A DNA stretch of 64,000 nucleotides from Halarcobacter anaerophilus (GTDB lineage Bacteria > Campylobacterota > Campylobacteria > Campylobacterales > Arcobacteraceae), in contig NZ_CP041070.1 of NCBI RefSeq assembly GCF_006459125.1, positions 2,356,001 through 2,420,000 on the forward strand, read 5' to 3'. Each line of letters begins with the position of its first letter. The first letter of the stretch is position 1. Both the position numbers and the translations under genes were made by a program. Positions 1-64,000 of this stretch are shown here, in pieces. The notes beneath the pieces were generated by a model. It did not search any database. It saw only the letters and a program-made list of their open reading frames with translations, and was not told where the DNA came from.

Positions 1-207
1 TAGAATATTTTCACACGCTTTAGCCATTGCAAAAGCAGCTTTACCTACACCTAAAATATAAAGATTTTCTATTTTTTTTAAATCTACTATTTCATCTACA
101 ATTTTTAAAGAGTTATCTTTTAAAACTAGATTATCTTTTATTATCGAATCGGCTTGAACTTTTTTCAAAGCTTTGAAATATATATTTTCTAACTCTTTTT
201 TAGACAT
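1..207 (-). CDS. Glycerate kinase (GckA-like), N-terminal part only
   Basis: The first 69 residues of a protein that leaves the window at its left edge. The motif GVGKAAFAMA about 55 residues in is typical of the N-terminal domain of glycerate 2-kinases of the GckA/DUF4147 family, which phosphorylate glycerate in the cytoplasm. The start ATG lies inside the end of the upstream phosphatase gene (8-base overlap), so the two are probably translated together. Pairing with a sugar-phosphoglycerate phosphatase suggests metabolism of glycerate released from, or used for, glycosylglycerate solutes; that link is inference. The catalytic C-terminal part cannot be seen. Confidence 0.7.
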   Translation of the reverse strand, partial: MSKKELENIYFKALKKVQADSIIKDNLVLKDNSLKIVDEIVDLKKIENLYILGVGKAAFAMAKACENIL

Positions 208-994
208 TTTTCAACACCATCTCATTCCAACCTTTAGAACCTTTAAAAGTTGATTTTTGAACATTTTTTGAAAAAAACTGCACATACTCTCCTTTATGAT
301 TTTTAATAATTATTGCTCTGTTTACATTTTCAAACATTGCAATATCATTCTCGCCATCACCTAAGCCGATTGCATCTATTTTTTCTTTATAGAGTTTTGT
401 TAATATCTCTTTTGCTTTTTTTACAGCTAAACCTTTATCCTGAAATTCACCTATTAGATGATAAAACCGTCCGCCTTTTGTTACTTTTATATTTTGGGTT
501 GATGCCAAATTTTTTAAGTTTTCCAAAACACTTTCATCTTTTAATATAAAAGGTTCGGTAAAATCTCTTTTTTTTGAGATTAGTGCGCTTTGTTTATCTA
601 AACTTGTATGCTCCATAATCTCTTCAACACTCATATCGCTAAAACCATGCATTCCAAACTCCTCTTTATATTTGTTGTAAAAGTTTAGAATCTGTTCGTA
701 GCTCAAACCTAATTGAAATATATTATAATCATTAAAGTTATCCAAAAAGCTTAAATCAAAATTTTGATAATTTTTCGGGAAAAATACTGCTGCACCGTTT
801 TCTATTATAAAAGGCTCTTTTATACCGACTTTTTTTTGCAGGACTTCAACTTCTACTCTCGTTTTACTTGTAGTAAAGATCAAAGGAATATGATTCTCTT
901 TAATCTTCTTTAATGCACTTTTTGCATTATCAAAAGAGTAGTTGTCATGATTTAAAAAAGTTCCATCCAAATCTGTGAATATTACTGTTTTCAT
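200..994 (-). CDS. HAD phosphatase, mannosyl-3-phosphoglycerate phosphatase family
   Basis: A 264-residue cytosolic HAD-superfamily phosphatase. Motif I is DLDGT (Asp8 and Asp10, nucleophile and acid/base), motif II is near FTTSKT, and motif IV is GDGEND near the C-terminus. The segment IENGAAVFFP is characteristic of the MPGP/Cof-type cap subfamily, which dephosphorylates mannosyl- or glucosyl-3-phosphoglycerate to give compatible solutes. Length fits the family. It overlaps the glycerate kinase gene by 8 bases. The family is clear; the exact sugar (mannosyl or glucosyl) cannot be told from this sequence, and no synthase is present in the window. Confidence 0.75.
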   Translation of the reverse strand: MKTVIFTDLDGTFLNHDNYSFDNAKSALKKIKENHIPLIFTTSKTRVEVEVLQKKVGIKEPFIIENGAAVFFPKNYQNFDLSFLDNFNDYNIFQLGLSYEQILNFYNKYKEEFGMHGFSDMSVEEIMEHTSLDKQSALISKKRDFTEPFILKDESVLENLKNLASTQNIKVTKGGRFYHLIGEFQDKGLAVKKAKEILTKLYKEKIDAIGLGDGENDIAMFENVNRAIIIKNHKGEYVQFFSKNVQKSTFKGSKGWNEMVLKNV

Positions 995-1036
995 ATTTTA
1001 TTATATCATTTTATAAACAATAGTATAAATTTTGTA

Positions 1037-1053
1037 TGTATACTGAGTATACA
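1037..1053. promoter_or_regulatory. Perfect inverted repeat with two GTATAC boxes
   Basis: TGTATAC-TGA-GTATACA: 7-base arms around a 3-base spacer, in the divergent gap between the HAD phosphatase gene and the small membrane protein gene. GTATAC is itself palindromic, so the site is also a tandem repeat. It resembles an operator (for example GntR-like sites) more than a terminator, because no T-tract follows. The bound regulator is unknown. Confidence 0.4.
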
Positions 1054-1134
1054 GTAACAAATTTTATATTAAATAGAGATTTTTTGCCTAGCTTTAAGAT
1101 ATTTTTATTAAAATATTAAATAAAAAGGAGAGTT

Positions 1135-1434
1135 ATGCAACCTGAATATGAAAAGATTATTGTCTTGATAATTGTTTTAACGGCCTCATTTCTAACATGG
1201 AAAATGGTAAAAGATTTTTATATAACAAAATTTCATATGGTTTTTGCCCATCTAATAGCAGTAATAACTGCTTCATTTATGTTACTTTCGAGTATGTTTT
1301 TATTTATGCCTAAAAATTATCAAAGAGGTGTGACCCCCGAAGTTGAATTAAGTATCAGTTCTATAGCGACTGTTATTGTTATGTTAGGGGTGCTTTATCT
1401 GTTTTTTAAATATATTCCTGGCAATAAAAAATAG
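1135..1434 (+). CDS. Small membrane protein, function unknown
   Basis: A 99-residue protein with three predicted membrane segments at about residues 8-25, 36-58 and 73-92, and a short basic tail (PGNKK). The ATG is preceded by a good ribosome binding site (AAGGAG, 4 bases upstream of the ATG). It stands alone: the divergent neighbour is the HAD phosphatase, and the convergent neighbour, the GGDEF/EAL gene, ends 4 bases away. I do not recognise a family. Hydrophobicity, the binding site and the absence of a competing frame support a real gene. Confidence 0.6.
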   Translation: MQPEYEKIIVLIIVLTASFLTWKMVKDFYITKFHMVFAHLIAVITASFMLLSSMFLFMPKNYQRGVTPEVELSISSIATVIVMLGVLYLFFKYIPGNKK

Positions 1435-1438
1435 TATA

Positions 1439-4273
1439 TCAAATTTTCAAAATCTTTTTAGCAGCTTCAAGATTTAAAGGTTTTGAAAAGAAGTATCCCT
1501 GCCCTATATCACAACTAATTGATTTAAGAAAATCTTCTTGCACTTTCTCTTCTATTCCTTCTGCAACTACTTTATAGTTTAAACTTTTAGACAAGGCTAC
1601 TATCGCTTTTGAGATAAGAACATTATTATTATCTTTTGGAATACCGTCAATAAAAGCTTTATCTACTTTTATTACATCAATAGGAAATTTTGTAAGATAA
1701 CTCATAGAAGAGTACCCCGTACCAAAATCATCAATTGAGAATCTAAAGCCTAAATCTCTAAATTGCTGCATTGAATTTAAATTGCTTTCAGAGTATTCCA
1801 TAACATATCTTTCCGTAACTTCAAGTTCTATCTCCGAAGGTTTAATTTTATATGTGCTGACTATTTCTAAAATATCATCTACAAAATTTTTGTCTTTGAA
1901 CTGTACACTTGAAATATTTATTGCTATATATTTTAACGAAGGATTCAAACTTTTAAACTCTACATAGGCTTTACAGGCTGTTTCAAAGATATGTTTTCCT
2001 ATATCAATAATCAATCCCGTATCTTCCGCAATAGGGATAAACTTATCAGGAGGAATAAATCCTAATTCATCACTCTCCCATCTGGCAAGAGCTTCAAAAG
2101 CGGTAATCTTCCTTGAAACCAAATCATATTGCGGCTGATAATTAAGATAAATCTCATTATTGCTTATAGCTTTTTTTAAAGCCTGCTCTATTTGCAACTG
2201 TTCATTTACGTTTAAAGAAAGCTGTTTATTGTAGTATTGATAATTGTTTTTTCCCAAATTTTTTGCATGATACATTGCCGTATCGGCATTTTTTATAAGA
2301 GTTGTTATATCTCTTCCGTCATCAGGATAAACGGCAATTCCTATACTTGCGCTTGTATTTAAAACATTATCTTCTACTTCTATAGGTTTTTTTATAATAT
2401 TTAATATTTTTTGACAAACATAACTTGCGGCATTTTTATCTCTTGTAGAATCTAATACGACTATAAATTCATCTCCACCCATTCTTGCGATAATATCAGA
2501 ATCCCTTAAAACCTCTTTGATTCTTGATGAAATTATTTTAAGCAGTTCATCTCCTACTACATGACCTAAAGAGTCGTTAATCATTTTGAATCTGTCTAAA
2601 TCTATAAAAAGAACAAATAGATTATGATTTCTTCTTTTTGCTATATTTATTGAAAATTCCAAATCATTTTCAAATTTTACTCTATTTGGAAGTTTTGTCA
2701 AACTATCATGATAAGCTAAAAAATCGGCTTTTTTCTGAGTTTCGATAATCTCTTCTAAACTTGTACATACTACTATATATCTGGATACTTGATCTTTTTT
2801 ATCTTTTATTGTTGAAATATTTACCCAAAAAGGTATTACTCCACCGTTACTTTTTTTACCGAAGATTTTCCCTTTGAATCTGCCTTTTTGAGCTAACTCT
2901 TCTTCTACTTTTTTATAAAAAATCATATCATGATATTCTGATTTTAAGAACATAGGAGTTTTTCCTAAAATATTCTCTTTTGAGTATCCCGTCATTGTTT
3001 CAAAAGCTTTATTAACGGTTAAGATTTTTTTGCTTGAATCTAAAACCAAAATACCTTCTTGGATATTTTCAAAAACTGTTGCTGAAAGTTTTAAACTCTC
3101 ATTTTGCAGAATATACTCCGTAATATCAAGTTTTATAGCCAAATAATTTGAAATTTCATCATCTAAAACAACAGGAACAATAGAGGCTTTTTCATAGAAG
3201 ATAGAACCGTCTTTTTTCTTATTTATAAATTCACCTTCCCACTTTTTACCCGATTCCAAACTCTTGTTTAAATCTGAATATGTTTGTAAAGGAGTCTCTC
3301 CTGATTGGAGGATCTTCGGTTTGTTTCCAAAAACTTCTTCTTTATTAAAACCTGTAGTTTTTTCAAAAATATCATTTACGTAAAGAATATTTTTCTTTGT
3401 ATCCGTTAAAATAATTGAGTTATCACTGTTTTCAACGGCATATTTGAAGGCTGCTAACTCTTTTTTGACTTTTTGAGATTTTCTATGTTCTAAATAGATA
3501 ATTATAAAAGAAAGAATAATTATTAAAAATGAGAAAATCGATATCATCCACTGATAAAAAAGTTTTTCATTATATCTTTTAATCAAATCTAACTTTAACT
3601 CTCTTAGTTTTTTGCCTATTTCTAAATTGTTTGCTTCTAGTTTTATCTCTAAAATAGTTCTAACGTTAGCTTGAATATTTTTTACATGTTTTATCATCAA
3701 ATCTAATCTGTTGTTATTAAAATTAAATTTTTCTATCTCTTTTAAATTTTGGGAAATTGCTTTTTCATTTAAATTTATATTTATAAACTCTTGCATTATC
3801 ATAAAAAGCGTACTGTTTATCAAAAGTTTTAACTCTTCATTTAAAGAGACATCATTTAGAAGGTATTGATTTAAATCATATATAAAGTGTGCGGAGTTTA
3901 GACTAGATGCCTGCTTTGATTTGAATTTTTCTACCAAATAATCTTTTTTTTTGAAAGATTCATTGATATAAACTATTTTTTTATAAATATCTTTTCCAAA
4001 CTCTGTTTTAATATTACTTTCAAGCAGTGCGGTTAATGAACTTTCAAAAAGATTTGTCTGGGCTACTATATTATCAAAATTGAAAAACTTCTCTTTTTGA
4101 CTTAAAAAGTTATCCAATTTCAAATTTGAAATTATCAAATCATCAAGACTGTTTTTATAGTTGTTATAAAGTTCTTTACTCTTCTCTATTCTAAAAAAAT
4201 ATAAAAATATTACGGCTAATATAAAAGCAAAAAAAGTAAGTTTAAAAGTGAAAGTATCTTTGATTCTATTCAT
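1439..4273 (-). CDS. Membrane sensor with PAS-PAS-GGDEF-EAL domains
   Basis: A 944-residue c-di-GMP signalling enzyme. It has a membrane segment at about 11-28, an all-helical sensory region (about 30-238) presumably periplasmic, a second membrane segment (about 241-261), two PAS domains (about 275-390 and 398-510), GGDEF (about 525-685) and EAL (about 695-944). GGDEF is intact at 599-603 with an inhibitory RxxD site (Arg590-Asp593) at the correct spacing. EAL is intact (Glu727-Ala-Leu), as is the later DDFGTG motif. Both cyclase and phosphodiesterase activity are therefore possible. It starts 3 bases after the peroxidase gene, so the two are likely co-transcribed; this may tie a periplasmic redox signal to c-di-GMP (inference). 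Confidence 0.92.
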   Translation of the reverse strand: MNRIKDTFTFKLTFFAFILAVIFLYFFRIEKSKELYNNYKNSLDDLIISNLKLDNFLSQKEKFFNFDNIVAQTNLFESSLTALLESNIKTEFGKDIYKKIVYINESFKKKDYLVEKFKSKQASSLNSAHFIYDLNQYLLNDVSLNEELKLLINSTLFMIMQEFININLNEKAISQNLKEIEKFNFNNNRLDLMIKHVKNIQANVRTILEIKLEANNLEIGKKLRELKLDLIKRYNEKLFYQWMISIFSFLIIILSFIIIYLEHRKSQKVKKELAAFKYAVENSDNSIILTDTKKNILYVNDIFEKTTGFNKEEVFGNKPKILQSGETPLQTYSDLNKSLESGKKWEGEFINKKKDGSIFYEKASIVPVVLDDEISNYLAIKLDITEYILQNESLKLSATVFENIQEGILVLDSSKKILTVNKAFETMTGYSKENILGKTPMFLKSEYHDMIFYKKVEEELAQKGRFKGKIFGKKSNGGVIPFWVNISTIKDKKDQVSRYIVVCTSLEEIIETQKKADFLAYHDSLTKLPNRVKFENDLEFSINIAKRRNHNLFVLFIDLDRFKMINDSLGHVVGDELLKIISSRIKEVLRDSDIIARMGGDEFIVVLDSTRDKNAASYVCQKILNIIKKPIEVEDNVLNTSASIGIAVYPDDGRDITTLIKNADTAMYHAKNLGKNNYQYYNKQLSLNVNEQLQIEQALKKAISNNEIYLNYQPQYDLVSRKITAFEALARWESDELGFIPPDKFIPIAEDTGLIIDIGKHIFETACKAYVEFKSLNPSLKYIAINISSVQFKDKNFVDDILEIVSTYKIKPSEIELEVTERYVMEYSESNLNSMQQFRDLGFRFSIDDFGTGYSSMSYLTKFPIDVIKVDKAFIDGIPKDNNNVLISKAIVALSKSLNYKVVAEGIEEKVQEDFLKSISCDIGQGYFFSKPLNLEAAKKILKI

Positions 4274-4276
4274 TTT

Positions 4277-5179
4277 TTACTCTATAACTTTCAATTGTCC
4301 CGTTAGGGTTTTTAAAAAAGCTACTATTTTATCAATCTCTTCTTTTGTAATAGGTCTTCCTAATTGAACCGAAGCCATAATTTCAACGGCTTTTTTTAGA
4401 CTCTCTTCTCTTCCGTCATGAAAATAAGGTGAAGTCAAAGCAACGTTTCTTAAACTAGGTACTTTAAAATAGTATTTATCTTCTTCTTTTTTAGTAATAT
4501 CGTATCTGCCTAAATTATCACTGGTAATCTCTTTGAAAGCTCCAAATTTATTATAATGATTACCTCCTATATTTACTCCGTGATGACAGGCAATACAACC
4601 TTTGTTTTTGAAAATTTCATATCCTTCTTTTTCATACTTCGTAATGGCTTTTTCATCTCCTAAAAGATATTTGTCAAATCTTGAATTAGGAGTAATTAAG
4701 GTTTTTTCAAATTCACTAATTGCATCGACTAAATTATCTTTTGTTATTAAACTGCCGTAAATTGCTTCAAACATCTCTTTATATTCGGTATTTTGCAGAT
4801 TTCTAACTAAAATATCCAGCTTATTACCCATTTCAACAGGATTTTCAATGGGTCCTAAAGCTTGTTCTTCTAAACTTTTAGCTCTTCCGTTCCAAAATTG
4901 TCTAAAATTAAAAACCGAATTTAAAACAGTAGGAGCATTAACTGTTCCTTTCAATCCTTCTACTCCGAAAGATACGCTTAAGCCGTCATCGCCGCCGTTA
5001 GACAAATCATGACAAGTGGCACAAGAAATAGTATTGTCTTTAGAGAGTCTTGTATCAAAAAAAAGTTTTTTACCCAGAATTGCTTTTTGATAATCATATT
5101 TAAGCTTTTGAGGTATTGGTGTAATATCTGTTGCATTTAGAATAAAAAATGAGAAACAAAGTAAAAATACTTTTAGCAT
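4277..5179 (-). CDS. Di-haem cytochrome c peroxidase (MauG/CcpA family)
   Basis: A 300-residue secreted di-haem protein: signal peptide (residues 1-16, ending near LNA), first haem motif CATCH at 53-57 and second CIACH at 195-199, followed by the conserved LRNVALTSPYFHDG segment. The family reduces hydrogen peroxide in the periplasm with electrons from small c-type cytochromes. Length is typical. The gene lies downstream of fur, separated by a hairpin, and directly precedes the GGDEF/EAL gene. Substrate specificity within the peroxidase/MauG group is not certain from sequence alone. Confidence 0.9.
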   Translation of the reverse strand: MLKVFLLCFSFFILNATDITPIPQKLKYDYQKAILGKKLFFDTRLSKDNTISCATCHDLSNGGDDGLSVSFGVEGLKGTVNAPTVLNSVFNFRQFWNGRAKSLEEQALGPIENPVEMGNKLDILVRNLQNTEYKEMFEAIYGSLITKDNLVDAISEFEKTLITPNSRFDKYLLGDEKAITKYEKEGYEIFKNKGCIACHHGVNIGGNHYNKFGAFKEITSDNLGRYDITKKEEDKYYFKVPSLRNVALTSPYFHDGREESLKKAVEIMASVQLGRPITKEEIDKIVAFLKTLTGQLKVIE

Positions 5180-5226
5180 TTTGGAAGACCTTAAATTAAT
5201 AAAAAGTTTTTAAATTTTAAATAAGT

Positions 5227-5251
5227 AAAACAGAGTTTTTAACTCTGTTTT
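5227..5251 (-). terminator. Hairpin at the end of fur
   Basis: An 11-base perfect stem (AAAACAGAGTT / AACTCTGTTTT) with a 3-base loop. It overlaps the fur stop codon and is flanked by A/T tracts on both sides, so it could end transcription of fur before the peroxidase gene. Partial read-through is possible. Confidence 0.65.
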
Positions 5252-5688
5252 TTTTGACATTCTGAACAAATCCCATAAAGTTGCATAGAGTGGCTAGTGA
5301 CTCTAAATTTATTTTTTTTAGCTATTTTATCCTGTCTTTTTTCAATTTCATCATCCATAAATTCAACTATTTTTCCGCAATTAGTGCAAATTAGATGATC
5401 ATGGTGATCTTTGAAATTACTTTCATATTTTTTACCGTCAGTTCCGAAAGTTATCGAGGTTATTAGATTTACGTCTTCTAAAAAGCCCAATGCTCTGTAA
5501 ACTGTAGCAATACCTATATTTGATTCCGGATTTTTTTCTTTGATTAAATTGTATACTTCTTCAGCAGTTAAGTGTTCGTTTGCATTTAATAATATATTTA
5601 AAACTATCTCTCTTTGTTCTGTATACTTTAAACCTTTTTGTTTAACAATTCTTTTGAGTTCGTCAATTACTTCTTCGCTTCTTACCAT
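5239..5688 (-). CDS. fur: Ferric uptake regulator Fur
   Basis: A 149-residue metal-dependent repressor. The N-terminal winged helix (about 10-85) contains the family segments LKYTEQREIVLNIL and GIATVYRALGFL. The C-terminal dimerisation/metal part carries the His-rich DHHDHLICTNCGK and a later CSEC pair for structural zinc. Fur with Fe2+ blocks iron-uptake genes; feoAB lies divergently 200 bases away with a clear Fur box. A Zur or PerR identity is less likely given that context but cannot be excluded by sequence alone. A TATAAT box lies upstream of the ATG. Confidence 0.9.
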   Translation of the reverse strand: MVRSEEVIDELKRIVKQKGLKYTEQREIVLNILLNANEHLTAEEVYNLIKEKNPESNIGIATVYRALGFLEDVNLITSITFGTDGKKYESNFKDHHDHLICTNCGKIVEFMDDEIEKRQDKIAKKNKFRVTSHSMQLYGICSECQKKQS

Positions 5689-5709
5689 ATATATACCTTA
5701 CAAAAAACT

Positions 5710-5715
5710 ATTATA
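5710..5715 (-). promoter_or_regulatory. Candidate -10 box of fur
   Basis: TATAAT on the minus strand, 21 bases before the fur ATG. The bases just upstream on that strand (GATAATTTCGCAATAAT) loosely resemble a degenerate Fur box, so autoregulation is possible but weakly supported. Confidence 0.45.
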
Positions 5716-5853
5716 TTATTATTGCGAAATTATCATCAAAAATACTTAAAAATAGACTCAAACTTATCATTTTTTCTAATCTTTCGTAGGATTTAATAAT
5801 CTCTACTTATCTTAATTCTTTACTTTAAGTTAAGTTCTTATAGAATTTCAAAC

Positions 5854-5866
5854 GATAATTATTATC
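5854..5866 (+). promoter_or_regulatory. Fur box upstream of feoAB
   Basis: GATAATTATTATC is a perfect 6-1-6 palindrome matching the core of the classical Fur site. It lies 21 bases before the feoA start, just downstream of a TATAGA-like -10 (about 5840-5845), with a further GATAA half-site at 5872-5876. Binding here would block transcription when iron is plentiful. Confidence 0.8.
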
Positions 5867-5887
5867 ACTATGATAAGAAGGTAAGGT

Positions 5888-6112
5888 ATGCGATTAAGTG
5901 AATTAAGGAAGGGAGAATGCGGGAAAATAGTCTCAATAAAATCCGATCCTCTATTAAAATCTAGATTTAACTCTTTTGGAGTTATAAAAGGTTCAATCGT
6001 AACCGTGATTGAACAAACACTATCAAAAAACACTATTGAAATAAAGATTCAAAACAGTAAAATAGCTATTAGAATATCTGAAGCAGAAACTATAGAAGTA
6101 GAAAGAGTTTGA
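5888..6112 (+). CDS. feoA: Ferrous iron transport protein FeoA
   Basis: A 74-residue cytosolic SH3-like protein (family segments LRKGECGKIVSI and FNSFGVIKGSIVTVI) that works with FeoB in Fe2+ uptake. The ATG follows an AAGG site. Its stop overlaps the feoB start as TGATG, showing translational coupling. A Fur box lies in its leader. Length is typical. Confidence 0.9.
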   Translation: MRLSELRKGECGKIVSIKSDPLLKSRFNSFGVIKGSIVTVIEQTLSKNTIEIKIQNSKIAIRISEAETIEVERV

Positions 6113-8232
6113 TGTCAAAAAACAATACTAAAAAAATTAAAATTGCGTTAGTAGGACAACCTAATGTCGGTAAATCTATGCTTATTAACTCAATTTCAAA
6201 TTCAAGATTAAAAGTTGGAAACTTTTCAGGAGTTACCGTTGAAAAAACACAAATAGAGTTTGAATATAAAGATTACCTTTTTGAAATAACCGATTTACCT
6301 GGTTCTTACTCTTTAAGTGATTATACAATAGAAGAAAAAGTTACAAAAAACTATCTTGAAAAAGATGAATACGATATTATTTTAAACGTGCTTGATTCTA
6401 CAAATCTTGAAAGAAATCTATATCTTACAAGTGAACTTTTAGTTCTTGATAAAAAGATGGTTCTTGCTTTAAATATGTCCGATGAAGCCAAAAATGAAGG
6501 GATTCTAATAAATGAAGTTCAATTAAGCAAGATTATCGGAAAACCTTGTATAAAAACTTCCGCAAAAACAAAGTTAGGACTTGATAAATTATTAAAAAGT
6601 ATTGTAGATAAATATGAATCTTCAAAAGTTGAATCAAAATTGATTTTTTCAGATGTAATTGAAGAAGAAATTTCAAATATCAAAGCTCTTTTATCTGAAA
6701 AAAGATATAGAAGCAATACCCATTATAGAGAGATTGCAATTAAACTTTTAAAAGAAGATAAAGAGACTTTTTTAAAGTTTCACGATGAACCTATCTGGAT
6801 AGAGTTACAACCTCTTTTAAGCGAAGCTTTTGAACATATATATTTGCATTACGGAACAAAAGATATTAATGAAATATTCGAAGATGAAAGATTTGCTTTT
6901 GCAAAAGGTGCAGTAAGAGAAACCGTTAAAATAGAAAATGAAGAGAAACAAAATCATACAATAACGGATAAAATAGACTCTATACTTATACATAAATTTT
7001 TCGGTCTTCCTATTTTTCTTTTTTTAATGTGGGGATTATTCCAATTAACCTTTGAACTTGGAAGTATTCCAATGGATTTAATAGACGCATTTTTTGCCTC
7101 ATTGATTGATGAAACAAAAAATATTTTAGGAGATACGCAACTAGCTTCAGTAATAGGTGACGGAGCTATTGCAGGTGTTGGAGCCGTCGTCCTTTTTTTA
7201 CCCAATATTGTTATTTTGTTTTTAGGTATTGCCTTGCTTGAAACAACGGGATATATGAGCAGAGTAGCATTTTTGCTTGACGGTTTTTTTCATAAATTCG
7301 GCTTGCACGGTAAATCTTTTATTCCTTTGGTTACAGGTTTTGGATGTTCAGTTCCCGCTTATATGGCAGCTAGAACCCTTAAAAATCCAAGAGACAGACT
7401 TTTAACTCTTTTTATAATAGGTTTTATGTCTTGCGGAGCAAGATTACCTATTTATGTTCTTTTCACGGGAGCTTTTTTTTCAGAAAAAAATGCAGGAAAT
7501 GTACTGTTTTTAATCTATATATCAGGAGCATTATTGGGTCTTGTTGCAGCAAAAGTTTTAAAAATGCTTGTTTTTAAAAGTGAAGATGAACCTTTCGTAA
7601 TGGAGATGCCAAAATATAGAATGCCTTCATTTAAACTTATCTGGCATACTGTTTCAAATCAGGCTTTAATGTATTTAAAAAAAGCCGGTACATATATCCT
7701 AGCAGCATCAATTTTAATCTGGTTTGCTTCAAATTATCCTAAATACCCTGAATATGAAGAGATGATGAACCAAAAAATTGAACTAGCCGCTTCCCAAGAA
7801 GAAGTTTACCAATTACAAAATTTAATGACTCAATATAATCTTGAAAACTCTTATTTAGGAAAAGTCGGTAAATTTTCAGAACCACTTTTTTCTCCTTTAG
7901 GCTTTGATTGGAAAATGACCGTAGCTTTGGAAACAGGACTTGCAGCAAAAGAGATTGTAGTATCAACACTTGGTATTTTATACGGTTTAGGTGAAGATTT
8001 GGATGAAAACAATCAAGGTTTGATTGAAAAAATTAAATCAAATATACCTTTTGCTTCTGCTTTGGCATTTATAGTTTTTGTTATGATTTATCTTCCGTGT
8101 TTGGCTGCATCAATGGTATTTACAAAAGAAGCGGGAGGATGGAAGTATTTAGTTTATCTGTTTATTTTTACAACAGCAACAGCTTGGGTATTCTCTTTTT
8201 TCACCTATACCGTAACAAAACTTTTAGTATAG
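6112..8232 (+). CDS. feoB: Ferrous iron transporter FeoB
   Basis: A 706-residue inner-membrane Fe2+ transporter with an N-terminal G domain: G1 GQPNVGKS, G2 region NFSGVTVEKT, G3 DLPG and G4 NMSD. A helical GDP-dissociation-inhibitor-like region follows, then a membrane channel with the two conserved Gate motifs GFGCSVPA and SCGARLP. A TTG three bases upstream could extend the frame by one residue, but the ATG at 6112 fused to the feoA stop (TGATG) is the better start. Expression should be Fur-controlled with feoA. It ends in a hairpin shared with the convergent gene. Confidence 0.95.
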   Translation: MSKNNTKKIKIALVGQPNVGKSMLINSISNSRLKVGNFSGVTVEKTQIEFEYKDYLFEITDLPGSYSLSDYTIEEKVTKNYLEKDEYDIILNVLDSTNLERNLYLTSELLVLDKKMVLALNMSDEAKNEGILINEVQLSKIIGKPCIKTSAKTKLGLDKLLKSIVDKYESSKVESKLIFSDVIEEEISNIKALLSEKRYRSNTHYREIAIKLLKEDKETFLKFHDEPIWIELQPLLSEAFEHIYLHYGTKDINEIFEDERFAFAKGAVRETVKIENEEKQNHTITDKIDSILIHKFFGLPIFLFLMWGLFQLTFELGSIPMDLIDAFFASLIDETKNILGDTQLASVIGDGAIAGVGAVVLFLPNIVILFLGIALLETTGYMSRVAFLLDGFFHKFGLHGKSFIPLVTGFGCSVPAYMAARTLKNPRDRLLTLFIIGFMSCGARLPIYVLFTGAFFSEKNAGNVLFLIYISGALLGLVAAKVLKMLVFKSEDEPFVMEMPKYRMPSFKLIWHTVSNQALMYLKKAGTYILAASILIWFASNYPKYPEYEEMMNQKIELAASQEEVYQLQNLMTQYNLENSYLGKVGKFSEPLFSPLGFDWKMTVALETGLAAKEIVVSTLGILYGLGEDLDENNQGLIEKIKSNIPFASALAFIVFVMIYLPCLAASMVFTKEAGGWKYLVYLFIFTTATAWVFSFFTYTVTKLLV

Positions 8233-8251
8233 ATTTTTACTCTATACTAAA
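8223..8251. terminator. Bidirectional hairpin between feoB and the convergent gene
   Basis: A perfect 11-base stem (TTTAGTATAGA / TCTATACTAAA) with a 7-base loop. It covers the stop codons of both convergent genes, whose ends are 4 bases apart. It could act in both directions. Confidence 0.6.
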
Positions 8252-8575
8252 TGAGGTTTCAGTTTCAATATCGCCTTCTGTAACTTTAAATTTCCAAATG
8301 CCTTTTTCTCTTCCCTCAATATATCTAAAATCATAAACAGAACCGTGTCCTGCAGGAATTACGATATCTCTTTGTCTTGAAATTTCTCCGTTTGGATCTA
8401 TCCATTTAACAGTAATTTTAATATCTTCTTCCAAACGTTCATGTTCATATTTACAAATAATCGAGTTTTCATCTTGAAGGATTAAGCAATCCGCACTGTA
8501 AAGAGGAGCTTCATCAAAAGTCTCACAAAAACTCATTGTTGAAACCAATAACAAAGAACTTAACAATTTTTTCAT
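8237..8575 (-). CDS. Small exported protein, function unknown
   Basis: A 112-residue protein with a clear signal peptide (residues 1-17, ending near SFCE). The mature part is predicted mostly beta (VKWIDPNGEI, GIWKFKVTEG), resembling a small periplasmic beta-sandwich, with two further Cys (in SADCLIL and SIICKYEH) that could form a disulfide. It sits 15 bases after the bpt gene at the end of a trpA-bpt unit. I do not recognise a named family. Confidence 0.65.
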   Translation of the reverse strand: MKKLLSSLLLVSTMSFCETFDEAPLYSADCLILQDENSIICKYEHERLEEDIKITVKWIDPNGEISRQRDIVIPAGHGSVYDFRYIEGREKGIWKFKVTEGDIETETSFSIE

Positions 8576-8590
8576 ATTAACTCACTTTAG

Positions 8591-9337
8591 TCAAGATTTA
8601 TTTTTATCATACTTTTCCCAAATCGCTTCTTCTTGTAAACTTGCTCTATTTTTCAAAACTTCAAAAGGTGTATATCCCTCTTTATATCCCATTGAAAAAT
8701 GGTTTTTAATCCAGTATCCAAGATAGATATAAGGAATATTTAACTCTTTTGCTATTTTTATCTGAGCCAATATTGAAAACTTTCCTATTGATAATTTTTC
8801 ATAATCGTGATCATAATAACAGTAAATAGATGATATAGATTTGGGCAAAATATCAACTAAAGCCACTCCTATTAGTTTTCCGTCTTTGACATATAAAAAC
8901 TCTTTTGTATAGTCCTCTTTTCCTTGTACATAAGATCTGTCATATTCAGAAGGTTCAATTGGATGATAAACCCAGTTTTTCTTCTCATTCATATGATTAT
9001 GGTACTTATCATAAAGTCTTAAATGATCCAAAGTCAAAGATGGAGGCTGAATATAGAGTTTCGTATCTAAATTTTTTTTGAAAACTCTCTTCTCCGATTT
9101 TGAAAATTTATAATTTGCAACGTCTATTCGCATAGAGACACATTTTGTACAATTTTTACATTCAGGAACAAAGTGCATTTTACCGAAACGTCTCCACCCA
9201 TGTTCTAACATGTTTTGATAATCGGTTTTAGTACATTTATGGATATATCTATATCTTATATCTGATACTTCATTATCAAAATAAGAGCACTCTCTGTTCT
9301 CTTCAACAAATTCTACATCATGTTCTAAAATATGCAT
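8591..9337 (-). CDS. bpt: Aspartate/glutamate leucyltransferase (Bpt/ATE family)
   Basis: A 248-residue aminoacyl-tRNA-protein transferase that adds Leu (or Arg) to N-terminal Asp/Glu of proteins, marking them for ClpS-ClpAP degradation. The N-terminal ATE domain has the Cys cluster (Cys17 and CKNCTKC) and HGWRRFG. The C-terminal domain carries YLGYWIKNHFSMGYK, typical of the family. clpS and clpA lie 9-12 kb away in the same window, which fits an N-degron pathway. It follows trpA with a 2-base gap. Confidence 0.88.
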   Translation of the reverse strand: MHILEHDVEFVEENRECSYFDNEVSDIRYRYIHKCTKTDYQNMLEHGWRRFGKMHFVPECKNCTKCVSMRIDVANYKFSKSEKRVFKKNLDTKLYIQPPSLTLDHLRLYDKYHNHMNEKKNWVYHPIEPSEYDRSYVQGKEDYTKEFLYVKDGKLIGVALVDILPKSISSIYCYYDHDYEKLSIGKFSILAQIKIAKELNIPYIYLGYWIKNHFSMGYKEGYTPFEVLKNRASLQEEAIWEKYDKNKS

Positions 9338-9339
9338 AA

Positions 9340-10080
9340 TTATTCGTTTATTTTTTCTTTAATCTCTTTTGCCGCAAAACATATTTTGGCAATTTTTTCA
9401 TTGTTTGATAAAGAGTCGTCTATCAAGTGTTTTACAAAAGCACTACCTACGATAACGCCGTCTACACCTTTTGCTTTCTCTTTGCAACTTTTTTCATCAA
9501 CACCAAAGCCTATATACAAAGGGGTGTCCGAATATTTTTTAACTTTGTTTATTATACCACTTAAATCTTCAGATTTTCCACTTCCCGTAATTCCGGCATA
9601 TGCAACCATATAAATAAATTTTTGAGAATTTTGCACTACTTTTTTTATTCTATCTTCACTGTGAGTCGGAGCTACAAATGAGACATTGGCTTTTTCATAT
9701 TTCTCAAAAGAACTTTTCAAAAGTTTTGCCTCTTCATACGGTAAATCAGGAATAATTGTCCCTGCAATACCGTACTCTTTTGCTTTTTGTAAAAAATTTT
9801 CCAAACCGTAATGATAAAACGGGTTCATATATCCCATCCATAAAGTATCCATTTGCGGTCCGATTTTTGAACTCACTTCAAACAAATCTTTTAATTTAAA
9901 ACCACCCTTAAGAGCTATTTGGTTTGCTTTTTCTATAACAGGACCGTCTGCTACAGGATCCGAAAAAGGAATCCCAAGTTCTAAAATATCAACTCCTGCT
10001 TCTTTCATATTAAGTGCTAAATCTACTGTAAAACTATTATTCGGAATTGAAGAAGTTATATAACCTACTAATTTTTTCAA
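9340..10080 (-). CDS. trpA: Tryptophan synthase alpha chain
   Basis: A 246-residue TIM-barrel enzyme that cleaves indole-3-glycerol phosphate to indole and glyceraldehyde-3-phosphate, normally together with TrpB. The family signature LELGIPFSDPVADGPVI is intact (catalytic Glu and Asp present), as is the phosphate-binding GFGV and GSAFV end. The start is TTG, with an AGGA site about 9 bases before it. No trpB or other trp gene lies in the window; here trpA leads a unit with bpt, so the pathway genes appear dispersed. Confidence 0.93.
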   Translation of the reverse strand: MKKLVGYITSSIPNNSFTVDLALNMKEAGVDILELGIPFSDPVADGPVIEKANQIALKGGFKLKDLFEVSSKIGPQMDTLWMGYMNPFYHYGLENFLQKAKEYGIAGTIIPDLPYEEAKLLKSSFEKYEKANVSFVAPTHSEDRIKKVVQNSQKFIYMVAYAGITGSGKSEDLSGIINKVKKYSDTPLYIGFGVDEKSCKEKAKGVDGVIVGSAFVKHLIDDSLSNNEKIAKICFAAKEIKEKINE

Positions 10081-10203
10081 AATAAAATCCTAATATTTTT
10101 AATGCTATTTTATTTTATCTAATTTTATCTTGAATAGATATGAGTATATTAAACTTAATTAATTTATTTAAAACTCAGACACCAATAAAAAGCATAATTT
10201 TGA

Positions 10204-10209
10204 TACAAT
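10204..10209 (+). promoter_or_regulatory. Candidate -10 box of panB
   Basis: TACAAT within TTTTGATACAAT, 28 bases before the panB ATG. The bioD gene has nearly the same element (TTTGGATACAAT) at a similar distance, suggesting a recurrent sigma70-type promoter form in this genome. Confidence 0.5.
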
Positions 10210-10237
10210 ACCAAAGAGATTATAAAAGGATATTTTA

Positions 10238-11047
10238 ATGAGTATTATAAAAAATGATTTCGAAAAAATGAATATAACAAAAATAAAAAAATCTAAAAAC
10301 AATAAAAAACTGACTGTAATCACTGCATATGATGCACTTTTCGCCAAACTTTTTAAAAATATTGCAGATATGATTTTAGTAGGGGACAGTTTAAATATGA
10401 GTTTTGCAGGAAAGCCCGACACTCTTTCTGCAACGCTAGATCAAATGATTTATCATACAAACGCCGTTTGTAACGGAGCTTCGGATGCTTTTGTCATAAT
10501 GGATATGCCTTTTGGAACATATAACAATAAAAAAGAGGCTTTGGAAAATGCAGTAAAAGTTTATGCACAAACAAAAGCTGCGGCAATTAAAGTAGAAGGC
10601 GGTAAAGATAGAGCAGAGATAATAGAACATCTAACTAAAAACTCTATTGCCGTAATGGGTCATATAGGATTAATGCCCCAATACGTAAGAAGTGAAGGCG
10701 GATATAAAGTAAGAGGAAAAACAAAAGAGGATAAAGAAAAACTAATAAAAGATGCCTTAGCAGTAGAAAAAGCGGGAGCCTTTGCAATAGTTATTGAAGG
10801 AACAATGTCTGATGTGGCAAAAGAGATTTCACAAGCAGTAAAAATACCTACAATAGGAATTGGAGCGGGGAAAGATACCGATGGTCAGGTTTTAGTCTGG
10901 TCAGATATGTTAGGGTTTTTTGAAGAGTTTAAACCTAAATTCGTAAGACACTATCTAAACGGAGCTGCATTAGTAAAAGAGGCTGTAGGAAAATACAGAA
11001 ATGATGTGCAAGATTCTACTTTCCCTGCAAAAGAAGAAGAGTATTAA
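10238..11047 (+). CDS. panB: 3-methyl-2-oxobutanoate hydroxymethyltransferase
   Basis: A 269-residue cytosolic enzyme that makes ketopantoate from alpha-ketoisovalerate and methylene-tetrahydrofolate, the first committed step of pantothenate/CoA synthesis. Recognised by [11 protein letters not shown], the metal-binding VGDSLNM segment, GHIGLMPQ and IGIGAG. Length is typical. About 15 residues before the conserved core are unusually Lys/Asn-rich. A ribosome site (AAAGGA) precedes the ATG. It is followed 2 bases later by ruvB, so a panB-ruvB-permease operon is likely. Confidence 0.94.
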
Positions 11048-11049
11048 AA

Positions 11050-12078
11050 ATGGAAAGAGTTGTAGAAGTAGAACAGATATCTTTTGAAGATGAAAGTGCG
11101 GAAGTAAATTTAAGACCTTCATCGTGGGATGATTATATAGGTCAAGAAAAGATCAAAAAAAATTTAAAAGTATTTATAGAAGCTTCAAAAAAAAGAGGTG
11201 AAGCTTTGGATCATATTCTGTTTTACGGACCTCCGGGTCTTGGAAAAACAACTCTGTCTTATCTAATTTCAAGTGAAATGAACTCAAATATAAAAGTTAC
11301 TGCAGGACCGATGATTGAAAAAAGCGGTGATTTAGCTGCAATATTAACGAACCTTGAAGAGGGAGATATTTTATTTATCGATGAAATTCATAGATTAAGT
11401 CCCGCCGTAGAAGAGATCCTTTATCCTGCTATGGAAGATTACAGGCTTGATATTATTATAGGTTCGGGACCTGCGGCACAAACCGTAAAAATTGATTTAC
11501 CGAGATTTACACTAATTGGGGCAACTACTAGAGCAGGAATGTTAAGCAATCCTTTAAGAGAGAGATTCGGTATGCATTTTAGGATGCAGTTTTATGACCA
11601 CGAAGAGTTGGCAAAAATCATCCAAAAAGCATCAGTAAAACTTAATAAAAACTGTGAAGATGATGCGGCATTGGAAATTTCAAAAAGAAGCAGAGGAACA
11701 CCAAGGGTTGCATTAAGACTTCTAAGACGGGTAAGGGATTTTTCCGAGGTTGAAAATGAAAATATGATTCATCTTAAAAGATGTAAATATGCTTTGGATG
11801 AATTGGGAGTAAACGAATCAGGTTTTGATGAAATGGATATAAATCTATTAGAACTATTAGTTTCAAATAGAGGTAAACCTATGGGATTGTCTACTATTGC
11901 AGCAGCTTTAAGTGAAGATGAAGGAACTATAGAAGATGCCATAGAACCTTATTTGCTTGCGAACGGGTTTATTGAAAGAACGGCAAGAGGAAGAGTTGCC
12001 TCAGTAAAAACCTATGAACTTTTCAGACTCTCTTATCCAAATAGTGAAAAACTAGATGACGAAGGAAGGCTTTTTTGA
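11050..12078 (+). CDS. ruvB: Holliday junction branch-migration helicase RuvB
   Basis: A 342-residue AAA+ motor that drives branch migration with RuvA. Walker A is GPPGLGKT, Walker B is FIDEIHR, and the sensor/family segments [18 protein letters not shown] and [12 protein letters not shown] are intact. A winged-helix domain at the C-terminus binds DNA. It follows panB by 2 bases and overlaps the next gene by 4 bases (TTGA). The complete motif set makes the call secure. Confidence 0.97.
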
Positions 12079-13139
12079 GACCGCAGTATTTCTTAATAGC
12101 TTTAACGATTGTAACAATATTTTTTATGTTGCAACTTTTCGATCCTTTTTTAAAGCCGCTTTTTGTTGCCCTGCTTCTTGCTGTTGCGACGAACTCTTTA
12201 AATATATATTTTAAACACCATATTTCAAACAACTTTTTATCGACAAGTTTAATTACGATACTTCTTACAACAATATTTTTTGTTCCTGTTTTGTATTGTA
12301 TCTTTTCTTTTGCTACGTTAATTAATAAAATTGATCAAAAAGCTTTGGTCGAGATATTTAATGTTACAAAAAACTGGGTAGAAAATATACCTGATGATTT
12401 TATCTTTTTTAAAGATCAATTAACCAATATGCTTGAAAAAATCGATATTCCTTCACTTATTCAAAACCTCTTCTCTTTCGGGGCTTTTTTGGGAAAAAAT
12501 TCTGCTAAGTTTATAATTGATATGGTAATGATTTTGATATTTTTCTTCTTTTTTACTTTTTACAGTACAGGATTAGCCCACTACTTTAAAGAGGCTCTGC
12601 CTTTAAAAATGGAAGATTCAAATGCACTGTTTTACGAATCTTCAAATGTTATGAGCGTAGTTTTGTACTCAATTTTGGCAACTGCCGTGTTAGAAGGTTT
12701 TTTATTTGGAATTTTTGTCTCATTTTTTGATTATGACGGTATTTTACTTGGAGTTTTATACGGCTTTGCCTCTTTAGTTCCCGTTGTAGGAGGAATGATT
12801 ATGTGGCTTCCTGTTGCGATATATGAAATTTTTGCGGGAAGTAGTGCAAATGCTATTGCTATAGCTCTTTACTCAATTATCGTAATCTCGGTTATTGCAG
12901 ATACTTTCATAAAACCGATTATAATAAAATATATAAATAAAAGAATAGTTAGAACACCTACAAAAGTAAATGAACTTTTAATCTTCTTTGCAATTGTTGC
13001 AGGACTTTCAACTTTTGGATTTTGGGGAATGATTATAGGACCTGCAATGGTAACTTTTTTTATCTCTCTTATGCAGCTTCTTAAAAAATTCAGCGATGAT
13101 TTTTATAGTTTTGAGCAGACAGTTGAGAATAGGAAATAA
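12075..13139 (+). CDS. AI-2E family (PerM-like) membrane protein
   Basis: A 354-residue inner-membrane protein with about eight membrane segments, starting at a TTG that overlaps the ruvB stop (TTGA). The conserved C-terminal block ([21 protein letters not shown], then DTFIKPIII and [13 protein letters not shown]) defines the AI-2E/UPF0118 family. Members have been linked to autoinducer-2 export or ion antiport; the substrate here is unknown. It converges with the FTR-rhodanese gene, 2 bases between stops. Confidence 0.85.
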
Positions 13140-13148
13140 TCCTATTCT
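13126..13148. terminator. Hairpin between convergent genes
   Basis: A 9-base perfect stem (AGAATAGGA / TCCTATTCT) with a 5-base loop that covers both stop codons of the AI-2E and FTR-rhodanese genes. There is no strong T-tract, so termination efficiency is uncertain. Confidence 0.45.
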
Positions 13149-13888
13149 TCTCCTGAAATAATATCACCTTGATAAGTCATAATTCCGTAATCAAAGTTTA
13201 TAACATTTTTGTAGCCTGAATTTAACATAATTTTTTGACAATATGCACTTCTGCTTCCGCTGTGACAGTATAAAATAATAGGTATCTCTTTTTTATCTTC
13301 AATTTGTTCTAAAGATTGATAAAAAGATGTTGTAGGAACTAAATAATCGGTTCCTTTGATTCTTCCTCCTACCCATTCCATCCACTCTCTTGTGTCAACT
13401 AAAAGAAAATCCACATAGCCTAAACTTCTAGCTTCAAGTAAGGCTTCAATTTCATTTGCATTTAATTGTGATTTTTTTAACAACTCTTGGCACTGCTCTT
13501 TTGAAAGTCCCATTGAGTGTTTTTGCTCATCTATTGAAGGAATCTCTTCTTTTGTAACCTCATCTACATATTCAGGTGTACAAAAAATCGCACAGTGACA
13601 ATGTCCTTGAGCAGGAATCTCTTTTGTTAAAGCAGGAGTACAGGGACAAAGTCTGTTCTCTTCTTTGTCTCTCTCTTCTTGAGTATTTCCTATTACCATA
13701 AAACAGGGACAGTATCTTTTACCGTAAATCATTTTATTTCTTGTAAGTCCCATTTGAATTGATTCATTTACATCATCTTCCGGATTATAAACAAAATTAT
13801 ATTTTTCGCAAACATTATCGGTAAATTGTTTTGTCAGTTCTAGTTCAGTCTGAAATTCTTCACTCTCTATATCAATTTTTTTTATCAT
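13142..13888 (-). CDS. Ferredoxin-thioredoxin reductase catalytic domain fused to rhodanese
   Basis: A 248-residue two-domain protein. Residues about 15-110 hold the Cys signature of FTR catalytic subunits: CPC at 60-62, CPC at 81-83 and CHC at 97-99, which in the family bind a 4Fe-4S cluster and form a redox-active disulfide. Residues about 155-245 form a rhodanese domain with VDTREW and an active-site loop CHSGSRS (Cys208). FTR passes electrons from ferredoxin to disulfides; rhodaneses carry persulfide sulfur. The fusion suggests a ferredoxin-linked persulfide or disulfide reductase (inference). No FTR variable subunit is nearby. It diverges from the letA operon. Confidence 0.85.
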   Translation of the reverse strand: MIKKIDIESEEFQTELELTKQFTDNVCEKYNFVYNPEDDVNESIQMGLTRNKMIYGKRYCPCFMVIGNTQEERDKEENRLCPCTPALTKEIPAQGHCHCAIFCTPEYVDEVTKEEIPSIDEQKHSMGLSKEQCQELLKKSQLNANEIEALLEARSLGYVDFLLVDTREWMEWVGGRIKGTDYLVPTTSFYQSLEQIEDKKEIPIILYCHSGSRSAYCQKIMLNSGYKNVINFDYGIMTYQGDIISGEE

Positions 13889-13955
13889 ACCATTTCCTAT
13901 TTTTTGGGAAATTTTACAACTATTTACTTTATAATTTCTTATAATAAAGCTCTAT

Positions 13956-14014
13956 TTTATAACTTTTATATAAAAAGTTATAAATTATAAGAATAATTTA
14001 TATTTATAACTTCT
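13956..14014. promoter_or_regulatory. Cluster of TTATAACTT boxes, including a perfect hairpin
   Basis: The 206-base divergent gap between the FTR-rhodanese gene and letA contains a perfect 12-base inverted repeat at 13956-13984 (TTTATAACTTTT, loop ATATA, AAAAGTTATAAA). A third copy, TTATAACTTCT, lies at 14004-14014. A TTATAA-TTTC-TTATAA pair lies further left, near 13929-13944. Such repeated boxes before a promoter suggest an operator for an unknown regulator. Confidence 0.4.
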
Positions 14015-14047
14015 AAGATAATCCATTAATCAATTATTCTAATAAAA

Positions 14048-14053
14048 TATAAT
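14048..14053 (+). promoter_or_regulatory. Candidate -10 box of the letA-letB operon
   Basis: TATAAT in AAATATAATATAC, 41 bases before the first letA ATG and just downstream of the TTATAACTT boxes. Confidence 0.5.
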
Positions 14054-14094
14054 ATACTCTTTTATTAACTATTTAAATTTTTATTGGTAAGTAA

Positions 14095-14700
14095 ATGAAA
14101 GAAAAAGAGCTTAAAAATATTGTAGAGTGCGAACATTGCGGACTTTTTGTAGATATTTCCGAAAAAAAAGAGGATAATTTATTAAAATGCCCCAGATGCA
14201 ATACAAAACTTCCTTTGACTAATAGCTACAGTTTTGATGCTTTATATTATTGTATTTCCGCTTTTTTTGTTTTTATTTTATTAAATATTTATCCTTTGGT
14301 CTCTATTTCAATAGTAGGCAAGGATCTTAAAACTACTTTGATTGATACGGTTTTAATTCTTTATAAAGAGGGCTTCTTTTTTGTATCTTTCGTAATTTTA
14401 TTTACTATTATTCTCTCCCCTCTTTGCAGTATGTTTATCATCATCTACTCTTTTATTCACAACCATACGAGATTTGAACTTTTTCCCAACTATTATATTT
14501 ACAATTTGTTTCACTTTTTTAAAAACTGGAGTTTTATTGATGTTTTTATCGTAAGTATTATAGTAACATATATAAAACTAATAGGAATGGTTTCAACTAC
14601 AAAGTTTGATATCGGGTTTTATCTAATCCTTTTTTATCTGTTTTTATTTTATATGGCAAATAGAAAATTTAATATAAAAAAAGTTTTTGAAGAGAAATAA
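14095..14700 (+). CDS. PqiA/LetA-type membrane protein, first half
   Basis: A 201-residue inner-membrane protein with an N-terminal zinc ribbon (Cys12, Cys15, Cys32, Cys35) followed by four membrane segments. This is one PqiA domain. E. coli LetA/PqiA proteins hold two such domains in one chain of about 420 residues; here the two are separate genes joined by TAATG. LetA-type proteins sit in the inner membrane at the base of an MCE tunnel and help move lipids between membranes. The adjacent 7-MCE gene supports this role. Confidence 0.82.
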   Translation: MKEKELKNIVECEHCGLFVDISEKKEDNLLKCPRCNTKLPLTNSYSFDALYYCISAFFVFILLNIYPLVSISIVGKDLKTTLIDTVLILYKEGFFFVSFVILFTIILSPLCSMFIIIYSFIHNHTRFELFPNYYIYNLFHFFKNWSFIDVFIVSIIVTYIKLIGMVSTTKFDIGFYLILFYLFLFYMANRKFNIKKVFEEK

Positions 14701-15299
14701 TGGTTTTAATATCGTGTAAAAACTGCCATAAAGTGTATGAAAAAGAGGATTACACTCCTTTTGTTTGTGATAGATGTAAATATAAAGTAAGAAAAAGAAA
14801 AAAGAACTCACTTCAAATTTCATTTGCTTTGGTTATTTCTGCAATGTTTCTTTATATACCTGCTATGGTTTATCCTATAATGGATATTACTCAATTAGGG
14901 GTTGATAATGAAAGCACTATTATAGAAGGGATTATCAGCTTCTTAGATTATAAAGACTATTTTATTGCTTTAGTTATTTTAGTAGCTAGTGTGTTGATTC
15001 CTCTTATAAAACTTGTGGGTTTATTTGTGATTTTTTTATCCTTGATAATCTCAAACAAGATGGAAAACAGAACAAAATTGATGATATACAAAACAATCGA
15101 ATTAATAGGAAAATGGTCTATGATTGATATTTATGTAGTTGCTCTGCTTGCATCAATCGTTCAATTAGGAGAACTATTTAGTATAAAAGGCGGGCTTGCT
15201 GCAACTTCTTTTACTCTGGTTGTAGTTTTAACAATGATTGCCGCAAATAGTTTTGATACTAGAATTATTTGGGACAAAAAGGAAAATGATGGAAAATGA
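14700..15299 (+). CDS. PqiA/LetA-type membrane protein, second half
   Basis: A 199-residue inner-membrane protein with a zinc ribbon at its start (Cys6, Cys9, Cys23, Cys26) and four membrane segments including MFLYIPAMVYPIM and GKWSMIDIYVVALLASIVQL, the strongest PqiA-domain signature. Its ATG shares one base with the stop of the first half (TAATG), and its own end overlaps the MCE gene by 11 bases. With the first half it corresponds to one full LetA. Both ribbons are intact, so neither half looks decayed. Confidence 0.85.
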   Translation: MVLISCKNCHKVYEKEDYTPFVCDRCKYKVRKRKKNSLQISFALVISAMFLYIPAMVYPIMDITQLGVDNESTIIEGIISFLDYKDYFIALVILVASVLIPLIKLVGLFVIFLSLIISNKMENRTKLMIYKTIELIGKWSMIDIYVVALLASIVQLGELFSIKGGLAATSFTLVVVLTMIAANSFDTRIIWDKKENDGK

Positions 15300-17916
15300 A
15301 ATAAATGAACCCATAATAGAAAAGAAAAGTTCAATCTCTTTTGTTTGGCTTTTACCGATTATAATCCTTGCAGTTTTAGGCTGGACGGTTTACGAAAGTT
15401 ATAATAAAAAAGGAACAAATATAACCGTAACATTCAATAGTGCAGAAGGTTTAAAAGAGGGCATCACTCCCTTAAAATACAGAGGTTTGGAATTAGGAAA
15501 AGTAACTAAGATTGATATAAAAGATTTAGATAAAGTAGAAGTGAATATCTTAGTTAAAAAAGAGGCTGCTAAGTATGTAGCTAAAAAAGGTTCAAATTTC
15601 TGGATAAAAAAACCTACCATTACCCTTACTAAAATTACAGGACTTAATACTTTAATATCAGGTTATGAAATAGAGTTTATGCCCGATAAAGATATTGAAA
15701 AAAATCTTAATGCAAACGATGGGAAAACAGATTTTAAAGGTTTAAACTCTCAACCTGAATATCAATATGTAAAAGGAGGTTATTATATTACTTTATTGGC
15801 TAAAAACGGAGATAAAGTAAATAATGAAATGCCTCTTTTTTATAACAGTTTTCAAATAGGAGAAATAGTATCAAAAGAGTTAAAAAACAGTAATGTTTAT
15901 CTAAAAGCCTATATTTATAAAAAGTATGAAAACTTAGTAAACGAAAGTTCAAATTTCGTATTAAACGATGCTTTGCATGTTACTTTCGGAGCAGGAGGTT
16001 TTTCTCTTAAAGTAAGCTCTTTATACTCCGCTTTAATAGGAGGAATAACAATCTCAACACCTCTTTTAGATGCAAAAAAGATTACGGAAGAGAAGCATTA
16101 TCATCTTTATACTACAAGTGATAATTTAGAAGAGAAGATAGCTATTGATATAAGTTTTTTAAATGCCGAAGGTATAGGAGTTGATACACCCATTTTATAC
16201 AAAGGGATAAATATAGGTAAAATTACAAATATAAGTTTGAAGAAAAACAGCGTAAAAGCAGATGCCTATGTATTTAAAAAGTACAAATATTTATTAACAA
16301 ATAACAGTGATTTTTTTATAAACGAACCTGAAATTTCCCTTGACGGTATTAAAAATATCGGTACGGTTTTTACAGGTAAGTATGTAACTTTAAATTATAA
16401 AAAAGGAGATTTTCAAACAAGTTTTAAAGATAAGAATTTATCTCAAAAAAATAATGTAAATGATTTGGAAATCACCTTAAAAGCAAATAGTCTGGGTTCT
16501 GTTACAAAAAAATCAAAAATTTACTTCAAAAATATTGAGATAGGAAAAATAACGGAGATTTCGTTGGCAAAAGATTTTAAAAGCGTTATTATCAAAACTT
16601 TAATTTACGACAGATACAAAAAACTTATAAATAAAAATTCGATTTTCTATGATATGAGTTCAAAATTAATTGATATAAAAAATCTAAATATGAGTATTAA
16701 CTATTCTGGAATAGACTCTTTGCTTAAAGGTTCTATTGCTTTAATTGCCGATAAAAGCTCTAAAAAGAGTAAAAAAAGTTTTAAATTATATAAAAGTTAT
16801 CAAGAGGCTTATAAAATAAAAAAATTGAGAAATGAAGGTTTTCTTTTAAATGCCGCATTTGAAAACAGTTTTACTTTGAAAAAAGATATGCCCGTATTTT
16901 ATGAAAATCAGGAAATTGGTTTTGTAAATGATATAAAATTTGAAGAGTACTACTCAAAAGCAAATCTTTTTATTTATAATAAATTTAAAAAATATATAGA
17001 TAAAAAATCAAGATTTTATAAAAAGAGTCCTCTAAAAATTGATGCCTCTTTAAACGGTATTTTATTTGAAATAGGAGATATTTCATCTTTATTAAACGGT
17101 TCTATTTATCTTGACAAAACATCAATTAAAAAGTTGCAAGGGTATCAGATATATGAATCATATGACAAAATGAAAAGTAACTCGGATGTTATTTCCATAG
17201 TTTTTGACAATGATGTAGAAGGTCTTATTGAACAATCTTCAAAACTGATTTACAAAGGTATTGATGTAGGAAAAGTAATAGATATTTCATTAAGTAAAAA
17301 TCAAAAAATAGTAGTAAAGGTACAGATATATAAAGATTTCAAATCTTTTGCAAAACAAGGAAATCAATACTACTTAAAAAAATCAAAAATTTCTTTACAA
17401 GAGGTTAAAAACCTTTCATCAGCCATTTTTGCGGTAAACTTAGGCGTTGTAAAAAACAGCAGCAAAAAGATGCAAAGATCATTTAAAGGGTATGATTCCA
17501 TATCAAAAGTAAGAGATTCAAGTATAGGCAAAATATATAAAGTCGTCTCTTCACATGCTACAAGTGCAGGAGTCGATTCGCCTATATATTATAAAAATGT
17601 TCAAATAGGGAAAATCAATAGTGTTGACCTAAGCAGCGATGCTTCCAAAGTGGTTCTTGATTGTTTGATATACGATAAATATACTCACATCATCAGAAAA
17701 AATTCAAACTTTTATGATATCAGCGGTTTTAAACTGAAATTCTCACTCTTTTCTGGAACAGAAGTTAAAACAAACACTATCACAAGTATATTAAAAGGAG
17801 GACTTATGGTTATAACTCCAAAAAAATATGAAGAAAAAGCGGATAGCAAAAAAGAGTTTATTTTGAAAAAAGAGTTAATGGATGATTGGGAAAAGATAAG
17901 CCCAATCATCAAATAA
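15289..17916 (+). CDS. Seven-MCE-domain lipid transport protein (LetB-like)
   Basis: An 875-residue protein with one N-terminal membrane anchor (about residues 17-37) and seven successive MCE repeats, each with a pattern like PLKYRGLELGKVTKI; later copies are PLFYNSFQIGEI, PILYKGINIGKI, KIYFKNIEIGKI, PVFYENQEIGFV, KLIYKGIDVGKV and PIYYKNVQIGKI. Seven repeats and this length match E. coli LetB (YebT), which forms a periplasm-spanning tunnel for lipids. The start at 15289 is chosen because GGA lies at suitable distance; a longer frame from 15238 lies inside the letA gene. The last codons form a perfect hairpin. Confidence 0.9.
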   Translation: MENEINEPIIEKKSSISFVWLLPIIILAVLGWTVYESYNKKGTNITVTFNSAEGLKEGITPLKYRGLELGKVTKIDIKDLDKVEVNILVKKEAAKYVAKKGSNFWIKKPTITLTKITGLNTLISGYEIEFMPDKDIEKNLNANDGKTDFKGLNSQPEYQYVKGGYYITLLAKNGDKVNNEMPLFYNSFQIGEIVSKELKNSNVYLKAYIYKKYENLVNESSNFVLNDALHVTFGAGGFSLKVSSLYSALIGGITISTPLLDAKKITEEKHYHLYTTSDNLEEKIAIDISFLNAEGIGVDTPILYKGINIGKITNISLKKNSVKADAYVFKKYKYLLTNNSDFFINEPEISLDGIKNIGTVFTGKYVTLNYKKGDFQTSFKDKNLSQKNNVNDLEITLKANSLGSVTKKSKIYFKNIEIGKITEISLAKDFKSVIIKTLIYDRYKKLINKNSIFYDMSSKLIDIKNLNMSINYSGIDSLLKGSIALIADKSSKKSKKSFKLYKSYQEAYKIKKLRNEGFLLNAAFENSFTLKKDMPVFYENQEIGFVNDIKFEEYYSKANLFIYNKFKKYIDKKSRFYKKSPLKIDASLNGILFEIGDISSLLNGSIYLDKTSIKKLQGYQIYESYDKMKSNSDVISIVFDNDVEGLIEQSSKLIYKGIDVGKVIDISLSKNQKIVVKVQIYKDFKSFAKQGNQYYLKKSKISLQEVKNLSSAIFAVNLGVVKNSSKKMQRSFKGYDSISKVRDSSIGKIYKVVSSHATSAGVDSPIYYKNVQIGKINSVDLSSDASKVVLDCLIYDKYTHIIRKNSNFYDISGFKLKFSLFSGTEVKTNTITSILKGGLMVITPKKYEEKADSKKEFILKKELMDDWEKISPIIK
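17881..17910. terminator. Perfect hairpin in the last codons of the MCE gene
   Basis: A 10-base stem (GATGATTGGG / CCCAATCATC) with a 10-base loop, inside the coding end of the MCE gene and just before its stop. It is one of several hairpins at convergent gene ends here. No T-tract follows on the plus strand. Confidence 0.4.
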
Positions 17917-17925
17917 AAGGATTAA

Positions 17926-18579
17926 TTAAAAAGTAGCGATATACTCTGCTACTGCTTGAATATCTTCTTGGGTCATTGTAGAGACTTGGCTTTTCATTAC
18001 GCCTTTCATAACTCCACCGTAAGTTCCCTCTTTATAACCGTTTAAAGAAGAGATAATCTCTTCTTTGCTCCACCCTTTTATAACTTTAGATTTTCCTAAT
18101 GCAGGTTTTTCTGCACTTGCCCCGTGACAGCCGGCACATTTAAGATATATAGCTTTACCTTTTTCCAATAAATTGGCAGACTCGTCATTTGCATTTGTTT
18201 TTGTCGCAACTATATTGTTGATACTCTCTTCTATTTTATCTTTCGTATCACTTGCAGAGTTAACTACATCTTGAGTAACTTCTTTAGTTTTATCAACTAC
18301 TTCAGCTGTTTTTGAAGCAACTTTTTGACTTACGCTTTTAACTGCATCACCGCTCACATCAGCAATTTTTTTTGATTCTTCAGCTATTTTTGAAGCAACT
18401 TCCGAAGTTGATTGTTTTACTTGGTCTACAAATTTCTCTTCAGGAGTTTTATTTTCGACAACAGATGTTTCAACCTCGGTTTTTGGTTCAGAAGCTTGTT
18501 CTTCTTGAACCTTTTTATCCTCACCGCACCCTGAAAAAAGTGCTACAGCAACAATAGAACTTAAAAAAATTTTTCTCAT
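17926..18579 (-). CDS. Lipoprotein cytochrome c with a long helical spacer
   Basis: A 217-residue protein. Lipobox LFSGC places the lipidated Cys at 18. Residues about 45-128 are a repeat-rich amphipathic stretch (SEVASKIAEE, SQKVASKTAEVVDKTKEV) that resembles LEA-type 11-mers. Residues about 135-217 are a single-haem class I cytochrome c with CAGCH (148-152) and a likely axial Met near GVMKSQV. The second ATG is chosen because AAGGG lies 6 bases before it; the first ATG directly abuts that site. It is probably a tethered electron carrier in the periplasm, perhaps serving oxidases or the peroxidase (inference). Confidence 0.85.
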   Translation of the reverse strand: MRKIFLSSIVAVALFSGCGEDKKVQEEQASEPKTEVETSVVENKTPEEKFVDQVKQSTSEVASKIAEESKKIADVSGDAVKSVSQKVASKTAEVVDKTKEVTQDVVNSASDTKDKIEESINNIVATKTNANDESANLLEKGKAIYLKCAGCHGASAEKPALGKSKVIKGWSKEEIISSLNGYKEGTYGGVMKGVMKSQVSTMTQEDIQAVAEYIATF

Positions 18580-18668
18580 ACTCATCCCTTAAATATAATA
18601 AGTTAAAATTTTACTTCCTTTTTATTAAAAATAGTTTATAAATTATTTTAATATAAAAAAGTAAAATA

Positions 18669-20897
18669 CTATTTCTTGCTTTCCAATGGTTTGTAAGTAA
18701 AATTAAAGTTATCTTTTATAAAATCAATTTTTACGTTTCCGCCTTTTTTAAGTCTTCCGAATAAAATCTCCTCAGTTAGTACATTTTTGATTTTATCTGA
18801 AATAACTCTTGCAAGAGGTCTTGCTCCCATCGCTTTATCATATCCCAAAATTGCAAGCTCTTTTTTAGCTTTTGCACTAATTGAAATTTTGATTTTTTTA
18901 TTTTCAAGTTGTTTTTCCAAGTCTTCTATAAATTTACCTGCTACTTTAGCAACTATATCCATATTAAGAGAACTGAAAGGAACTATTGCATCTAATCTGT
19001 TTCTAAACTCTGGAGCAAAGAATTTGTTTATTGCTTTATTTTCATTTAGACTCTCATCTTTTGCAAATCCCATTACGTTTGCTTCTGTTGCACCTAAGTT
19101 TGAAGTCATAATCAATATTACGTTTTGAAAATCTGCTTTATTTCCGTTATTATCCGTAAGTTCAGCGTTATCCATTACTTGAAGAAGTACAGACATCAAA
19201 TCAGGATGAGCTTTTTCGATTTCATCAAGTAAAAGTACACAGTGAGGATGTTTTCTAATTGATTCGGTTAATAATCCGCCGTTTTCAAAACCTACATATC
19301 CAGCAGGTGCTCCTATAAGTCTTGATATTGTATGAGGTTCCATATATTCACTCATATCAAATCTTTCAAAATGAATACCAAGCTGAGTCGATAACTCTTT
19401 TGCAACTTCTGTTTTCCCAACTCCCGTAGGTCCCGTAAACAAGAAACTTCCTATAGGTTTTTTATCAATATTAAGACCTGCTTTGTTTCTTTTTATCGAT
19501 TGAACAATAGTTGAGATGGCACTATCTTGTCCAAATACTCTTTTTTGCATATTTTTTTCAAGATTTCTAAGTAAAGTTATATCTGATTTTGTTGTAGATT
19601 TAGACGGAATATGAGCCATTCTTGCAACCGTATTTTCTACATCTTTTTGTGTAATTATTATATTCTTCTTATTTACCGTAGAATACTCGATTTTTTTACT
19701 AGCCCCAACTTCATCAATAACATCAATTGCACTATCAGGAAGAAATCTGTCGTTTATATATTTTTTACTAAGTTCAACTGCCGTTTCAATAGCACTTTTA
19801 TTGTATTTAACTCCATGAAAATCTTCATATTTAGATTTTAAACCTTCTAAAATAGTAACCGTATCTTCAAGAGAAGGTTCATTTATATCTACTTTTGCAA
19901 ATCTTCTGCTTAAGGCTTTATCTTTTGAAAAATCATTTCTATATTCGCTAAAAGTAGTTGCCCCTATACATCTTAATTTTCCGTTTGCCAACATCGGTTT
20001 TAAGATATTTGAAGCATCCATCGAACTTCCGCTTACGCTCCCTGCTCCTACTATAGTATGAATTTCATCTATAAATAAGATTGCATTTGGAATTTTCGTA
20101 ACCTCTTTTAAAAGTCCTTTTAATTTTTTTTCAAAATCTCCTCTGTATTTGGTTCCTGCAACCATTGAACCCATATCAAGAGAAAAAACTTTTGCATCTT
20201 CTAAAAACTCGGGAACTCTTTTATTTGCAATTTCCAAAGCCAGACCTTCTGCTATTGCAGTTTTCCCTACTCCTGGTTCTCCTACTAAAATAGGATTGTT
20301 TTTCTTTCTTCTGCTTAAAATTTCAATAACTCTGTTAATTTCGCTGACTCTTCCTATTACAGGATCAATTTCGCCTTTTTTTGCCAAAGCGACAAGCTCT
20401 GTCGAGTTTTTATCTAAAACTTTATTCTCTTTTGAATCATCTTTGTCTTGCAATTCGTCAAAATCATCGGAATCCTCTTTGTGAGATATCTCTTCTAAGA
20501 TATCCACTCTTTCTACACCTGCTGATTTTAACACATAAGTTGCATATGATTTTTCATCTTTTAAAATCGCTACAAACATATCTTCAACTCCGGCATTTCT
20601 TCTGCCGCTGCTTTGAGTATGAGCAACCATATTTTCAATAGTAGAAGTTAACGTAATTGTTTCAATAGGTTCATCTTCTATATTTTCAGGGAATACAGGA
20701 GTATTCTCTTCTATATGTTTTTTTATCTGATTAAAAATTTTATTTTTATCAAGTCCTAAATCTAACAAAAGATTTTCTATAACTTCATCATGGATAAGCA
20801 TTAAAAAAATATGTTCAATTGTTAAATATTCGTGTCTACTCTTTTTTGCATAACTTACCGCTTGTGCAAATATATTTCTTAACTCTTTACTAATCAT
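18669..20897 (-). CDS. clpA: ClpA, ATPase subunit of the ClpAP protease
   Basis: A 742-residue AAA+ unfoldase: N-terminal adaptor-binding domain (about 1-145), first ATPase with GEPGVGKT and FIDEIH, second ATPase with GPTGVGKT and LLLDEIEKAH, and a D2-small domain. The short spacing between the two ATPases (no ClpB-type middle coiled coil) and the position after clpS identify ClpA. The start overlaps the clpS stop as TAATG. With ClpP (not in window) it degrades N-degron and SsrA substrates. Confidence 0.95.
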   Translation of the reverse strand: MISKELRNIFAQAVSYAKKSRHEYLTIEHIFLMLIHDEVIENLLLDLGLDKNKIFNQIKKHIEENTPVFPENIEDEPIETITLTSTIENMVAHTQSSGRRNAGVEDMFVAILKDEKSYATYVLKSAGVERVDILEEISHKEDSDDFDELQDKDDSKENKVLDKNSTELVALAKKGEIDPVIGRVSEINRVIEILSRRKKNNPILVGEPGVGKTAIAEGLALEIANKRVPEFLEDAKVFSLDMGSMVAGTKYRGDFEKKLKGLLKEVTKIPNAILFIDEIHTIVGAGSVSGSSMDASNILKPMLANGKLRCIGATTFSEYRNDFSKDKALSRRFAKVDINEPSLEDTVTILEGLKSKYEDFHGVKYNKSAIETAVELSKKYINDRFLPDSAIDVIDEVGASKKIEYSTVNKKNIIITQKDVENTVARMAHIPSKSTTKSDITLLRNLEKNMQKRVFGQDSAISTIVQSIKRNKAGLNIDKKPIGSFLFTGPTGVGKTEVAKELSTQLGIHFERFDMSEYMEPHTISRLIGAPAGYVGFENGGLLTESIRKHPHCVLLLDEIEKAHPDLMSVLLQVMDNAELTDNNGNKADFQNVILIMTSNLGATEANVMGFAKDESLNENKAINKFFAPEFRNRLDAIVPFSSLNMDIVAKVAGKFIEDLEKQLENKKIKISISAKAKKELAILGYDKAMGARPLARVISDKIKNVLTEEILFGRLKKGGNVKIDFIKDNFNFTYKPLESKK

Positions 20898-21196
20898 TAT
20901 TCTTCTTCCATTATTGCTTTTAAAGGGAAGCCCTTCTCTCTTGCCAAAGTTTTTACTTGAGCGACTTTTGTAGCTGCTATTTCATGAGTATATATTCCAC
21001 AAACTTCTTTTCCTTTGTTATGAATATTTAACATGATTTTTGTAGCTTGATCGACATTCTTTCTAAATACCTTGGTTAAAACATCAATTACAAAATCCAT
21101 TGTCGAATAGTCATCGTTTAGTAAAAACACTTTATACTTCTTTGGTTCTTCAACTTCCAAATCATTATCAAGTTCAATTTCTAGTTCGTTTGCCAC
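20897..21196 (-). CDS. clpS: ClpS adaptor
   Basis: A 99-residue adaptor that hands N-degron proteins to ClpA. The signature [16 protein letters not shown], the second-site segment [16 protein letters not shown] and length fit the family. The start is GTG, with AAGG about 9 bases upstream. It is translated just before clpA (TAATG overlap). bpt in the same window supplies substrates for this route. Confidence 0.95.
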
Positions 21197-21301
21197 AATA
21201 TACCTTTTTTACTTTTTATTGTATATATTATAACAAAAAAGAACTAAGCTTAGTAAAAGATATTGTTTATAAAATATTTTAAAGTTTATTTTATATTTGG
21301 A

Positions 21302-21307
21302 TACAAT
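21302..21307 (+). promoter_or_regulatory. Candidate -10 box of bioD
   Basis: TACAAT in TTTGGATACAAT, 25 bases before the bioD ATG; almost the same element precedes panB. Confidence 0.5.
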
Positions 21308-21332
21308 TACAAATTTATGAAAGGATAACAAT

Positions 21333-21941
21333 ATGAATAGAATATTTATAAGTGGTACTAACACCGATGTTGGTAAAACTTATGCCAGCGAACAAATTTT
21401 AAAACATTATGCAAAAAAAGGTTTAAAAGTAGGATATTTTAAACCTTGTGAAACAGGAGTAATAGATAAACCTTTAGACGGTTCAAAAATGTTTGAACTT
21501 GTAAAAAAGTTAAATCCTGAGTTTAAAGTAACGATAAATGATGTGGTTCCATATCAGTTTAAACTTCCCGCAGCACCATATGTTGCAAAAAAAGAGCAAA
21601 ATATAGATTTTGAATTTTTAAAAGATAAAATAAAATATTTGGAAACTATGTGTGACCTTCTTGTTATTGAAGGTGCCGGAGGATTAATGGTTCCTGTGTT
21701 AGAAGATCTGTTTATGATTGATTTAATTAAAATATTTGAAGCAAAAGCAGTTTTAATAGCGCCTTCTAAACTTGGATGCATAAATGATATTTTATTATCC
21801 ATTGAAGCTTTAAAAAACAGAAAAATAGATTTTGAATGGTATATAAATCTTTATCAAGATAAAGATAGTTTTGACGAAGTTTCAAAACCCTTTTTAGAAA
21901 AACATTTTAAAACCTTGAAATATCTTCATGAGCTGGATTAA
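21333..21941 (+). CDS. bioD: Dethiobiotin synthetase
   Basis: A 202-residue cytosolic enzyme that closes the ureido ring of dethiobiotin from diaminopelargonate, CO2 and ATP. The N-terminal P-loop is GTNTDVGKT, followed by YFKPCETGV, and the Mg/substrate segment VIEGAGGLMVP is intact. It is slightly short for the family (about 220). The ribosome site AAAGGA lies 10 bases upstream. No other bio gene is in the window. It converges with the MFS gene. Confidence 0.93.
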   Translation: MNRIFISGTNTDVGKTYASEQILKHYAKKGLKVGYFKPCETGVIDKPLDGSKMFELVKKLNPEFKVTINDVVPYQFKLPAAPYVAKKEQNIDFEFLKDKIKYLETMCDLLVIEGAGGLMVPVLEDLFMIDLIKIFEAKAVLIAPSKLGCINDILLSIEALKNRKIDFEWYINLYQDKDSFDEVSKPFLEKHFKTLKYLHELD

Positions 21942-21949
21942 TCCGGCTC
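21930..21949. terminator. Hairpin at the end of bioD
   Basis: GAGCTGGA-TTAA-TCCGGCTC: an 8-base stem with one G-T pair and a 4-base loop, covering the bioD stop codon. No T-tract follows. Confidence 0.4.
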
Positions 21950-21953
21950 ACAC

Positions 21954-23135
21954 CTATAAAAATTTTTTTAACCATTTATAATAAATTGCCACAAGAAAAA
22001 ATCCTATCCCTAAAAATGCCGTTACAAACTCTAAAGAGATAAAACCTGCCATTATTCCTATAAAAAAAGTTGTAATAACATTTGAAAGCATAAATATCAT
22101 ATCATTGTATGAAATTACTCTGCCTAAATATTTATCTTCTACTTTTTCTTGAATTAAAGCATAAGTATAAGACCAAATAGTAGTAGTCAAAAATCCCGTT
22201 AAAAATACCGCAAACAAAGCAAAATAGAAATTAAACTGCAAAAATCCCCAAAAAATAATTGCAATACCTTGGAAAATAAAGATATAAAAAAGATTATCTT
22301 TATTTACTCTGTTTGTAATAAAAAGAGGTCCTATCATTAAAGCAAAAGCCCTGACCGCATTTGTAATTCCGATTGACAAAGGAACGGCAATAACATATTT
22401 GTACTCATTTTTTGCCAAAAGAGTAACTAAAGTATCAAAAGAGGTTAAACCTACACTTGCATGTAAAAAAAGAAGATGCAGCACAAGTTTATTGTTTTTT
22501 ATATACAAAAAACCGTCTTTTATCATAGAGCTTATTTTCTCTTTTGTATGAATTATGTCAACTTTAAACTCAATATTCAAAAACAGAACTATTGCTACAA
22601 CAAAAAACATAACATCTATTAAAATCGAAGTTTTTATTCCATAGGAATTTACTACTATTCCGCTTACTGCCATACCTGCTGCATAGGTAAAAGACCAGAT
22701 TATCGAATGTATTTCATTAGCTTTTTGTAAAGCTTTTCCTCTGACTAATTTTGGAAGTAAAGACATCTCCGTAGAAAAAAACATTGAAGAACTGCCCATT
22801 CTAATAAAAATCAAAATCAGAAGTATCCACAACTCATCTTTACTGTCAATCGTCAAAAAAAGCAGAGTCATACAAAGTTCACTTAAAAGCAAAACCATCA
22901 TCAAAGATTTAACTCTAAATCTATCAATAATTGCTCCTGAAAGAGGAGCAATAACAACAGCGGGTAAAAGGTGCATTGCAGTTACGATGGAAATTGCAAG
23001 AGCAGAAGAGCCGAAGTTTACAAGCATTGTATAAATTGCAACATTTGAAAACCAAGCTCCGAAATAAGCTATAAACTGCAAAAGTGAGAGTTTAGCTATT
23101 AAAGGATTGTTTTTTAAAAGTTCACTGTAAGTCAA
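21954..23135 (-). CDS. MFS transporter
   Basis: A 393-residue inner-membrane protein with about 11-12 membrane segments and the MFS loop-like segment GAIIDRFRVKSLM between the second and third. It looks like the DHA3-type (macrolide/enterobactin exporter) group, but the substrate is unknown. Its start overlaps the molybdopterin enzyme gene by 14 bases, so it is the last gene of the extended flagellar/BatD operon. It converges with bioD. Confidence 0.85.
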   Translation of the reverse strand: MTYSELLKNNPLIAKLSLLQFIAYFGAWFSNVAIYTMLVNFGSSALAISIVTAMHLLPAVVIAPLSGAIIDRFRVKSLMMVLLLSELCMTLLFLTIDSKDELWILLILIFIRMGSSSMFFSTEMSLLPKLVRGKALQKANEIHSIIWSFTYAAGMAVSGIVVNSYGIKTSILIDVMFFVVAIVLFLNIEFKVDIIHTKEKISSMIKDGFLYIKNNKLVLHLLFLHASVGLTSFDTLVTLLAKNEYKYVIAVPLSIGITNAVRAFALMIGPLFITNRVNKDNLFYIFIFQGIAIIFWGFLQFNFYFALFAVFLTGFLTTTIWSYTYALIQEKVEDKYLGRVISYNDMIFMLSNVITTFFIGIMAGFISLEFVTAFLGIGFFLVAIYYKWLKKFL

Positions 23136-24822
23136 GTTTTATTAATACCTCTTGAAACATTGCAGAAAAAGCTTGCTCGTCACTTTGATGGTTTGTCAAA
23201 TAATTTGCTTTTTTATTCCCTGCAAAAAGTACGATGCACTCTTTTTTTATATCTTCATCGAATTTTAAAATAAAAGAGGCTTCACCAAATGAAGATTTTG
23301 CAATAACACTATCACCTTCATTAAAGTTGCAATCGGGGTTGATATATAAATAATTATCCTCTTTAAATTGTGAATTTAAGTTGTTCTTTCTTTTTCTAAA
23401 AAGAAGATAATATTCGTTTTTCTCTTTTTTTGTATAAAAATTTTCAACTTCAAGCTCTTCTAAGAAGTTGAATTTTTCTACTTTTGATTCATCTACAAAC
23501 TCTTTTTTTGCATAATAATCAAAAGTCTCTTCAAACTTCGGTAAGGCTTTAAAACCGAATTTTTTACTCATATATAAAGAAAATTCATATTCACTTAAAC
23601 TATTTTTCTGCTTTTTTTCAACGGCATAAGAGATTGCTTTATATTGATGCCCGTAAGATAATCTTACATCCTTTTTACTTTTAAAATTTGATGCAGGAAT
23701 TATAATATCGGCATAAGAGCAGGTTTCATTATAAGTTGTTCCGAAAAACACGACAAAACTCTTTTTTAAACCTTCAATTACTCTTTTTGTATTTGGAGCG
23801 CTTACGACAGGATTTGCTCCTTGAATAAAGACTAAATCATATTTGGAAAAATCAACTTCGGGTAAAGAGACTTTTTTTTCTACATCTACTTTAAATTTTG
23901 CCTCATATGAATAAGCAGAATCTCCTAAATACCAAAGTCCGCCTTTTTGCTTATTATGAAGTCCTATAAAAGCTGCAAAAGAGTCTATTGCCCTTGTTAT
24001 ATTAACGCCTTCAAAATATTTTTGAACTCCTATTCCAAGAAGTATTGAAACTGATTTTCCTTTTATTATTTCAAAAAACTTTGTAATATCTTGCAAAGCT
24101 ACGCCTGTTGTCTCTTCATAAGAGATAAGCGTTCTACTCTTTGCCAATTCTAGGAACTCTTTTGCATTTGATGTTTTAAAAAGCTCTTCATCTTCCATAT
24201 GTTCCATATATGCAAATCTTGTTAAAAGTAATGCCAATTCATAATCCGTTTTAGGATTTATTTGCAGATGAAGTTCTGATTTTTTTGCAATAGGTGTTGA
24301 GACAGGATCCACAGTAATAAAGATTTTATCTTTTGTTAAGGAATACATATGCGGACTTGTAAGAGTATAATTTCTTCCCCAGACAATAATTACATCGGAA
24401 GCTAAAAGTCTCTCAAGAGGAGGATTTACACACTTTCCTCTTCCTTGTACGATTCCTTCATCCCCTGCTCCTTCGCAAAGACTCCCTTTGGTAAAAACTG
24501 AACCGTATTGCGCAAAAAAAAGTTTTGGATAAGCTTGCATAACTCCAAGATTTCCCGAACCTTTGTAATAAAGCGTATTTAAAGGATTCAACTCTTTTAA
24601 TTTTTTACTAAACTCTTCTAAGGCTTCATTTAAACCAACTTTTTGTTCGTTTATATAAGCATCTTCTAAAAAATCTTCTTTTAGTAAATTTGCAAAATTT
24701 ACGCAAAGTTTTGATTTTGTAGTAGGATGGTTTTTATTACCTTTGATTTTACCTTCAGCTAAAACTGCTTCACAAGCATCAAAGCAGTCAAGAGGACAAG
24801 CAATAGTATTATTTGAATTCAA
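23122..24822 (-). CDS. Molybdopterin oxidoreductase, short cytoplasmic form
   Basis: A 566-residue enzyme with an N-terminal 4Fe-4S site (Cys9, Cys13, Cys17, Cys40) and molybdopterin-binding domains. GSLCEGAGDEG marks the active-site region, followed by VIVWGRN, GANPVVSAP and, near the end, a short molydop-binding domain. There is no twin-arginine signal, so it should be cytoplasmic. It is shorter than formate dehydrogenases or nitrate reductases (700 or more), but the frame is intact with all domains present. The substrate is unknown. It overlaps the HlyD-like gene and the MFS gene by 14 bases each. Confidence 0.85.
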   Translation of the reverse strand: MNSNNTIACPLDCFDACEAVLAEGKIKGNKNHPTTKSKLCVNFANLLKEDFLEDAYINEQKVGLNEALEEFSKKLKELNPLNTLYYKGSGNLGVMQAYPKLFFAQYGSVFTKGSLCEGAGDEGIVQGRGKCVNPPLERLLASDVIIVWGRNYTLTSPHMYSLTKDKIFITVDPVSTPIAKKSELHLQINPKTDYELALLLTRFAYMEHMEDEELFKTSNAKEFLELAKSRTLISYEETTGVALQDITKFFEIIKGKSVSILLGIGVQKYFEGVNITRAIDSFAAFIGLHNKQKGGLWYLGDSAYSYEAKFKVDVEKKVSLPEVDFSKYDLVFIQGANPVVSAPNTKRVIEGLKKSFVVFFGTTYNETCSYADIIIPASNFKSKKDVRLSYGHQYKAISYAVEKKQKNSLSEYEFSLYMSKKFGFKALPKFEETFDYYAKKEFVDESKVEKFNFLEELEVENFYTKKEKNEYYLLFRKRKNNLNSQFKEDNYLYINPDCNFNEGDSVIAKSSFGEASFILKFDEDIKKECIVLFAGNKKANYLTNHQSDEQAFSAMFQEVLIKLDLQ

Positions 24823-25516
24823 TTTTAATCAGCCTTGAAAAAGTTTTTGGCTTATTTATTATGATTTTTACTTTATATGATGAAATATGTTTTGAATCTG
24901 CTACATCGTATATTTTATCTATTTTTAAATCTGTTTTTTTACCGTTTAGAAAGATAGCTTTGTTTTTAACTTTTTCTATTTCTAAAATAGGAACATAAAT
25001 TTCAAGCTTTCCTTGGCTTAAATCTTTTGCTTCATATAACAAAGTACCCGGGGTAACGTAATCCCCCTCTTTTACTTCAATATTATAAATATAAAAATTT
25101 TTTTCAATAAGTTTTTTGTTTTTTATACTATCTCTTAAATTTGCAATATTTATCAGAGTATCTGCTTTATTTACCTCTAAATTTACTACGTTTATTTTTT
25201 GGCTATCTTTTTCATATCCCGATTTAGATTTGATTTTAAGTAATCTTTGATAATTTTTATTTTGAAGTTTTATCATCTCATTTATTGCATCAAGTTTTTT
25301 TAAAGATTGTTCCAAATCTATTCTATCCACATAAGAATCAATTTCGATAATTTTGGTATTTTTTGCTCTTTTACCCTCAATATTTTTATTTGAAAAAATT
25401 ACTTTTCCACTAACTGATGCTTTTATCGAATAACTCTCAATAGGCTCTAATTTTGCATAATACTCTTCGGCTAAAGAGAACGAAAACAGAAATAAAACAA
25501 CTAATAAATATCTCAT
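24809..25516 (-). CDS. HlyD-like periplasmic adaptor protein
   Basis: A 235-residue exported protein: signal peptide (1-16, ending SLAEE), a lipoyl/barrel-sandwich half (IKASVSGKVIFSNKN), a helical hairpin (about 70-140), a second lipoyl half (VKEGDYVTPGTLLYEA) and a beta-barrel remainder. This is the layout of membrane-fusion proteins but without an N-terminal anchor. No transporter ATPase or RND pump is next to it; the MFS gene two places on is one possible partner. It lies 9 bases after batD. Confidence 0.7.
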   Translation of the reverse strand: MRYLLVVLFLFSFSLAEEYYAKLEPIESYSIKASVSGKVIFSNKNIEGKRAKNTKIIEIDSYVDRIDLEQSLKKLDAINEMIKLQNKNYQRLLKIKSKSGYEKDSQKINVVNLEVNKADTLINIANLRDSIKNKKLIEKNFYIYNIEVKEGDYVTPGTLLYEAKDLSQGKLEIYVPILEIEKVKNKAIFLNGKKTDLKIDKIYDVADSKHISSYKVKIIINKPKTFSRLIKIEFK

Positions 25517-25525
25517 ATAAACCTC

Positions 25526-26995
25526 TTAAATTTTAATCTCTTTTAATCTTTTTAAAATCTCTTTTTTCAAAATTTTAAAATCTTTGTCTGACTCACACTC
25601 AAATATAAGTTCATCTAAAACAGAATCTTTTTTCAAATAAGGAACCAAAACTTTCATTAATTCAGTTCTGTTTTCTGTTTTTTTCACCAATTTACCCAAT
25701 GGAGTATCTTGTGAAACTTTTTTTGAATTTTGAACTCTAACAAATTTATATAAACCCAAAATTAATAGAGTCGTAATTATACCAAACAAAAAGTATTTAA
25801 GCTTATTTTCATATGATATTTCCTCTTTTTGCCCTTCATTTTTTTCTACTTTTACAATCGCTTTTTCTGCTTTTTGAAGTATTACTTTCTGCTCTTTTTT
25901 ACTTTTTTCTACCTCTATTGTAAAACTTTGAGTTCTTTTTTCAACTACTTTTTGCTCTTTTTTACTAAAATATTTTAAAGTAATCCTAGGTATTTCAATA
26001 GAATTTTCAGGAACAATAGAAAAAACTTTTGAATATACTCCTTCATAACCTTTGTTTGTATATTTAGTCTTTATATCAGGTTTGTTATCATAAATCGTTG
26101 CATTTGGAATATTGAGTTTAAAATCCTCTATATCATCAAAATTACCCGTTCCCGTAATATTTAATTTTAATGAAATTGATTGGGATTGTTTGATTTTTGT
26201 TTTATCAACACTTGCTTTTATATCAAAATCACCTATTAGATTCACCCCTTTAGGAAGAGGTTTTACATTGAATTTCAGTTCATTTGAGTATATTTTTTCA
26301 ACTTTTGGAACTGTTGAGAAGAAGCTAAAAGGATTTGAAGCGTCACTTTGCATCAACTGTGCATCGACTCTTAAAGGATTTATATTAAGCTCTCCGCTTT
26401 TTTGTGCAAAAAGAAGAAAATCCAGCTCTTGAACTATATAACCGTTTTGCTCATATCTTTGATTATTGCTGTTTATTTGTTTATACCAAAAATTTTCAAA
26501 ATGAGGTTTTTCAAAACCAAGATTTGTAATTTGCAAATCTTTTTTATATTTAAATACAAGTTTCAGTAGCAGATCTTCACCTACATAAAGATCTGTTTTT
26601 GAAGGAATTAAAGTCAAATCAAAATTTGAAGAATCAGTTTTTGTAACTTTTTTTAAAACAACTTTTTTCGCTTGTGAAAAAAACTCTTTTCCGTCAATTT
26701 CAAATTTAAAACTAGGGATCGTAAAAGCAGTTGTAGGAACTATCTTATATCTTTTTTTCAGCTTCTGGCTATAATCTCCGTTTATTATTTGTACAGATTT
26801 TGAGGTACCTTGGTTTTCAACAACAAAACCGTCAATATCTTTTATCTTTGGAAAAGTTATTGAACTGCCTTCTACTTCAAACTCAAAAAAGTAAGGTTCA
26901 CCTTTTACAAAACTTTGAGGTGCATTTAAAACAACTTCTGCATACAAACATATTTGAAAAAGAAAAAAAAGAAAAATAGACTTAAATAATTTCAT
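25526..26995 (-). CDS. batD: BatD-family protein (oxygen tolerance)
   Basis: A 489-residue exported membrane protein: signal peptide (1-19), tandem beta-rich BatD domains (about 25-340, with LPKGVNLIGDFDI and SIVPENSIEIPRITLKYF), a Lys/Glu-rich stretch and one membrane segment (about 398-416) followed by a cytosolic tail. BatD proteins usually accompany BatA/BatB and MoxR; none is in this window. Its ATG overlaps the flhA stop (TAATG), so it is translationally coupled to a flagellar export gene, an unusual setting. Confidence 0.78.
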   Translation of the reverse strand: MKLFKSIFLFFLFQICLYAEVVLNAPQSFVKGEPYFFEFEVEGSSITFPKIKDIDGFVVENQGTSKSVQIINGDYSQKLKKRYKIVPTTAFTIPSFKFEIDGKEFFSQAKKVVLKKVTKTDSSNFDLTLIPSKTDLYVGEDLLLKLVFKYKKDLQITNLGFEKPHFENFWYKQINSNNQRYEQNGYIVQELDFLLFAQKSGELNINPLRVDAQLMQSDASNPFSFFSTVPKVEKIYSNELKFNVKPLPKGVNLIGDFDIKASVDKTKIKQSQSISLKLNITGTGNFDDIEDFKLNIPNATIYDNKPDIKTKYTNKGYEGVYSKVFSIVPENSIEIPRITLKYFSKKEQKVVEKRTQSFTIEVEKSKKEQKVILQKAEKAIVKVEKNEGQKEEISYENKLKYFLFGIITTLLILGLYKFVRVQNSKKVSQDTPLGKLVKKTENRTELMKVLVPYLKKDSVLDELIFECESDKDFKILKKEILKRLKEIKI

Positions 26996-29115
26996 TAAAA
27001 TGCCAATGTCCCTTCAATTGAAAAGTTTGCTTTTGAATCAAGTTCTGCATGAGATAAAACGGCAATTTGCAGACCGAATTTTTCATAAATTTCAGAAACT
27101 CTTTTTCTTAAAAGAGGGTCAACAACCATTGCAACTTTTGTAAATCCTTTTGCTTCTATTTGCTCCAAAAGCTCTCTTGTTTTTGTAACTAGATTATTAA
27201 TTTCGGCAATTGAAAGCATAAGCTGAGATACTCCGTGCTGTTCTTGAAGTTTTCCTATAAACTGCTGTTCTATATCCGGTTTTATCGTAATAATATGTAA
27301 AATATTATCATTATCTTTAAATCTTTCCGTAATAAGTCTGTACAGTTTGCTTCTTACATGTTCCAATAAAACATCGGGAGCTTTTGTAAATTCAGCTATA
27401 TCCGCAATTGCTTCTACAATTGTCAACATATCGATAATCGGTATTTTTTCATGAAGAAGATCTTTGCAAACTTTAAGTAAAGAGCCGTAAGAAGTAACTT
27501 TCATAGCCTCTTCAACAACAATAGGAAAATCTTTTTTAAGCCCTTCTATAATATCTACGATATCTTGTCTTGTAATAATATCTTCTGCATGTTTTTTTAT
27601 TAATTCAGATAAATGAGTCGAAATAATAGTAGGAGCATCAACAACGGTAAAACCTTTCATCAAAGCATCTTCTTTTTGTTTTGGATCAATCCAGGTTGCA
27701 TCAAGATTAAAAACAGGTTCTTTAACTCTTATACCCTTTAATTTTTCATTTGGAACTCCACCCATAGCAAGAAGTTTATTAGTTTCTACTCTTCCTTTTG
27801 CAAGGGGAATTCTTTTTAAATATAGTTGATATTCATTCGGAGATAAATTTGAATCATCGGAAATTCTAATCTGAGGTATGATAAAGCCCAATTCAGCTGC
27901 TATTGATTTTCTAATACCTCTTATTTTATCCAATAATTCCGAATCTCCTTGTACAAGCTGCAGAAGTCTGATTCCTAGTTTAAGTTCAAGAACTTCAAGC
28001 TTCATAAGATTTTCTATAGTTTTTTTATCATCTGTTGAGGCAGCTTTTCTTTTTTTATCTTTTATATCTTTTACATCACCGGAAGGTTCAATTTTTCCTT
28101 TTTTCTCTTTTCCTGCAGAAAATAGTCTGGTAAGAGCATTATCCCTGCCCTCTTCTATCATATAGATTGTATAACCTATCAATACCATCAAAAGTCCCAT
28201 AAGAATCAATATTCCAGTAGGAAATCCCGGTACAAAAGCAAAAAGAATCATACCTATACCTACAAGAATCAAGGATTTTGAATCTTTTACTAATTGGGCA
28301 ACCGATTGATTTGCAAATTTATCTTCATCCATATTTGAACGAGTAATAATAATTGCCGTTGCAGTAGATAAAATAAGTGCAGGAAGTTGGGCAACGAGTC
28401 CATCTCCGATTGTTAAAATCGTGTATATCTGACCGCTTTGAGCAACTGTCATATCATGTTGAAAAAGTCCAATCAACAATCCACCGATTAGATTAACCAA
28501 AGTAATAATAATACCCGCAACGGCATCACCTTTTACAAACTTGGAAGACCCGTCCATTGCACCGTAAAAATTTGCTTCTGTTATAAGCTCTTTTCTTCTT
28601 TTTTGTGCCTGTTTATCATCTATAAATCCTGCATTTAAATCCGCATCAATAGCCATTTGTTTACCGGGCATTGAATCAAGAGTAAATCTTGCAGTTACTT
28701 CCGCAACTCTGGTTGCCCCTTTTGTTACAACCATAAAGTTGATTAAAACCAAAATGATAAATACGATAATACCGATTACCATATTACCGCCCACAACAAA
28801 TTCACCGAAAGCTGAGATAATAGAACTTACGGCTTCGGGACCGTTATGTCCTTCACTTAAAATTGATCTTGTAGTAGCAATATTTAAAGATAATCTAAAC
28901 AGAGCCAAAATCAGTATTATTGTAGGAAAAGTAGTTAAATCCGAGGGTCTTTGAATATATAAAGAGATAAGTAAAATCAAAAGAGACAAAGATAAAGAGA
29001 TAACTAAAAAAAAGTCTAAAGCTCCTTTTGGTAAAGGAATAATAATAATCATTAAAATTGCAACAAAAAGTGCAACTACAAAGAGGTCTTTTGATAAAAA
29101 TCTTTTTAAGTTCAT
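26995..29115 (-). CDS. flhA: Flagellar export apparatus protein FlhA
   Basis: A 706-residue core component of the flagellar type III export gate. It has eight membrane segments in the first ~330 residues with the family segments ALFRLSLNIATTR and DSMPGKQMAIDADLNAG, and a large cytosolic domain (about 360-706) that docks chaperone-substrate complexes. Length is typical. It lies downstream of fliI and a 32-codon ORF and is followed by batD at TAATG. Confidence 0.97.
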   Translation of the reverse strand: MNLKRFLSKDLFVVALFVAILMIIIIPLPKGALDFFLVISLSLSLLILLISLYIQRPSDLTTFPTIILILALFRLSLNIATTRSILSEGHNGPEAVSSIISAFGEFVVGGNMVIGIIVFIILVLINFMVVTKGATRVAEVTARFTLDSMPGKQMAIDADLNAGFIDDKQAQKRRKELITEANFYGAMDGSSKFVKGDAVAGIIITLVNLIGGLLIGLFQHDMTVAQSGQIYTILTIGDGLVAQLPALILSTATAIIITRSNMDEDKFANQSVAQLVKDSKSLILVGIGMILFAFVPGFPTGILILMGLLMVLIGYTIYMIEEGRDNALTRLFSAGKEKKGKIEPSGDVKDIKDKKRKAASTDDKKTIENLMKLEVLELKLGIRLLQLVQGDSELLDKIRGIRKSIAAELGFIIPQIRISDDSNLSPNEYQLYLKRIPLAKGRVETNKLLAMGGVPNEKLKGIRVKEPVFNLDATWIDPKQKEDALMKGFTVVDAPTIISTHLSELIKKHAEDIITRQDIVDIIEGLKKDFPIVVEEAMKVTSYGSLLKVCKDLLHEKIPIIDMLTIVEAIADIAEFTKAPDVLLEHVRSKLYRLITERFKDNDNILHIITIKPDIEQQFIGKLQEQHGVSQLMLSIAEINNLVTKTRELLEQIEAKGFTKVAMVVDPLLRKRVSEIYEKFGLQIAVLSHAELDSKANFSIEGTLAF

Positions 29116-29129
29116 CTACTATTTTATAC

Positions 29130-29228
29130 TTATTTAATAAATTTTTTTAAAGATGATTTATCTGTTTTTTTAAGAGGCAATCTCTTTTTTATATATGAAA
29201 AAGAAGTATTTACAGTTGTTTGTATCAT
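29130..29228 (-). CDS. 32-residue ORF between fliI and flhA
   Basis: A short open frame (MIQTTVNTSFSYIKKRLPLK, then a Lys-rich end) of 32 codons. It has two strong signs of translation: a near-perfect GGAGG site 7 bases before its ATG, and an ATGA overlap with the fliI stop. The product would be basic (about 9 Lys/Arg), soluble and possibly amphipathic. It may be a small protein or a coupling device that carries ribosomes towards flhA, whose ATG is 14 bases after its stop. No family recognised. Confidence 0.5.
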   Translation of the reverse strand: MIQTTVNTSFSYIKKRLPLKKTDKSSLKKFIK

Positions 29229-30529
29229 TTAAATACCTCCTTGAATTTTGCAACAATTTCATTGAAATTATATTGCTCTTTCATACTTTGAGTTAAGAAA
29301 TTTCTTATTTTATCTTTTTTTGCAAGGGCATCATCTAATTCAGCATCCATTCCGGGTTTGTATGCACCAACTCTTACTAAAACTTCATTCTCTTTAATTA
29401 GAGATAATATCCTTTTTAGCTTTAAAAAATCATTATAATGATCTTCCGAAACGACTTTGTCCATTACCCTTGAAGCTGATTTTAAGATATTAATAGGAGG
29501 ATAAAATCCTTGTTCGGTTAAATCTCTTGTTAAGACAATATGTCCATCCAAAATAGACCTGCTTTGATCTGCAATTGGATCATTCATATCATCTCCGTCA
29601 ACCAATACCGTAAAAAAAGCAGTAATTGAACCTTTTGCATTATTTCCCGCTCTCTCCATAAGTTGCGGTAAAAGAGCAAAAACAGAAGGTGGATATCCAC
29701 GGCTAACAGGCGGTTCTCCCGTACTAAGTCCTATCTCCCTTTGTGCCATTGCAAATCTTGTAACGGAATCCATCATTAAAAGTACATCATGCCCTTTGTC
29801 TCTGAAAAACTCGGCTATTGCCATTGCAGTAAAAGCTCCGTATTTTCTCATTAGAGCAGATTCGTCGGAGGTAGCCGCAACAATAATCGTATTTTCCAAA
29901 TCATCATTTAAATTATAATGAATAAATTCAGGAATTTCTCTTCCTCTTTCCCCTATTAGAGCAACGACTTTTATCTGGGCTTCACAACCTTTTACTATCA
30001 TTCCCATTAATGTCGATTTTCCGACACCGGAACCGGCAAAAATACCCATTTTCTGCCCTTTTCCTGCCGTTAGCATTGAATCAATGGCTTTTACTCCAGT
30101 AGAAAATCTTTCATCTATTATTCCTCTTTCTAATGCGGGCATTGAAAGTTTGTTTATAGCAGAACTCTCTTCTAAATCTCTTATTTTCCCTTTTTCATCT
30201 ATTGGTTCACCCAAAGCATTGATAACTCTTCCTAAAAGTCCGTAACCCGCTTTTACGGATAAACCCTCTTTTTGTAAATATACTTTATCTTGAATTCTAA
30301 ATCCGTCAATAAAAGAGAAAGGAACAATCGTAAAAGATCCCGATTCTATTGAAGCTACCATTCCTAATACTGTATAAAGGTGAGATTGAGACTCTATTTT
30401 TACGATGTCTCCTACTGCTACTTCGATACCTTTTGCTTTTATCGTGGTTGAAGAGATATGAATAATTCTTCCAAAAGGGACAAATAAGTTTGTTGAATCT
30501 ATGCTGTTTAAAATTGAATCTATATCCAT
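29225..30529 (-). CDS. fliI: Flagellum-specific ATPase FliI
   Basis: A 434-residue F1-beta-like ATPase that energises flagellar protein export with FliH. Walker A is GSGVGKST, followed by ALIGERGREIPEFI and the Walker B region LLMMDSVTRFAMAQREIGLS; GEPPVSRGYPPSVFALLPQL is typical of FliI. Length is standard. It follows the PflA-like gene directly (stop and start adjacent) and overlaps the next short ORF by 4 bases. Confidence 0.97.
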   Translation of the reverse strand: MDIDSILNSIDSTNLFVPFGRIIHISSTTIKAKGIEVAVGDIVKIESQSHLYTVLGMVASIESGSFTIVPFSFIDGFRIQDKVYLQKEGLSVKAGYGLLGRVINALGEPIDEKGKIRDLEESSAINKLSMPALERGIIDERFSTGVKAIDSMLTAGKGQKMGIFAGSGVGKSTLMGMIVKGCEAQIKVVALIGERGREIPEFIHYNLNDDLENTIIVAATSDESALMRKYGAFTAMAIAEFFRDKGHDVLLMMDSVTRFAMAQREIGLSTGEPPVSRGYPPSVFALLPQLMERAGNNAKGSITAFFTVLVDGDDMNDPIADQSRSILDGHIVLTRDLTEQGFYPPINILKSASRVMDKVVSEDHYNDFLKLKRILSLIKENEVLVRVGAYKPGMDAELDDALAKKDKIRNFLTQSMKEQYNFNEIVAKFKEVFK

Positions 30530-32524
30530 CTACATCTCATCACACATTTTTTTATAAAGGCTATCTTTAGTACCTTCTATCTCTTTACATTTATTAATAA
30601 ATTCATCTCTTTTAATAGAGTTGTCAAAAGATTCGTAAAGTTTGATAATTTCATAATAAGTTTGAGCCAAATCATTGGGTTTTATTCTTCTTGAATAATC
30701 TAAAGCATCTAAAAGAAGTTCTAAAGCTCTTTGATTATTATTATTTGTCTGCTCAACTTTTGCAAGTTCAAGCTCGACAAAAGGTGAATAAACATAAGCA
30801 TTTAACTCTTTTTGTTTTGTATATAGTTTTTTTAAAATATCTTCTGCTTGGGTTTTTAAATCTTTTTTTACCAAATAGAGATAATAGTTATAATAAAAAT
30901 CTATTATAACAGGATTAGTTAGATTATCTTCAATATATTTAGGATTTTTATTTGCATAATCAAAATATCTATCAAGAGCCGCAGCATCATTTTTTTCATG
31001 TAAAATTAAGAATCTATATAAAAACTCTTTACTTAAAACTTTTTTATCATCGACCATATCAACTTTTGAAGAGAAATTCTGTGCATCATCATATCTTTTT
31101 AGAGCTAAAGCCATTCTCTCTAAGTAGAGATAAATATTCGGATCTCTGTCATTGTTAAAAGTATTTACAACTTGGGAATAAGATTTTTGGCTTGGAACTT
31201 CAATCAAACACTCAAAAAAGTCATCTTTTGTTTTTGGGTCTTTGATTAATAGTTCAAAGGTCTCTTCTCTTGCGGTTTTCAAAGCATCATCAAGAAGAAA
31301 ACATTTACCTGTTTTAAGGTAACTCTTAATTAAATCTATATTTACCTCATCAAAAATTGCTTCAATAGATTCATAACCGAATCTTTGAGCTATACTATTT
31401 GATATCTTTCTATAGATTCTTTTTGATTTTAGTATTAACTCATACTTTTTTTTAATTTTATTATTTAAAAGCTCTTGAAGCAAAACTTTTTGCTGCATTG
31501 ATTCCGAGGATTGATATTTTGTTGCTAAAACAGCAGGTTCAACCAGACCTTGTCTCATTATTATTTCATCTAAATACATTTTTGATTTTTCAAAATATAT
31601 TCCTCTTGGATAATCATTTATAATATCTTTATACAACTCTTTTGCTTTTAAAAGATATTTATCTGTACCGTCATACATATCCATATAAGTATTTGCCAAT
31701 TTATATTTAAAATCTTCAATAGCACTTGGTTTATCAGTTATTTTCAGTAATTCCTGTAATATTTCGACAGCAAACTCCGGCATTCCAACCTTTGTCAGTT
31801 TATCAACTTTTTCTAATGCCAAAAAAGAGTCTTGTGAATAATAATCTATATTCTTCTTCAAAACTTTTGAAATAAGATCATAAGCTTTTTCTCTTTGTCC
31901 GTCTAAAATATATACATCAAAAAGTTCATCTGCTACAAGAGTTGCAACCAACATATCCGTTGTTTCCGTTAAAATTTTGTATAAAACGTTAATTGCTTTT
32001 GTATAATCTCTTTGATATTTATAAATTTTTGCTAAATATATTTTCCCGTAGGCTTTTATTACCGGATTATCGAAATTGTTGATAATGATATTAGCAAAAT
32101 ATATGGCATCATCTGCTTTGTTTATATTCAATTTCAATTCTATTAGAACCATATAAGCTCTTGCTAAATCTTCTTCATGAATTTTAGAATCATTTATAGC
32201 ATTTTCCAGCTCTTTTGCTGATTGCAAAATAAGTCTTTTTGATTTTTTCTTTAAAGATAGTTCTGCATACAAAATTATTAAATCAGATTCCAAAAGATTT
32301 ATTTTATTTACTCTTTTAAAAGCCTCTATTTGAGAAAAAGCTTCATCTACTTTTCCCTCTTTTGAAATTTTTCTTGCGTGATTTATTATCTCAAAGCCAT
32401 CGGCTATCTCTTGTTTTTTCTCTTCTGATATTTGATTTCCCGAAGAGTTTATAAAGCTAAAATAGAAATCTTTTTTTGCTTCTAAAAAGGAGATTAGTAA
32501 AAACAATGATATTAAAAATTTCAA
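30530..32524 (-). CDS. Exported TPR-like protein, probably PflA-type motor scaffold
   Basis: A 664-residue protein with a signal peptide (1-16) and helical hairpin repeats from about residue 40 to the end (for example AKIYKYQRDYTKAINVLYKI, LANTYMDMYDGTDKYLLKAK). In Campylobacter, PflA is a periplasmic all-helical protein that together with PflB recruits stators to the motor. Here the size, export signal, repeat type and place between flhB and fliI fit PflA, but TPR proteins are hard to assign by eye. A second TPR protein in the same cluster would be the PflB partner. Confidence 0.6.
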   Translation of the reverse strand: MKFLISLFLLISFLEAKKDFYFSFINSSGNQISEEKKQEIADGFEIINHARKISKEGKVDEAFSQIEAFKRVNKINLLESDLIILYAELSLKKKSKRLILQSAKELENAINDSKIHEEDLARAYMVLIELKLNINKADDAIYFANIIINNFDNPVIKAYGKIYLAKIYKYQRDYTKAINVLYKILTETTDMLVATLVADELFDVYILDGQREKAYDLISKVLKKNIDYYSQDSFLALEKVDKLTKVGMPEFAVEILQELLKITDKPSAIEDFKYKLANTYMDMYDGTDKYLLKAKELYKDIINDYPRGIYFEKSKMYLDEIIMRQGLVEPAVLATKYQSSESMQQKVLLQELLNNKIKKKYELILKSKRIYRKISNSIAQRFGYESIEAIFDEVNIDLIKSYLKTGKCFLLDDALKTAREETFELLIKDPKTKDDFFECLIEVPSQKSYSQVVNTFNNDRDPNIYLYLERMALALKRYDDAQNFSSKVDMVDDKKVLSKEFLYRFLILHEKNDAAALDRYFDYANKNPKYIEDNLTNPVIIDFYYNYYLYLVKKDLKTQAEDILKKLYTKQKELNAYVYSPFVELELAKVEQTNNNNQRALELLLDALDYSRRIKPNDLAQTYYEIIKLYESFDNSIKRDEFINKCKEIEGTKDSLYKKMCDEM

Positions 32525-32527
32525 AAC

Positions 32528-33580
32528 TTACCTTTTTTTGTTTTTTAGCTCATATACATAAGAGAATATTTCAGCCATTGCTTTATAAAATTCACCGGGT
32601 ATCTCTTGATCCACTTCGATCTGGGCATATATTGACCTTGCAAGTGATGGATTTTCTATAATAGGAATACTGTTATCTCTTGCAATATCTTTTATTTTTA
32701 AAGCGATAAAATCAATCCCTTTAGCTACTACTTTCGGTGCATTATCAACTTGATTGTCATACTTTAATGCAACTGCATAATGTGTAGGATTGGTAATAAC
32801 TACATCTGCTTCAGGTACATCCGACATCATTCTTTTCATTGCCATTTGCATCTGAATTCTACGGATTCGACCCTTTACTTGAGGATCCCCTTCCATATTT
32901 TTAAATTCATCTTTTATTTCTTGTTTACTCATTCTAAGTGATTTGAAGAAATAATACCTCGTAAAATAAAAATCAATTATAGCAAAAATTATTATAATAA
33001 GAAGTATAGCTGCCAAAAAGTACCCTGTTAATGTTATTATTGTATATATCGTAGCATGCAACTCTTTATCCATCATCGCCAAAAATGCTTTATACGTAAG
33101 CATAAAAACAACACACATAACCGCAAAAATAATAATTAATTTAAGTGTTAATTTTAAAGCTTCTAAAGCTTTTTTAAGTCCAAAAACTCCTTTTAAACCC
33201 TTTATAGGATCTAATTTTTGCAAATCAAGTTTCAAAGGAGTTGCTAAAAATCCAAATTGACTCCAGTTTGTCACAAGGGCTAAAATGATAACCAAAGAAA
33301 AAAGAGGAAGCAAAGCAATTATCAAAGTTATAACTGTAGTATACCCCAAAGAGTAAAAAGTGTTTCCACTCATATCTTGACCGATAAAACCGTATGTAAA
33401 AAGCATCAGTTTTCTTATTCCATCAACTGCTGAGCCTGAAAAAAAAAGAAGATAAATTGAGCCGAAAAGTAAAATTGCGGCTCCTGTCACTTCCATTGAT
33501 TTTGGAACATTACCCTCTTTTTTTGCATCTTCAATTTTTTTGGATGTGGGTTCTTCTGTTTTTTCTTCTTCGTCTGCCAT
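32528..33580 (-). CDS. flhB: Flagellar export switch protein FlhB
   Basis: A 350-residue component of the export gate. The N-terminus EKTEEPTSKKIEDAKKEG and four membrane segments are typical; the cytosolic domain carries the autocleavage motif NPTH (VITNPTHYAVALKY), needed for the rod/hook-to-filament specificity switch. It lies 11 bases after fliR, and the PflA-like gene follows 3 bases on. Confidence 0.97.
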   Translation of the reverse strand: MADEEEKTEEPTSKKIEDAKKEGNVPKSMEVTGAAILLFGSIYLLFFSGSAVDGIRKLMLFTYGFIGQDMSGNTFYSLGYTTVITLIIALLPLFSLVIILALVTNWSQFGFLATPLKLDLQKLDPIKGLKGVFGLKKALEALKLTLKLIIIFAVMCVVFMLTYKAFLAMMDKELHATIYTIITLTGYFLAAILLIIIIFAIIDFYFTRYYFFKSLRMSKQEIKDEFKNMEGDPQVKGRIRRIQMQMAMKRMMSDVPEADVVITNPTHYAVALKYDNQVDNAPKVVAKGIDFIALKIKDIARDNSIPIIENPSLARSIYAQIEVDQEIPGEFYKAMAEIFSYVYELKNKKR

Positions 33581-33591
33581 TAAATTCTACT

Positions 33592-34341
33592 TTACTGAAA
33601 TTTCGTTATTAAATAATTAGTAAAACTATCTACAAAGATATCCATACCTAATATTAAAAATATAAATATTAAAGCAAATTTTAGCTGAAAAGTAATAACA
33701 AAAGGTGAAAAAGCAGGCATAGATTTAGTTCCGTAACCATAATATAAATCCATAATAAAACCTATAAAAAACAGAGGAAGAGCAAAAGCAAAAGCAAAAG
33801 CGAACATTCTGTTTATTTCATCTATAGCAATTTGTATCCCGTCATAAGAAAAAATATCAAAAGTTCCTAAATGTATTATAGAGAAACTTTTTGACAAAAT
33901 AACTATGGTCATTTCATACATTCCGGTTTCGAAAAATATCATAAGTGCAATCCAATAAAGTAATCTGCTCACTAATCCTTCATTTGAACCTGTTGAAGGG
34001 TCAAACATACTTGCCATAGATAAAGCTGTTGCATATCCTACAAAATCCCCGATAATTCTAACCGCACTAAAAACTACATTTAAAAACATTGCGGCAATAA
34101 AACCAAGAGTTATTTCACTGATTAAAGAAAGAAGAAATCCTTCTTGGGTAAAATCCCCTTTTAACTCAACAATGGGATATAAAAATATTGTTATAAAAAA
34201 AGCAAAAGCAACTCTGATTGAAGAACTTATTGAAGTATGATTGAAAATCGGCAAAAAAACTACAAAAGCTAAAATTCTTGCAAGAAGAAGTAAAAAAGAG
34301 TATAAGGTCTGTTCGTTAAGAAGAGATATAAGTTCTTGCAT
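33592..34341 (-). CDS. fliR: Flagellar export protein FliR
   Basis: A 249-residue inner-membrane protein with about six membrane segments, part of the FliP-FliQ-FliR core of the export gate. Segments such as SEITLGFIAAMFLNVVFSAV and MASMFDPSTGSNEGLVSRLL are characteristic. Length is normal. FliP and FliQ are not in the window. Its start abuts the fliK stop. Confidence 0.93.
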   Translation of the reverse strand: MQELISLLNEQTLYSFLLLLARILAFVVFLPIFNHTSISSSIRVAFAFFITIFLYPIVELKGDFTQEGFLLSLISEITLGFIAAMFLNVVFSAVRIIGDFVGYATALSMASMFDPSTGSNEGLVSRLLYWIALMIFFETGMYEMTIVILSKSFSIIHLGTFDIFSYDGIQIAIDEINRMFAFAFAFALPLFFIGFIMDLYYGYGTKSMPAFSPFVITFQLKFALIFIFLILGMDIFVDSFTNYLITKFQ

Positions 34342-36537
34342 CTACATATAGTTTAAATCTTCAGCTACATCCTGATTTTGAATTATTGATTCCATAATCT
34401 CATCTGAAGAGTGTTGTTTTGAATTATTTTGAGTATTTGGATTGTTATCTTCTTGAGAATAAGTCTGACTAGAGTTCCCGCCTTCCATACTAAAATCTAA
34501 ATTAAAAGAGGTCTGATTTTGACCTGAATTAAAAGTTTTATGAAGAGCATCTCTTAAAGAACTTTGATTCTCAACCATAGTATCGTGAGTAGAAGATTGA
34601 GATAGAGTTAAATTAATAGAAAGAGAATTTTCTTTATCATTTTTCATTAAAATTGCGATATGACCTAACTGAGCAGGAATAAGATTTATTCTAAAAGCTG
34701 TCACAGGAGGCTTATAATTTTCATACATACTTCTTGCAATATCCGACATCATCGATGATAACTGCTGTTTTGCACCTATAATTCTGTTTTGAATCGATAA
34801 AGCAAGATTTGAATTAACATTTATATCCACACTCTCGTCTTTTGAATCTGTTGTATTATTTGCCGTATTTGAAGATGAAACTTGTTTTGTTGTTTGAAGA
34901 GCTTCATCTATAACTTTCTCTGTTTTAGTCGTATTCAGTGCTAATTTATTCAAAATAGAACTATTACTCTCTACTCTTTGTTTTATCTCTTTTATTGAAC
35001 TCTCTTCATCAATTTGAATATCAAAATCTTTTAATCCCAAATCAAGAATTTCCGCACCCTCTTTTACATCTTTTAAAGATTCTGCCTCTTTTAGAGTCTT
35101 AACCCCTTCACTTTTATTCATAATCATTTGGGATAAAACAGAACTTTTTTGTGTACTTAAAAAGATATTTGTCATAAAATCATTTGATTTTTGAGAAGAA
35201 TTTTGTTTTTCACTCTTTTCTATATCGTTTGGATTTTTATTTAGAAGAACACTCTCTTTTTTTTCTTGAACTAAAGGAGTTATGAAATCTTTTTTTTCAC
35301 TTTTTTCAGCTCTGTTCTCATCTTTTGTTTCATCTAAACTATTTTTGTCTAAATTAACTCTTTGTTCTGTTTTGGAAAGTGCTTCCTCATCTAAAGAGTC
35401 TAAAGTTTTGTCACTTTTAATCTCTTTTATCTGTTCTTCACTCTCCTTAATATTCTTATTATTATCACTATTTAAAGTTTCAGAGAGATTTTGTTCTTTT
35501 GTAGTTTTTATTTCAGCAGTCTGTCCGGAAGGTTTTTGAAGTTCATTTTGATTTAAAATTTTTTCATCTGCTTTTTTATTCTCTTTAGGGCTGTTTTCAT
35601 TTTTTTCTAAGTTAAGATCTGGCTTTGCGTTTTTTACTTTTAGATCTTTTTCTTGCTCTTGCTGTAGATTTTCATCTTTTGATGATACTTTATCTTCCGT
35701 AACTTTTTTTTCAATATTATTCTTTTCTAAATTTTCTTGAACTTTTAAATCATCATTTTTGATATTTTTGTTTTCTATATTGCTATTTAGATTTTGAGTA
35801 TTTTCTATATTTTTTTTAGAAAGGCTTTCTTTTTTTATTTCAAAATTATTATCTGTTTTTTCGTTTTTACTATTTTTATCTTTATTTAAAGTGGATTCTA
35901 TGTTTTTTAAACTTTCTAAAGAAGTTTCATCTTTTAGATCATTTTTATTGTTTATAATATTTTTGTTTTCATTTTGTTCTTTTTTTAAATCATCTTTTTT
36001 GGGCACTTCTTCTGTATTTAAATCTTCATCATCTTGGACTTTTTCATCATCACTTTTTAAAAGTTTTTGTTCATCCGTCTCTTTTTTTTCTGTTTCAACT
36101 TTTTTTAAATCATTTTTGGAAACTTTTTTATTAGCTTCTAATATCATTCTATCCAACAAAGAACTAGTAGTGTTATCTTTTTTTATTTCACTTGTTTTTG
36201 AACTATCTTTTTCTTGTTCGTTTATTATCTCTTTTTTAACCGTAGAATCTTTTTTTGTTTTTAAAGTATCATCTAAATCTTTATTATCTAAATTCTTAGT
36301 ATCTTCTTTTAGATTATTTTTAGCTTGAGAAGAGATATCTTTTTGTGTTTGAGTTTTTGTAGTATCTTTATTTAAACTTTTTTGTGTAGAACTTTCTTCA
36401 AGATCACTTTTACTTTTTATTAACAAAGAATCAAAAAGGGAAATACCTTCTTTTTTAGATGAACTACTTGAAGGAGCATCTTTTTTATTACTAATTTGAT
36501 CTTTAGCAAGAGGTAAAAGTTCTACTTGTTCACTCAT
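34342..36537 (-). CDS. fliK: Flagellar hook-length control protein FliK
   Basis: A 731-residue protein. Residues up to about 560 are low-complexity and dominated by Lys, Glu, Asp, Asn and Ser. The C-terminal part (about 590-690) matches the Flg_hook fold: VTAFRINLIPAQLGHIAILM, then a Gln/Asn-rich end. FliK measures hook length as it is exported and then contacts FlhB. It sits just before fliR and flhB. The charged region is long and poor in the Pro/Gln typical of enteric FliK, so the N-terminal ruler is likely disordered. Confidence 0.85.
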   Translation of the reverse strand: MSEQVELLPLAKDQISNKKDAPSSSSSKKEGISLFDSLLIKSKSDLEESSTQKSLNKDTTKTQTQKDISSQAKNNLKEDTKNLDNKDLDDTLKTKKDSTVKKEIINEQEKDSSKTSEIKKDNTTSSLLDRMILEANKKVSKNDLKKVETEKKETDEQKLLKSDDEKVQDDEDLNTEEVPKKDDLKKEQNENKNIINNKNDLKDETSLESLKNIESTLNKDKNSKNEKTDNNFEIKKESLSKKNIENTQNLNSNIENKNIKNDDLKVQENLEKNNIEKKVTEDKVSSKDENLQQEQEKDLKVKNAKPDLNLEKNENSPKENKKADEKILNQNELQKPSGQTAEIKTTKEQNLSETLNSDNNKNIKESEEQIKEIKSDKTLDSLDEEALSKTEQRVNLDKNSLDETKDENRAEKSEKKDFITPLVQEKKESVLLNKNPNDIEKSEKQNSSQKSNDFMTNIFLSTQKSSVLSQMIMNKSEGVKTLKEAESLKDVKEGAEILDLGLKDFDIQIDEESSIKEIKQRVESNSSILNKLALNTTKTEKVIDEALQTTKQVSSSNTANNTTDSKDESVDINVNSNLALSIQNRIIGAKQQLSSMMSDIARSMYENYKPPVTAFRINLIPAQLGHIAILMKNDKENSLSINLTLSQSSTHDTMVENQSSLRDALHKTFNSGQNQTSFNLDFSMEGGNSSQTYSQEDNNPNTQNNSKQHSSDEIMESIIQNQDVAEDLNYM

Positions 36538-36540
36538 TTT

Positions 36541-36999
36541 CTACACTTTTATAATATCTAATGTTTTTGTATCAATACCTTTGTGGGTATTAAAAGTTGC
36601 AACATTAGCTTCATATGAACGCATAGCTTCGATTAAATCTACCATTTCAACAACAGGATTTATATCAGGATATGCTACATAACCTTCTTCATTTGCATCG
36701 GGATGAGAGGGTTCATATCTCATAACAGGACTTGCATCGTCCTCAACAATAGATTTTACCCCCACTCCCCTTAAAGCTAAATCAGAATTTTCATTTAATT
36801 TTTTATCTACTTGGCTTGCATGTTTTTGTTTCTCGTTTAAAAGAACCTCTTCAAAAACTACATTTTGTTTTTTATATGGTCCACCCTCTGCCGTATGAGT
36901 AGTTTTCGCATTTGCAATATTTGCACTTACGACATTTATACGAGTTCGTTGTGCAGACATTCCTGAAACTGATACGTTATATCCATCAAAAAAACCCAT
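36541..36999 (-). CDS. flgC: Flagellar proximal rod protein FlgC
   Basis: A 152-residue rod protein. The N-terminal motif SVSGMSAQRTRINVVSANIA and the C-terminal VEMVDLIEAMRSYEANVATF form the coiled-coil ends shared by rod/hook proteins. Size and the segment YPDINPVVEMVDL identify FlgC. It is next to fliE, 14 bases upstream, its usual partner, whereas flgB lies 13 kb away. Confidence 0.94.
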   Translation of the reverse strand: MGFFDGYNVSVSGMSAQRTRINVVSANIANAKTTHTAEGGPYKKQNVVFEEVLLNEKQKHASQVDKKLNENSDLALRGVGVKSIVEDDASPVMRYEPSHPDANEEGYVAYPDINPVVEMVDLIEAMRSYEANVATFNTHKGIDTKTLDIIKV

Positions 37000-37013
37000 A
37001 CTAATCTCCTATA

Positions 37014-37313
37014 TTAAACTTGCATACTGTTGATTTCTTTATATGCCGCTATTGCTTTGTTTTTTACTTCTAATGCTAATTTCAAAGAGAGATCTGCTTC
37101 TTCTATTTTTTGAACTGCTTCTTGAAGATTTTTAACTTTTCCCGTTGCAATACCTTCCATGGCATCATAACCTTGAATTTGTGAATCATTTACTTCATTT
37201 ACTGCATCTTTAAGCATATCAGCAAAACTTTTATCCCCTGTGTTCTTAACTAGATTTGATTCTTGTTTAGTCTGTAAGGGACCTATTGAACTAGAAATTG
37301 ATGATATATCCAT
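37014..37313 (-). CDS. fliE: Flagellar MS-ring/rod junction protein FliE
   Basis: A 99-residue protein that links the MS ring to the rod. The segments SFADMLKDAVNEVNDSQIQG and the C-terminal SLKLALEVKNKAIAAYKEIN match the family. It is directly upstream of flgC, the classic order apart from the missing flgB. Confidence 0.92.
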   Translation of the reverse strand: MDISSISSSIGPLQTKQESNLVKNTGDKSFADMLKDAVNEVNDSQIQGYDAMEGIATGKVKNLQEAVQKIEEADLSLKLALEVKNKAIAAYKEINSMQV

Positions 37314-37324
37314 TTTATTCTTCC

Positions 37325-37648
37325 TTAAGTAGTTTTATTACCGACATTTTGTGCCTCTTGCACACCTAACTCTGCCATCATTTCATTGATTTTTTCTTCA
37401 TTATATTTAAAATCAAGCTCTTTACGCTTGCTATCTAAATCAAAAAGTAAAATTATAAGGGAGAGCATCATATTGGAAACTCCTTTTAGAACTATTGTTA
37501 CTCCAATAATCCCAAACATCATCTCTAAAGGAGTGTAAAGGTCTGCATTTAGTACAAAGAAAATAAGCGTAGCAAAAAAGCCTGTTGCTATATATAGTCT
37601 GAAGATACCGCTATTTATAACATTTTGAGAGAATTTTTCTACTACCAT
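37325..37648 (-). CDS. Small membrane protein in the flagellar operon, unknown
   Basis: A 107-residue protein with two or three membrane segments (about 15-32 and 42-70) and a charged C-terminal tail (about 74-107, EKINEMMAELGVQEAQ) presumably in the cytosol. It lies between flhG and fliE in the same orientation, with gaps of 56 and 11 bases. I do not recognise a family. Context suggests a basal-body or export accessory; this is inference only. Confidence 0.6.
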   Translation of the reverse strand: MVVEKFSQNVINSGIFRLYIATGFFATLIFFVLNADLYTPLEMMFGIIGVTIVLKGVSNMMLSLIILLFDLDSKRKELDFKYNEEKINEMMAELGVQEAQNVGNKTT

Positions 37649-37704
37649 AATATCCCTATGTTAGATAAAAAAGTATTAAATGCCGATGCAAACACCAATA
37701 AACC

Positions 37705-38520
37705 TTACTTAATATTATTTAGTAATGAATCAATCACTTTATGAAATTGTTTTGTTATTTCATCGTTAATAAACTCATGAACAAATAGCTTTCTTAATCT
37801 TGACGTCGTGGAAATATTTGATGATGTTGAAACATTACCTATATATTCTACCATAAAATTTTGATTTAACCTATTTTTTTTTGCCAAATTTACCAAAGAA
37901 TTGGCAATAGTCTCTCCGATTTTATAGTTTTTTGTATGATTAAAACAGATAAAAAGTCTCTCTTTATGTACAGAAAGCATTTTCATTAAAGCATAAACAT
38001 CCGTAAGTGCTGAAGGATCAGTAGTCGTTAAAGCCAGAACATTATCGGATATTAATAAAAATTCTTGAACATATTCATTTAATCCCGCACCCGTATCAAT
38101 TAGTATTAAATCATATTTATTTAAACTTTTTAGATCATTAACGACTCTTGTTAAAACTAAAGAATTTTTTAAATTTGCATACTGATAGCCGCTTTTACCT
38201 GCAATAAGAGTAATGTTTTCATAAGAAGTTTGCGTTAAGATCTCAGTTATAGTGTTTCTGCCTTCAATATAATCAAAAAAAGTATAACGAGGTTTTAAAT
38301 CAAATAAAACTTGCATATTTGCAAGTCCTATATCTGCATCTATAACGGCAACTTTAAAGCCTCTTTTTGATAACAAATAAGCGATATTTGCAGTAAAAGT
38401 TGATTTTCCTACTCCACCTTTTCCGGAAGTTATAGTTATGATTTTTGTTTTTGAATTAACTTCTTTATTTCTAGTTAGATTTAATAGTTTACTGGCCTGA
38501 TTAGAGATTGAATTAAACAA
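37705..38520 (-). CDS. flhG: Flagellar number regulator FlhG (FleN/YlxH)
   Basis: A 271-residue MinD-like ATPase with a deviant Walker A GKGGVGKS, VIDADIGLANM and LIDTGAG. It limits flagellar number and, in Campylobacter, division placement, acting against FlhF. It follows flhF by 3 bases. The N-terminal extension (about residues 1-24) is short; SNQASKLLNLTRNK resembles the FlhF-activating N-terminal helix of FlhG proteins. Confidence 0.93.
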   Translation of the reverse strand: MFNSISNQASKLLNLTRNKEVNSKTKIITITSGKGGVGKSTFTANIAYLLSKRGFKVAVIDADIGLANMQVLFDLKPRYTFFDYIEGRNTITEILTQTSYENITLIAGKSGYQYANLKNSLVLTRVVNDLKSLNKYDLILIDTGAGLNEYVQEFLLISDNVLALTTTDPSALTDVYALMKMLSVHKERLFICFNHTKNYKIGETIANSLVNLAKKNRLNQNFMVEYIGNVSTSSNISTTSRLRKLFVHEFINDEITKQFHKVIDSLLNNIK

Positions 38521-38523
38521 TAA

Positions 38524-39681
38524 CTATCTCCCTATACAAGAGTTATTCATAAAACAGTTTATTAAAAAAGTAGAATCTGATACAATTAAATCATCGGGCA
38601 CATTTTGTCCTATTGAAAAATATATAATTGATTTTTTTGTTTTATGGGCAAAAGAGATTAAGTTTCCGAAACTTTTTGTTTCATCAAGTTTTGTAAAAGT
38701 TAAGTAGTTAATATTCAGTCTGGAGTAGTTTGTATAAATATCTATTAAATCACTATGTTTCACATTTGCAGGAAGAACAAGAACTTTTTCAATAGGCAGT
38801 TCATGCACTTTTTCTTGATATTCGTTAATCATCTCAATTTTATCAACATCATATTGGGAAGAACCTGCTGTATCTATAAATATATAATTACAATCTTTTA
38901 ATCTAAGTAAAGCCTCTACCAATTCTTCGGGTTTTTTTACAACTTCCAAAGGAAGTCTCATTATATTTGTATAAGCTTGAAGTTGTTCTATTGCACCTAC
39001 TCTAAATGAGTCTAAAGTTACAATTCCTACTTTATAATTTTGTCCTAATTTATACGCATATCTTGCTGCAAGTTTTGCTATTGTCGTTGTTTTCCCGACT
39101 CCTGTGGGACCTACCATCATAATAATTTTTCTTTGATGTTTTCTTAAAGGAACTTCTTGCTTAATAGGGATAATTCTTCTAAGCACTAATTTAAAAAAAT
39201 CATTCACCTTTTTAGGGTTTGTTTTTAAAGCTATAGGTAATTGTTTAATCGTTTTCTTCATAATAGTATAGGTCATCTCTTGATCAAACTCATTTTGTTC
39301 AAAAAGATTATACATATCAACAAATTCGGGAGGTATTGTTAAATCATAAAGTTGACTTTTTGGATCCCATAAAGATTTTTGAACCTGCATTATTGCATCT
39401 TGCATTTTCAAGATTTCTTCTTTAAAGTCATAAAACTTTACATCCATTTTTTGATTCGATTTTGAACCGCTCTTTGAAGCCGAAGTTGAAAGTTTTTTTG
39501 TATGTTTCAAAGGTTGTTGCTCATCTTCTAAGGCAACTACAACTTCATACATATCTTTGTTGCCGTCAACTGCACTTGATATTTTTTTTGTTGAGACTAC
39601 AATAGCATCTTCTCCGCACTCTTCTTGTGCATTTCTTAAAGCTATTGTCGGAGTTTCTCCTAAAAAAGAGAGCATATTCAT
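38524..39681 (-). CDS. flhF: Flagellar placement GTPase FlhF
   Basis: A 385-residue SRP-type GTPase that fixes flagella at the pole. The N-terminus SFLGETPTIALRNAQEECGE is typical. The NG domain has G1 GPTGVGKTTTIAKLAARYA, the DSFRVGAIEQL insertion and G3 FIDTAGSS. It starts by ATGA overlap with the preceding gene; a second ATG two codons on has better spacing from GGAAGA and may be the true start. Confidence 0.95.
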   Translation of the reverse strand: MNMLSFLGETPTIALRNAQEECGEDAIVVSTKKISSAVDGNKDMYEVVVALEDEQQPLKHTKKLSTSASKSGSKSNQKMDVKFYDFKEEILKMQDAIMQVQKSLWDPKSQLYDLTIPPEFVDMYNLFEQNEFDQEMTYTIMKKTIKQLPIALKTNPKKVNDFFKLVLRRIIPIKQEVPLRKHQRKIIMMVGPTGVGKTTTIAKLAARYAYKLGQNYKVGIVTLDSFRVGAIEQLQAYTNIMRLPLEVVKKPEELVEALLRLKDCNYIFIDTAGSSQYDVDKIEMINEYQEKVHELPIEKVLVLPANVKHSDLIDIYTNYSRLNINYLTFTKLDETKSFGNLISFAHKTKKSIIYFSIGQNVPDDLIVSDSTFLINCFMNNSCIGR

Positions 39682-40076
39682 TCTATTCTTCCATCTTTGT
39701 AAATTTTCTCCACTTTGCCGTCGCTTCTCTTTATTTTTATATATTCATCATTTTCAAAAATTATTTTCCCCGGTTTTTCTATTTGGATAGCTCCAAAATT
39801 AAATAATACTTTATTATTTTTATCTTCATAAATATCTTTTGTACAAATAACCGTACCTTTTTTCAAATATCTTGAAGCTCTATATTTTTTCTCTTGAAAA
39901 TCTTTAATACTAAGCGGTGTACAATATTTTCTAACATTGTTCACACTTGTTTTATAGAGTTTAGAAGCGCTTAATTCTTCTTTAAAATTAATATCTTTTT
40001 TATTAACTAACACATCTATCGCAAAAAGTTTAAAAGATAAAAAAAATAGAAGAATAAAAACTTTAAGCTGTGACAT
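39678..40076 (-). CDS. Exported FlgA-like protein
   Basis: Probably 132 residues, starting at ATG 40076, which gives a signal peptide (SQLKVFILLFFLSFKLFA); the frame stays open upstream to 40160 but without a better start. The mature part has ASRYLKKGTVICTKDIYEDK and ends IKIKRSDGKVEKIYKDGRIE, resembling the SAF-type core and tail of FlgA, the periplasmic P-ring chaperone. It overlaps the previous gene by 14 bases and flhF by 4 bases. Similarity is suggestive only. Confidence 0.5.
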   Translation of the reverse strand: MSQLKVFILLFFLSFKLFAIDVLVNKKDINFKEELSASKLYKTSVNNVRKYCTPLSIKDFQEKKYRASRYLKKGTVICTKDIYEDKNNKVLFNFGAIQIEKPGKIIFENDEYIKIKRSDGKVEKIYKDGRIE

Positions 40077-40440
40077 TAAATACTGTTCCCCCGTTATTAT
40101 CACTAATATCTTCGACAATATCTTTATACATTTTTTGTATAGGTTCCACAATTTGAGCAAGCTTTCTATTTAACTTATAAAGATTTTTCAACTCATTTTC
40201 CAAGTTGTCAACATAATCTCTATAAATATTTACATCAACTCCTCTTTGCATCTCTTTTACGATTTCTTGGTTAAGTTCCTGTTTATATTGTGCAATTTGC
40301 TCAATCATTATCTGTTTTTCATCATTTCTATCTAAAAGAGCTTCATGTCTGGCTTTTTTAATATCTTCAATATCCAGATTAATGTAATTTTGCATTTTAA
40401 CCACTAACTCAATCATGTCATTTACAATTTTTTCAACCAT
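40063..40440 (-). CDS. Helical protein, FlgN-like chaperone candidate
   Basis: A 125-residue, almost wholly helical soluble protein (ELVVKMQNYINLDIEDIKKA, ELKNLYKLNRKLAQIVEPIQ). Length, coiled-coil pattern and position after flgJ resemble FlgN, which chaperones the hook-associated proteins FlgK/FlgL. No diagnostic motif exists, so this stays a candidate. It lies 11 bases after flgJ and overlaps the FlgA-like gene by 14 bases. Confidence 0.45.
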   Translation of the reverse strand: MVEKIVNDMIELVVKMQNYINLDIEDIKKARHEALLDRNDEKQIMIEQIAQYKQELNQEIVKEMQRGVDVNIYRDYVDNLENELKNLYKLNRKLAQIVEPIQKMYKDIVEDISDNNGGTVFNVTA

Positions 40441-40451
40441 TTTAGACTCTT

Positions 40452-40757
40452 TTATTTATTTCTTTCTGTAAGAAAATTATATAATAAATCACTAATTCCC
40501 ACTGTTCCGCTGCTTTGTTTTGAGATAGCTTCCGTATACATCCCTTTTATAATATCAGAACCGCTTCCTTCTCCGGCAAAATTCGTATCTTTTAAGGAGA
40601 TATCCATTAATTGTTGTAAAAAGAAAGCTTCAAAATCATCAGTAACTTTTCTTAATGCATCATCTTCTAAATTAGAAGTATTTATATTTTCATAAGACTT
40701 TGCCGGATTTGACTTAATACTACTCATATTTATTAGATTATTACTATTTATTTCCAT
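40452..40757 (-). CDS. flgJ: FlgJ-type rod-binding protein, single domain
   Basis: A 101-residue protein matching only the N-terminal rod-binding domain of FlgJ: VTDDFEAFFLQQLMDISLKD and SDIIKGMYTEAISKQ. The peptidoglycan-hydrolase half found in enteric FlgJ is absent, as is usual in Campylobacterota, so a separate muramidase must open the cell wall. It follows motB by 2 bases. Confidence 0.88.
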   Translation of the reverse strand: MEINSNNLINMSSIKSNPAKSYENINTSNLEDDALRKVTDDFEAFFLQQLMDISLKDTNFAGEGSGSDIIKGMYTEAISKQSSGTVGISDLLYNFLTERNK

Positions 40758-40759
40758 TT

Positions 40760-41533
40760 TTACTCCAATCTATCGAAGAAACTCTCTTCGTCTAAAATGT
40801 CACTTTGCTCATTTTCAGTGAAGAACCTCATTTCAACTCTTCTGTTATCTGCTGCCAACTCACTTTTGGGATGATAAGAAGCATATGCAGATACTTTTAA
40901 AACAGAAGGATCAATCTTGTTTTTTATCAACTCCTTAACAACCTCAATCGAACGTAAAGCAGATAAATCCCAGTTATCTCTTGGTATTGTATCACTTTTA
41001 TACATACTAGATGAAGTATGTCCTATAATCTCAATATCATAAGTTTGAGGCAGAGTTCTAATAACTCTGGCAACTTTTGCAATAAATCTTTTTGCATTTG
41101 GGTTTACTAATTGATATTTTCCTTCTTCAAACATTATTGTTGAAGGGATATCAAGAGTAAATTCATTTTTCCCTTTTTCTATTTGAATCTGTTCTTCTTG
41201 TTCATCGTTATTGTCATTCATCTGTTTTATAACTTCATTGACCTCTTGAATAGCTTCATCCATTACTTCATCAGTTGAATCAACAGAATCATCTTTTGAA
41301 ACACTTGTCATAGTCGAATATTTTTCAGATTGTGTTTGAACATCCGTCGATGCGTCAATAAATCCCATTGCTTTTTTCATAATATCAAAATACTCTTCAA
41401 CTTTTTTCTTATCCATTACCGCCATAGATAAAAGAAGAATAAAAAAAGTAAGAAGAAGAGACATTAAATCACCAAATTGAACTAACCATCCAGGTAAGCA
41501 TTTTGGGCATTCAGGACATTTATCTTTTGCCAT
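40760..41533 (-). CDS. motB: Flagellar stator protein MotB
   Basis: A 257-residue stator subunit: a short cytosolic N-terminus with a Cys cluster (Cys6, Cys9, Cys12), one membrane segment containing the proton-carrying Asp22 (FGDLMSLLLTFF), a plug/linker (about 50-125) and an OmpA-like peptidoglycan-binding domain (about 135-245, IIGHTSSSM, LSALRSIEVVKELI, NRRVEMRF). It is translated 12 bases after motA. The Cys cluster is also seen in other Campylobacterota MotB proteins, from memory. Confidence 0.95.
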   Translation of the reverse strand: MAKDKCPECPKCLPGWLVQFGDLMSLLLTFFILLLSMAVMDKKKVEEYFDIMKKAMGFIDASTDVQTQSEKYSTMTSVSKDDSVDSTDEVMDEAIQEVNEVIKQMNDNNDEQEEQIQIEKGKNEFTLDIPSTIMFEEGKYQLVNPNAKRFIAKVARVIRTLPQTYDIEIIGHTSSSMYKSDTIPRDNWDLSALRSIEVVKELIKNKIDPSVLKVSAYASYHPKSELAADNRRVEMRFFTENEQSDILDEESFFDRLE

Positions 41534-41545
41534 AGAAATCCTATG

Positions 41546-42301
41546 CTACTCTTCAATATCAACTAAAATAGAATTTAATTGCATTTTTATATTTCCTATA
41601 GATTCCTCTTCAGCAATCATCATAGTACCTTTAATGATAATTTCGTAAGCATCAACTTCTTTTTTATGTTTTTGCGATAATTTACTCTCAACCAACCCGG
41701 CAAAAAGAGTACCGATTAAAGCTCCGTATAAAGTCGTAATTAAGGCAACCGCCATTGCAGGACCTACTGATGCAGGATCAGATAAATTTGCAAGCATGGC
41801 AACAAGACCTATAAGCGTACCTATCATACCCATAGAACCTGCTGTTCCACCCATATTACCGAAAACACCTATCATTGTGTTATGACGTTTTTCAATATAT
41901 TCTAATTTCGTTTCTAACAAAGGTCCTAAGGTTTCGGATCTTGTACCGTCAACCAAGAGTTGAAAAGCCTCTTTAAAAAAATCATTTTTTTCTTCAAGAA
42001 CTTTTTGTTCAATATGCATTACACCGTGTTTTTTTACTTCTGTTGCATAAAATATCATTTTTTCAACAAGTTCGGGAAGAGTTTCCACGGCAACTTCATT
42101 AAAAGCAATCTTCATCGAAGGAATAATTCTTTTTAAATCATCTGCTTCAAATTGCCCTGCCGTAACCGAGATTGTTCCACCCAATACAATAATAAGAGAA
42201 GGAATATCGATATAAGGTCCGAATCCTACACCGCCTAATAAAATGGCAAGGGCAATTAATCCCCAACCTCCGGCTAAACCGCCTACTGTACTTTTATCCA
42301 T
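41546..42301 (-). CDS. motA: Flagellar stator protein MotA
   Basis: A 251-residue inner-membrane stator subunit with four membrane segments and a large cytosolic loop. The family block GTAGSMGMIGTLIGLVAML and ATLYGALIGTLFAGLVESKL-like segments (PAMAVALITTLYGALIGT) are intact. It abuts fliY upstream and lies 12 bases before motB. Proton versus sodium use cannot be decided from the sequence. Confidence 0.96.
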   Translation of the reverse strand: MDKSTVGGLAGGWGLIALAILLGGVGFGPYIDIPSLIIVLGGTISVTAGQFEADDLKRIIPSMKIAFNEVAVETLPELVEKMIFYATEVKKHGVMHIEQKVLEEKNDFFKEAFQLLVDGTRSETLGPLLETKLEYIEKRHNTMIGVFGNMGGTAGSMGMIGTLIGLVAMLANLSDPASVGPAMAVALITTLYGALIGTLFAGLVESKLSQKHKKEVDAYEIIIKGTMMIAEEESIGNIKMQLNSILVDIEE

Positions 42302-43219
42302 CTATTTTAATCCTATGTGACTAAGTTTTGCAGACTCATCGCCTATGCTCTTAATTTTAAGACCGAATCTTCCTTCCACGATAACAGCCTCTCCTTCTCC
42401 TATTTTTACTCCGTTTACTAGAATATCCAATGGCTCATTTACCATCTGTTCTAATTCAATTATTTCTCCGATGTCCCATCTTAAAATATCTTTTAAAAGG
42501 AAGTTTTTTGTACCTAATCTAACACTTAATTTTAATTTTATATCAAATAAAAGTTGTAAGTTTTTAGAAGATTCTTCTGATAATAAAGAGTTTATTCCCA
42601 TTTGCGGTATGGAAGAAGAGCTACTATTTGAAGAGCTTGCCGTCGGCGTGTTAACACTTGCCGGTTGAGCACTTGCACTTTGTAAAACTTCTCCTTCATC
42701 TCCTCCTGTAATTTCATTAAGGTAAGGTAATGCTAAATCATCAAAAGATATATAAACAGGAAGTTTTTCGCTATCTAAACTTAAATCGAAAAAGTATTTA
42801 TGTGGATGTGATTTTATATCTTTGCAATCTTTTATTGCAGAAGCAACCACTTCAAATTTTATTGAAGATATATCTGAAAAACCTTGTGCATTTACAGTAG
42901 TACATAAACTACCGCATACGTTTGAGATTATTTCATTTACTGCATCTATAATTTCATCATCTATATGCTCTTTTAAATCTCCCATACCGCCTAACATAAA
43001 AAACTCGAACTTTGTCGCAGTTAAGGTAGGTATAAAAAAATTCCAACTTGATGAAATATCCGCAAATTCAAATTTTACAGATATATCTATACATTGTGAA
43101 TCATCTAAACTATCAACATCCAGCTTACTTACAGAGTCTATTGAGACGCTTTTTGAGAGTAACTGTTCTAATGTATTAGCTAATTCACCTTTTAGAAAAC
43201 TTGATAAATCAGATGCCAA
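42302..43219 (-). CDS. fliY: Flagellar switch protein FliY
   Basis: A 305-residue switch protein with a CheC-like N-terminal domain (about 1-165, including HIDDEIIDAVNEIISNVCGS), a Ser/Ala-rich linker (about 180-210) and a C-terminal FliN domain (LSVRLGTKNFLLKDILRWDI, LDILVNGVKIGEGEAVIVEG). It starts at TTG with AAGG 7 bases upstream. In Campylobacterota FliY coexists with FliN in the C ring, as here (fliN is 3 kb away). I see no FliM-like CheY-binding peptide at its N-terminus. Confidence 0.9.
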   Translation of the reverse strand: MASDLSSFLKGELANTLEQLLSKSVSIDSVSKLDVDSLDDSQCIDISVKFEFADISSSWNFFIPTLTATKFEFFMLGGMGDLKEHIDDEIIDAVNEIISNVCGSLCTTVNAQGFSDISSIKFEVVASAIKDCKDIKSHPHKYFFDLSLDSEKLPVYISFDDLALPYLNEITGGDEGEVLQSASAQPASVNTPTASSSNSSSSSIPQMGINSLLSEESSKNLQLLFDIKLKLSVRLGTKNFLLKDILRWDIGEIIELEQMVNEPLDILVNGVKIGEGEAVIVEGRFGLKIKSIGDESAKLSHIGLK

Positions 43220-43245
43220 AGACTAACCTTTTTTTCAAATATTTA

Positions 43246-43560
43246 TTAACTTATTTGCTCTTTTTCAATATCTTTTAAAAGCTGAGCTTTAATTCTCATC
43301 ATATCCTCAGTAGGATATTTATACTCAACATCACCTCTTATAACTTTTACAAAAAGATCCTTAGATTCCTTGTTGTAGCCAAATTTTACATTATCTAAAA
43401 TAACTTCATTGATTTCATTGTCTTGTGAAGAACCTAAAGTTTTTTTGTATTGTTCTTGATCAATAACTTTTTGATTCTCGTCCACTTCTTGTACAGATTT
43501 AACTTTTTCCAAATGATTAGTTTTTGCATTATCTATTTCTGCAATTTTTCCTAATTCCAT
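43246..43560 (-). CDS. FlaG-like protein
   Basis: A 104-residue soluble protein. The C-terminal half (about 52-100: DNVKFGYNKESKDLFVKVIR, then KYPTEDMMRIKAQLL) follows the FlaG pattern of two beta strands around a turn plus a helix after a Pro-Thr/Pro-Glu step. FlaG proteins influence filament length. A strong AAGGAGG site precedes the ATG, and a TATAAT box with a T-tract lies upstream. It begins the fliY-motAB segment. Confidence 0.55.
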   Translation of the reverse strand: MELGKIAEIDNAKTNHLEKVKSVQEVDENQKVIDQEQYKKTLGSSQDNEINEVILDNVKFGYNKESKDLFVKVIRGDVEYKYPTEDMMRIKAQLLKDIEKEQIS

Positions 43561-43593
43561 AAGAGCCTCCTTAAGAAAGTATAGAGTTCATAT

Positions 43594-43599
43594 ATTATA
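43594..43599 (-). promoter_or_regulatory. Promoter of the flaG-like/fliY/motAB segment
   Basis: On the minus strand a run of T is followed by TGCTATAAT, an extended -10 of the sigma70 type common in Campylobacterota, 34 bases before the ATG at 43560. No GG-N10-GC sigma54 element is present. Confidence 0.65.
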
Positions 43600-43659
43600 G
43601 CAAAAAAAAATTAAATAAGAATAGAAATATAAAAAAATAAGAAAAGTACTGATTATTTA

Positions 43660-45690
43660 TTATAAAGATTCTAAAAGTTCATCGAAGTTTTTTAATCTAA
43701 AGTCTATTAAATCATCAGTATACGGTTCTCTCATATATTGGCTTATACTAGACAGTTTTAACTCTTGTATTAATTGAACTCCGGTTAAGAAATCCGCACT
43801 GTTATCATTTAAAATTGCTTTTATCAATGAAATTTGTAAAGAAGCGTCATTATATCTTTTTTCTTCAAGTAAAGCTGCAACAATTAAATACATTGTATAT
43901 TTATCTTCTAATTTATATTTTTGTTGTAACTGATTTAAAATTTTAAGTGTCTCTTTGGGATTTGAATTGTGTAACTCTCTTAAAGCTTTTATTCTTAAAT
44001 ACGAAGGTGTTTTTTCTCCTTCTAAATTTAAATCCGCTTTATAAAAAAGTCCTATTGCTTTTAATAAATCAATATAATATTTTGTTATAACCAAAGGTCC
44101 TTCCAAAAAATTATTATTTATTTTTAAAGGAGTATTATCTTGTAATCTTGCAAAATATGTATAATCGTTTTCTCCTTCTCTTCTAAAAGCCAATTTCATT
44201 AGGTAAACTAAAGGATCTTTGTAATGTTCGACAAAAAGCGGATTATTTATAGTTACTTTATTATTTTCCATATCCACTAAATAATTTATTGCTCTGTAAA
44301 ATATTGTTTTATTATAATTTAAAGGATCAAACTCAACTTTAAACTTATCATTTATAAAAACTTTATATACGATTTGACCGAAATATTTATACATTCCGTC
44401 TTTTGATTTTATGTTTTGTTCAATATATTCTAAATCTTTGATTTTTATATTTACTCTATTTGCTGCAATAATCGTCATAACAGCGTAAAGTTTATTACCC
44501 GGATTTAATTTATAAGCTTTAGTAAAATTTTTATAAGCATTATGAAAATCATTTATTTGGGCATAACAAAGCCCCAAATTATAATATACGTACGAATTAG
44601 AATCCTCTTTTATATAAGATTTTAATTTATTTACTCTGATTATAGGATCATCTTTTATAATATCAATAAATTTGGCATTGTATTTTACCATTTGTTCAAG
44701 GCTTTGCACATTTTGCTTATCTTTAAAGATAAACCCTTTTGATATATCATACATTACTTCATTGTAATCTGAAAAAATAAAAGGAGCAAAGTAGAAGATA
44801 AAATCAATTTTTCTCTCTTTGTTAAATTTTGTTATAGAAGCTAAATACTCTTTTGTCGTATATTTATGTTTATTAAAAAAGATTTCCAAAGGATAATCTA
44901 AATTACTTTTAAAATACTCTTTTACTTCTCTTATTTCATCAATATGCTCTTTTAATTTTGCCAGCTCATTTGATTTTAGATCTCTGAAAACCATTAACCA
45001 AAGTACTAAATTCTTCTTTTCTTGGTTTAATGTGGTATTTTTTACTTTTATCAAATGTTGTTCCGCATTTTTATAATCTTTTAGTTTAAGATATAACATC
45101 GCTTTTTTTAATTCCATAGGAAACTGCATTGAATTTAATATTTTTAATGCTCTTTCATAATCTTTTAAAATTACAAAAGTATCAGCTAAAAGTCTTTTTG
45201 AATGTTCTGTCAAATCTTTATATTTTTTTGTAACATCAATAATTGTTTCTAAATATTTTCTATCTTTTTTTATTTGATAGAGATAAAAACATGCAGAAAT
45301 ATATGAGTATGTATCACTAAAAGCAGCCTCTTTATATTCATAAATATTGTTTAGATATAAAATTGCATTTTCTATTTGATTCTCTTTATAATAAGCAATT
45401 CCTATATTTAAAAAAGAGGGAATTTTTAAAATCTCAGAAGTTTTTTTAAATAGTTTTATTGCTTTTTTATACTCTTCTTTTTCTAAAAGAAGAATTGCTT
45501 TATTAAAATCTACTTGTAGTTTGAATTTTTCCTGAGACTCTTTTAGTTTGTCATATTTAAAAAGAATTTCCGGTTGAGAATCAATAACATCATCTTTTGA
45601 AAAAGAGAATGATAAAGAAGAAGATATAAGGATTAAAGATAAAAAAGCCTTTTTATAATCTACATTAAACCATTGTATTAACTTGTGCAT
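43660..45690 (-). CDS. Membrane-anchored TPR protein, probably PflB-type
   Basis: A 676-residue protein with one N-terminal hydrophobic segment (about 13-30) that may be an anchor or signal, then helical repeats to the end (EEYKKAIKLFKKTSEILKIP, YYNLGLCYAQINDFHNAYKN, FTKAYKLNPGNKLY). In Campylobacter PflB is a membrane-anchored TPR protein needed to place stators. Size, layout and position two genes upstream of fliY-motAB fit that role; assignment rests on architecture, not on a unique motif. It overlaps the upstream coiled-coil gene by 26 bases. Confidence 0.58.
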   Translation of the reverse strand: MHKLIQWFNVDYKKAFLSLILISSSLSFSFSKDDVIDSQPEILFKYDKLKESQEKFKLQVDFNKAILLLEKEEYKKAIKLFKKTSEILKIPSFLNIGIAYYKENQIENAILYLNNIYEYKEAAFSDTYSYISACFYLYQIKKDRKYLETIIDVTKKYKDLTEHSKRLLADTFVILKDYERALKILNSMQFPMELKKAMLYLKLKDYKNAEQHLIKVKNTTLNQEKKNLVLWLMVFRDLKSNELAKLKEHIDEIREVKEYFKSNLDYPLEIFFNKHKYTTKEYLASITKFNKERKIDFIFYFAPFIFSDYNEVMYDISKGFIFKDKQNVQSLEQMVKYNAKFIDIIKDDPIIRVNKLKSYIKEDSNSYVYYNLGLCYAQINDFHNAYKNFTKAYKLNPGNKLYAVMTIIAANRVNIKIKDLEYIEQNIKSKDGMYKYFGQIVYKVFINDKFKVEFDPLNYNKTIFYRAINYLVDMENNKVTINNPLFVEHYKDPLVYLMKLAFRREGENDYTYFARLQDNTPLKINNNFLEGPLVITKYYIDLLKAIGLFYKADLNLEGEKTPSYLRIKALRELHNSNPKETLKILNQLQQKYKLEDKYTMYLIVAALLEEKRYNDASLQISLIKAILNDNSADFLTGVQLIQELKLSSISQYMREPYTDDLIDFRLKNFDELLESL

Positions 45691-46006
45691 AAAGTTCTTC
45701 TGCTCTTTTTTCTAAACTCTCTAATTCATGTTTCAATTCTGTATTTTCGAGTCGTAGTTTTTGTAAGTCATCTCTTGCTACATGAAGATTATCTTGATTA
45801 CTCTTTAATGTATTTGCACTGACTTGTACCTGTTTTTCATACCGTTCAATAATAGATTGCAGCCGTTTGTTTTCGTCTTCTACAATTGCTTTTTCTTCAT
45901 TTACTTTTTTATACAAAGATTTGTATACATTTGAACTAGAGAAAAAATATAAAAGTAAAACACCAATAATAACTATTAATAAAAAATTATCCAATTTTTC
46001 CCTCAA
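45665..46006 (-). CDS. Single-pass coiled-coil protein, unknown
   Basis: A 113-residue protein: membrane segment at about residues 7-22 (NFLLIVIIGVLLLYFF), then an uninterrupted coiled coil (about 30-108) with heptads such as LRLENTELKHELESLEKRAE. Layout is like small divisome or motor-collar proteins. It lies between fliN and the PflB-like gene and overlaps the latter by 26 bases, so a shared role at the motor is plausible but unproven. Confidence 0.6.
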   Translation of the reverse strand: MREKLDNFLLIVIIGVLLLYFFSSSNVYKSLYKKVNEEKAIVEDENKRLQSIIERYEKQVQVSANTLKSNQDNLHVARDDLQKLRLENTELKHELESLEKRAEELYAQVNTMV

Positions 46007-46046
46007 GATAAATTTATTTACATTATACTAAGTATAAAGTTTGATT

Positions 46047-46340
46047 TTAAAGCATACTCTCTTCAAAAAAGTATCTAACTACATTATCAGAATCCATTGC
46101 TTCTTGGACTCTTACAGCCAATTTTTCGTCCATTACGATTATATCACCTGTTCCTATTATTCTTTTATTTACGTAAATATCTCCACCTGTACCGGCAGCT
46201 TTATTCAAAGAGATAATATCTCCTTGCGTTAAGTCTAAAAACTCTTTAACCGTGATATCTGCACTTCCTAACATAACATCAACAACTATCTGAGTATCTA
46301 CTAATAAATCATAATCTCTTTCTGTTATTTCCATTCCCAT
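46047..46340 (-). CDS. fliN: Flagellar switch protein FliN
   Basis: A 97-residue C-ring protein with the SpoA-type fold: VVDVMLGSADITVKEFLDL, GDIISLNKAAG and DIYVNKRIIGTGDIIVMDEK. It is a short form consisting of the domain alone. Two ATGs (residues 1 and 3) are possible starts. A TATAAT box 29 bases upstream may give it its own promoter within the cluster. Confidence 0.92.
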   Translation of the reverse strand: MGMEITERDYDLLVDTQIVVDVMLGSADITVKEFLDLTQGDIISLNKAAGTGGDIYVNKRIIGTGDIIVMDEKLAVRVQEAMDSDNVVRYFFEESML

Positions 46341-46368
46341 TTTAAGTACTTTTTACCTATTTAATTTC

Positions 46369-46374
46369 ATTATA
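46369..46374 (-). promoter_or_regulatory. Internal promoter before fliN
   Basis: TATAAT on the minus strand (ATGTTATAATGAAATT), 28 bases before the fliN ATG, in an 82-base gap after fliH. Confidence 0.5.
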
Positions 46375-46422
46375 ACATAAAAAAACGTTATTTAAAATAA
46401 TTTATTATGCTAATAAATAATT

Positions 46423-47082
46423 CTATAAAACTAAATCCAAAGATTCTAACATTGAATTTACTTTTGCCTCAATATTACCGTCAAAATTTCCTAAATCACT
46501 TGCTATTACAACTCCGCCTGCGGTTACATTTATATCTTCCACAAGTTCGATATGATTTTCCAAATTCAACTCATTTTTTAATAATTCATAATCTTTCGGA
46601 TTTAAATGTATTTGAATTTTAGATGCATTTTTTATCTTATCAAGAAGATGAGAAATTGTCTCTTTTGCAATTTTTGAAGAGTTCTCTCCGATTTCAATTG
46701 CAATAATTTTTTGAGCAATAGCAATTGAAGTTTTCAAAAGCTTTGATTCCATTTGAAAGGTTGCTTGTTCAAAAAAGTTTGCATAATGTTTTAAATCTTT
46801 TATTGCTTGAACAACTTGTGCATCTATCTCTTTTGCAGTAAGCCCGCCGTTTTCTATATTTACGATTTTTTGACTCATCTGACTTACTTGAGAAGATAAT
46901 GCTCTTATTTCATTTAACAAAGGATCACTGTTTCCGTTTATTTCTCTATCGTTTAATACAGCCTGTCCTTGAGAAACAGGAGTATCCGAAGTATTTTGAA
47001 TAAAAGTACCTAACTGATAGTTTTGTACAGTATCAGAACTATTAACAATCTTAGCAGTTGAATATACGTTGTTTTTTTCCAT
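46423..47082 (-). CDS. fliH: Flagellar export ATPase regulator FliH
   Basis: A 219-residue protein with a variable N-terminus (about 1-80), a helical region (QVVQAIKDLKHYANFFEQAT) and a C-terminal ATPase-delta-like domain (KIQIHLNPKDYELLKN, INVTAGGVVIASDLGNFDGN). FliH binds FliI and FliN. The TAATG overlap with fliG supports co-translation. Sequence motifs are weak, but order fliF-fliG-fliH is diagnostic. Confidence 0.88.
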   Translation of the reverse strand: MEKNNVYSTAKIVNSSDTVQNYQLGTFIQNTSDTPVSQGQAVLNDREINGNSDPLLNEIRALSSQVSQMSQKIVNIENGGLTAKEIDAQVVQAIKDLKHYANFFEQATFQMESKLLKTSIAIAQKIIAIEIGENSSKIAKETISHLLDKIKNASKIQIHLNPKDYELLKNELNLENHIELVEDINVTAGGVVIASDLGNFDGNIEAKVNSMLESLDLVL

Positions 47083-48086
47083 TACTGTTCATCCATATCT
47101 CTGTCAATTACACCCTCTTCTATCATTTTTTGGGCAACATCCAGCATTTTTCTTTGAGCAGTTTCAATATCTTTGATTTTAACTTTTGTAAGCATTTCAA
47201 ACTCTTCTTTAAATCTGTCACTTGCTCTTTGCGACATAGCACTTGTAACTTTTAACATATCCTCTTCCGTTGCATTTTTCATTGCAACCGCAACATCTGC
47301 AGTATCAACATTTTGTAAAATTTTCATAATATATTCCGGATCTAAGTTTAACAAATCCTCAAATACAAACATATTCTCTTTTATTTTTGTTGCCAAAGCA
47401 GTATCTACCCCGTTTATATTTTTTAATATATCTTGCGATCTAGGTCCGAGTCTATTTAACATATCCGCAACAACTTTAACCCCACCTACATCAACAATAG
47501 ATGATAATAAAGATTCAAGTTTTTTCTCTAATACCACGGAAATTGTTCTTACTACATCAGGAGAAACATCTTTAATAGTTGCCATTTGCATAGTAACTTT
47601 TACTTTTACGTCTTCATCTAACTGAACTAAAACGTCTGCTGCTTTATGTGCTTCCATATGTGATAAAATTACGGCTATAGTTTGGGGAGATTCATCTTTA
47701 ATAAAGTCTGATAATTGTTTTGGATTTATTGCATCTAAGTAAGAGAAAGACTGTGATGCAAGTTTCATTCGCGAAAGTTTGGCTAAAACTTCATCTGCTT
47801 CCGCTTTTCCCAAAGATTTATACAAAATATCTTTTGCATAGTCATAACCGCCCGAACTTATAAAAGATTTTGATTTTGTAAATAGATGAAACTCTTCTAA
47901 TATTGCTAAAGAAGTCTCTTTATCTATAGAAGTAATCATTGTAATTGCAGTCGAAATCTCTTCAACTAAATGTTTTGGCAGATGTTGGAAAATTTTTACA
48001 GTAGCCTCTTCTCCTATTAGAACACAGAAATTGGCAACTTTTTCAAGCATTCCCATGCCTTTTAAAATATCTTTAACTTCAGCCAT
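47082..48086 (-). CDS. fliG: Flagellar motor switch protein FliG
   Basis: A 334-residue rotor protein with N, middle and C domains. SPQTIAVILSHMEAHKAADV is the middle-domain signature, and the C-terminal torque helix contains the charged segment SQRASDRFKEEFEMLTKVKI that contacts MotA. It follows fliF by 9 bases and overlaps fliH as TAATG. Length is typical. Confidence 0.96.
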   Translation of the reverse strand: MAEVKDILKGMGMLEKVANFCVLIGEEATVKIFQHLPKHLVEEISTAITMITSIDKETSLAILEEFHLFTKSKSFISSGGYDYAKDILYKSLGKAEADEVLAKLSRMKLASQSFSYLDAINPKQLSDFIKDESPQTIAVILSHMEAHKAADVLVQLDEDVKVKVTMQMATIKDVSPDVVRTISVVLEKKLESLLSSIVDVGGVKVVADMLNRLGPRSQDILKNINGVDTALATKIKENMFVFEDLLNLDPEYIMKILQNVDTADVAVAMKNATEEDMLKVTSAMSQRASDRFKEEFEMLTKVKIKDIETAQRKMLDVAQKMIEEGVIDRDMDEQ

Positions 48087-48095
48087 CTGTCATCC

Positions 48096-49826
48096 TTACT
48101 TTTTAAATTTACCACTACCCTCTGTTAATAACAATTCTATCATTTTTGCTATCTCTTCGGGGTTTTCATTAATCTCTTTATCCAAAGTTTCTATTAAAAC
48201 TTCATATTTTGCAGCACTCTCTTCATCTAATCCTTCAATATTATTTAAAATTTGACTTTTTACTTTTGCTTTTAATCTGCCTTGTGCAGTTTTGGAATCA
48301 AATTCATCTTCAAAATTGGTCATAAAATCATCTATTAATTCCGTATCAACAGGTTTCCCATTTTTATCAAGTTTTCTATCTTCTTTATCTCCTAAAATAA
48401 CAACTTCATGATTAACTATAAATTTTTTATAAAAAACATACAATAAGATTGCCGCAATAAAATATTGAATATATTCAGAAAAATCTTTTAATATTGTTCT
48501 TACCATAGTAAAAGTATCAACTTGTTCATCCGAAGCTATAGGGTTTCCGTTTTCATCAAGTTGAACCCCACTTGTACTAACCGGTTTTAAACCTATAAAT
48601 TTAAAATCCCTAACAGTTATCTTGTCACCTCTTTTTTGGTCATAACCTATCGTATCTTGGACAACAGATTCGATTGAAGCTAAAAATTCATCTCTATTTT
48701 GAATATTTTCCAAAACAGTAGAATCAAAAGTAACCGCTGCTGTTACTCTTTTTATTGAAGAGTAATTATTATTTTTTTCATCAATTACTTTTTTTGATAT
48801 TTCATAATTTGTAATATTTTTTGTTGAGACCGTATTTGACTGTGTTTTGCCATTTCCTTGACCATCGTCAGGTTCTTGAATATTATTATCGACTCCTGCC
48901 GTTCCGCCTGTAGAATCGGGATTGCCTACTGAATTGCTCTCTAATTCATCTGTTTGCTGACTTCTTATTGTTCCTTCAGGGTCATAAATCTCTTGTTGTA
49001 TATGTCTTTTTTTAAAATCCAAATCCAACGTAACTCTGGCAACAACTCTGCCTACTCCGACAAAAGGTTCTAAAAGTGCTACAACTTTTCTTTCATAATC
49101 CTCTTCAAGCTTTTTTTTGTATTTGTTTTGAGCTAAAGACTTTTGATTATCTAGATCATCTGATGACATTTGCAGTAAAGCCCCGTCTTGGTCGATTAGT
49201 TGAATATTCTCTACTTTTAGATTTGAGACGGCTGAGGCAATAAAATTTTTAATCCCGTCAATCTGTTTTTGAGTTAAAAATACTCCTGGTTTAAGAGAAA
49301 TTACCGCTGAAGCAGTAGGTTCTGTTTTTCTTTCCGTAAAGATTGTCTCTTTTGGAATTGCAATTTTTACACTTGCTCTTAAAACTCCCGAAAGTGATTC
49401 TAAAGATCTAGAAAGTTCCCCTTCCAATGCCCTTAAATATTTAACTTTATTCTCAAAATTTGTCGTACCTAAAGATGATTTTTCAAAAATTTCCCATCCT
49501 ACATGATTACTTGTCGAAGCTTCACTTGTAACCAGTTTTATTTTTGCAATATTAATAAAATCTTTTGAAGTTTTTAACGTCAGATTGTCTCCACTTCCTA
49601 CTACTGAAAACTCAATACCCGAAGATTCAAGTTCATTTGAAGCTAACATAACCTGATTTTTAGTCAAATTTGAAGCAATTGTATAATTTAATTTTTTATC
49701 CTGCGCTTTTATATTCGAATATACCAACAAAGCAATCAATAAAATAAAAAGGATAGAGAAACCACCTATAATCACGGCTCTCTGTGCAGAATTCAAATTG
49801 TTTATAAACTTTAAAAGTTGATCCAT
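48096..49826 (-). CDS. fliF: Flagellar MS-ring protein FliF
   Basis: A 576-residue inner-membrane ring protein: membrane segment 1 at about 17-38, two YscJ/ring-building domains (LRALEGELSRSLESLSGVLR, RASVKIAIPK), a low-complexity Gly/Asn/Asp-rich loop (about 290-345) and membrane segment 2 (about 455-475), followed by a cytosolic tail that binds FliG. Length is typical. It lies 16 bases after flgB. Confidence 0.95.
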   Translation of the reverse strand: MDQLLKFINNLNSAQRAVIIGGFSILFILLIALLVYSNIKAQDKKLNYTIASNLTKNQVMLASNELESSGIEFSVVGSGDNLTLKTSKDFINIAKIKLVTSEASTSNHVGWEIFEKSSLGTTNFENKVKYLRALEGELSRSLESLSGVLRASVKIAIPKETIFTERKTEPTASAVISLKPGVFLTQKQIDGIKNFIASAVSNLKVENIQLIDQDGALLQMSSDDLDNQKSLAQNKYKKKLEEDYERKVVALLEPFVGVGRVVARVTLDLDFKKRHIQQEIYDPEGTIRSQQTDELESNSVGNPDSTGGTAGVDNNIQEPDDGQGNGKTQSNTVSTKNITNYEISKKVIDEKNNNYSSIKRVTAAVTFDSTVLENIQNRDEFLASIESVVQDTIGYDQKRGDKITVRDFKFIGLKPVSTSGVQLDENGNPIASDEQVDTFTMVRTILKDFSEYIQYFIAAILLYVFYKKFIVNHEVVILGDKEDRKLDKNGKPVDTELIDDFMTNFEDEFDSKTAQGRLKAKVKSQILNNIEGLDEESAAKYEVLIETLDKEINENPEEIAKMIELLLTEGSGKFKK

Positions 49827-49842
49827 ATATTAAATATCCTAA

Positions 49843-50253
49843 TTAATTTTTTTGAGACGCTTCGATTACAGATCTAAAAAGTGCTGAATCTTTTTTTATA
49901 GATGATTGTAATGCATCAAAAATAACTTTATTTTTTGACATTTCACTCATTTCTCTATCTATATTTACATTATTACCATCATTTTGTTCTTCTAAGCCTT
50001 TAAGTTTTACAACTCTTGCATTATCCATATTTTCGCTGTTAATAGGAGCTGTTTTTATATGCATAGGATTAGTCGTTTTTAAAGCCAGATTTTTACTTTC
50101 ATCCACTTTTTTAAGTTCTTCATCGAATACTAAATCTTTTGTTTTATAATTAGGCGTATTTATATTTGCTATATTACTAGAGATAACTTTTTGTCTCTCA
50201 CCTCTAAAACTTAACTGTTCAAATAATACATCTGTAACACTACTTGCTTTCAT
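49843..50253 (-). CDS. flgB: Flagellar proximal rod protein FlgB
   Basis: A 136-residue rod protein with the N-terminal motif FRGERQKVISSNIANINTPN followed by YKTKDLVFDEEL and a helical C-terminus. It usually precedes flgC-fliE, but here flgC-fliE are 13 kb away and flgB is followed by fliF. Its ATG shares a base with the flgF stop (TAATG). Confidence 0.92.
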   Translation of the reverse strand: MKASSVTDVLFEQLSFRGERQKVISSNIANINTPNYKTKDLVFDEELKKVDESKNLALKTTNPMHIKTAPINSENMDNARVVKLKGLEEQNDGNNVNIDREMSEMSKNKVIFDALQSSIKKDSALFRSVIEASQKN

Positions 50254-50978
50254 TAGTTGTTATTATTCCCGATTTTTTCTATTAAATTTCCATTCATTTC
50301 ATCTATTGTCGTCACAGCTTTTTGTGCTTGTTCAAAACGTCTGTGTGCGTCAATCAATGCAACCATACTTGAAACGGAATTTACATTAGACTTTTCTATT
50401 GCACCTTGGATTAATTGTCTGTCATTATTCTCTAATTGTTCAGTAATTTCTCCATCATCTTTCAATTTAAAATTATTGTTTTTATATTTTTCTAATTGGT
50501 CATAAGCAATTTTTGTAACAGATATTTGGTTTTCAAATCCCTCTTCTTCTACTTCAATAGGTTCATTGTCATTTGTTAAAACAAACTGACCGTTTGAATC
50601 AACTAAAAACCCGTTTAGATTCTTAAAGGCTCCGTCTCTTGTATAAACAATGTCTCCGTTATTATCTTGAATCTTAAAAAAAGTATCAGGTTCGCTTAAT
50701 GCAAAATCCAAACCGTTACCAGTAGGCATAATCACACCTTGTTCTGCATTAATAAATTTTGAATCCATTTTAGGAATAGTGTTTGTAACTTCATTTATTT
50801 TAGAAGGAGTAAATCCCTCTTTTTGGGCTCTTTGCAAATAGTAGTTAAATGAACCTTCAGTACTATCTTCTTGTTTAAAACCGTGAGTATTAACATTAGC
50901 TAAGTTATTAGAAACCATATCAATTCTATTGATTTGATTTATCATAGAAGCTGCTAAAGGGTAAGTACCTTGATTCAT
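50253..50978 (-). CDS. flgF: Flagellar rod protein, FlgF type
   Basis: A 241-residue rod protein related to FlgG: N-terminal MVSNNLANVNTHGFKQED, central NGLDFALSEPDTFFKIQDN and TRDGAFKNLNGFLVDSNGQF, and a C-terminal helix SMVALIDAHRRFEQAQKAV. It is divergent from the FlgG encoded at 52.7 kb and slightly short, consistent with FlgF, the proximal/distal rod joint. A second-FlgG label is also used for such genes in Campylobacterota. Confidence 0.82.
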   Translation of the reverse strand: MNQGTYPLAASMINQINRIDMVSNNLANVNTHGFKQEDSTEGSFNYYLQRAQKEGFTPSKINEVTNTIPKMDSKFINAEQGVIMPTGNGLDFALSEPDTFFKIQDNNGDIVYTRDGAFKNLNGFLVDSNGQFVLTNDNEPIEVEEEGFENQISVTKIAYDQLEKYKNNNFKLKDDGEITEQLENNDRQLIQGAIEKSNVNSVSSMVALIDAHRRFEQAQKAVTTIDEMNGNLIEKIGNNNN

Positions 50979-50998
50979 TCTCTTCTCCTTTTATTCTC

Positions 50999-52105
50999 TT
51001 ATTTGTTAAACTCTGCTATAAGAGCTTCCAAATCGTCATTTGCCATTAAGTCATCCGTATTCGTATCCCCTGCAATATGTTTGGCAACGGCTATTTCTTT
51101 GTGATCTCCTTGATCTTCAAATAGATTATTTAAATATATAGTAAGTTTTCTAATTACAGCCATTACCCTCTCTATTTTTTGTCTATTTATATCATGAAAC
51201 TGCATCAATTCCATTGCTTGAAAGATTTCGGCATTTCCGTCGTTGATTTTTTCATTTACATCGGAAATATGTGTAGACATCTCTTTTGCAGCCTCTAAGT
51301 TTTTCTTAAAAACTTCAATATTAGGAAATTTTTGACTTAAAGAAGATAACATTGCAACTTGTTTTTCACTGAAATCATTTAAAATTTTAACATCGTTTTG
51401 TATTGCATTGTTATAGTCTAAAATATTACTTAAAACATCAAATATTTTAGTAGCTTTTTCTTCTGAATCATTTGCTACGGCACTTAATTGATTTACAACT
51501 TTAGTATCTTCTTCTACAGGTAAAGGGAAAACTCCTGAATCTATTTTTGAATCCAAATCGTCACCCCTTTTTTCTTCATAATCGATTGAAGGTTCAGGAA
51601 CTTTTTCTTCCTCTATTCCTTCAATTGAAGATAATATTTCATCTATATTGTCAGAAGATAGTTTTTCGTTTGATTGAGCAATCGTCTCTTCAATTGTAGG
51701 CTCCTCTTTTGCCTCTTCTAAAGATTCATTTTGCTCTTCTGTATTTTCAGAAGGTTTTTCTTCTTTAGGTTCTTCTTTCTCTTGGTTTTCAGAAGATTTT
51801 TCCTCATTTTGACTATTTTCCAACTCTTTTATAATATCATCTATATTTGTCTCTTCTGAAGGTTTATCTTCTTCTTTTTCTATATTTTCAAGATTATTTA
51901 ATATATCTTCAACAGATTCGTCTTCTACTTTTTTATCTTCGTTTTTTACAATATCTTCAGTTTGTGCTATTAATTCATTAATATCATCTTCTGACATATT
52001 GCCTTGAGGTTCTGCCTTCTTTTCATCAGATTCAGAAGATGAATCATCATCCTTAAAATCTAATCCATTCATCAAAGACTCAATCTCTTCTTGACTCATA
52101 CTCAT
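50999..52105 (-). CDS. cheZ: CheZ-like CheY-P phosphatase with acidic, FliM-peptide-like N-terminal half
   Basis: A 368-residue protein. Residues about 205-335 form a long helical hairpin with MQFHDINRQKIERVM; Asp305 and Gln309 match the catalytic Asp/Gln pair of CheZ (E. coli Asp143/Gln147). The very end (351-368, DDLMANDDLEALIAEFN) looks like the C-terminal CheY-binding helix of CheZ. The first ~200 residues are very acidic and contain short repeats like the FliM/FliY CheY-docking peptide: SQEEIESLMNG (4-14), SEDDINELIAQ (38-48), SVEDILNNLE (64-73), NIDDIIKELE (87-96) and SDNIDEILSSIE (151-162). It follows cheY by 31 bases. Phosphatase function is well supported; the peptide role is inference. 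Confidence 0.8.
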   Translation of the reverse strand: MSMSQEEIESLMNGLDFKDDDSSSESDEKKAEPQGNMSEDDINELIAQTEDIVKNEDKKVEDESVEDILNNLENIEKEEDKPSEETNIDDIIKELENSQNEEKSSENQEKEEPKEEKPSENTEEQNESLEEAKEEPTIEETIAQSNEKLSSDNIDEILSSIEGIEEEKVPEPSIDYEEKRGDDLDSKIDSGVFPLPVEEDTKVVNQLSAVANDSEEKATKIFDVLSNILDYNNAIQNDVKILNDFSEKQVAMLSSLSQKFPNIEVFKKNLEAAKEMSTHISDVNEKINDGNAEIFQAMELMQFHDINRQKIERVMAVIRKLTIYLNNLFEDQGDHKEIAVAKHIAGDTNTDDLMANDDLEALIAEFNK

Positions 52106-52136
52106 AATCTACACCTTGCCTTTAAGATATTTCAAC

Positions 52137-52505
52137 TTATTTCAGAACCCCATCTAACTTCTCTTTTAAAACTTCTGCATTAAAAGGTTTTACAATATAG
52201 TTGTTTACCCCTGCTTTTAATGCCGTAATAACTTCGTTTTTCCCACCTTCTGTTGTAATCATAATAATTGGCGTTTTTTGATGGTTACCTTCAGATCTAA
52301 CTTTTTTAACTAATTCCAGTCCGTTCATATTCGGCATATTCCAGTCAGTTAAAATAATATCATAATTAGACTCTTCCAATAATTTCCATGCTTTAACCCC
52401 ATCTTCAGCTTCGTTAAAATCCTCTTTTGTATATCCAAGTTGCATGACAACATTGCCTATAATTCTTCTCATAGTGGAGCTATCGTCAACTATTAAAATC
52501 TTCAT
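52137..52505 (-). CDS. cheY: Chemotaxis response regulator CheY
   Basis: A 122-residue single receiver domain. The acidic pair is in LIVDDSS (Asp7, Asp8), the phospho-acceptor in LTDWNMPNMNG (Asp54), the switch Thr in MITTEG and the Lys in YIVKPF. No output domain. Phosphorylated CheY binds the C ring to reverse or stop rotation. It is the first gene of the long minus-strand flagellar cluster, directly before the CheZ-like gene. Confidence 0.95.
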   Translation of the reverse strand: MKILIVDDSSTMRRIIGNVVMQLGYTKEDFNEAEDGVKAWKLLEESNYDIILTDWNMPNMNGLELVKKVRSEGNHQKTPIIMITTEGGKNEVITALKAGVNNYIVKPFNAEVLKEKLDGVLK

Positions 52506-52543
52506 ATTATTACCTTTTTTAAAACTATATTCAAAATCTTTTA

Positions 52544-52549
52544 ATTATA
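52544..52549 (-). promoter_or_regulatory. Promoter before cheY and the flagellar cluster
   Basis: TATAAT on the minus strand (CTTATATAATTAAAAG), 39 bases upstream of the cheY ATG, in the 159-base gap that also serves the divergent flgG. No sigma54-type GG/GC pair was seen in the gap. Confidence 0.5.
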
Positions 52550-52627
52550 TAAGATTTGTTTTAAATTTATACTTAATAAATAATAATTTAAAGTAACCGA
52601 TTTATCTAACTTTAAAAAATCTTTAAA

Positions 52628-52633
52628 TATAAT
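52628..52633 (+). promoter_or_regulatory. Candidate -10 box of flgG
   Basis: TATAAT in AAATATAATTATT, 32 bases before the flgG ATG; an AAGGAT ribosome site follows at suitable distance. Confidence 0.5.
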
Positions 52634-52664
52634 TATTTAACTACACAAAAAATTAAGGATTACC

Positions 52665-53453
52665 ATGATAAGAGGTCTATATACAGCAGCAACCGGTATG
52701 AATGCAATGCAAAGTCAAATCGATGTTACTTCAAACAATATTGCCAATGTAAATACTATTGGATTTAAGCAAGATAGAGCCGAATTTCAAGACTTGATGT
52801 ATGAAAGCCTCAATTATACCGCAGGTCAGACTTCTGAAATCACAACCAATCCGACAGGGATTGATGTAGGACTTGGTGTAAGAGTATCTGGTATCCAAAA
52901 AAACTTCCTAGAAGGTGATCTTAAAACTACTTCAAATACCCTTGATATTGCAATTGAAGGAAAAGGTTTTTTCCAAATTACAATGCCTGACGGAGAGATT
53001 GCTTACAGCAGAGGTGGTGCCTTTAAACTTGATGATGAAGGTAATATCGTAAACGGAAACGGATATATGCTTGAACCTCAAATTACAGTACCTGAAGATT
53101 TGATTAATTTAACTGTTGCAGTTGACGGAACAGTAACGGCAGAAGATCCTAATACAGGAGACGTAACGGAACTTGGACAAATTACAACCGTAGATTTCAT
53201 AAACCCGGCAGGACTTACACCTCTTGGTGATTCTCTTTATTTGGCAAGTGATGCTTCGGGTGACCCAATAGAAGGAACTCCTTCGGAAGATCAATTTGGT
53301 TCTTTAAAACAAGGAATGGTTGAGCTGTCAAATGTTAAGTTGGTAAATGAAATGGTTGATTTAATTACTGCTCAAAGAGCATATGAAGCTAATTCAAAAG
53401 CAATAACTACTTCTGACGATATGTTAAGTATTGTTAACCAATTAAAAAGATAA
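52665..53453 (+). CDS. flgG: Flagellar distal rod protein FlgG
   Basis: A 262-residue rod protein with the classical N-terminus MIRGLYTAATGMNAMQSQID, then SNNIANVNTIGFKQDRAEFQ, and the C-terminus VKLVNEMVDLITAQRAYEAN. Length is typical. It is separated from the minus-strand cluster and read in the opposite direction from cheY. Two accessory genes follow, 20 and 3 bases apart. Confidence 0.97.
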   Translation: MIRGLYTAATGMNAMQSQIDVTSNNIANVNTIGFKQDRAEFQDLMYESLNYTAGQTSEITTNPTGIDVGLGVRVSGIQKNFLEGDLKTTSNTLDIAIEGKGFFQITMPDGEIAYSRGGAFKLDDEGNIVNGNGYMLEPQITVPEDLINLTVAVDGTVTAEDPNTGDVTELGQITTVDFINPAGLTPLGDSLYLASDASGDPIEGTPSEDQFGSLKQGMVELSNVKLVNEMVDLITAQRAYEANSKAITTSDDMLSIVNQLKR

Positions 53454-53473
53454 TTAGATTAAATTGATAGTTT

Positions 53474-53908
53474 ATGTCTGTTAATTTAGAAGAGTTAAAA
53501 AGACTCAGAGAAGAGAACTTTGCAAAACATAAAAAGAAGAAAAAAGAGTATTACCTAAAAAGCAAAAAAAAGAATTTAAAATCTAAATATGCAAGTTACA
53601 AAGAGATTGATTACTCAAAAGAACTAAATAGTGATAATTTTGCCGAAAACATAAAAATAATTGCAAAAAAGCAAAAAAAACATATTGATGACAGAAAAGA
53701 ACAAATACTTTTAAAAATCGAAGAGTATAAAGAGAAAAAGCAGAATTATTATCAAGAAAACAGAGAAAAAAGATTAGAATACGACAAAGTATATAGAGAG
53801 AAAAAGAAAGAAAAATTAAAAGAGTATAGAAAAGAGTATTATAAAAAGAATAGAGAAAAAATTCTACAAAAGCAAAAAGAGAGAAGAAACAAAACTAATA
53901 AAGAGTAG
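53474..53908 (+). CDS. Extremely lysine-rich coiled protein, unknown
   Basis: A 144-residue soluble protein dominated by Lys, Glu, Arg and Tyr, with a high net positive charge. From about residue 55 on it reads as helical repeats like YYQENREKRLEYDKVYREKK and KEYRKEYYKKNREKIL, similar to repetitive low-complexity basic coiled segments seen in many unrelated proteins. No signal or membrane segment. It is co-directional with flgG and with the next gene, 3 bases on. Function unknown; its partner may be the acidic domain of that next protein. Confidence 0.6.
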   Translation: MSVNLEELKRLREENFAKHKKKKKEYYLKSKKKNLKSKYASYKEIDYSKELNSDNFAENIKIIAKKQKKHIDDRKEQILLKIEEYKEKKQNYYQENREKRLEYDKVYREKKKEKLKEYRKEYYKKNREKILQKQKERRNKTNKE

Positions 53909-53911
53909 CAA

Positions 53912-55078
53912 ATGGCAGATAAAAGTGATGAAGAAATTGTAAAAGAAGAAGCTGGTTTAGAATCAAAAATCAGTGATGAAGAGGTATTAGCCCACCTTTC
54001 ACTAGGTAAAGAAGATGAGAATAAGGAAGAAAATTCAGAATCTTCAGAGCAAAACAACTCGGAAACAAATGATGAGAATTCAAAACAGACAAATGATGAA
54101 GAAGTTATTGCAAATGAAGATAAAGACGATGAAAAAGATCCAAACAGCCTTAATCCTAATAAAGCAGAAGAGTTTGAAGAGTTTGAAGTACAGAAAAAGC
54201 AACCTAAAATTTTCAGACTTTTGATTGCTATTGCATCTACTCTGTTTTTAGTTCTGATTATCGGTCTAATTCTTTATTTTATAGGTTTTTTTGATTCTGA
54301 AGCTCCCAAAAAAGAAGAAATTGCAAAGATAAAAGAGAACAAACCTGTTCCTGAAATTGTTTTTAATGAAAAAGAGATAGATAAAAAAGAGTTAAATAAA
54401 AAACTTACTATGCTTACTAAAAAAGAGATAATGAATAAAGAGGAATTAGAAGCTGAAGAGAAGAAAATAGAAGCAGAAAGAAAAAGAAAAGAAGAAGAAC
54501 AAAAAAAAGCTCTTGAAGCAAAGAAAAAAGAGGAAGAACAAAAACTAGCAAATCAATTAGCAAAAATTGAAAAAGAGAAAAAAGAGTTACAAGAGCAACA
54601 AAAACTTATAAAACAACAACAAGAAGAATTTTTGCAACTTCAAGAAAAAGCAAAAAAAGAGATTGAAAATAAAATAAACAATATAAATAATAATGAAGTT
54701 CAAGCAAATAATATGAAAAATGAAGAATCGAATCTTCCTTTAGAAAAACAGGAAACAAACGTAAGCCCTGAAGAGATCAATAAAATGATACAAGAAGTTG
54801 ATACTAAACAAATGGCAAATAACTCTTTTCTTTCATTTATTAATGTTGCAACAATAAAAGGTGTTCTTTATAAATCTTTTTTGGATGATGTACAAAAATA
54901 TGATAAAAATATCTCTTTATGCAGAGATTTAAAAAATAGAATAGAGATATATGTAGGACCGTATGATTCTACAAAAGAGAGACAAAAGGTTTATAATCTA
55001 CTTCTTGAAAATGGATTTAAAGAGGCTTATTTAGTTGATTTAACAAAAGAAGAGTATGAAAAAAGATGTAAATATTAG
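53912..55078 (+). CDS. Single-pass protein with acidic cytosolic part and SPOR-like end
   Basis: A 388-residue protein: residues 1-95 very acidic and Asn/Ser-rich, one membrane segment (about 101-127), a TolA-like charged coiled coil (about 165-275, EAEEKKIEAERKRKEEEQKK) and a C-terminal domain (about 305-388) with IEIYVGPYDSTKERQKVYN and LLENGFKEAYLVDL that follows the SPOR pattern. SPOR domains bind glycan strands lacking stem peptides at division sites or poles. With flgG in front, a role in anchoring something at the polar cell wall is possible (inference). It converges with rimM. Confidence 0.7.
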   Translation: MADKSDEEIVKEEAGLESKISDEEVLAHLSLGKEDENKEENSESSEQNNSETNDENSKQTNDEEVIANEDKDDEKDPNSLNPNKAEEFEEFEVQKKQPKIFRLLIAIASTLFLVLIIGLILYFIGFFDSEAPKKEEIAKIKENKPVPEIVFNEKEIDKKELNKKLTMLTKKEIMNKEELEAEEKKIEAERKRKEEEQKKALEAKKKEEEQKLANQLAKIEKEKKELQEQQKLIKQQQEEFLQLQEKAKKEIENKINNINNNEVQANNMKNEESNLPLEKQETNVSPEEINKMIQEVDTKQMANNSFLSFINVATIKGVLYKSFLDDVQKYDKNISLCRDLKNRIEIYVGPYDSTKERQKVYNLLLENGFKEAYLVDLTKEEYEKRCKY

Positions 55079-55102
55079 GAAATCACGAGTTTTCTAATAT
55101 TT
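55070..55102. terminator. Bidirectional hairpin between the SPOR gene and rimM
   Basis: A 13-base stem with one G-T pair (AAATATTAGGAAA / TTTTCTAATATTT) and a 7-base loop, covering both stop codons of the convergent genes, which end 4 bases apart. Confidence 0.55.
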
Positions 55103-55616
55103 CAAAACACTTTTGAGTTTTGATAACTTTGTTATCTATATCAACTTCTAATATAAATTCTTCACGAATGTAAGGTATTAGAAATGATTTCGGCAGGTTT
55201 AAACTTTTTATTAAATCACTATTTGTAGAGACTTCTAAATAATCATCAAGAGGATATCTATGTATATCTTTAACTACTCCCAAACATTTTTCATCTTCAA
55301 AAATTTCGCAGCCTATGATATCAAACCAGAAGTACTCTTTATCTTCTAATTTACAGTTCTCTTTTGTTTGATCTTCCGAGACGTAAAGTTCTTGATTTGT
55401 AAGTTTTTTTGCTATATCAATATCATCATAGTTTTCAAATTTAATTAATTCTTTTGAGAAGTTGTACTCTTGTACAATAAGCGTTTCATCTCTGTTTGTA
55501 GTAAAGGTTGCACCTTTTTTAAACTGCTCGGGAAAATCTGAGTCAATAAAAAGTCTTAAATGACCTTTTAATCCCACTGCCTTCCCTAGCTTGGCAACAT
55601 AAATTTTTTTATTCAT
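55083..55616 (-). CDS. rimM: 16S rRNA processing protein RimM
   Basis: A 177-residue protein of two beta-barrel domains. N-terminal KLGKAVGLKGHLRLFI is the family signature; the C-terminal PRC-barrel includes EYFWFDIIGCEIF and a late SFLIPYIREEF. It assists 30S assembly by binding S19. It follows the KH-domain gene by 9 bases. The usual next genes trmD and rplS are absent; the unit ends here in a hairpin. Confidence 0.92.
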   Translation of the reverse strand: MNKKIYVAKLGKAVGLKGHLRLFIDSDFPEQFKKGATFTTNRDETLIVQEYNFSKELIKFENYDDIDIAKKLTNQELYVSEDQTKENCKLEDKEYFWFDIIGCEIFEDEKCLGVVKDIHRYPLDDYLEVSTNSDLIKSLNLPKSFLIPYIREEFILEVDIDNKVIKTQKCFEILENS

Positions 55617-55625
55617 TGTTGAAAA

Positions 55626-55865
55626 TTAATTTGCAAGAACTTGTATTTTATAAGACACACCATCTTTTGCTTTACAACCATTAGCCATAGTTTTTAAAGC
55701 ATTAATCATGTTTCCGTTTTTGCCTATTAGTTTACCTATATCCGCACTATTTGCTTTTATTGTAATTTCAGTAAATGTTTCATCTACTTTATGCGTTGAT
55801 ATTGATACTTCTTCAGGCTTACTAACAATTAGTTTTGCATAACTTTCTATAAAATTTGTAATCAT
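55626..55865 (-). CDS. khpA: KH-domain RNA-binding protein (KhpA/YlqC type)
   Basis: A 79-residue protein consisting of one KH domain with the RNA-binding loop GKNG inside ADIGKLIGKNGNMINALKTM. Members bind many RNAs and often pair with KhpB. It is encoded between rpsP and rimM, its standard position. The ATG is 20 bases after rpsP. Confidence 0.9.
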   Translation of the reverse strand: MITNFIESYAKLIVSKPEEVSISTHKVDETFTEITIKANSADIGKLIGKNGNMINALKTMANGCKAKDGVSYKIQVLAN

Positions 55866-55885
55866 GTTGTTATTTTATAATATAA

Positions 55886-56116
55886 TTACTTTTGTGCCGC
55901 TAATTTTTTAACTTTTTCTGAAGGTTTTGCACCAACACTTACCCAATAGTTATATCTTTCTTCATCAAGTTTTAATACTTTTGGTTCAGATACAGGGTTA
56001 AAGTAACCAATTGATTCAATCCAACCTGAATCTCTTCTTTTTCTTGAATCTGTTACAACAATTCTGTAAAATGGTTTTTTGTTTCTTCCCATTCTTGTCA
56101 ATCTAATTACTGTCAT
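55886..56116 (-). CDS. rpsP: Ribosomal protein bS16
   Basis: A 76-residue 30S subunit protein, [20 protein letters not shown] followed by [20 protein letters not shown], unmistakable for bS16. It heads the rpsP-KH-rimM unit. An AAAAAGGAAA site precedes the ATG; just upstream lies a two-tier inverted repeat. Confidence 0.97.
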
Positions 56117-56139
56117 TTTTTTTCCTTTTTATTATCTTA

Positions 56140-56192
56140 TTAGTATTGAATTCTAAACTCTTAAAATCCAAGTTTACAACTCAATACTAATT
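56140..56192 (-). promoter_or_regulatory. Two-tier hairpin in the rpsP leader
   Basis: Between ffh and rpsP the minus strand can fold as an 11-base outer stem (ATTAGTATTGA with TCAATACTAAT, perfect), a symmetric 4x4 internal loop, a 6-base inner stem (TAAACT with AGTTTA, perfect) and an 11-base apical loop. It ends 23 bases before the rpsP ATG. No T-tract follows, so it does not look like a terminator of ffh; it may control or stabilise the rpsP message. Confidence 0.5.
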
Positions 56193-56202
56193 TAGTTTTG
56201 CT

Positions 56203-57564
56203 CTATCTAGGTAAGTTAAGTCCTCCCAGACCACCTGCACCTTGCATTTGCTTCATCATATTTTGAAGCCCTTTCATTCCACCTTTTGATGAAAGTTTTT
56301 TTGCCATTTTAGAAGCATTTTTAAACTGTTTTAATATTTTGTTTACTTGTGCTTCTGACAAACCCGATCCTTTTGCGATTCTTCTTTTTCTTGACGGATT
56401 CATCAGACTTGGAGTTTCTCTCTCTTTTAAAGTCATTGAACCTATTAATGCTTTAATTCTTTTTATCTCATCAGAGTTTTCAAAATCCATATCTTTTATA
56501 GGTCCTGCCATTTGAGAAAGCCCGGGGATCATACCTATAATAGATTTCATAGAACCTAATTTACTCATCATTGCTAATTGCTCTAAAAAGTCATTAAAGT
56601 TAAATTCACCTTTTTTGATTTTTTTAGTTACTTCTTTAGCTTTTTTCTCATCAATTACCGCAGCGGTTTTTTCTGCAAGCCCTTCAATATCACCTGCACC
56701 CATAAGTCTTGAAACAATCCTATCGGGAATAAAAACTTCAAGGTCAGGCATTTTTTCACCCGTACCGATAAATCTTAAAGGTACTCCAACTTGATTTGCA
56801 ATTGAAATTGCAACACCGCCTTTAGTATCCCCGTCATATTTAGATAAAATAACACCGTCAATACCTATTTGTTCTTTAAATGAAGTTGCAGTTTTAGTTG
56901 CATCATGACCGGTCAAAGAATCTGCAACATAAAAAATCTCGTTTGGATTTACTGAATCTTTTACCTTTTTTAACTGCTTCATAAGCTCTTCATCAATTGC
57001 TAACCGACCTGCCGTATCTATTAGAAGAACGTCATAAAACTCTTTTTTTGCTTTTTCTTTTGCTGCAAGAGCGATTTTAACAGGATCTTTTTCATTATCG
57101 TCAAAATATATATCTACTTCAATTTGAGCAGCAATTTGTTTTAATTGTTCAACCGCAGCCAATCTTTGTAAATCTGCTGCTGCAACTAAAACTTTTTTCT
57201 TTCTAAGCTTTAAATAATTTGCCAATTTACCTGTTGTAGTTGTTTTACCCGAACCTTGAAGTCCCGTCATTAACACTACTGTCGGAGGAGTGTTTGAGAA
57301 TACAAAACCTTGATTCCCTGTTGTTGTTAATATTTTCGTTAATTCATCTTTAAGAGCTTTTAAAAATGAATCATGACCAATACCCAATCTTTTTGTTTCT
57401 AATTCAATTGCAGTAACAAGATCTTTTGTTGTTTTATGATGAACATCAGCTTTAAGAAGTGATTTTTTCAGTTCTGTTATTGCTTTTTTTAAAGAAGCAA
57501 CATCATCTTTATGTCTAATTTTATTTACTGCATTGGTAATTGAACCGGTTATTGAATCAAACAA
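56203..57564 (-). CDS. ffh: Signal recognition particle GTPase Ffh
   Basis: A SRP54-type GTPase of about 453 residues. G1 is GLQGSGKTTTTGKLANYL, with DLQRLAAVEQL, the DTAGR motif, SKYDGDTKGG and the C-terminal Met-rich M domain (SKMAKKLSSKGGMKGLQNMM). It targets nascent membrane proteins with 4.5S RNA, which is not in this window. The frame is open from a GTG at 57576, but the TTG at 57564 (giving FDSITGSI) has GGAG 6 bases upstream and matches the usual Ffh N-terminus. Confidence 0.95.
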   Translation of the reverse strand: MFDSITGSITNAVNKIRHKDDVASLKKAITELKKSLLKADVHHKTTKDLVTAIELETKRLGIGHDSFLKALKDELTKILTTTGNQGFVFSNTPPTVVLMTGLQGSGKTTTTGKLANYLKLRKKKVLVAAADLQRLAAVEQLKQIAAQIEVDIYFDDNEKDPVKIALAAKEKAKKEFYDVLLIDTAGRLAIDEELMKQLKKVKDSVNPNEIFYVADSLTGHDATKTATSFKEQIGIDGVILSKYDGDTKGGVAISIANQVGVPLRFIGTGEKMPDLEVFIPDRIVSRLMGAGDIEGLAEKTAAVIDEKKAKEVTKKIKKGEFNFNDFLEQLAMMSKLGSMKSIIGMIPGLSQMAGPIKDMDFENSDEIKRIKALIGSMTLKERETPSLMNPSRKRRIAKGSGLSEAQVNKILKQFKNASKMAKKLSSKGGMKGLQNMMKQMQGAGGLGGLNLPR

Positions 57565-57670
57565 AATAAACTCCACTTTTATTAAATTTTGTGGATTCTA
57601 TCTACTATAACCTTTAAGTAAGTTTAAATATAGTGTATTTTAAGTTTTATTTAATATTCAAGTTTTACTA

Positions 57671-57691
57671 AAATCCCAAATATTGGGATTT
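57671..57691 (-). terminator. Hairpin between the RluA-type gene and ffh
   Basis: AAATCCCAA-ATA-TTGGGATTT, a perfect 9-base stem with a 3-base loop, followed by TTTT on the minus strand. It should end the upstream purE-to-rluA unit. A TATAGT-like -10 for ffh lies closer to its start (about 57600). Confidence 0.65.
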
Positions 57692-57714
57692 ATAATCTTT
57701 TTTAAACTTAATTT

Positions 57715-58464
57715 TTAATTAAAGTCAAACACTCTAAACTCTTTTGGTTCAGGTGCTTCAAAAGTATAATCAAAGATTTTAGTTTTTTTTGAATGAAGAA
57801 GAACTCTATTTATATTTGATACAGGTTTGCCGTATATTGCATCTCCTATAATAGGAAATCCCGCATAATTTAAATGAACTCTTATCTGATGAGTTCTTCC
57901 CGTATCAATAATAACTTTTACTTTTGATTTTTTCCCTTCTACAAACATAGGGTAGATTGTCGATTTAGCAGCTTTACCTTTTTTATCGACTTTTGATTTT
58001 GCCATTCCTCTATCTTTTGTTGTCAAGATTGGTTTGTCAATTTCTATTGTTTCAATCACTTTACCGTCAACAATTGCAACATACTCTTTATATACCCTAT
58101 TCTCTTTAAACTCTTTTATGGCTTTTTTTTGAAACTCTTCATTTTTTGCAAAAAGCATAACTCCGCTTGTCTCTTTGTCAAGTCTGTTTAACATTATACA
58201 TTTTGGATATTTACGTGCAACTTCATCGCTTGTCATAAAACATGGTTTATCTAAAGCCAAGATATCATCATCTTCAAAAATTACTTTTACATTTGCCATT
58301 TGTTTTACGGTAAATTTCGTATCTTCGGGGATTTCTCCTCTGGCAATTACGACTTTTTTCCCTTGAGCTCTTACTAGACCTTTATCTATTAACTCTTTTG
58401 CTTTTGAATTTGAGATTCCCTCTTGTTTTGCTAAAACTTTATAAGCTTTTTCATATGCTGCCAT
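57715..58464 (-). CDS. RluA-family pseudouridine synthase
   Basis: A 249-residue enzyme: an S4-like RNA-binding domain (about 1-55) and the RluA catalytic domain with LNRLDKETSGVMLFAK (catalytic Asp) and RTHQIRVHLNYAGFPIIGDA. It isomerises U to pseudouridine in RNA; whether the target is rRNA or tRNA cannot be told. It lies directly after waaA and before the hairpin. Confidence 0.9.
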   Translation of the reverse strand: MAAYEKAYKVLAKQEGISNSKAKELIDKGLVRAQGKKVVIARGEIPEDTKFTVKQMANVKVIFEDDDILALDKPCFMTSDEVARKYPKCIMLNRLDKETSGVMLFAKNEEFQKKAIKEFKENRVYKEYVAIVDGKVIETIEIDKPILTTKDRGMAKSKVDKKGKAAKSTIYPMFVEGKKSKVKVIIDTGRTHQIRVHLNYAGFPIIGDAIYGKPVSNINRVLLHSKKTKIFDYTFEAPEPKEFRVFDFN

Positions 58465-59613
58465 TTATATACCTTTTAATTCATCTATTATAGGCTTTAC
58501 ATCGCCTTTTTGAACTAAAGATGATTTTTTAATTTTATTAATATTATTTAATGTACTCTTTAATTCGTCATTTTTTATTATTACATAATCATTTACACAC
58601 TCAAAAAGTGATTTTTGATTGAAGATATGTTCCCCGCTTATTAGTTTACAACCGAAATATGCAGGTTCTACAGGATTATGTCCACCTATTTTTTCAAAAG
58701 CTCCGCCTAATATCACCACATCAGAAACTGCATATATATTATTTAGTTCGCCTAATTTATCAACTAATATTATATCAGAATCAAAATCCTCTTTTTGAGA
58801 AAATCTATGATATGTTAAATTCATTTTTTTTGCATACTCTTTTATCAGTTTATCAACTTTTTCAAATCTTTCGGGATGTCTTGGCACAATTACAAGTTTT
58901 CCAAATTTTCTTGAATAGGCATCTAAAATCAGTTTTTCCTCATTTTCATGAGTGCTTCCTGCCGTTATTAAAATATCATCGGCTTTTTTTAACTCTTTTG
59001 TAACTTGCGGAAGCTGAGCTAATTTAATATTTCCGATTACTTCTACCTCTTTTGCTCCAAGCTCTTGCAATCTTTGTTTATCAATTTGTGTTTGTGCAAA
59101 AACTTTATCTATATTTTTAAATACTCTTTTATAAAAAAAAGCGAATTTCTTATATGATTTATAAGATTTATCAGATATTCTTGCATTTATTAATATAGTT
59201 TTTGCTCCTCTTTTTTTTGCAAATAAAAAGAGCATATACCAAAGTTCAGCTTCCATCACGACTAAAGCTTTTTGTCTGTTTATCCAAAAAGGCAGAAATA
59301 TTTCATAAGGCAGATATCTTCTGTTTTTTGTAAGATTTTTTGCTTCATCAAAACCTGTATTTGTAATTACTGAAATATTAATCTGTTCATTTTTAAAACT
59401 ATCTACAATAGGTTTTATAGCTTTTGTTTCACCCATAGAGCAAGTATGAAACCACAACCCTGAATTTTCAAAAGGGGGGTTATCTTTAAAAAAGAATTTA
59501 GATGGGATTGCTACTTTGTATTTTGGATTTCTTAACTTTAAAAATAAAAAAGGGAGAGCCAAAATATATACTATTAAGGCTAATAAATAGTAAACTATAC
59601 TAAAAAGGCTCAA
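58465..59613 (-). CDS. waaA: 3-deoxy-D-manno-octulosonic acid transferase WaaA
   Basis: A 382-residue GT-B glycosyltransferase with one N-terminal membrane segment (about 5-25) that adds Kdo to lipid A precursor at the inner membrane. Signatures: WFHTCSMGETKAIKPIV, MEAELWYMLF, ITAGSTHENEE and a C-terminal GGAFEKIGGHNPVEPAYFG. Length is a little short of the E. coli protein (425). It follows the zinc-ribbon gene by 2 bases. Confidence 0.95.
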   Translation of the reverse strand: MSLFSIVYYLLALIVYILALPFLFLKLRNPKYKVAIPSKFFFKDNPPFENSGLWFHTCSMGETKAIKPIVDSFKNEQINISVITNTGFDEAKNLTKNRRYLPYEIFLPFWINRQKALVVMEAELWYMLFLFAKKRGAKTILINARISDKSYKSYKKFAFFYKRVFKNIDKVFAQTQIDKQRLQELGAKEVEVIGNIKLAQLPQVTKELKKADDILITAGSTHENEEKLILDAYSRKFGKLVIVPRHPERFEKVDKLIKEYAKKMNLTYHRFSQKEDFDSDIILVDKLGELNNIYAVSDVVILGGAFEKIGGHNPVEPAYFGCKLISGEHIFNQKSLFECVNDYVIIKNDELKSTLNNINKIKKSSLVQKGDVKPIIDELKGI

Positions 59614-59615
59614 TA

Positions 59616-60338
59616 TTAAGCCTCTTCAGCAGTTTCTTCTTCTTTATATAAAATTCTTCCACAATGAGGACAATTAATAATTTCCTCAGATTTTATAACT
59701 TCCGAATAAGTTTTGTCGTTAATTTTCATATAGCATCCATAACATGCTTGGTCTCTTACAGGAACAACAGCTGTGTCTTTTGCCCATCTTCTGATTTTTT
59801 GATAGAAAGTTAAGATTTTTTTATCAAAAGTCTCTAACAGTTCAGCTCTTTCTTGAGATACTTTATTTCTCTCTTCATTGATTTTTTCTATTGCTTCATC
59901 AACTGATACTTTAATTTCTTTAATAGAGTCCTCTTCTTCTGCAAGTTTTGCTTGTAGTTCTTTTAACTCTTCTTCTTTTGCTGCAGCTATTTCATCAAGT
60001 CTGATAATCTCTTCATTGGCAAAAGAGATTTGTTCTTTTGCAATTTCTTCTTCTAATTGTAGAGCTTTTAACTCTTTTTCATTTGTTATTTCACTGTTTT
60101 TTCTAGCAATATCTTCTAACTTTGTTTTTAATTCAGCTAGATGAATATTGTTTTTTGTTCTTTTAGATTTAACATCATCAATTTGTGCATAAGTATCATT
60201 AATTTGTGACTTGATTGACTCCGCAACTTCAACAAAAGTTGACAATTTTGATTTTTCATTCTCAATTTTTGGTTCAAACATACTAATAATACTATCGTAC
60301 TTAGATAGCTTTATTAAATCTTGTAAATATTTATTCAA
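59616..60338 (-). CDS. flgZ: Coiled-coil zinc-ribbon protein (HP0958/FlgZ type)
   Basis: A 240-residue cytosolic protein: a long antiparallel coiled coil (about 10-180) followed by a C4 zinc ribbon (CYGCYMKI ... CPHCGRILY). The H. pylori homologue HP0958 (FlgZ) binds flagellin mRNA and stabilises sigma54, and is needed for flagella. The sequence pattern is the same here. It overlaps the Nif3 gene by 8 bases in a housekeeping unit, away from the flagellar cluster. Confidence 0.85.
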   Translation of the reverse strand: MNKYLQDLIKLSKYDSIISMFEPKIENEKSKLSTFVEVAESIKSQINDTYAQIDDVKSKRTKNNIHLAELKTKLEDIARKNSEITNEKELKALQLEEEIAKEQISFANEEIIRLDEIAAAKEEELKELQAKLAEEEDSIKEIKVSVDEAIEKINEERNKVSQERAELLETFDKKILTFYQKIRRWAKDTAVVPVRDQACYGCYMKINDKTYSEVIKSEEIINCPHCGRILYKEEETAEEA

Positions 60339-61086
60339 CCGTTTCTCCTTGTATACAAAACTTAAATGGATTTTTTGAAGCTGTTATTATAGCTTTTAAT
60401 TCATTTTTTTTCAAATATTCTTCTATAAGTGCCGATAATAGGACACTAAAGTGTTTTTCACTTTCATAGTGTCTTATATCTATTAAAGATATACCTCTAG
60501 CTTTTGCTTCCATTGCATCATGATATTTTATATCTCCTGTTATAAAGCAGTCGGCTTTAACTTCATCTATTAAAGACATTCCTGCTCCTGTTACTAATGC
60601 AACTTTTTTTACCTTTTCACTGCATTTTACATATTTTAGATATTTTAATCCTAGTTTCTCGGCTATATTATTTGCAAAGTTTGAAAAACTATCGTTTACC
60701 TCGGCATAACATATAAACTCTTCACTATGTATTACATCCAAACCTAAAATATCTTTAGCCACATAACTGTTTAAATGTGTTTTATCTATATTTGTGTGCA
60801 TAGAAATCAATGCAATATTTTTTTGAATTAAAATTTTCAGTAATTTTGTACTGTAGGTATCAAAATTAACTCTTTTTAAAGCAGAAAAAATAAGAGGATG
60901 ATGAGTTATAATTAAAGAGTTTTCTTCAATATCTTTTAAAATCTCTTCATCTAAATCAATAGAGATATATACTTTTTTGATTTGATCTTCCAAATTACCT
61001 ACAAGAAGTCCCGAGTTATCCCATTTTTCTTGCAGTTCAAAAGGTGAAAGCTTATCTAAGTATTGATAAATCTCTTTTAATTTCAT
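60331..61086 (-). CDS. Nif3-like dinuclear metal protein (DUF34)
   Basis: A 251-residue protein of the YqfO/YbgI group. The metal-binding THHPLIFSALKR, MHTNIDKTHLNSYVAKDILG and the C-terminal DIRHYESEK are intact. It is often annotated as GTP cyclohydrolase I type 2, but the reaction is not established. It is the short form without the central insert. It lies 3 bases after glyQ and overlaps flgZ. Confidence 0.88.
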   Translation of the reverse strand: MKLKEIYQYLDKLSPFELQEKWDNSGLLVGNLEDQIKKVYISIDLDEEILKDIEENSLIITHHPLIFSALKRVNFDTYSTKLLKILIQKNIALISMHTNIDKTHLNSYVAKDILGLDVIHSEEFICYAEVNDSFSNFANNIAEKLGLKYLKYVKCSEKVKKVALVTGAGMSLIDEVKADCFITGDIKYHDAMEAKARGISLIDIRHYESEKHFSVLLSALIEEYLKKNELKAIITASKNPFKFCIQGETVE

Positions 61087-61089
61087 AAA

Positions 61090-61974
61090 TTATACTCTCC
61101 CAACTCTTTTTAATCTTTGTTCTTCTTGCTCTTTATACAGTACTGCGCACCCTTGAGCTAATTCTCGCACCTTTAAAATATAATTCTGTCTTTCCGTAAC
61201 AGAGATTGCTTTTCTTGCATCAAGTGTATTAAAAGCATGTGAAGCTAACATACATTGATCATAAGCAGGAAGAGGCAAAGCTTTTTCAAGACAAACTTTA
61301 CACTCGTTAAAAGCATCATCAAAATGTCTAAAAAGCATATCTGTATTTGCTACTTCAAAGTTATAAGTAGAGAACTCAAATTCCCCCTCTTTGTGAACAT
61401 CTGCATATGTTGTTTTTCCTAATTTATTTTCATTCCAAACAATATCATAAACAGAATCTACTCCTTGAAGATACATAGCAAGTCTTTCTGTTCCGTAAGT
61501 TATTTCAACTGCAACAGGATCACAAGCAATACCGCCTACTTGTTGAAAATAAGTAAACTGGGTAACTTCCATACCATCAAGCCAAACTTCCCAACCAAGA
61601 CCCCAAGCACCCAAGGTTGGAGATTCCCAGTTATCTTCTACGAATCTAACATCGTGTTTGCTTAAATCAAGACCTAAAAATTCCAAAGATTTCAAATATA
61701 AATCTTGAATATTATCAGGACTTGGTTTGATTAAAACTTGAAACTGATAATATGCCCCTAGTCTATTTGGGTTCTCTCCGTATCGTCCGTCTGTAGGTCT
61801 TCTACTCGGTGCTACATAAGCCGTTGACCAAGGAGTCGAATCCAAACTTCTTAAAAGCGTAGCCGGATGAAAAGTTCCCGCACCTGCCGGCATATCGTAA
61901 GGTTGAACAATATTACACCCTTGTTCAGCCCAAAATTGTTGTAATTTTAATAGAATTTCCGAAAATGTTACCAT
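61090..61974 (-). CDS. glyQ: Glycyl-tRNA synthetase alpha subunit
   Basis: A 294-residue catalytic subunit of the bacterial alpha2beta2 glycyl-tRNA synthetase. Signatures [20 protein letters not shown] and [15 protein letters not shown] are clear, as is [16 protein letters not shown]. The beta subunit gene glyS is not in the window. It follows the glutaredoxin-like gene by 1 base. Confidence 0.97.
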
Positions 61975-61975
61975 C

Positions 61976-62209
61976 TTATTTTATTCCTAATGCTTTATTT
62001 ATTTTATTTTTGTCAAAACCACAAATCCACTGATTCTCTATTAAAACTACAGGCGCACCGCTGCAGCCATGCTTTTTACAATCATTTAAAGCTTTTTTGT
62101 TTGTGGAAAGATCAATTAAATTGAATTTAATCTTTTTTGCTTTTAAATAAGCTTTTGCTTCATTGCACCACTTACATTTTGGTAGTGTAAATAGTGCAAC
62201 TTGTTTCAT
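61976..62209 (-). CDS. Glutaredoxin-like protein
   Basis: A 77-residue protein with the thioredoxin fold: active site CKWC (Cys12, Cys15), a cis-Pro step in GAPVV and the closing [12 protein letters not shown]. It is a small NrdH/glutaredoxin type reductant, possibly for disulfides or glutathionylated targets; donor and target are unknown. It shares one base with the purE stop. Confidence 0.85.
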
Positions 62210-62703
62210 TATAGTCTTACTTCTATACTAGCTGAATCAGACTCTACAGCTTTAGCTTTAACTAATCTGTCTTCTCTTAATTTTACAGCCAACTCTTTAT
62301 CTGTGATTGCCAAAATTTGCATTGCTAAATAAGCTGAGTTAACTGCCCCTGCTTTACCTAATGCAACTGTTGCAACAGGCATACCTGAAGGCATTTGAAC
62401 AGTTGAAAGCATAGCATCCATACCATCCATTGCTCCACCTTTCATAGGAACTCCTATTACGGGTTTAGTTGTTGTCGCAGCCAAGGCACCTGCCAAGTGT
62501 GCAGCCATACCTGCAGCTGCAATAAATGCAACAGCACCTCTCTCTTCAGCGTCTTTTACATAGTTTTTTGTTCTTTCAGGACTTCTATGAGCAGAAGAGA
62601 CAATCATTTCATATTTTACATCAAATTTTTCAAAAGTATTTGCACAATTTTTCATAACTTCATAGTCAGATTTACTTCCCATGATAATAGATACAAAATT
62701 CAT
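62209..62703 (-). CDS. purE: N5-carboxyaminoimidazole ribonucleotide mutase
   Basis: A 164-residue class I PurE of purine synthesis, which moves the carboxyl group of N5-CAIR. MGSKSDYEVMKNCA, SAHRSPERTKNY (catalytic His) and AAAGMAAHLAGALA are intact. A TATAAT box with T-tract lies upstream, making purE the first gene of the unit purE-grx-glyQ-nif3-flgZ-waaA-rluA. Confidence 0.96.
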   Translation of the reverse strand: MNFVSIIMGSKSDYEVMKNCANTFEKFDVKYEMIVSSAHRSPERTKNYVKDAEERGAVAFIAAAGMAAHLAGALAATTTKPVIGVPMKGGAMDGMDAMLSTVQMPSGMPVATVALGKAGAVNSAYLAMQILAITDKELAVKLREDRLVKAKAVESDSASIEVRL

Positions 62704-62737
62704 TTTTATCCCTTATTCTATTTTTTTAAAATGGGTG

Positions 62738-62743
62738 ATTATA
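62738..62743 (-). promoter_or_regulatory. Promoter of the purE operon
   Basis: TTTTTGATATAAT on the minus strand, a T-rich extended -10 of sigma70 type, 35 bases before the purE ATG and immediately after the stop codon of the upstream glycosyltransferase gene. Confidence 0.6.
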
Positions 62744-64000
62744 TCAAAAAGTTTCTAACAGTTTTATAATCTTTGAAGCTTTAAGATTATTCCAGCCGTC
62801 AAATTTATGGAAAATCAAAGCATCATTTTCAAATATAAACTGGCTGTAATTTTTTGATTTATCTTCTACATATATTGCTTTTGAAGTTTCATAGTTATGA
62901 GGAGACTCTTTTTTATTGCTGTTTGTAAAAATAACAACTGTGGGTATAAAAAAAGCTTCGGCAATATGGTATGTAGCAGTATTTACCGTAATAATTTTCG
63001 TCATATTTGAAACAATATACGCAAAATCTAAAAATGATTTTGAAAAGTTTGATAAATCGATATATCGGTCTTCATCAATTTTTGAATCAATTTTTAATGT
63101 TGAGACGATTGTATAATCAGGAAGTTTTAAAATTAACTCTTTTAATAGTGAAATTGCAATCTCTTTTGGAATAGATTTTGTTATATTTGCCGAAAAAGGA
63201 TGAAAAAGAATTGTTTTCCCTTTTGTTTTTAAAGAGTCCAGTCTCTTTTTTAATTCATCTTTTGGTCTATACATTTGAAGATTGATAATATTATATTTTT
63301 CTGTTTTAGGAATACTTTTATAATCAATTCCAAATTTATATAGCCAGGCATCTATATGAGGGAGCTGTTCATAATAACTTCTTTTTGTAACAGAACTAGC
63401 ATCAATAAAAAAATCATATTCACAAATTTTTTTTACGTCAATACTTAAAGCCCCTACTTTGTTTATAAAAGTTTGATTTGCAAAAATTAATTTATCTCTT
63501 GAAAAATATTTGTTTTCAGAGGCATTTAAGTAGATATCAATTTTTACATTTTTAAATTTTGCTTTCAATTTTTTATGTAAAATTCTTAAAGCCGTACAAG
63601 CACAAATCATTTCAGATATCGTAAGTCCTAAATTACCTAAGATTGCAAGAGTGATGTCTTGTTTAAAGAAACCTTCTAACTGTTTATTTATATCTGTTTT
63701 TTTCTCATTTAGATACAAAGATTTAATCTCTTCTTTAATACCTGCAAAAGAGAATTGTTTATATTTAAAATCTAAATTATGAGTTATGGAATACTCATTT
63801 AAGTTTGATATTCCTAACTCTTTGGGAAATTGACTTAAGTATCTAACTCTTGCTTCGTCAATAACTTTTGCTTTGTATTTTTTACCGACGCTAGAAAATA
63901 CATTTTTTAAGTCCTGAAAATCTTCAAGAGTAGTTATATAAATATTTTCATTAAACAGGTTTGATGGATTTTTTAATTTGCTATATTTTATTAAAGTTCC
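62744..64000 (-). CDS. Glycosyltransferase 9-like protein, N-terminus beyond the window
   Basis: At least 418 residues; the frame has no stop up to the right edge, so the beginning is missing. A TTG at 63718 is only an internal codon. The C-terminal half has LFHPFSANITKSIPKEIAIS and TVNTATYHIAEAFFIPTVVI, the heptosyltransferase-type nucleotide-sugar site of GT9 enzymes. The N-terminal part (about 90 residues upstream of that TTG, with KVIDEARVRYLSQFPKELGI) is helical and charged. It may act in lipooligosaccharide or surface glycan synthesis; the donor is unknown. Confidence 0.7.
   Translation of the reverse strand, partial: GTLIKYSKLKNPSNLFNENIYITTLEDFQDLKNVFSSVGKKYKAKVIDEARVRYLSQFPKELGISNLNEYSITHNLDFKYKQFSFAGIKEEIKSLYLNEKKTDINKQLEGFFKQDITLAILGNLGLTISEMICACTALRILHKKLKAKFKNVKIDIYLNASENKYFSRDKLIFANQTFINKVGALSIDVKKICEYDFFIDASSVTKRSYYEQLPHIDAWLYKFGIDYKSIPKTEKYNIINLQMYRPKDELKKRLDSLKTKGKTILFHPFSANITKSIPKEIAISLLKELILKLPDYTIVSTLKIDSKIDEDRYIDLSNFSKSFLDFAYIVSNMTKIITVNTATYHIAEAFFIPTVVIFTNSNKKESPHNYETSKAIYVEDKSKNYSQFIFENDALIFHKFDGWNNLKASKIIKLLETF

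Follow-up and report, generated by a model that had tools for sequence, protein, structure and literature searches.

The locus described here raises the question of why a chemotaxis phosphatase should carry, ahead of its catalytic domain, a long acidic tail in which short peptides resembling CheY-binding sequences recur. It lies in a stretch of 64,000 nucleotides, called the window below, from a 3.0 Mb Arcobacteraceae genome. Two neighbouring open reading frames are concerned:

50999-52105, minus strand: cheZ, 368 amino acids, ATG at 52105 with an alternative ATG two codons on; match to NF041271
52137-52505, minus strand: cheY (CheYz), the upstream neighbour of cheZ; Response_reg match with E 2e-30

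The cheZ gene is located directly downstream of cheY and is followed on the same strand by flagellar basal-body rod genes, fliH, a fliN-like gene and frames reading as fliF and fliG. The NCBIfam profile NF041271 (Phos_CheZ) matches residues 186-366 (E 3.8e-32) with 111.7 bits, which is below the equivalog cut-off of 350 bits, a threshold passed in only 16 of 150 Campylobacterota genomes. The Pfam CheZ profile gives E 0.002, under its gathering score. Judged by profile and catalytic motif, the frame is an Arcobacteraceae CheZ phosphatase. A CheZ family match was found in 96 of 104 Arcobacteraceae genomes. FliM is absent from seven of the eight genomes without CheZ, indicating that cheZ goes with the flagellum. 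When the adjacency of cheY and cheZ was sampled in 13 Arcobacteraceae genomes, a close CheY orthologue (80-100% identity) was present in eight, beside CheZ in all eight; the remaining five, which have no such orthologue, are CheZ-less genomes.

Further CheZ relatives differ in their architecture. The same genome encodes a second CheZ-like protein of 119 residues (L002:1360-1719, genome about 917377-917586) between a truD-like and a chemoreceptor gene; it has HQDIHRQ and the C-terminus SNDELEALIQSM, and no N-terminal tail. Relatives from two genera (L095, L096) have a CheZ paralogue of 162-165 amino acids with the N-terminal sequence MTQEELDA(M/L)M, the CheZ core and almost no linker. Finally, a frame of 183 amino acids (L094) is a CheZ relative that has neither DxxxQ nor the C-terminal peptide and keeps the N-terminal motifs (MGMTQKEIEALINGLD ... 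NIDEIEKLISQ), which suggests decay or a catalysis-free role.

The catalytic half of the protein comprises three features:

51119-51502, minus strand: CheZ helical hairpin, residues 202-329, from AF2 helices and the NF041271 match
51179-51193, minus strand: catalytic DxxxQ, D305-Q309 (DINRQ), aligning with the catalytic helix of E. coli CheZ (1kmi_Z)
51008-51043, minus strand: C-terminal peptide, residues 355-366 ANDDLEALIAEF; PSSM 18.3 bits, AF2 helix 356-367, pN/pS 0.11

Both the catalytic pair D305/Q309 and the CheZ-like last helix, which the initial annotation had proposed, are present, the latter with the peptide NDDLEALIAEFNK. In the AF2 model, calculated for a single chain from a 13-sequence alignment (pTM of the whole model 0.33, low pLDDT in the tail), the hairpin helices 202-259 and 264-329 have a pLDDT of mostly 80-95. 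Sequence and model together indicate that the protein has a tethered C-terminal helix of the CheY-binding type (355-366, after a low-confidence tether). The docking peptide at the C-terminus and the catalytic pair are kept in the long CheZ proteins of the Arcobacteraceae. Fold comparison spoke neither for nor against the assignment: a Foldseek search with the AF2 model listed 1kmi_Z at rank 5 with E 0.56, and fold searches mostly gave generic helical hairpins, a common fold. A PDB search with the single CheZ sequence found no CheZ, and a profile of relatives reached 1kmi_Z at E 1.4 only.

In front of the hairpin lies the tail with its candidate peptides:

52061-52096, minus strand: motif 1, residues 4-15 SQEEIESLMNGL, a FliM/CheZ-like N-terminal peptide; PSSM 27.2 bits, pN = 0
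51959-51994, minus strand: motif 2, residues 38-49 SEDDINELIAQT; PSSM 16.8 bits, pN/pS 0.12, AF2 helix 39-58
51890-51925, minus strand: motif 3, residues 61-72 EDESVEDILNNL, like QVDDLLDSL of E. coli CheZ; E. coli CheZ score 26, pN/pS 0.32, AF2 helix 65-75
51821-51856, minus strand: motif 4, residues 84-95 EETNIDDIIKEL; E. coli CheZ score 23, pN/pS 0.04, AF2 helix 88-98
51623-51658, minus strand: motif 5, residues 150-161 SSDNIDEILSSI, the best match to the E. coli CheZ peptide; score 33, pN/pS 0.22, AF2 helix 151-160
51662-51694, minus strand: possible further helix, residues 138-148 (IEETIAQSNEK); AF2 helix, pN/pS 0.28
51536-52054, minus strand: acidic linker region, residues 18-190, mostly of low confidence; 38% D+E (65 of 173 residues), pN/pS 0.67 outside the motifs

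The initial annotation had counted about five motifs of the form S-x-[ED]-[ED]-I-x-x-[LI] and likened them to the FliM peptide. The count holds, as there are indeed about five sites in the acidic stretch, but the pattern taken literally matches only at residues 4 and 38. A looser core, [IV]-[DE]-x-[IL]-[LI], covers all five: SQEEIESLM (4), SEDDINELI (38), ESVEDILNNL (63), NIDDIIKEL (87) and DNIDEILSSI (152). As an outside probe we used the C-terminal CheY-binding peptide of E. coli CheZ, SQDQVDDLLDSL, with BLOSUM62 window scores. The five best windows (33, 29, 26, 23 and 21; next window 17) are exactly the five proposed sites, starting at residues 4, 38, 61, 84 and 150. Internal matches to this probe of at least 20 number four, against 0.29 in shuffled sequences (P = 0.0005).

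With the E. coli FliM peptide (SQAEIDALLN) as the only probe, motif 1 scored strongly (32) and the internal copies were not significant against shuffles. A matrix of FliM and CheZ peptides gave 27.2 bits for motif 1, 16.8 bits for motif 2 and a weak 9.1 bits for motif 5; for motifs 3 and 4 the match is to the C-terminus of CheZ rather than to FliM. Motifs 1 and 2 fit this combined matrix well, and the internal copies are closer to the CheZ C-terminal peptide. The label "FliM-like" was replaced by "CheZ-C-terminal-like" for motifs 3-5, where the FliM-only probe did no better than shuffles. Since the internal copies escape significant detection with the FliM peptide, they might bind far less tightly. 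The AF2 model has isolated helices at residues 5-13, 39-58, 65-75, 88-98, 138-148 and 151-160, with low pLDDT between the motifs. The helix at 138-148 is conserved in close relatives only and shows no clear motif.

Selection was assessed by comparison with four close relatives, the E. coli CheZ peptide defining the motif windows. The pN/pS ratio was 0.00 in motif 1 and 0.16 in the four internal 12-mers, as against 0.67 in the linkers; the catalytic hairpin had 0.18. Synonymous divergence was similar in internal motifs (0.53) and linker (0.54), and when the mask was shifted circularly, the observed pN was reached in only 2 of 172 shifts. Among 16 congeneric sequences the mean identity of the four internal motif windows was 0.69 versus 0.29 for the linkers (p = 5e-12); these windows were partly picked by eye, and the pN/pS analysis is the repeat with probe-fixed ones. 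The N-terminal peptide varies no more than the active site and is conserved in all long Arcobacteraceae CheZ proteins read; here the unselected listing is the fair basis, the count of 92 of 92 being circular in that the same pattern had trimmed the set. By these substitution patterns the internal motifs are under purifying selection within freely drifting linkers, and as such are a real, selected feature. The alignment proposed in the initial annotation hence found the motifs kept while the linkers drift, so that the refuting outcome named there, absence of conservation among relatives, did not occur.

Could the internal copies nevertheless have arisen by chance, or be neutral, in an acidic stretch of low complexity? 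That the literal motif occurs at only two sites and that copy number varies would fit this view. Against it stand the shuffles, the purifying selection and two backgrounds. The 66 open frames of at least 120 amino acids in the window have at most two probe matches each, compared with five in CheZ. The acidic linkers of ChePep from relatives, which are equally acidic, have a motif count near chance, exceeding shuffles by about twofold at most, and this on low numbers. A chance origin is therefore extremely improbable and was rejected (pN/pS 0.16 vs 0.67 in linkers, plus shuffles). What the initial annotation had seen as a CheZ with several CheY-binding-like peptides is borne out by probe, shuffles and conservation.

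Other candidate carriers in the neighbourhood were discarded. The protein at 53912-55078, FliH, FliN and FliY have weak matches at most, within the window background. For FliY, best scores of only 17 and 19 agree with the earlier remark that it has no obvious peptide, and we found no convincing CheY-binding-like one in it. FliM is encoded elsewhere in the genome and begins MAEFLSQDEIDALL. A rhodanese-like protein (13142-13888, minus strand) contains, in LNANEIEALLEAR, an EIEALL match that is probably due to chance, so single copies of the core are not diagnostic. Two frames beside flgG (53474-53908 and 53912-55078, both plus strand) have no Pfam match at cut-off; one product is rich in lysine, the other is acidic at its N-terminus and contains a hydrophobic segment. 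Proteins resembling both are encoded beside gmk in another genome (L207 in G102).

By profile the protein studied here is CheZ and not ChePep; a separate ChePep orthologue of about 260 amino acids is encoded beside gmk (L194:674-1483). ChePep orthologues were matched in 61 of 61 sampled Arcobacteraceae genomes, a few weakly, and are mostly 250-295 amino acids long, while the few read from other Campylobacterota have 446 to 495 or more. Where CheZ is long ChePep is short, and where CheZ is short ChePep is long, which looks as though the acidic tail had passed from one partner to the other. As a source of the motifs ChePep was ruled out, with little or no motif enrichment in its acidic regions.

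A likely ligand of the peptides is the adjacent CheY. FliM, CheZ and CheA share one CheY surface (PMC2883070), and CheYz is the likely FliM-binding (motor) CheY of Arcobacter (PMC9321776). In our alignment CheYz keeps D57, W58, T87, Y106, K109, F111, L116 and K119 (E. coli numbering); the retention of W58, T87, Y106, K109 and K119 is in line with that study. Position 91, which the study also lists as important, is G in a global alignment and is followed by K at 92, a point against docking. For E. coli CheZ, the affinity for CheYp comes mainly from the tethered C-terminal helix, and the catalytic site binds loosely (PMC1447658). Based on the shared CheY face, this tethered-helix affinity and the kept CheYz surface, we take the motifs to be extra docking peptides that would bind CheY~P.

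The FliM and CheZ probes rank the motifs differently, and five CheY types exist in Arcobacter (PMC9321776). This could mean that FliM-like (4, 38) and CheZ-like (61, 84, 150) peptides are tuned to different receivers, several CheYs or the receivers of CheA or CheV. As only CheYz keeps all key FliM-binding residues (PMC9321776) and adjoins cheZ, we regard such a division of labour as very unlikely.

Our interpretation, which we consider probable, is that Arcobacteraceae CheZ is a multivalent CheY~P-docking phosphatase with an expanded acidic tail. It would be a dimeric helical hairpin with the DxxxQ pair and a C-terminal CheY-docking helix, to which the tail adds the ancestral N-terminal docking peptide and further ones, four in this protein, on a flexible acidic linker. 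On phosphorylated CheYz, each peptide would form a short helix against the alpha4-beta5-alpha5 face. The tail could then capture several CheY~P per dimer and hold them near the two active sites, so that the docking peptides raise the local supply of CheY~P. In E. coli, CheYp could in principle bridge two CheZ dimers (PMC1447658); similarly, a CheY~P that is docked on a helix of one dimer while touching the active site of a second might let the tail link dimers. Binding to CheY~P, its capture, the linking of dimers and any influence on how fast CheY~P is dephosphorylated or how the motor switches are what we infer from this arrangement. If the peptides bind, many substrates could be docked per dimer, compared with four in E. 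coli (two tail helices and two active sites, PMC1447658).

Binding would also be compatible with a quite unlikely opposite role, in which the tail sequesters CheY~P away from both FliM and the active site, so that CheZ would chiefly buffer CheY~P or compete with the switch. The peptides of FliM and CheZ use the same CheY face (PMC2883070), and those of the tail lie well before the hairpin with low-confidence linkers between. Yet long CheZ keeps the C-terminal peptide and the catalytic pair, so captured CheY~P would sit beside a working phosphatase; by sequence, buffering and delivery look alike.

A bolder version of multivalent docking is a sticker-and-spacer scaffold, in which CheY~P cross-links CheZ into phosphorylation-dependent polar clusters or condensates and copy number serves as an evolvable gain knob. 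We think this unlikely; if true, CheY~P would trigger its own collective dephosphorylation.

Unlikely, too, is that the peptides serve localisation instead of catalysis, by binding a partner at the pole or the flagellum (ChePep, FlhG or the C-ring), their likeness to CheY peptides reflecting a shared helix type. In monotrichous flagellates the N-terminus of FliM is in contact with FlhG (PMC12826062), and the window itself encodes an ATPase resembling FlhG and a GTPase resembling FlhF (37705-39681). ChePep, with the wide occurrence in Arcobacteraceae given above, localises CheZ in H. pylori (PMC7750401, PMC11237671). In Azorhizobium, the N-terminal helix of CheZ suffices for polar localisation. 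However, the internal motifs are closer to the CheY-binding peptide at the CheZ C-terminus than to that of FliM, and most of the docking surface is retained in the neighbouring CheY. Moreover, Lertsethtakarn in 2015 reportedly placed the polar determinant of H. pylori CheZ in its central domain.

The origin of the peptides can be read from the wider phylum. CheZ from other Campylobacterota families, the Helicobacter type included, has an MTQEEL start and a DIEALI-type end in every case read, from which we conclude that both terminal peptides are ancestral in the phylum. The earlier statement that known CheZ proteins have a single contact, at the C-terminus, thus has to be corrected, as these proteins have such a peptide at each end. 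The Arcobacteraceae-specific part, judged from these sequences, is the lengthened acidic linker with internal copies, a lineage-specific elaboration of a known phosphatase. Internal copies average 2.49 per protein versus 0.46 in shuffles, and at least two are present in 76% versus 8%. Their number ranges from 0 to 6, so no fixed number is needed, which we counted against docking. In one relative (L082), three copies of the form DDILAGIDGIVDD lie within a 69-nt tandem repeat; tandem duplication is hence one route to copy multiplication. If the peptides do bind, nature offers a system graded by copy number in which to address the old question whether CheY~P-driven oligomerisation of CheZ sharpens chemotactic responses.

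Among known systems, the protein is close to the CheZ of other Campylobacterota such as H. pylori, with which it shares DxxxQ, the predicted helical hairpin, the N-terminal MTQEELDALM-like peptide and the DIEALI-type C-terminal peptide. The difference lies in the linker: 27-70 amino acids (about 50) with almost no internal matches in 39 sequences from outside the family, 78-234 with typically one to five copies in Arcobacteraceae. H. pylori CheZ without residues 1-39 retains phosphatase function (PMC11237671), so catalysis in that species does not depend on the N-terminal copy; binding would give a purpose to this region of Campylobacterota CheZ, whose function in H. pylori is listed as unknown (PMC11237671). 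ChePep likewise has a long acidic region, and is a partner of CheZ in H. pylori, but differs at the N-terminus, lacks the CheZ core and has an acidic region that is enriched in motifs barely or not at all. The EIDALL peptide at the FliM N-terminus is closely matched by motif 1 (SQEEIESLM) and is expected to use the same CheY face; it sits on the switch, whereas here several copies are carried by a phosphatase. A FliM-type EIDALL peptide is also found in FliY of Bacillus. E. coli CheZ (1kmi) carries DxxxQ on its second hairpin helix, and at its C-terminus a tethered helix, VDDLLDSLGF, binds CheY; the internal motifs are similar to this peptide. In contrast to the protein described here, it has one docking peptide, at the C-terminus, and we know of no CheY-docking peptide in its N-terminal helix, a helix whose function is given as unknown in PMC7750401.
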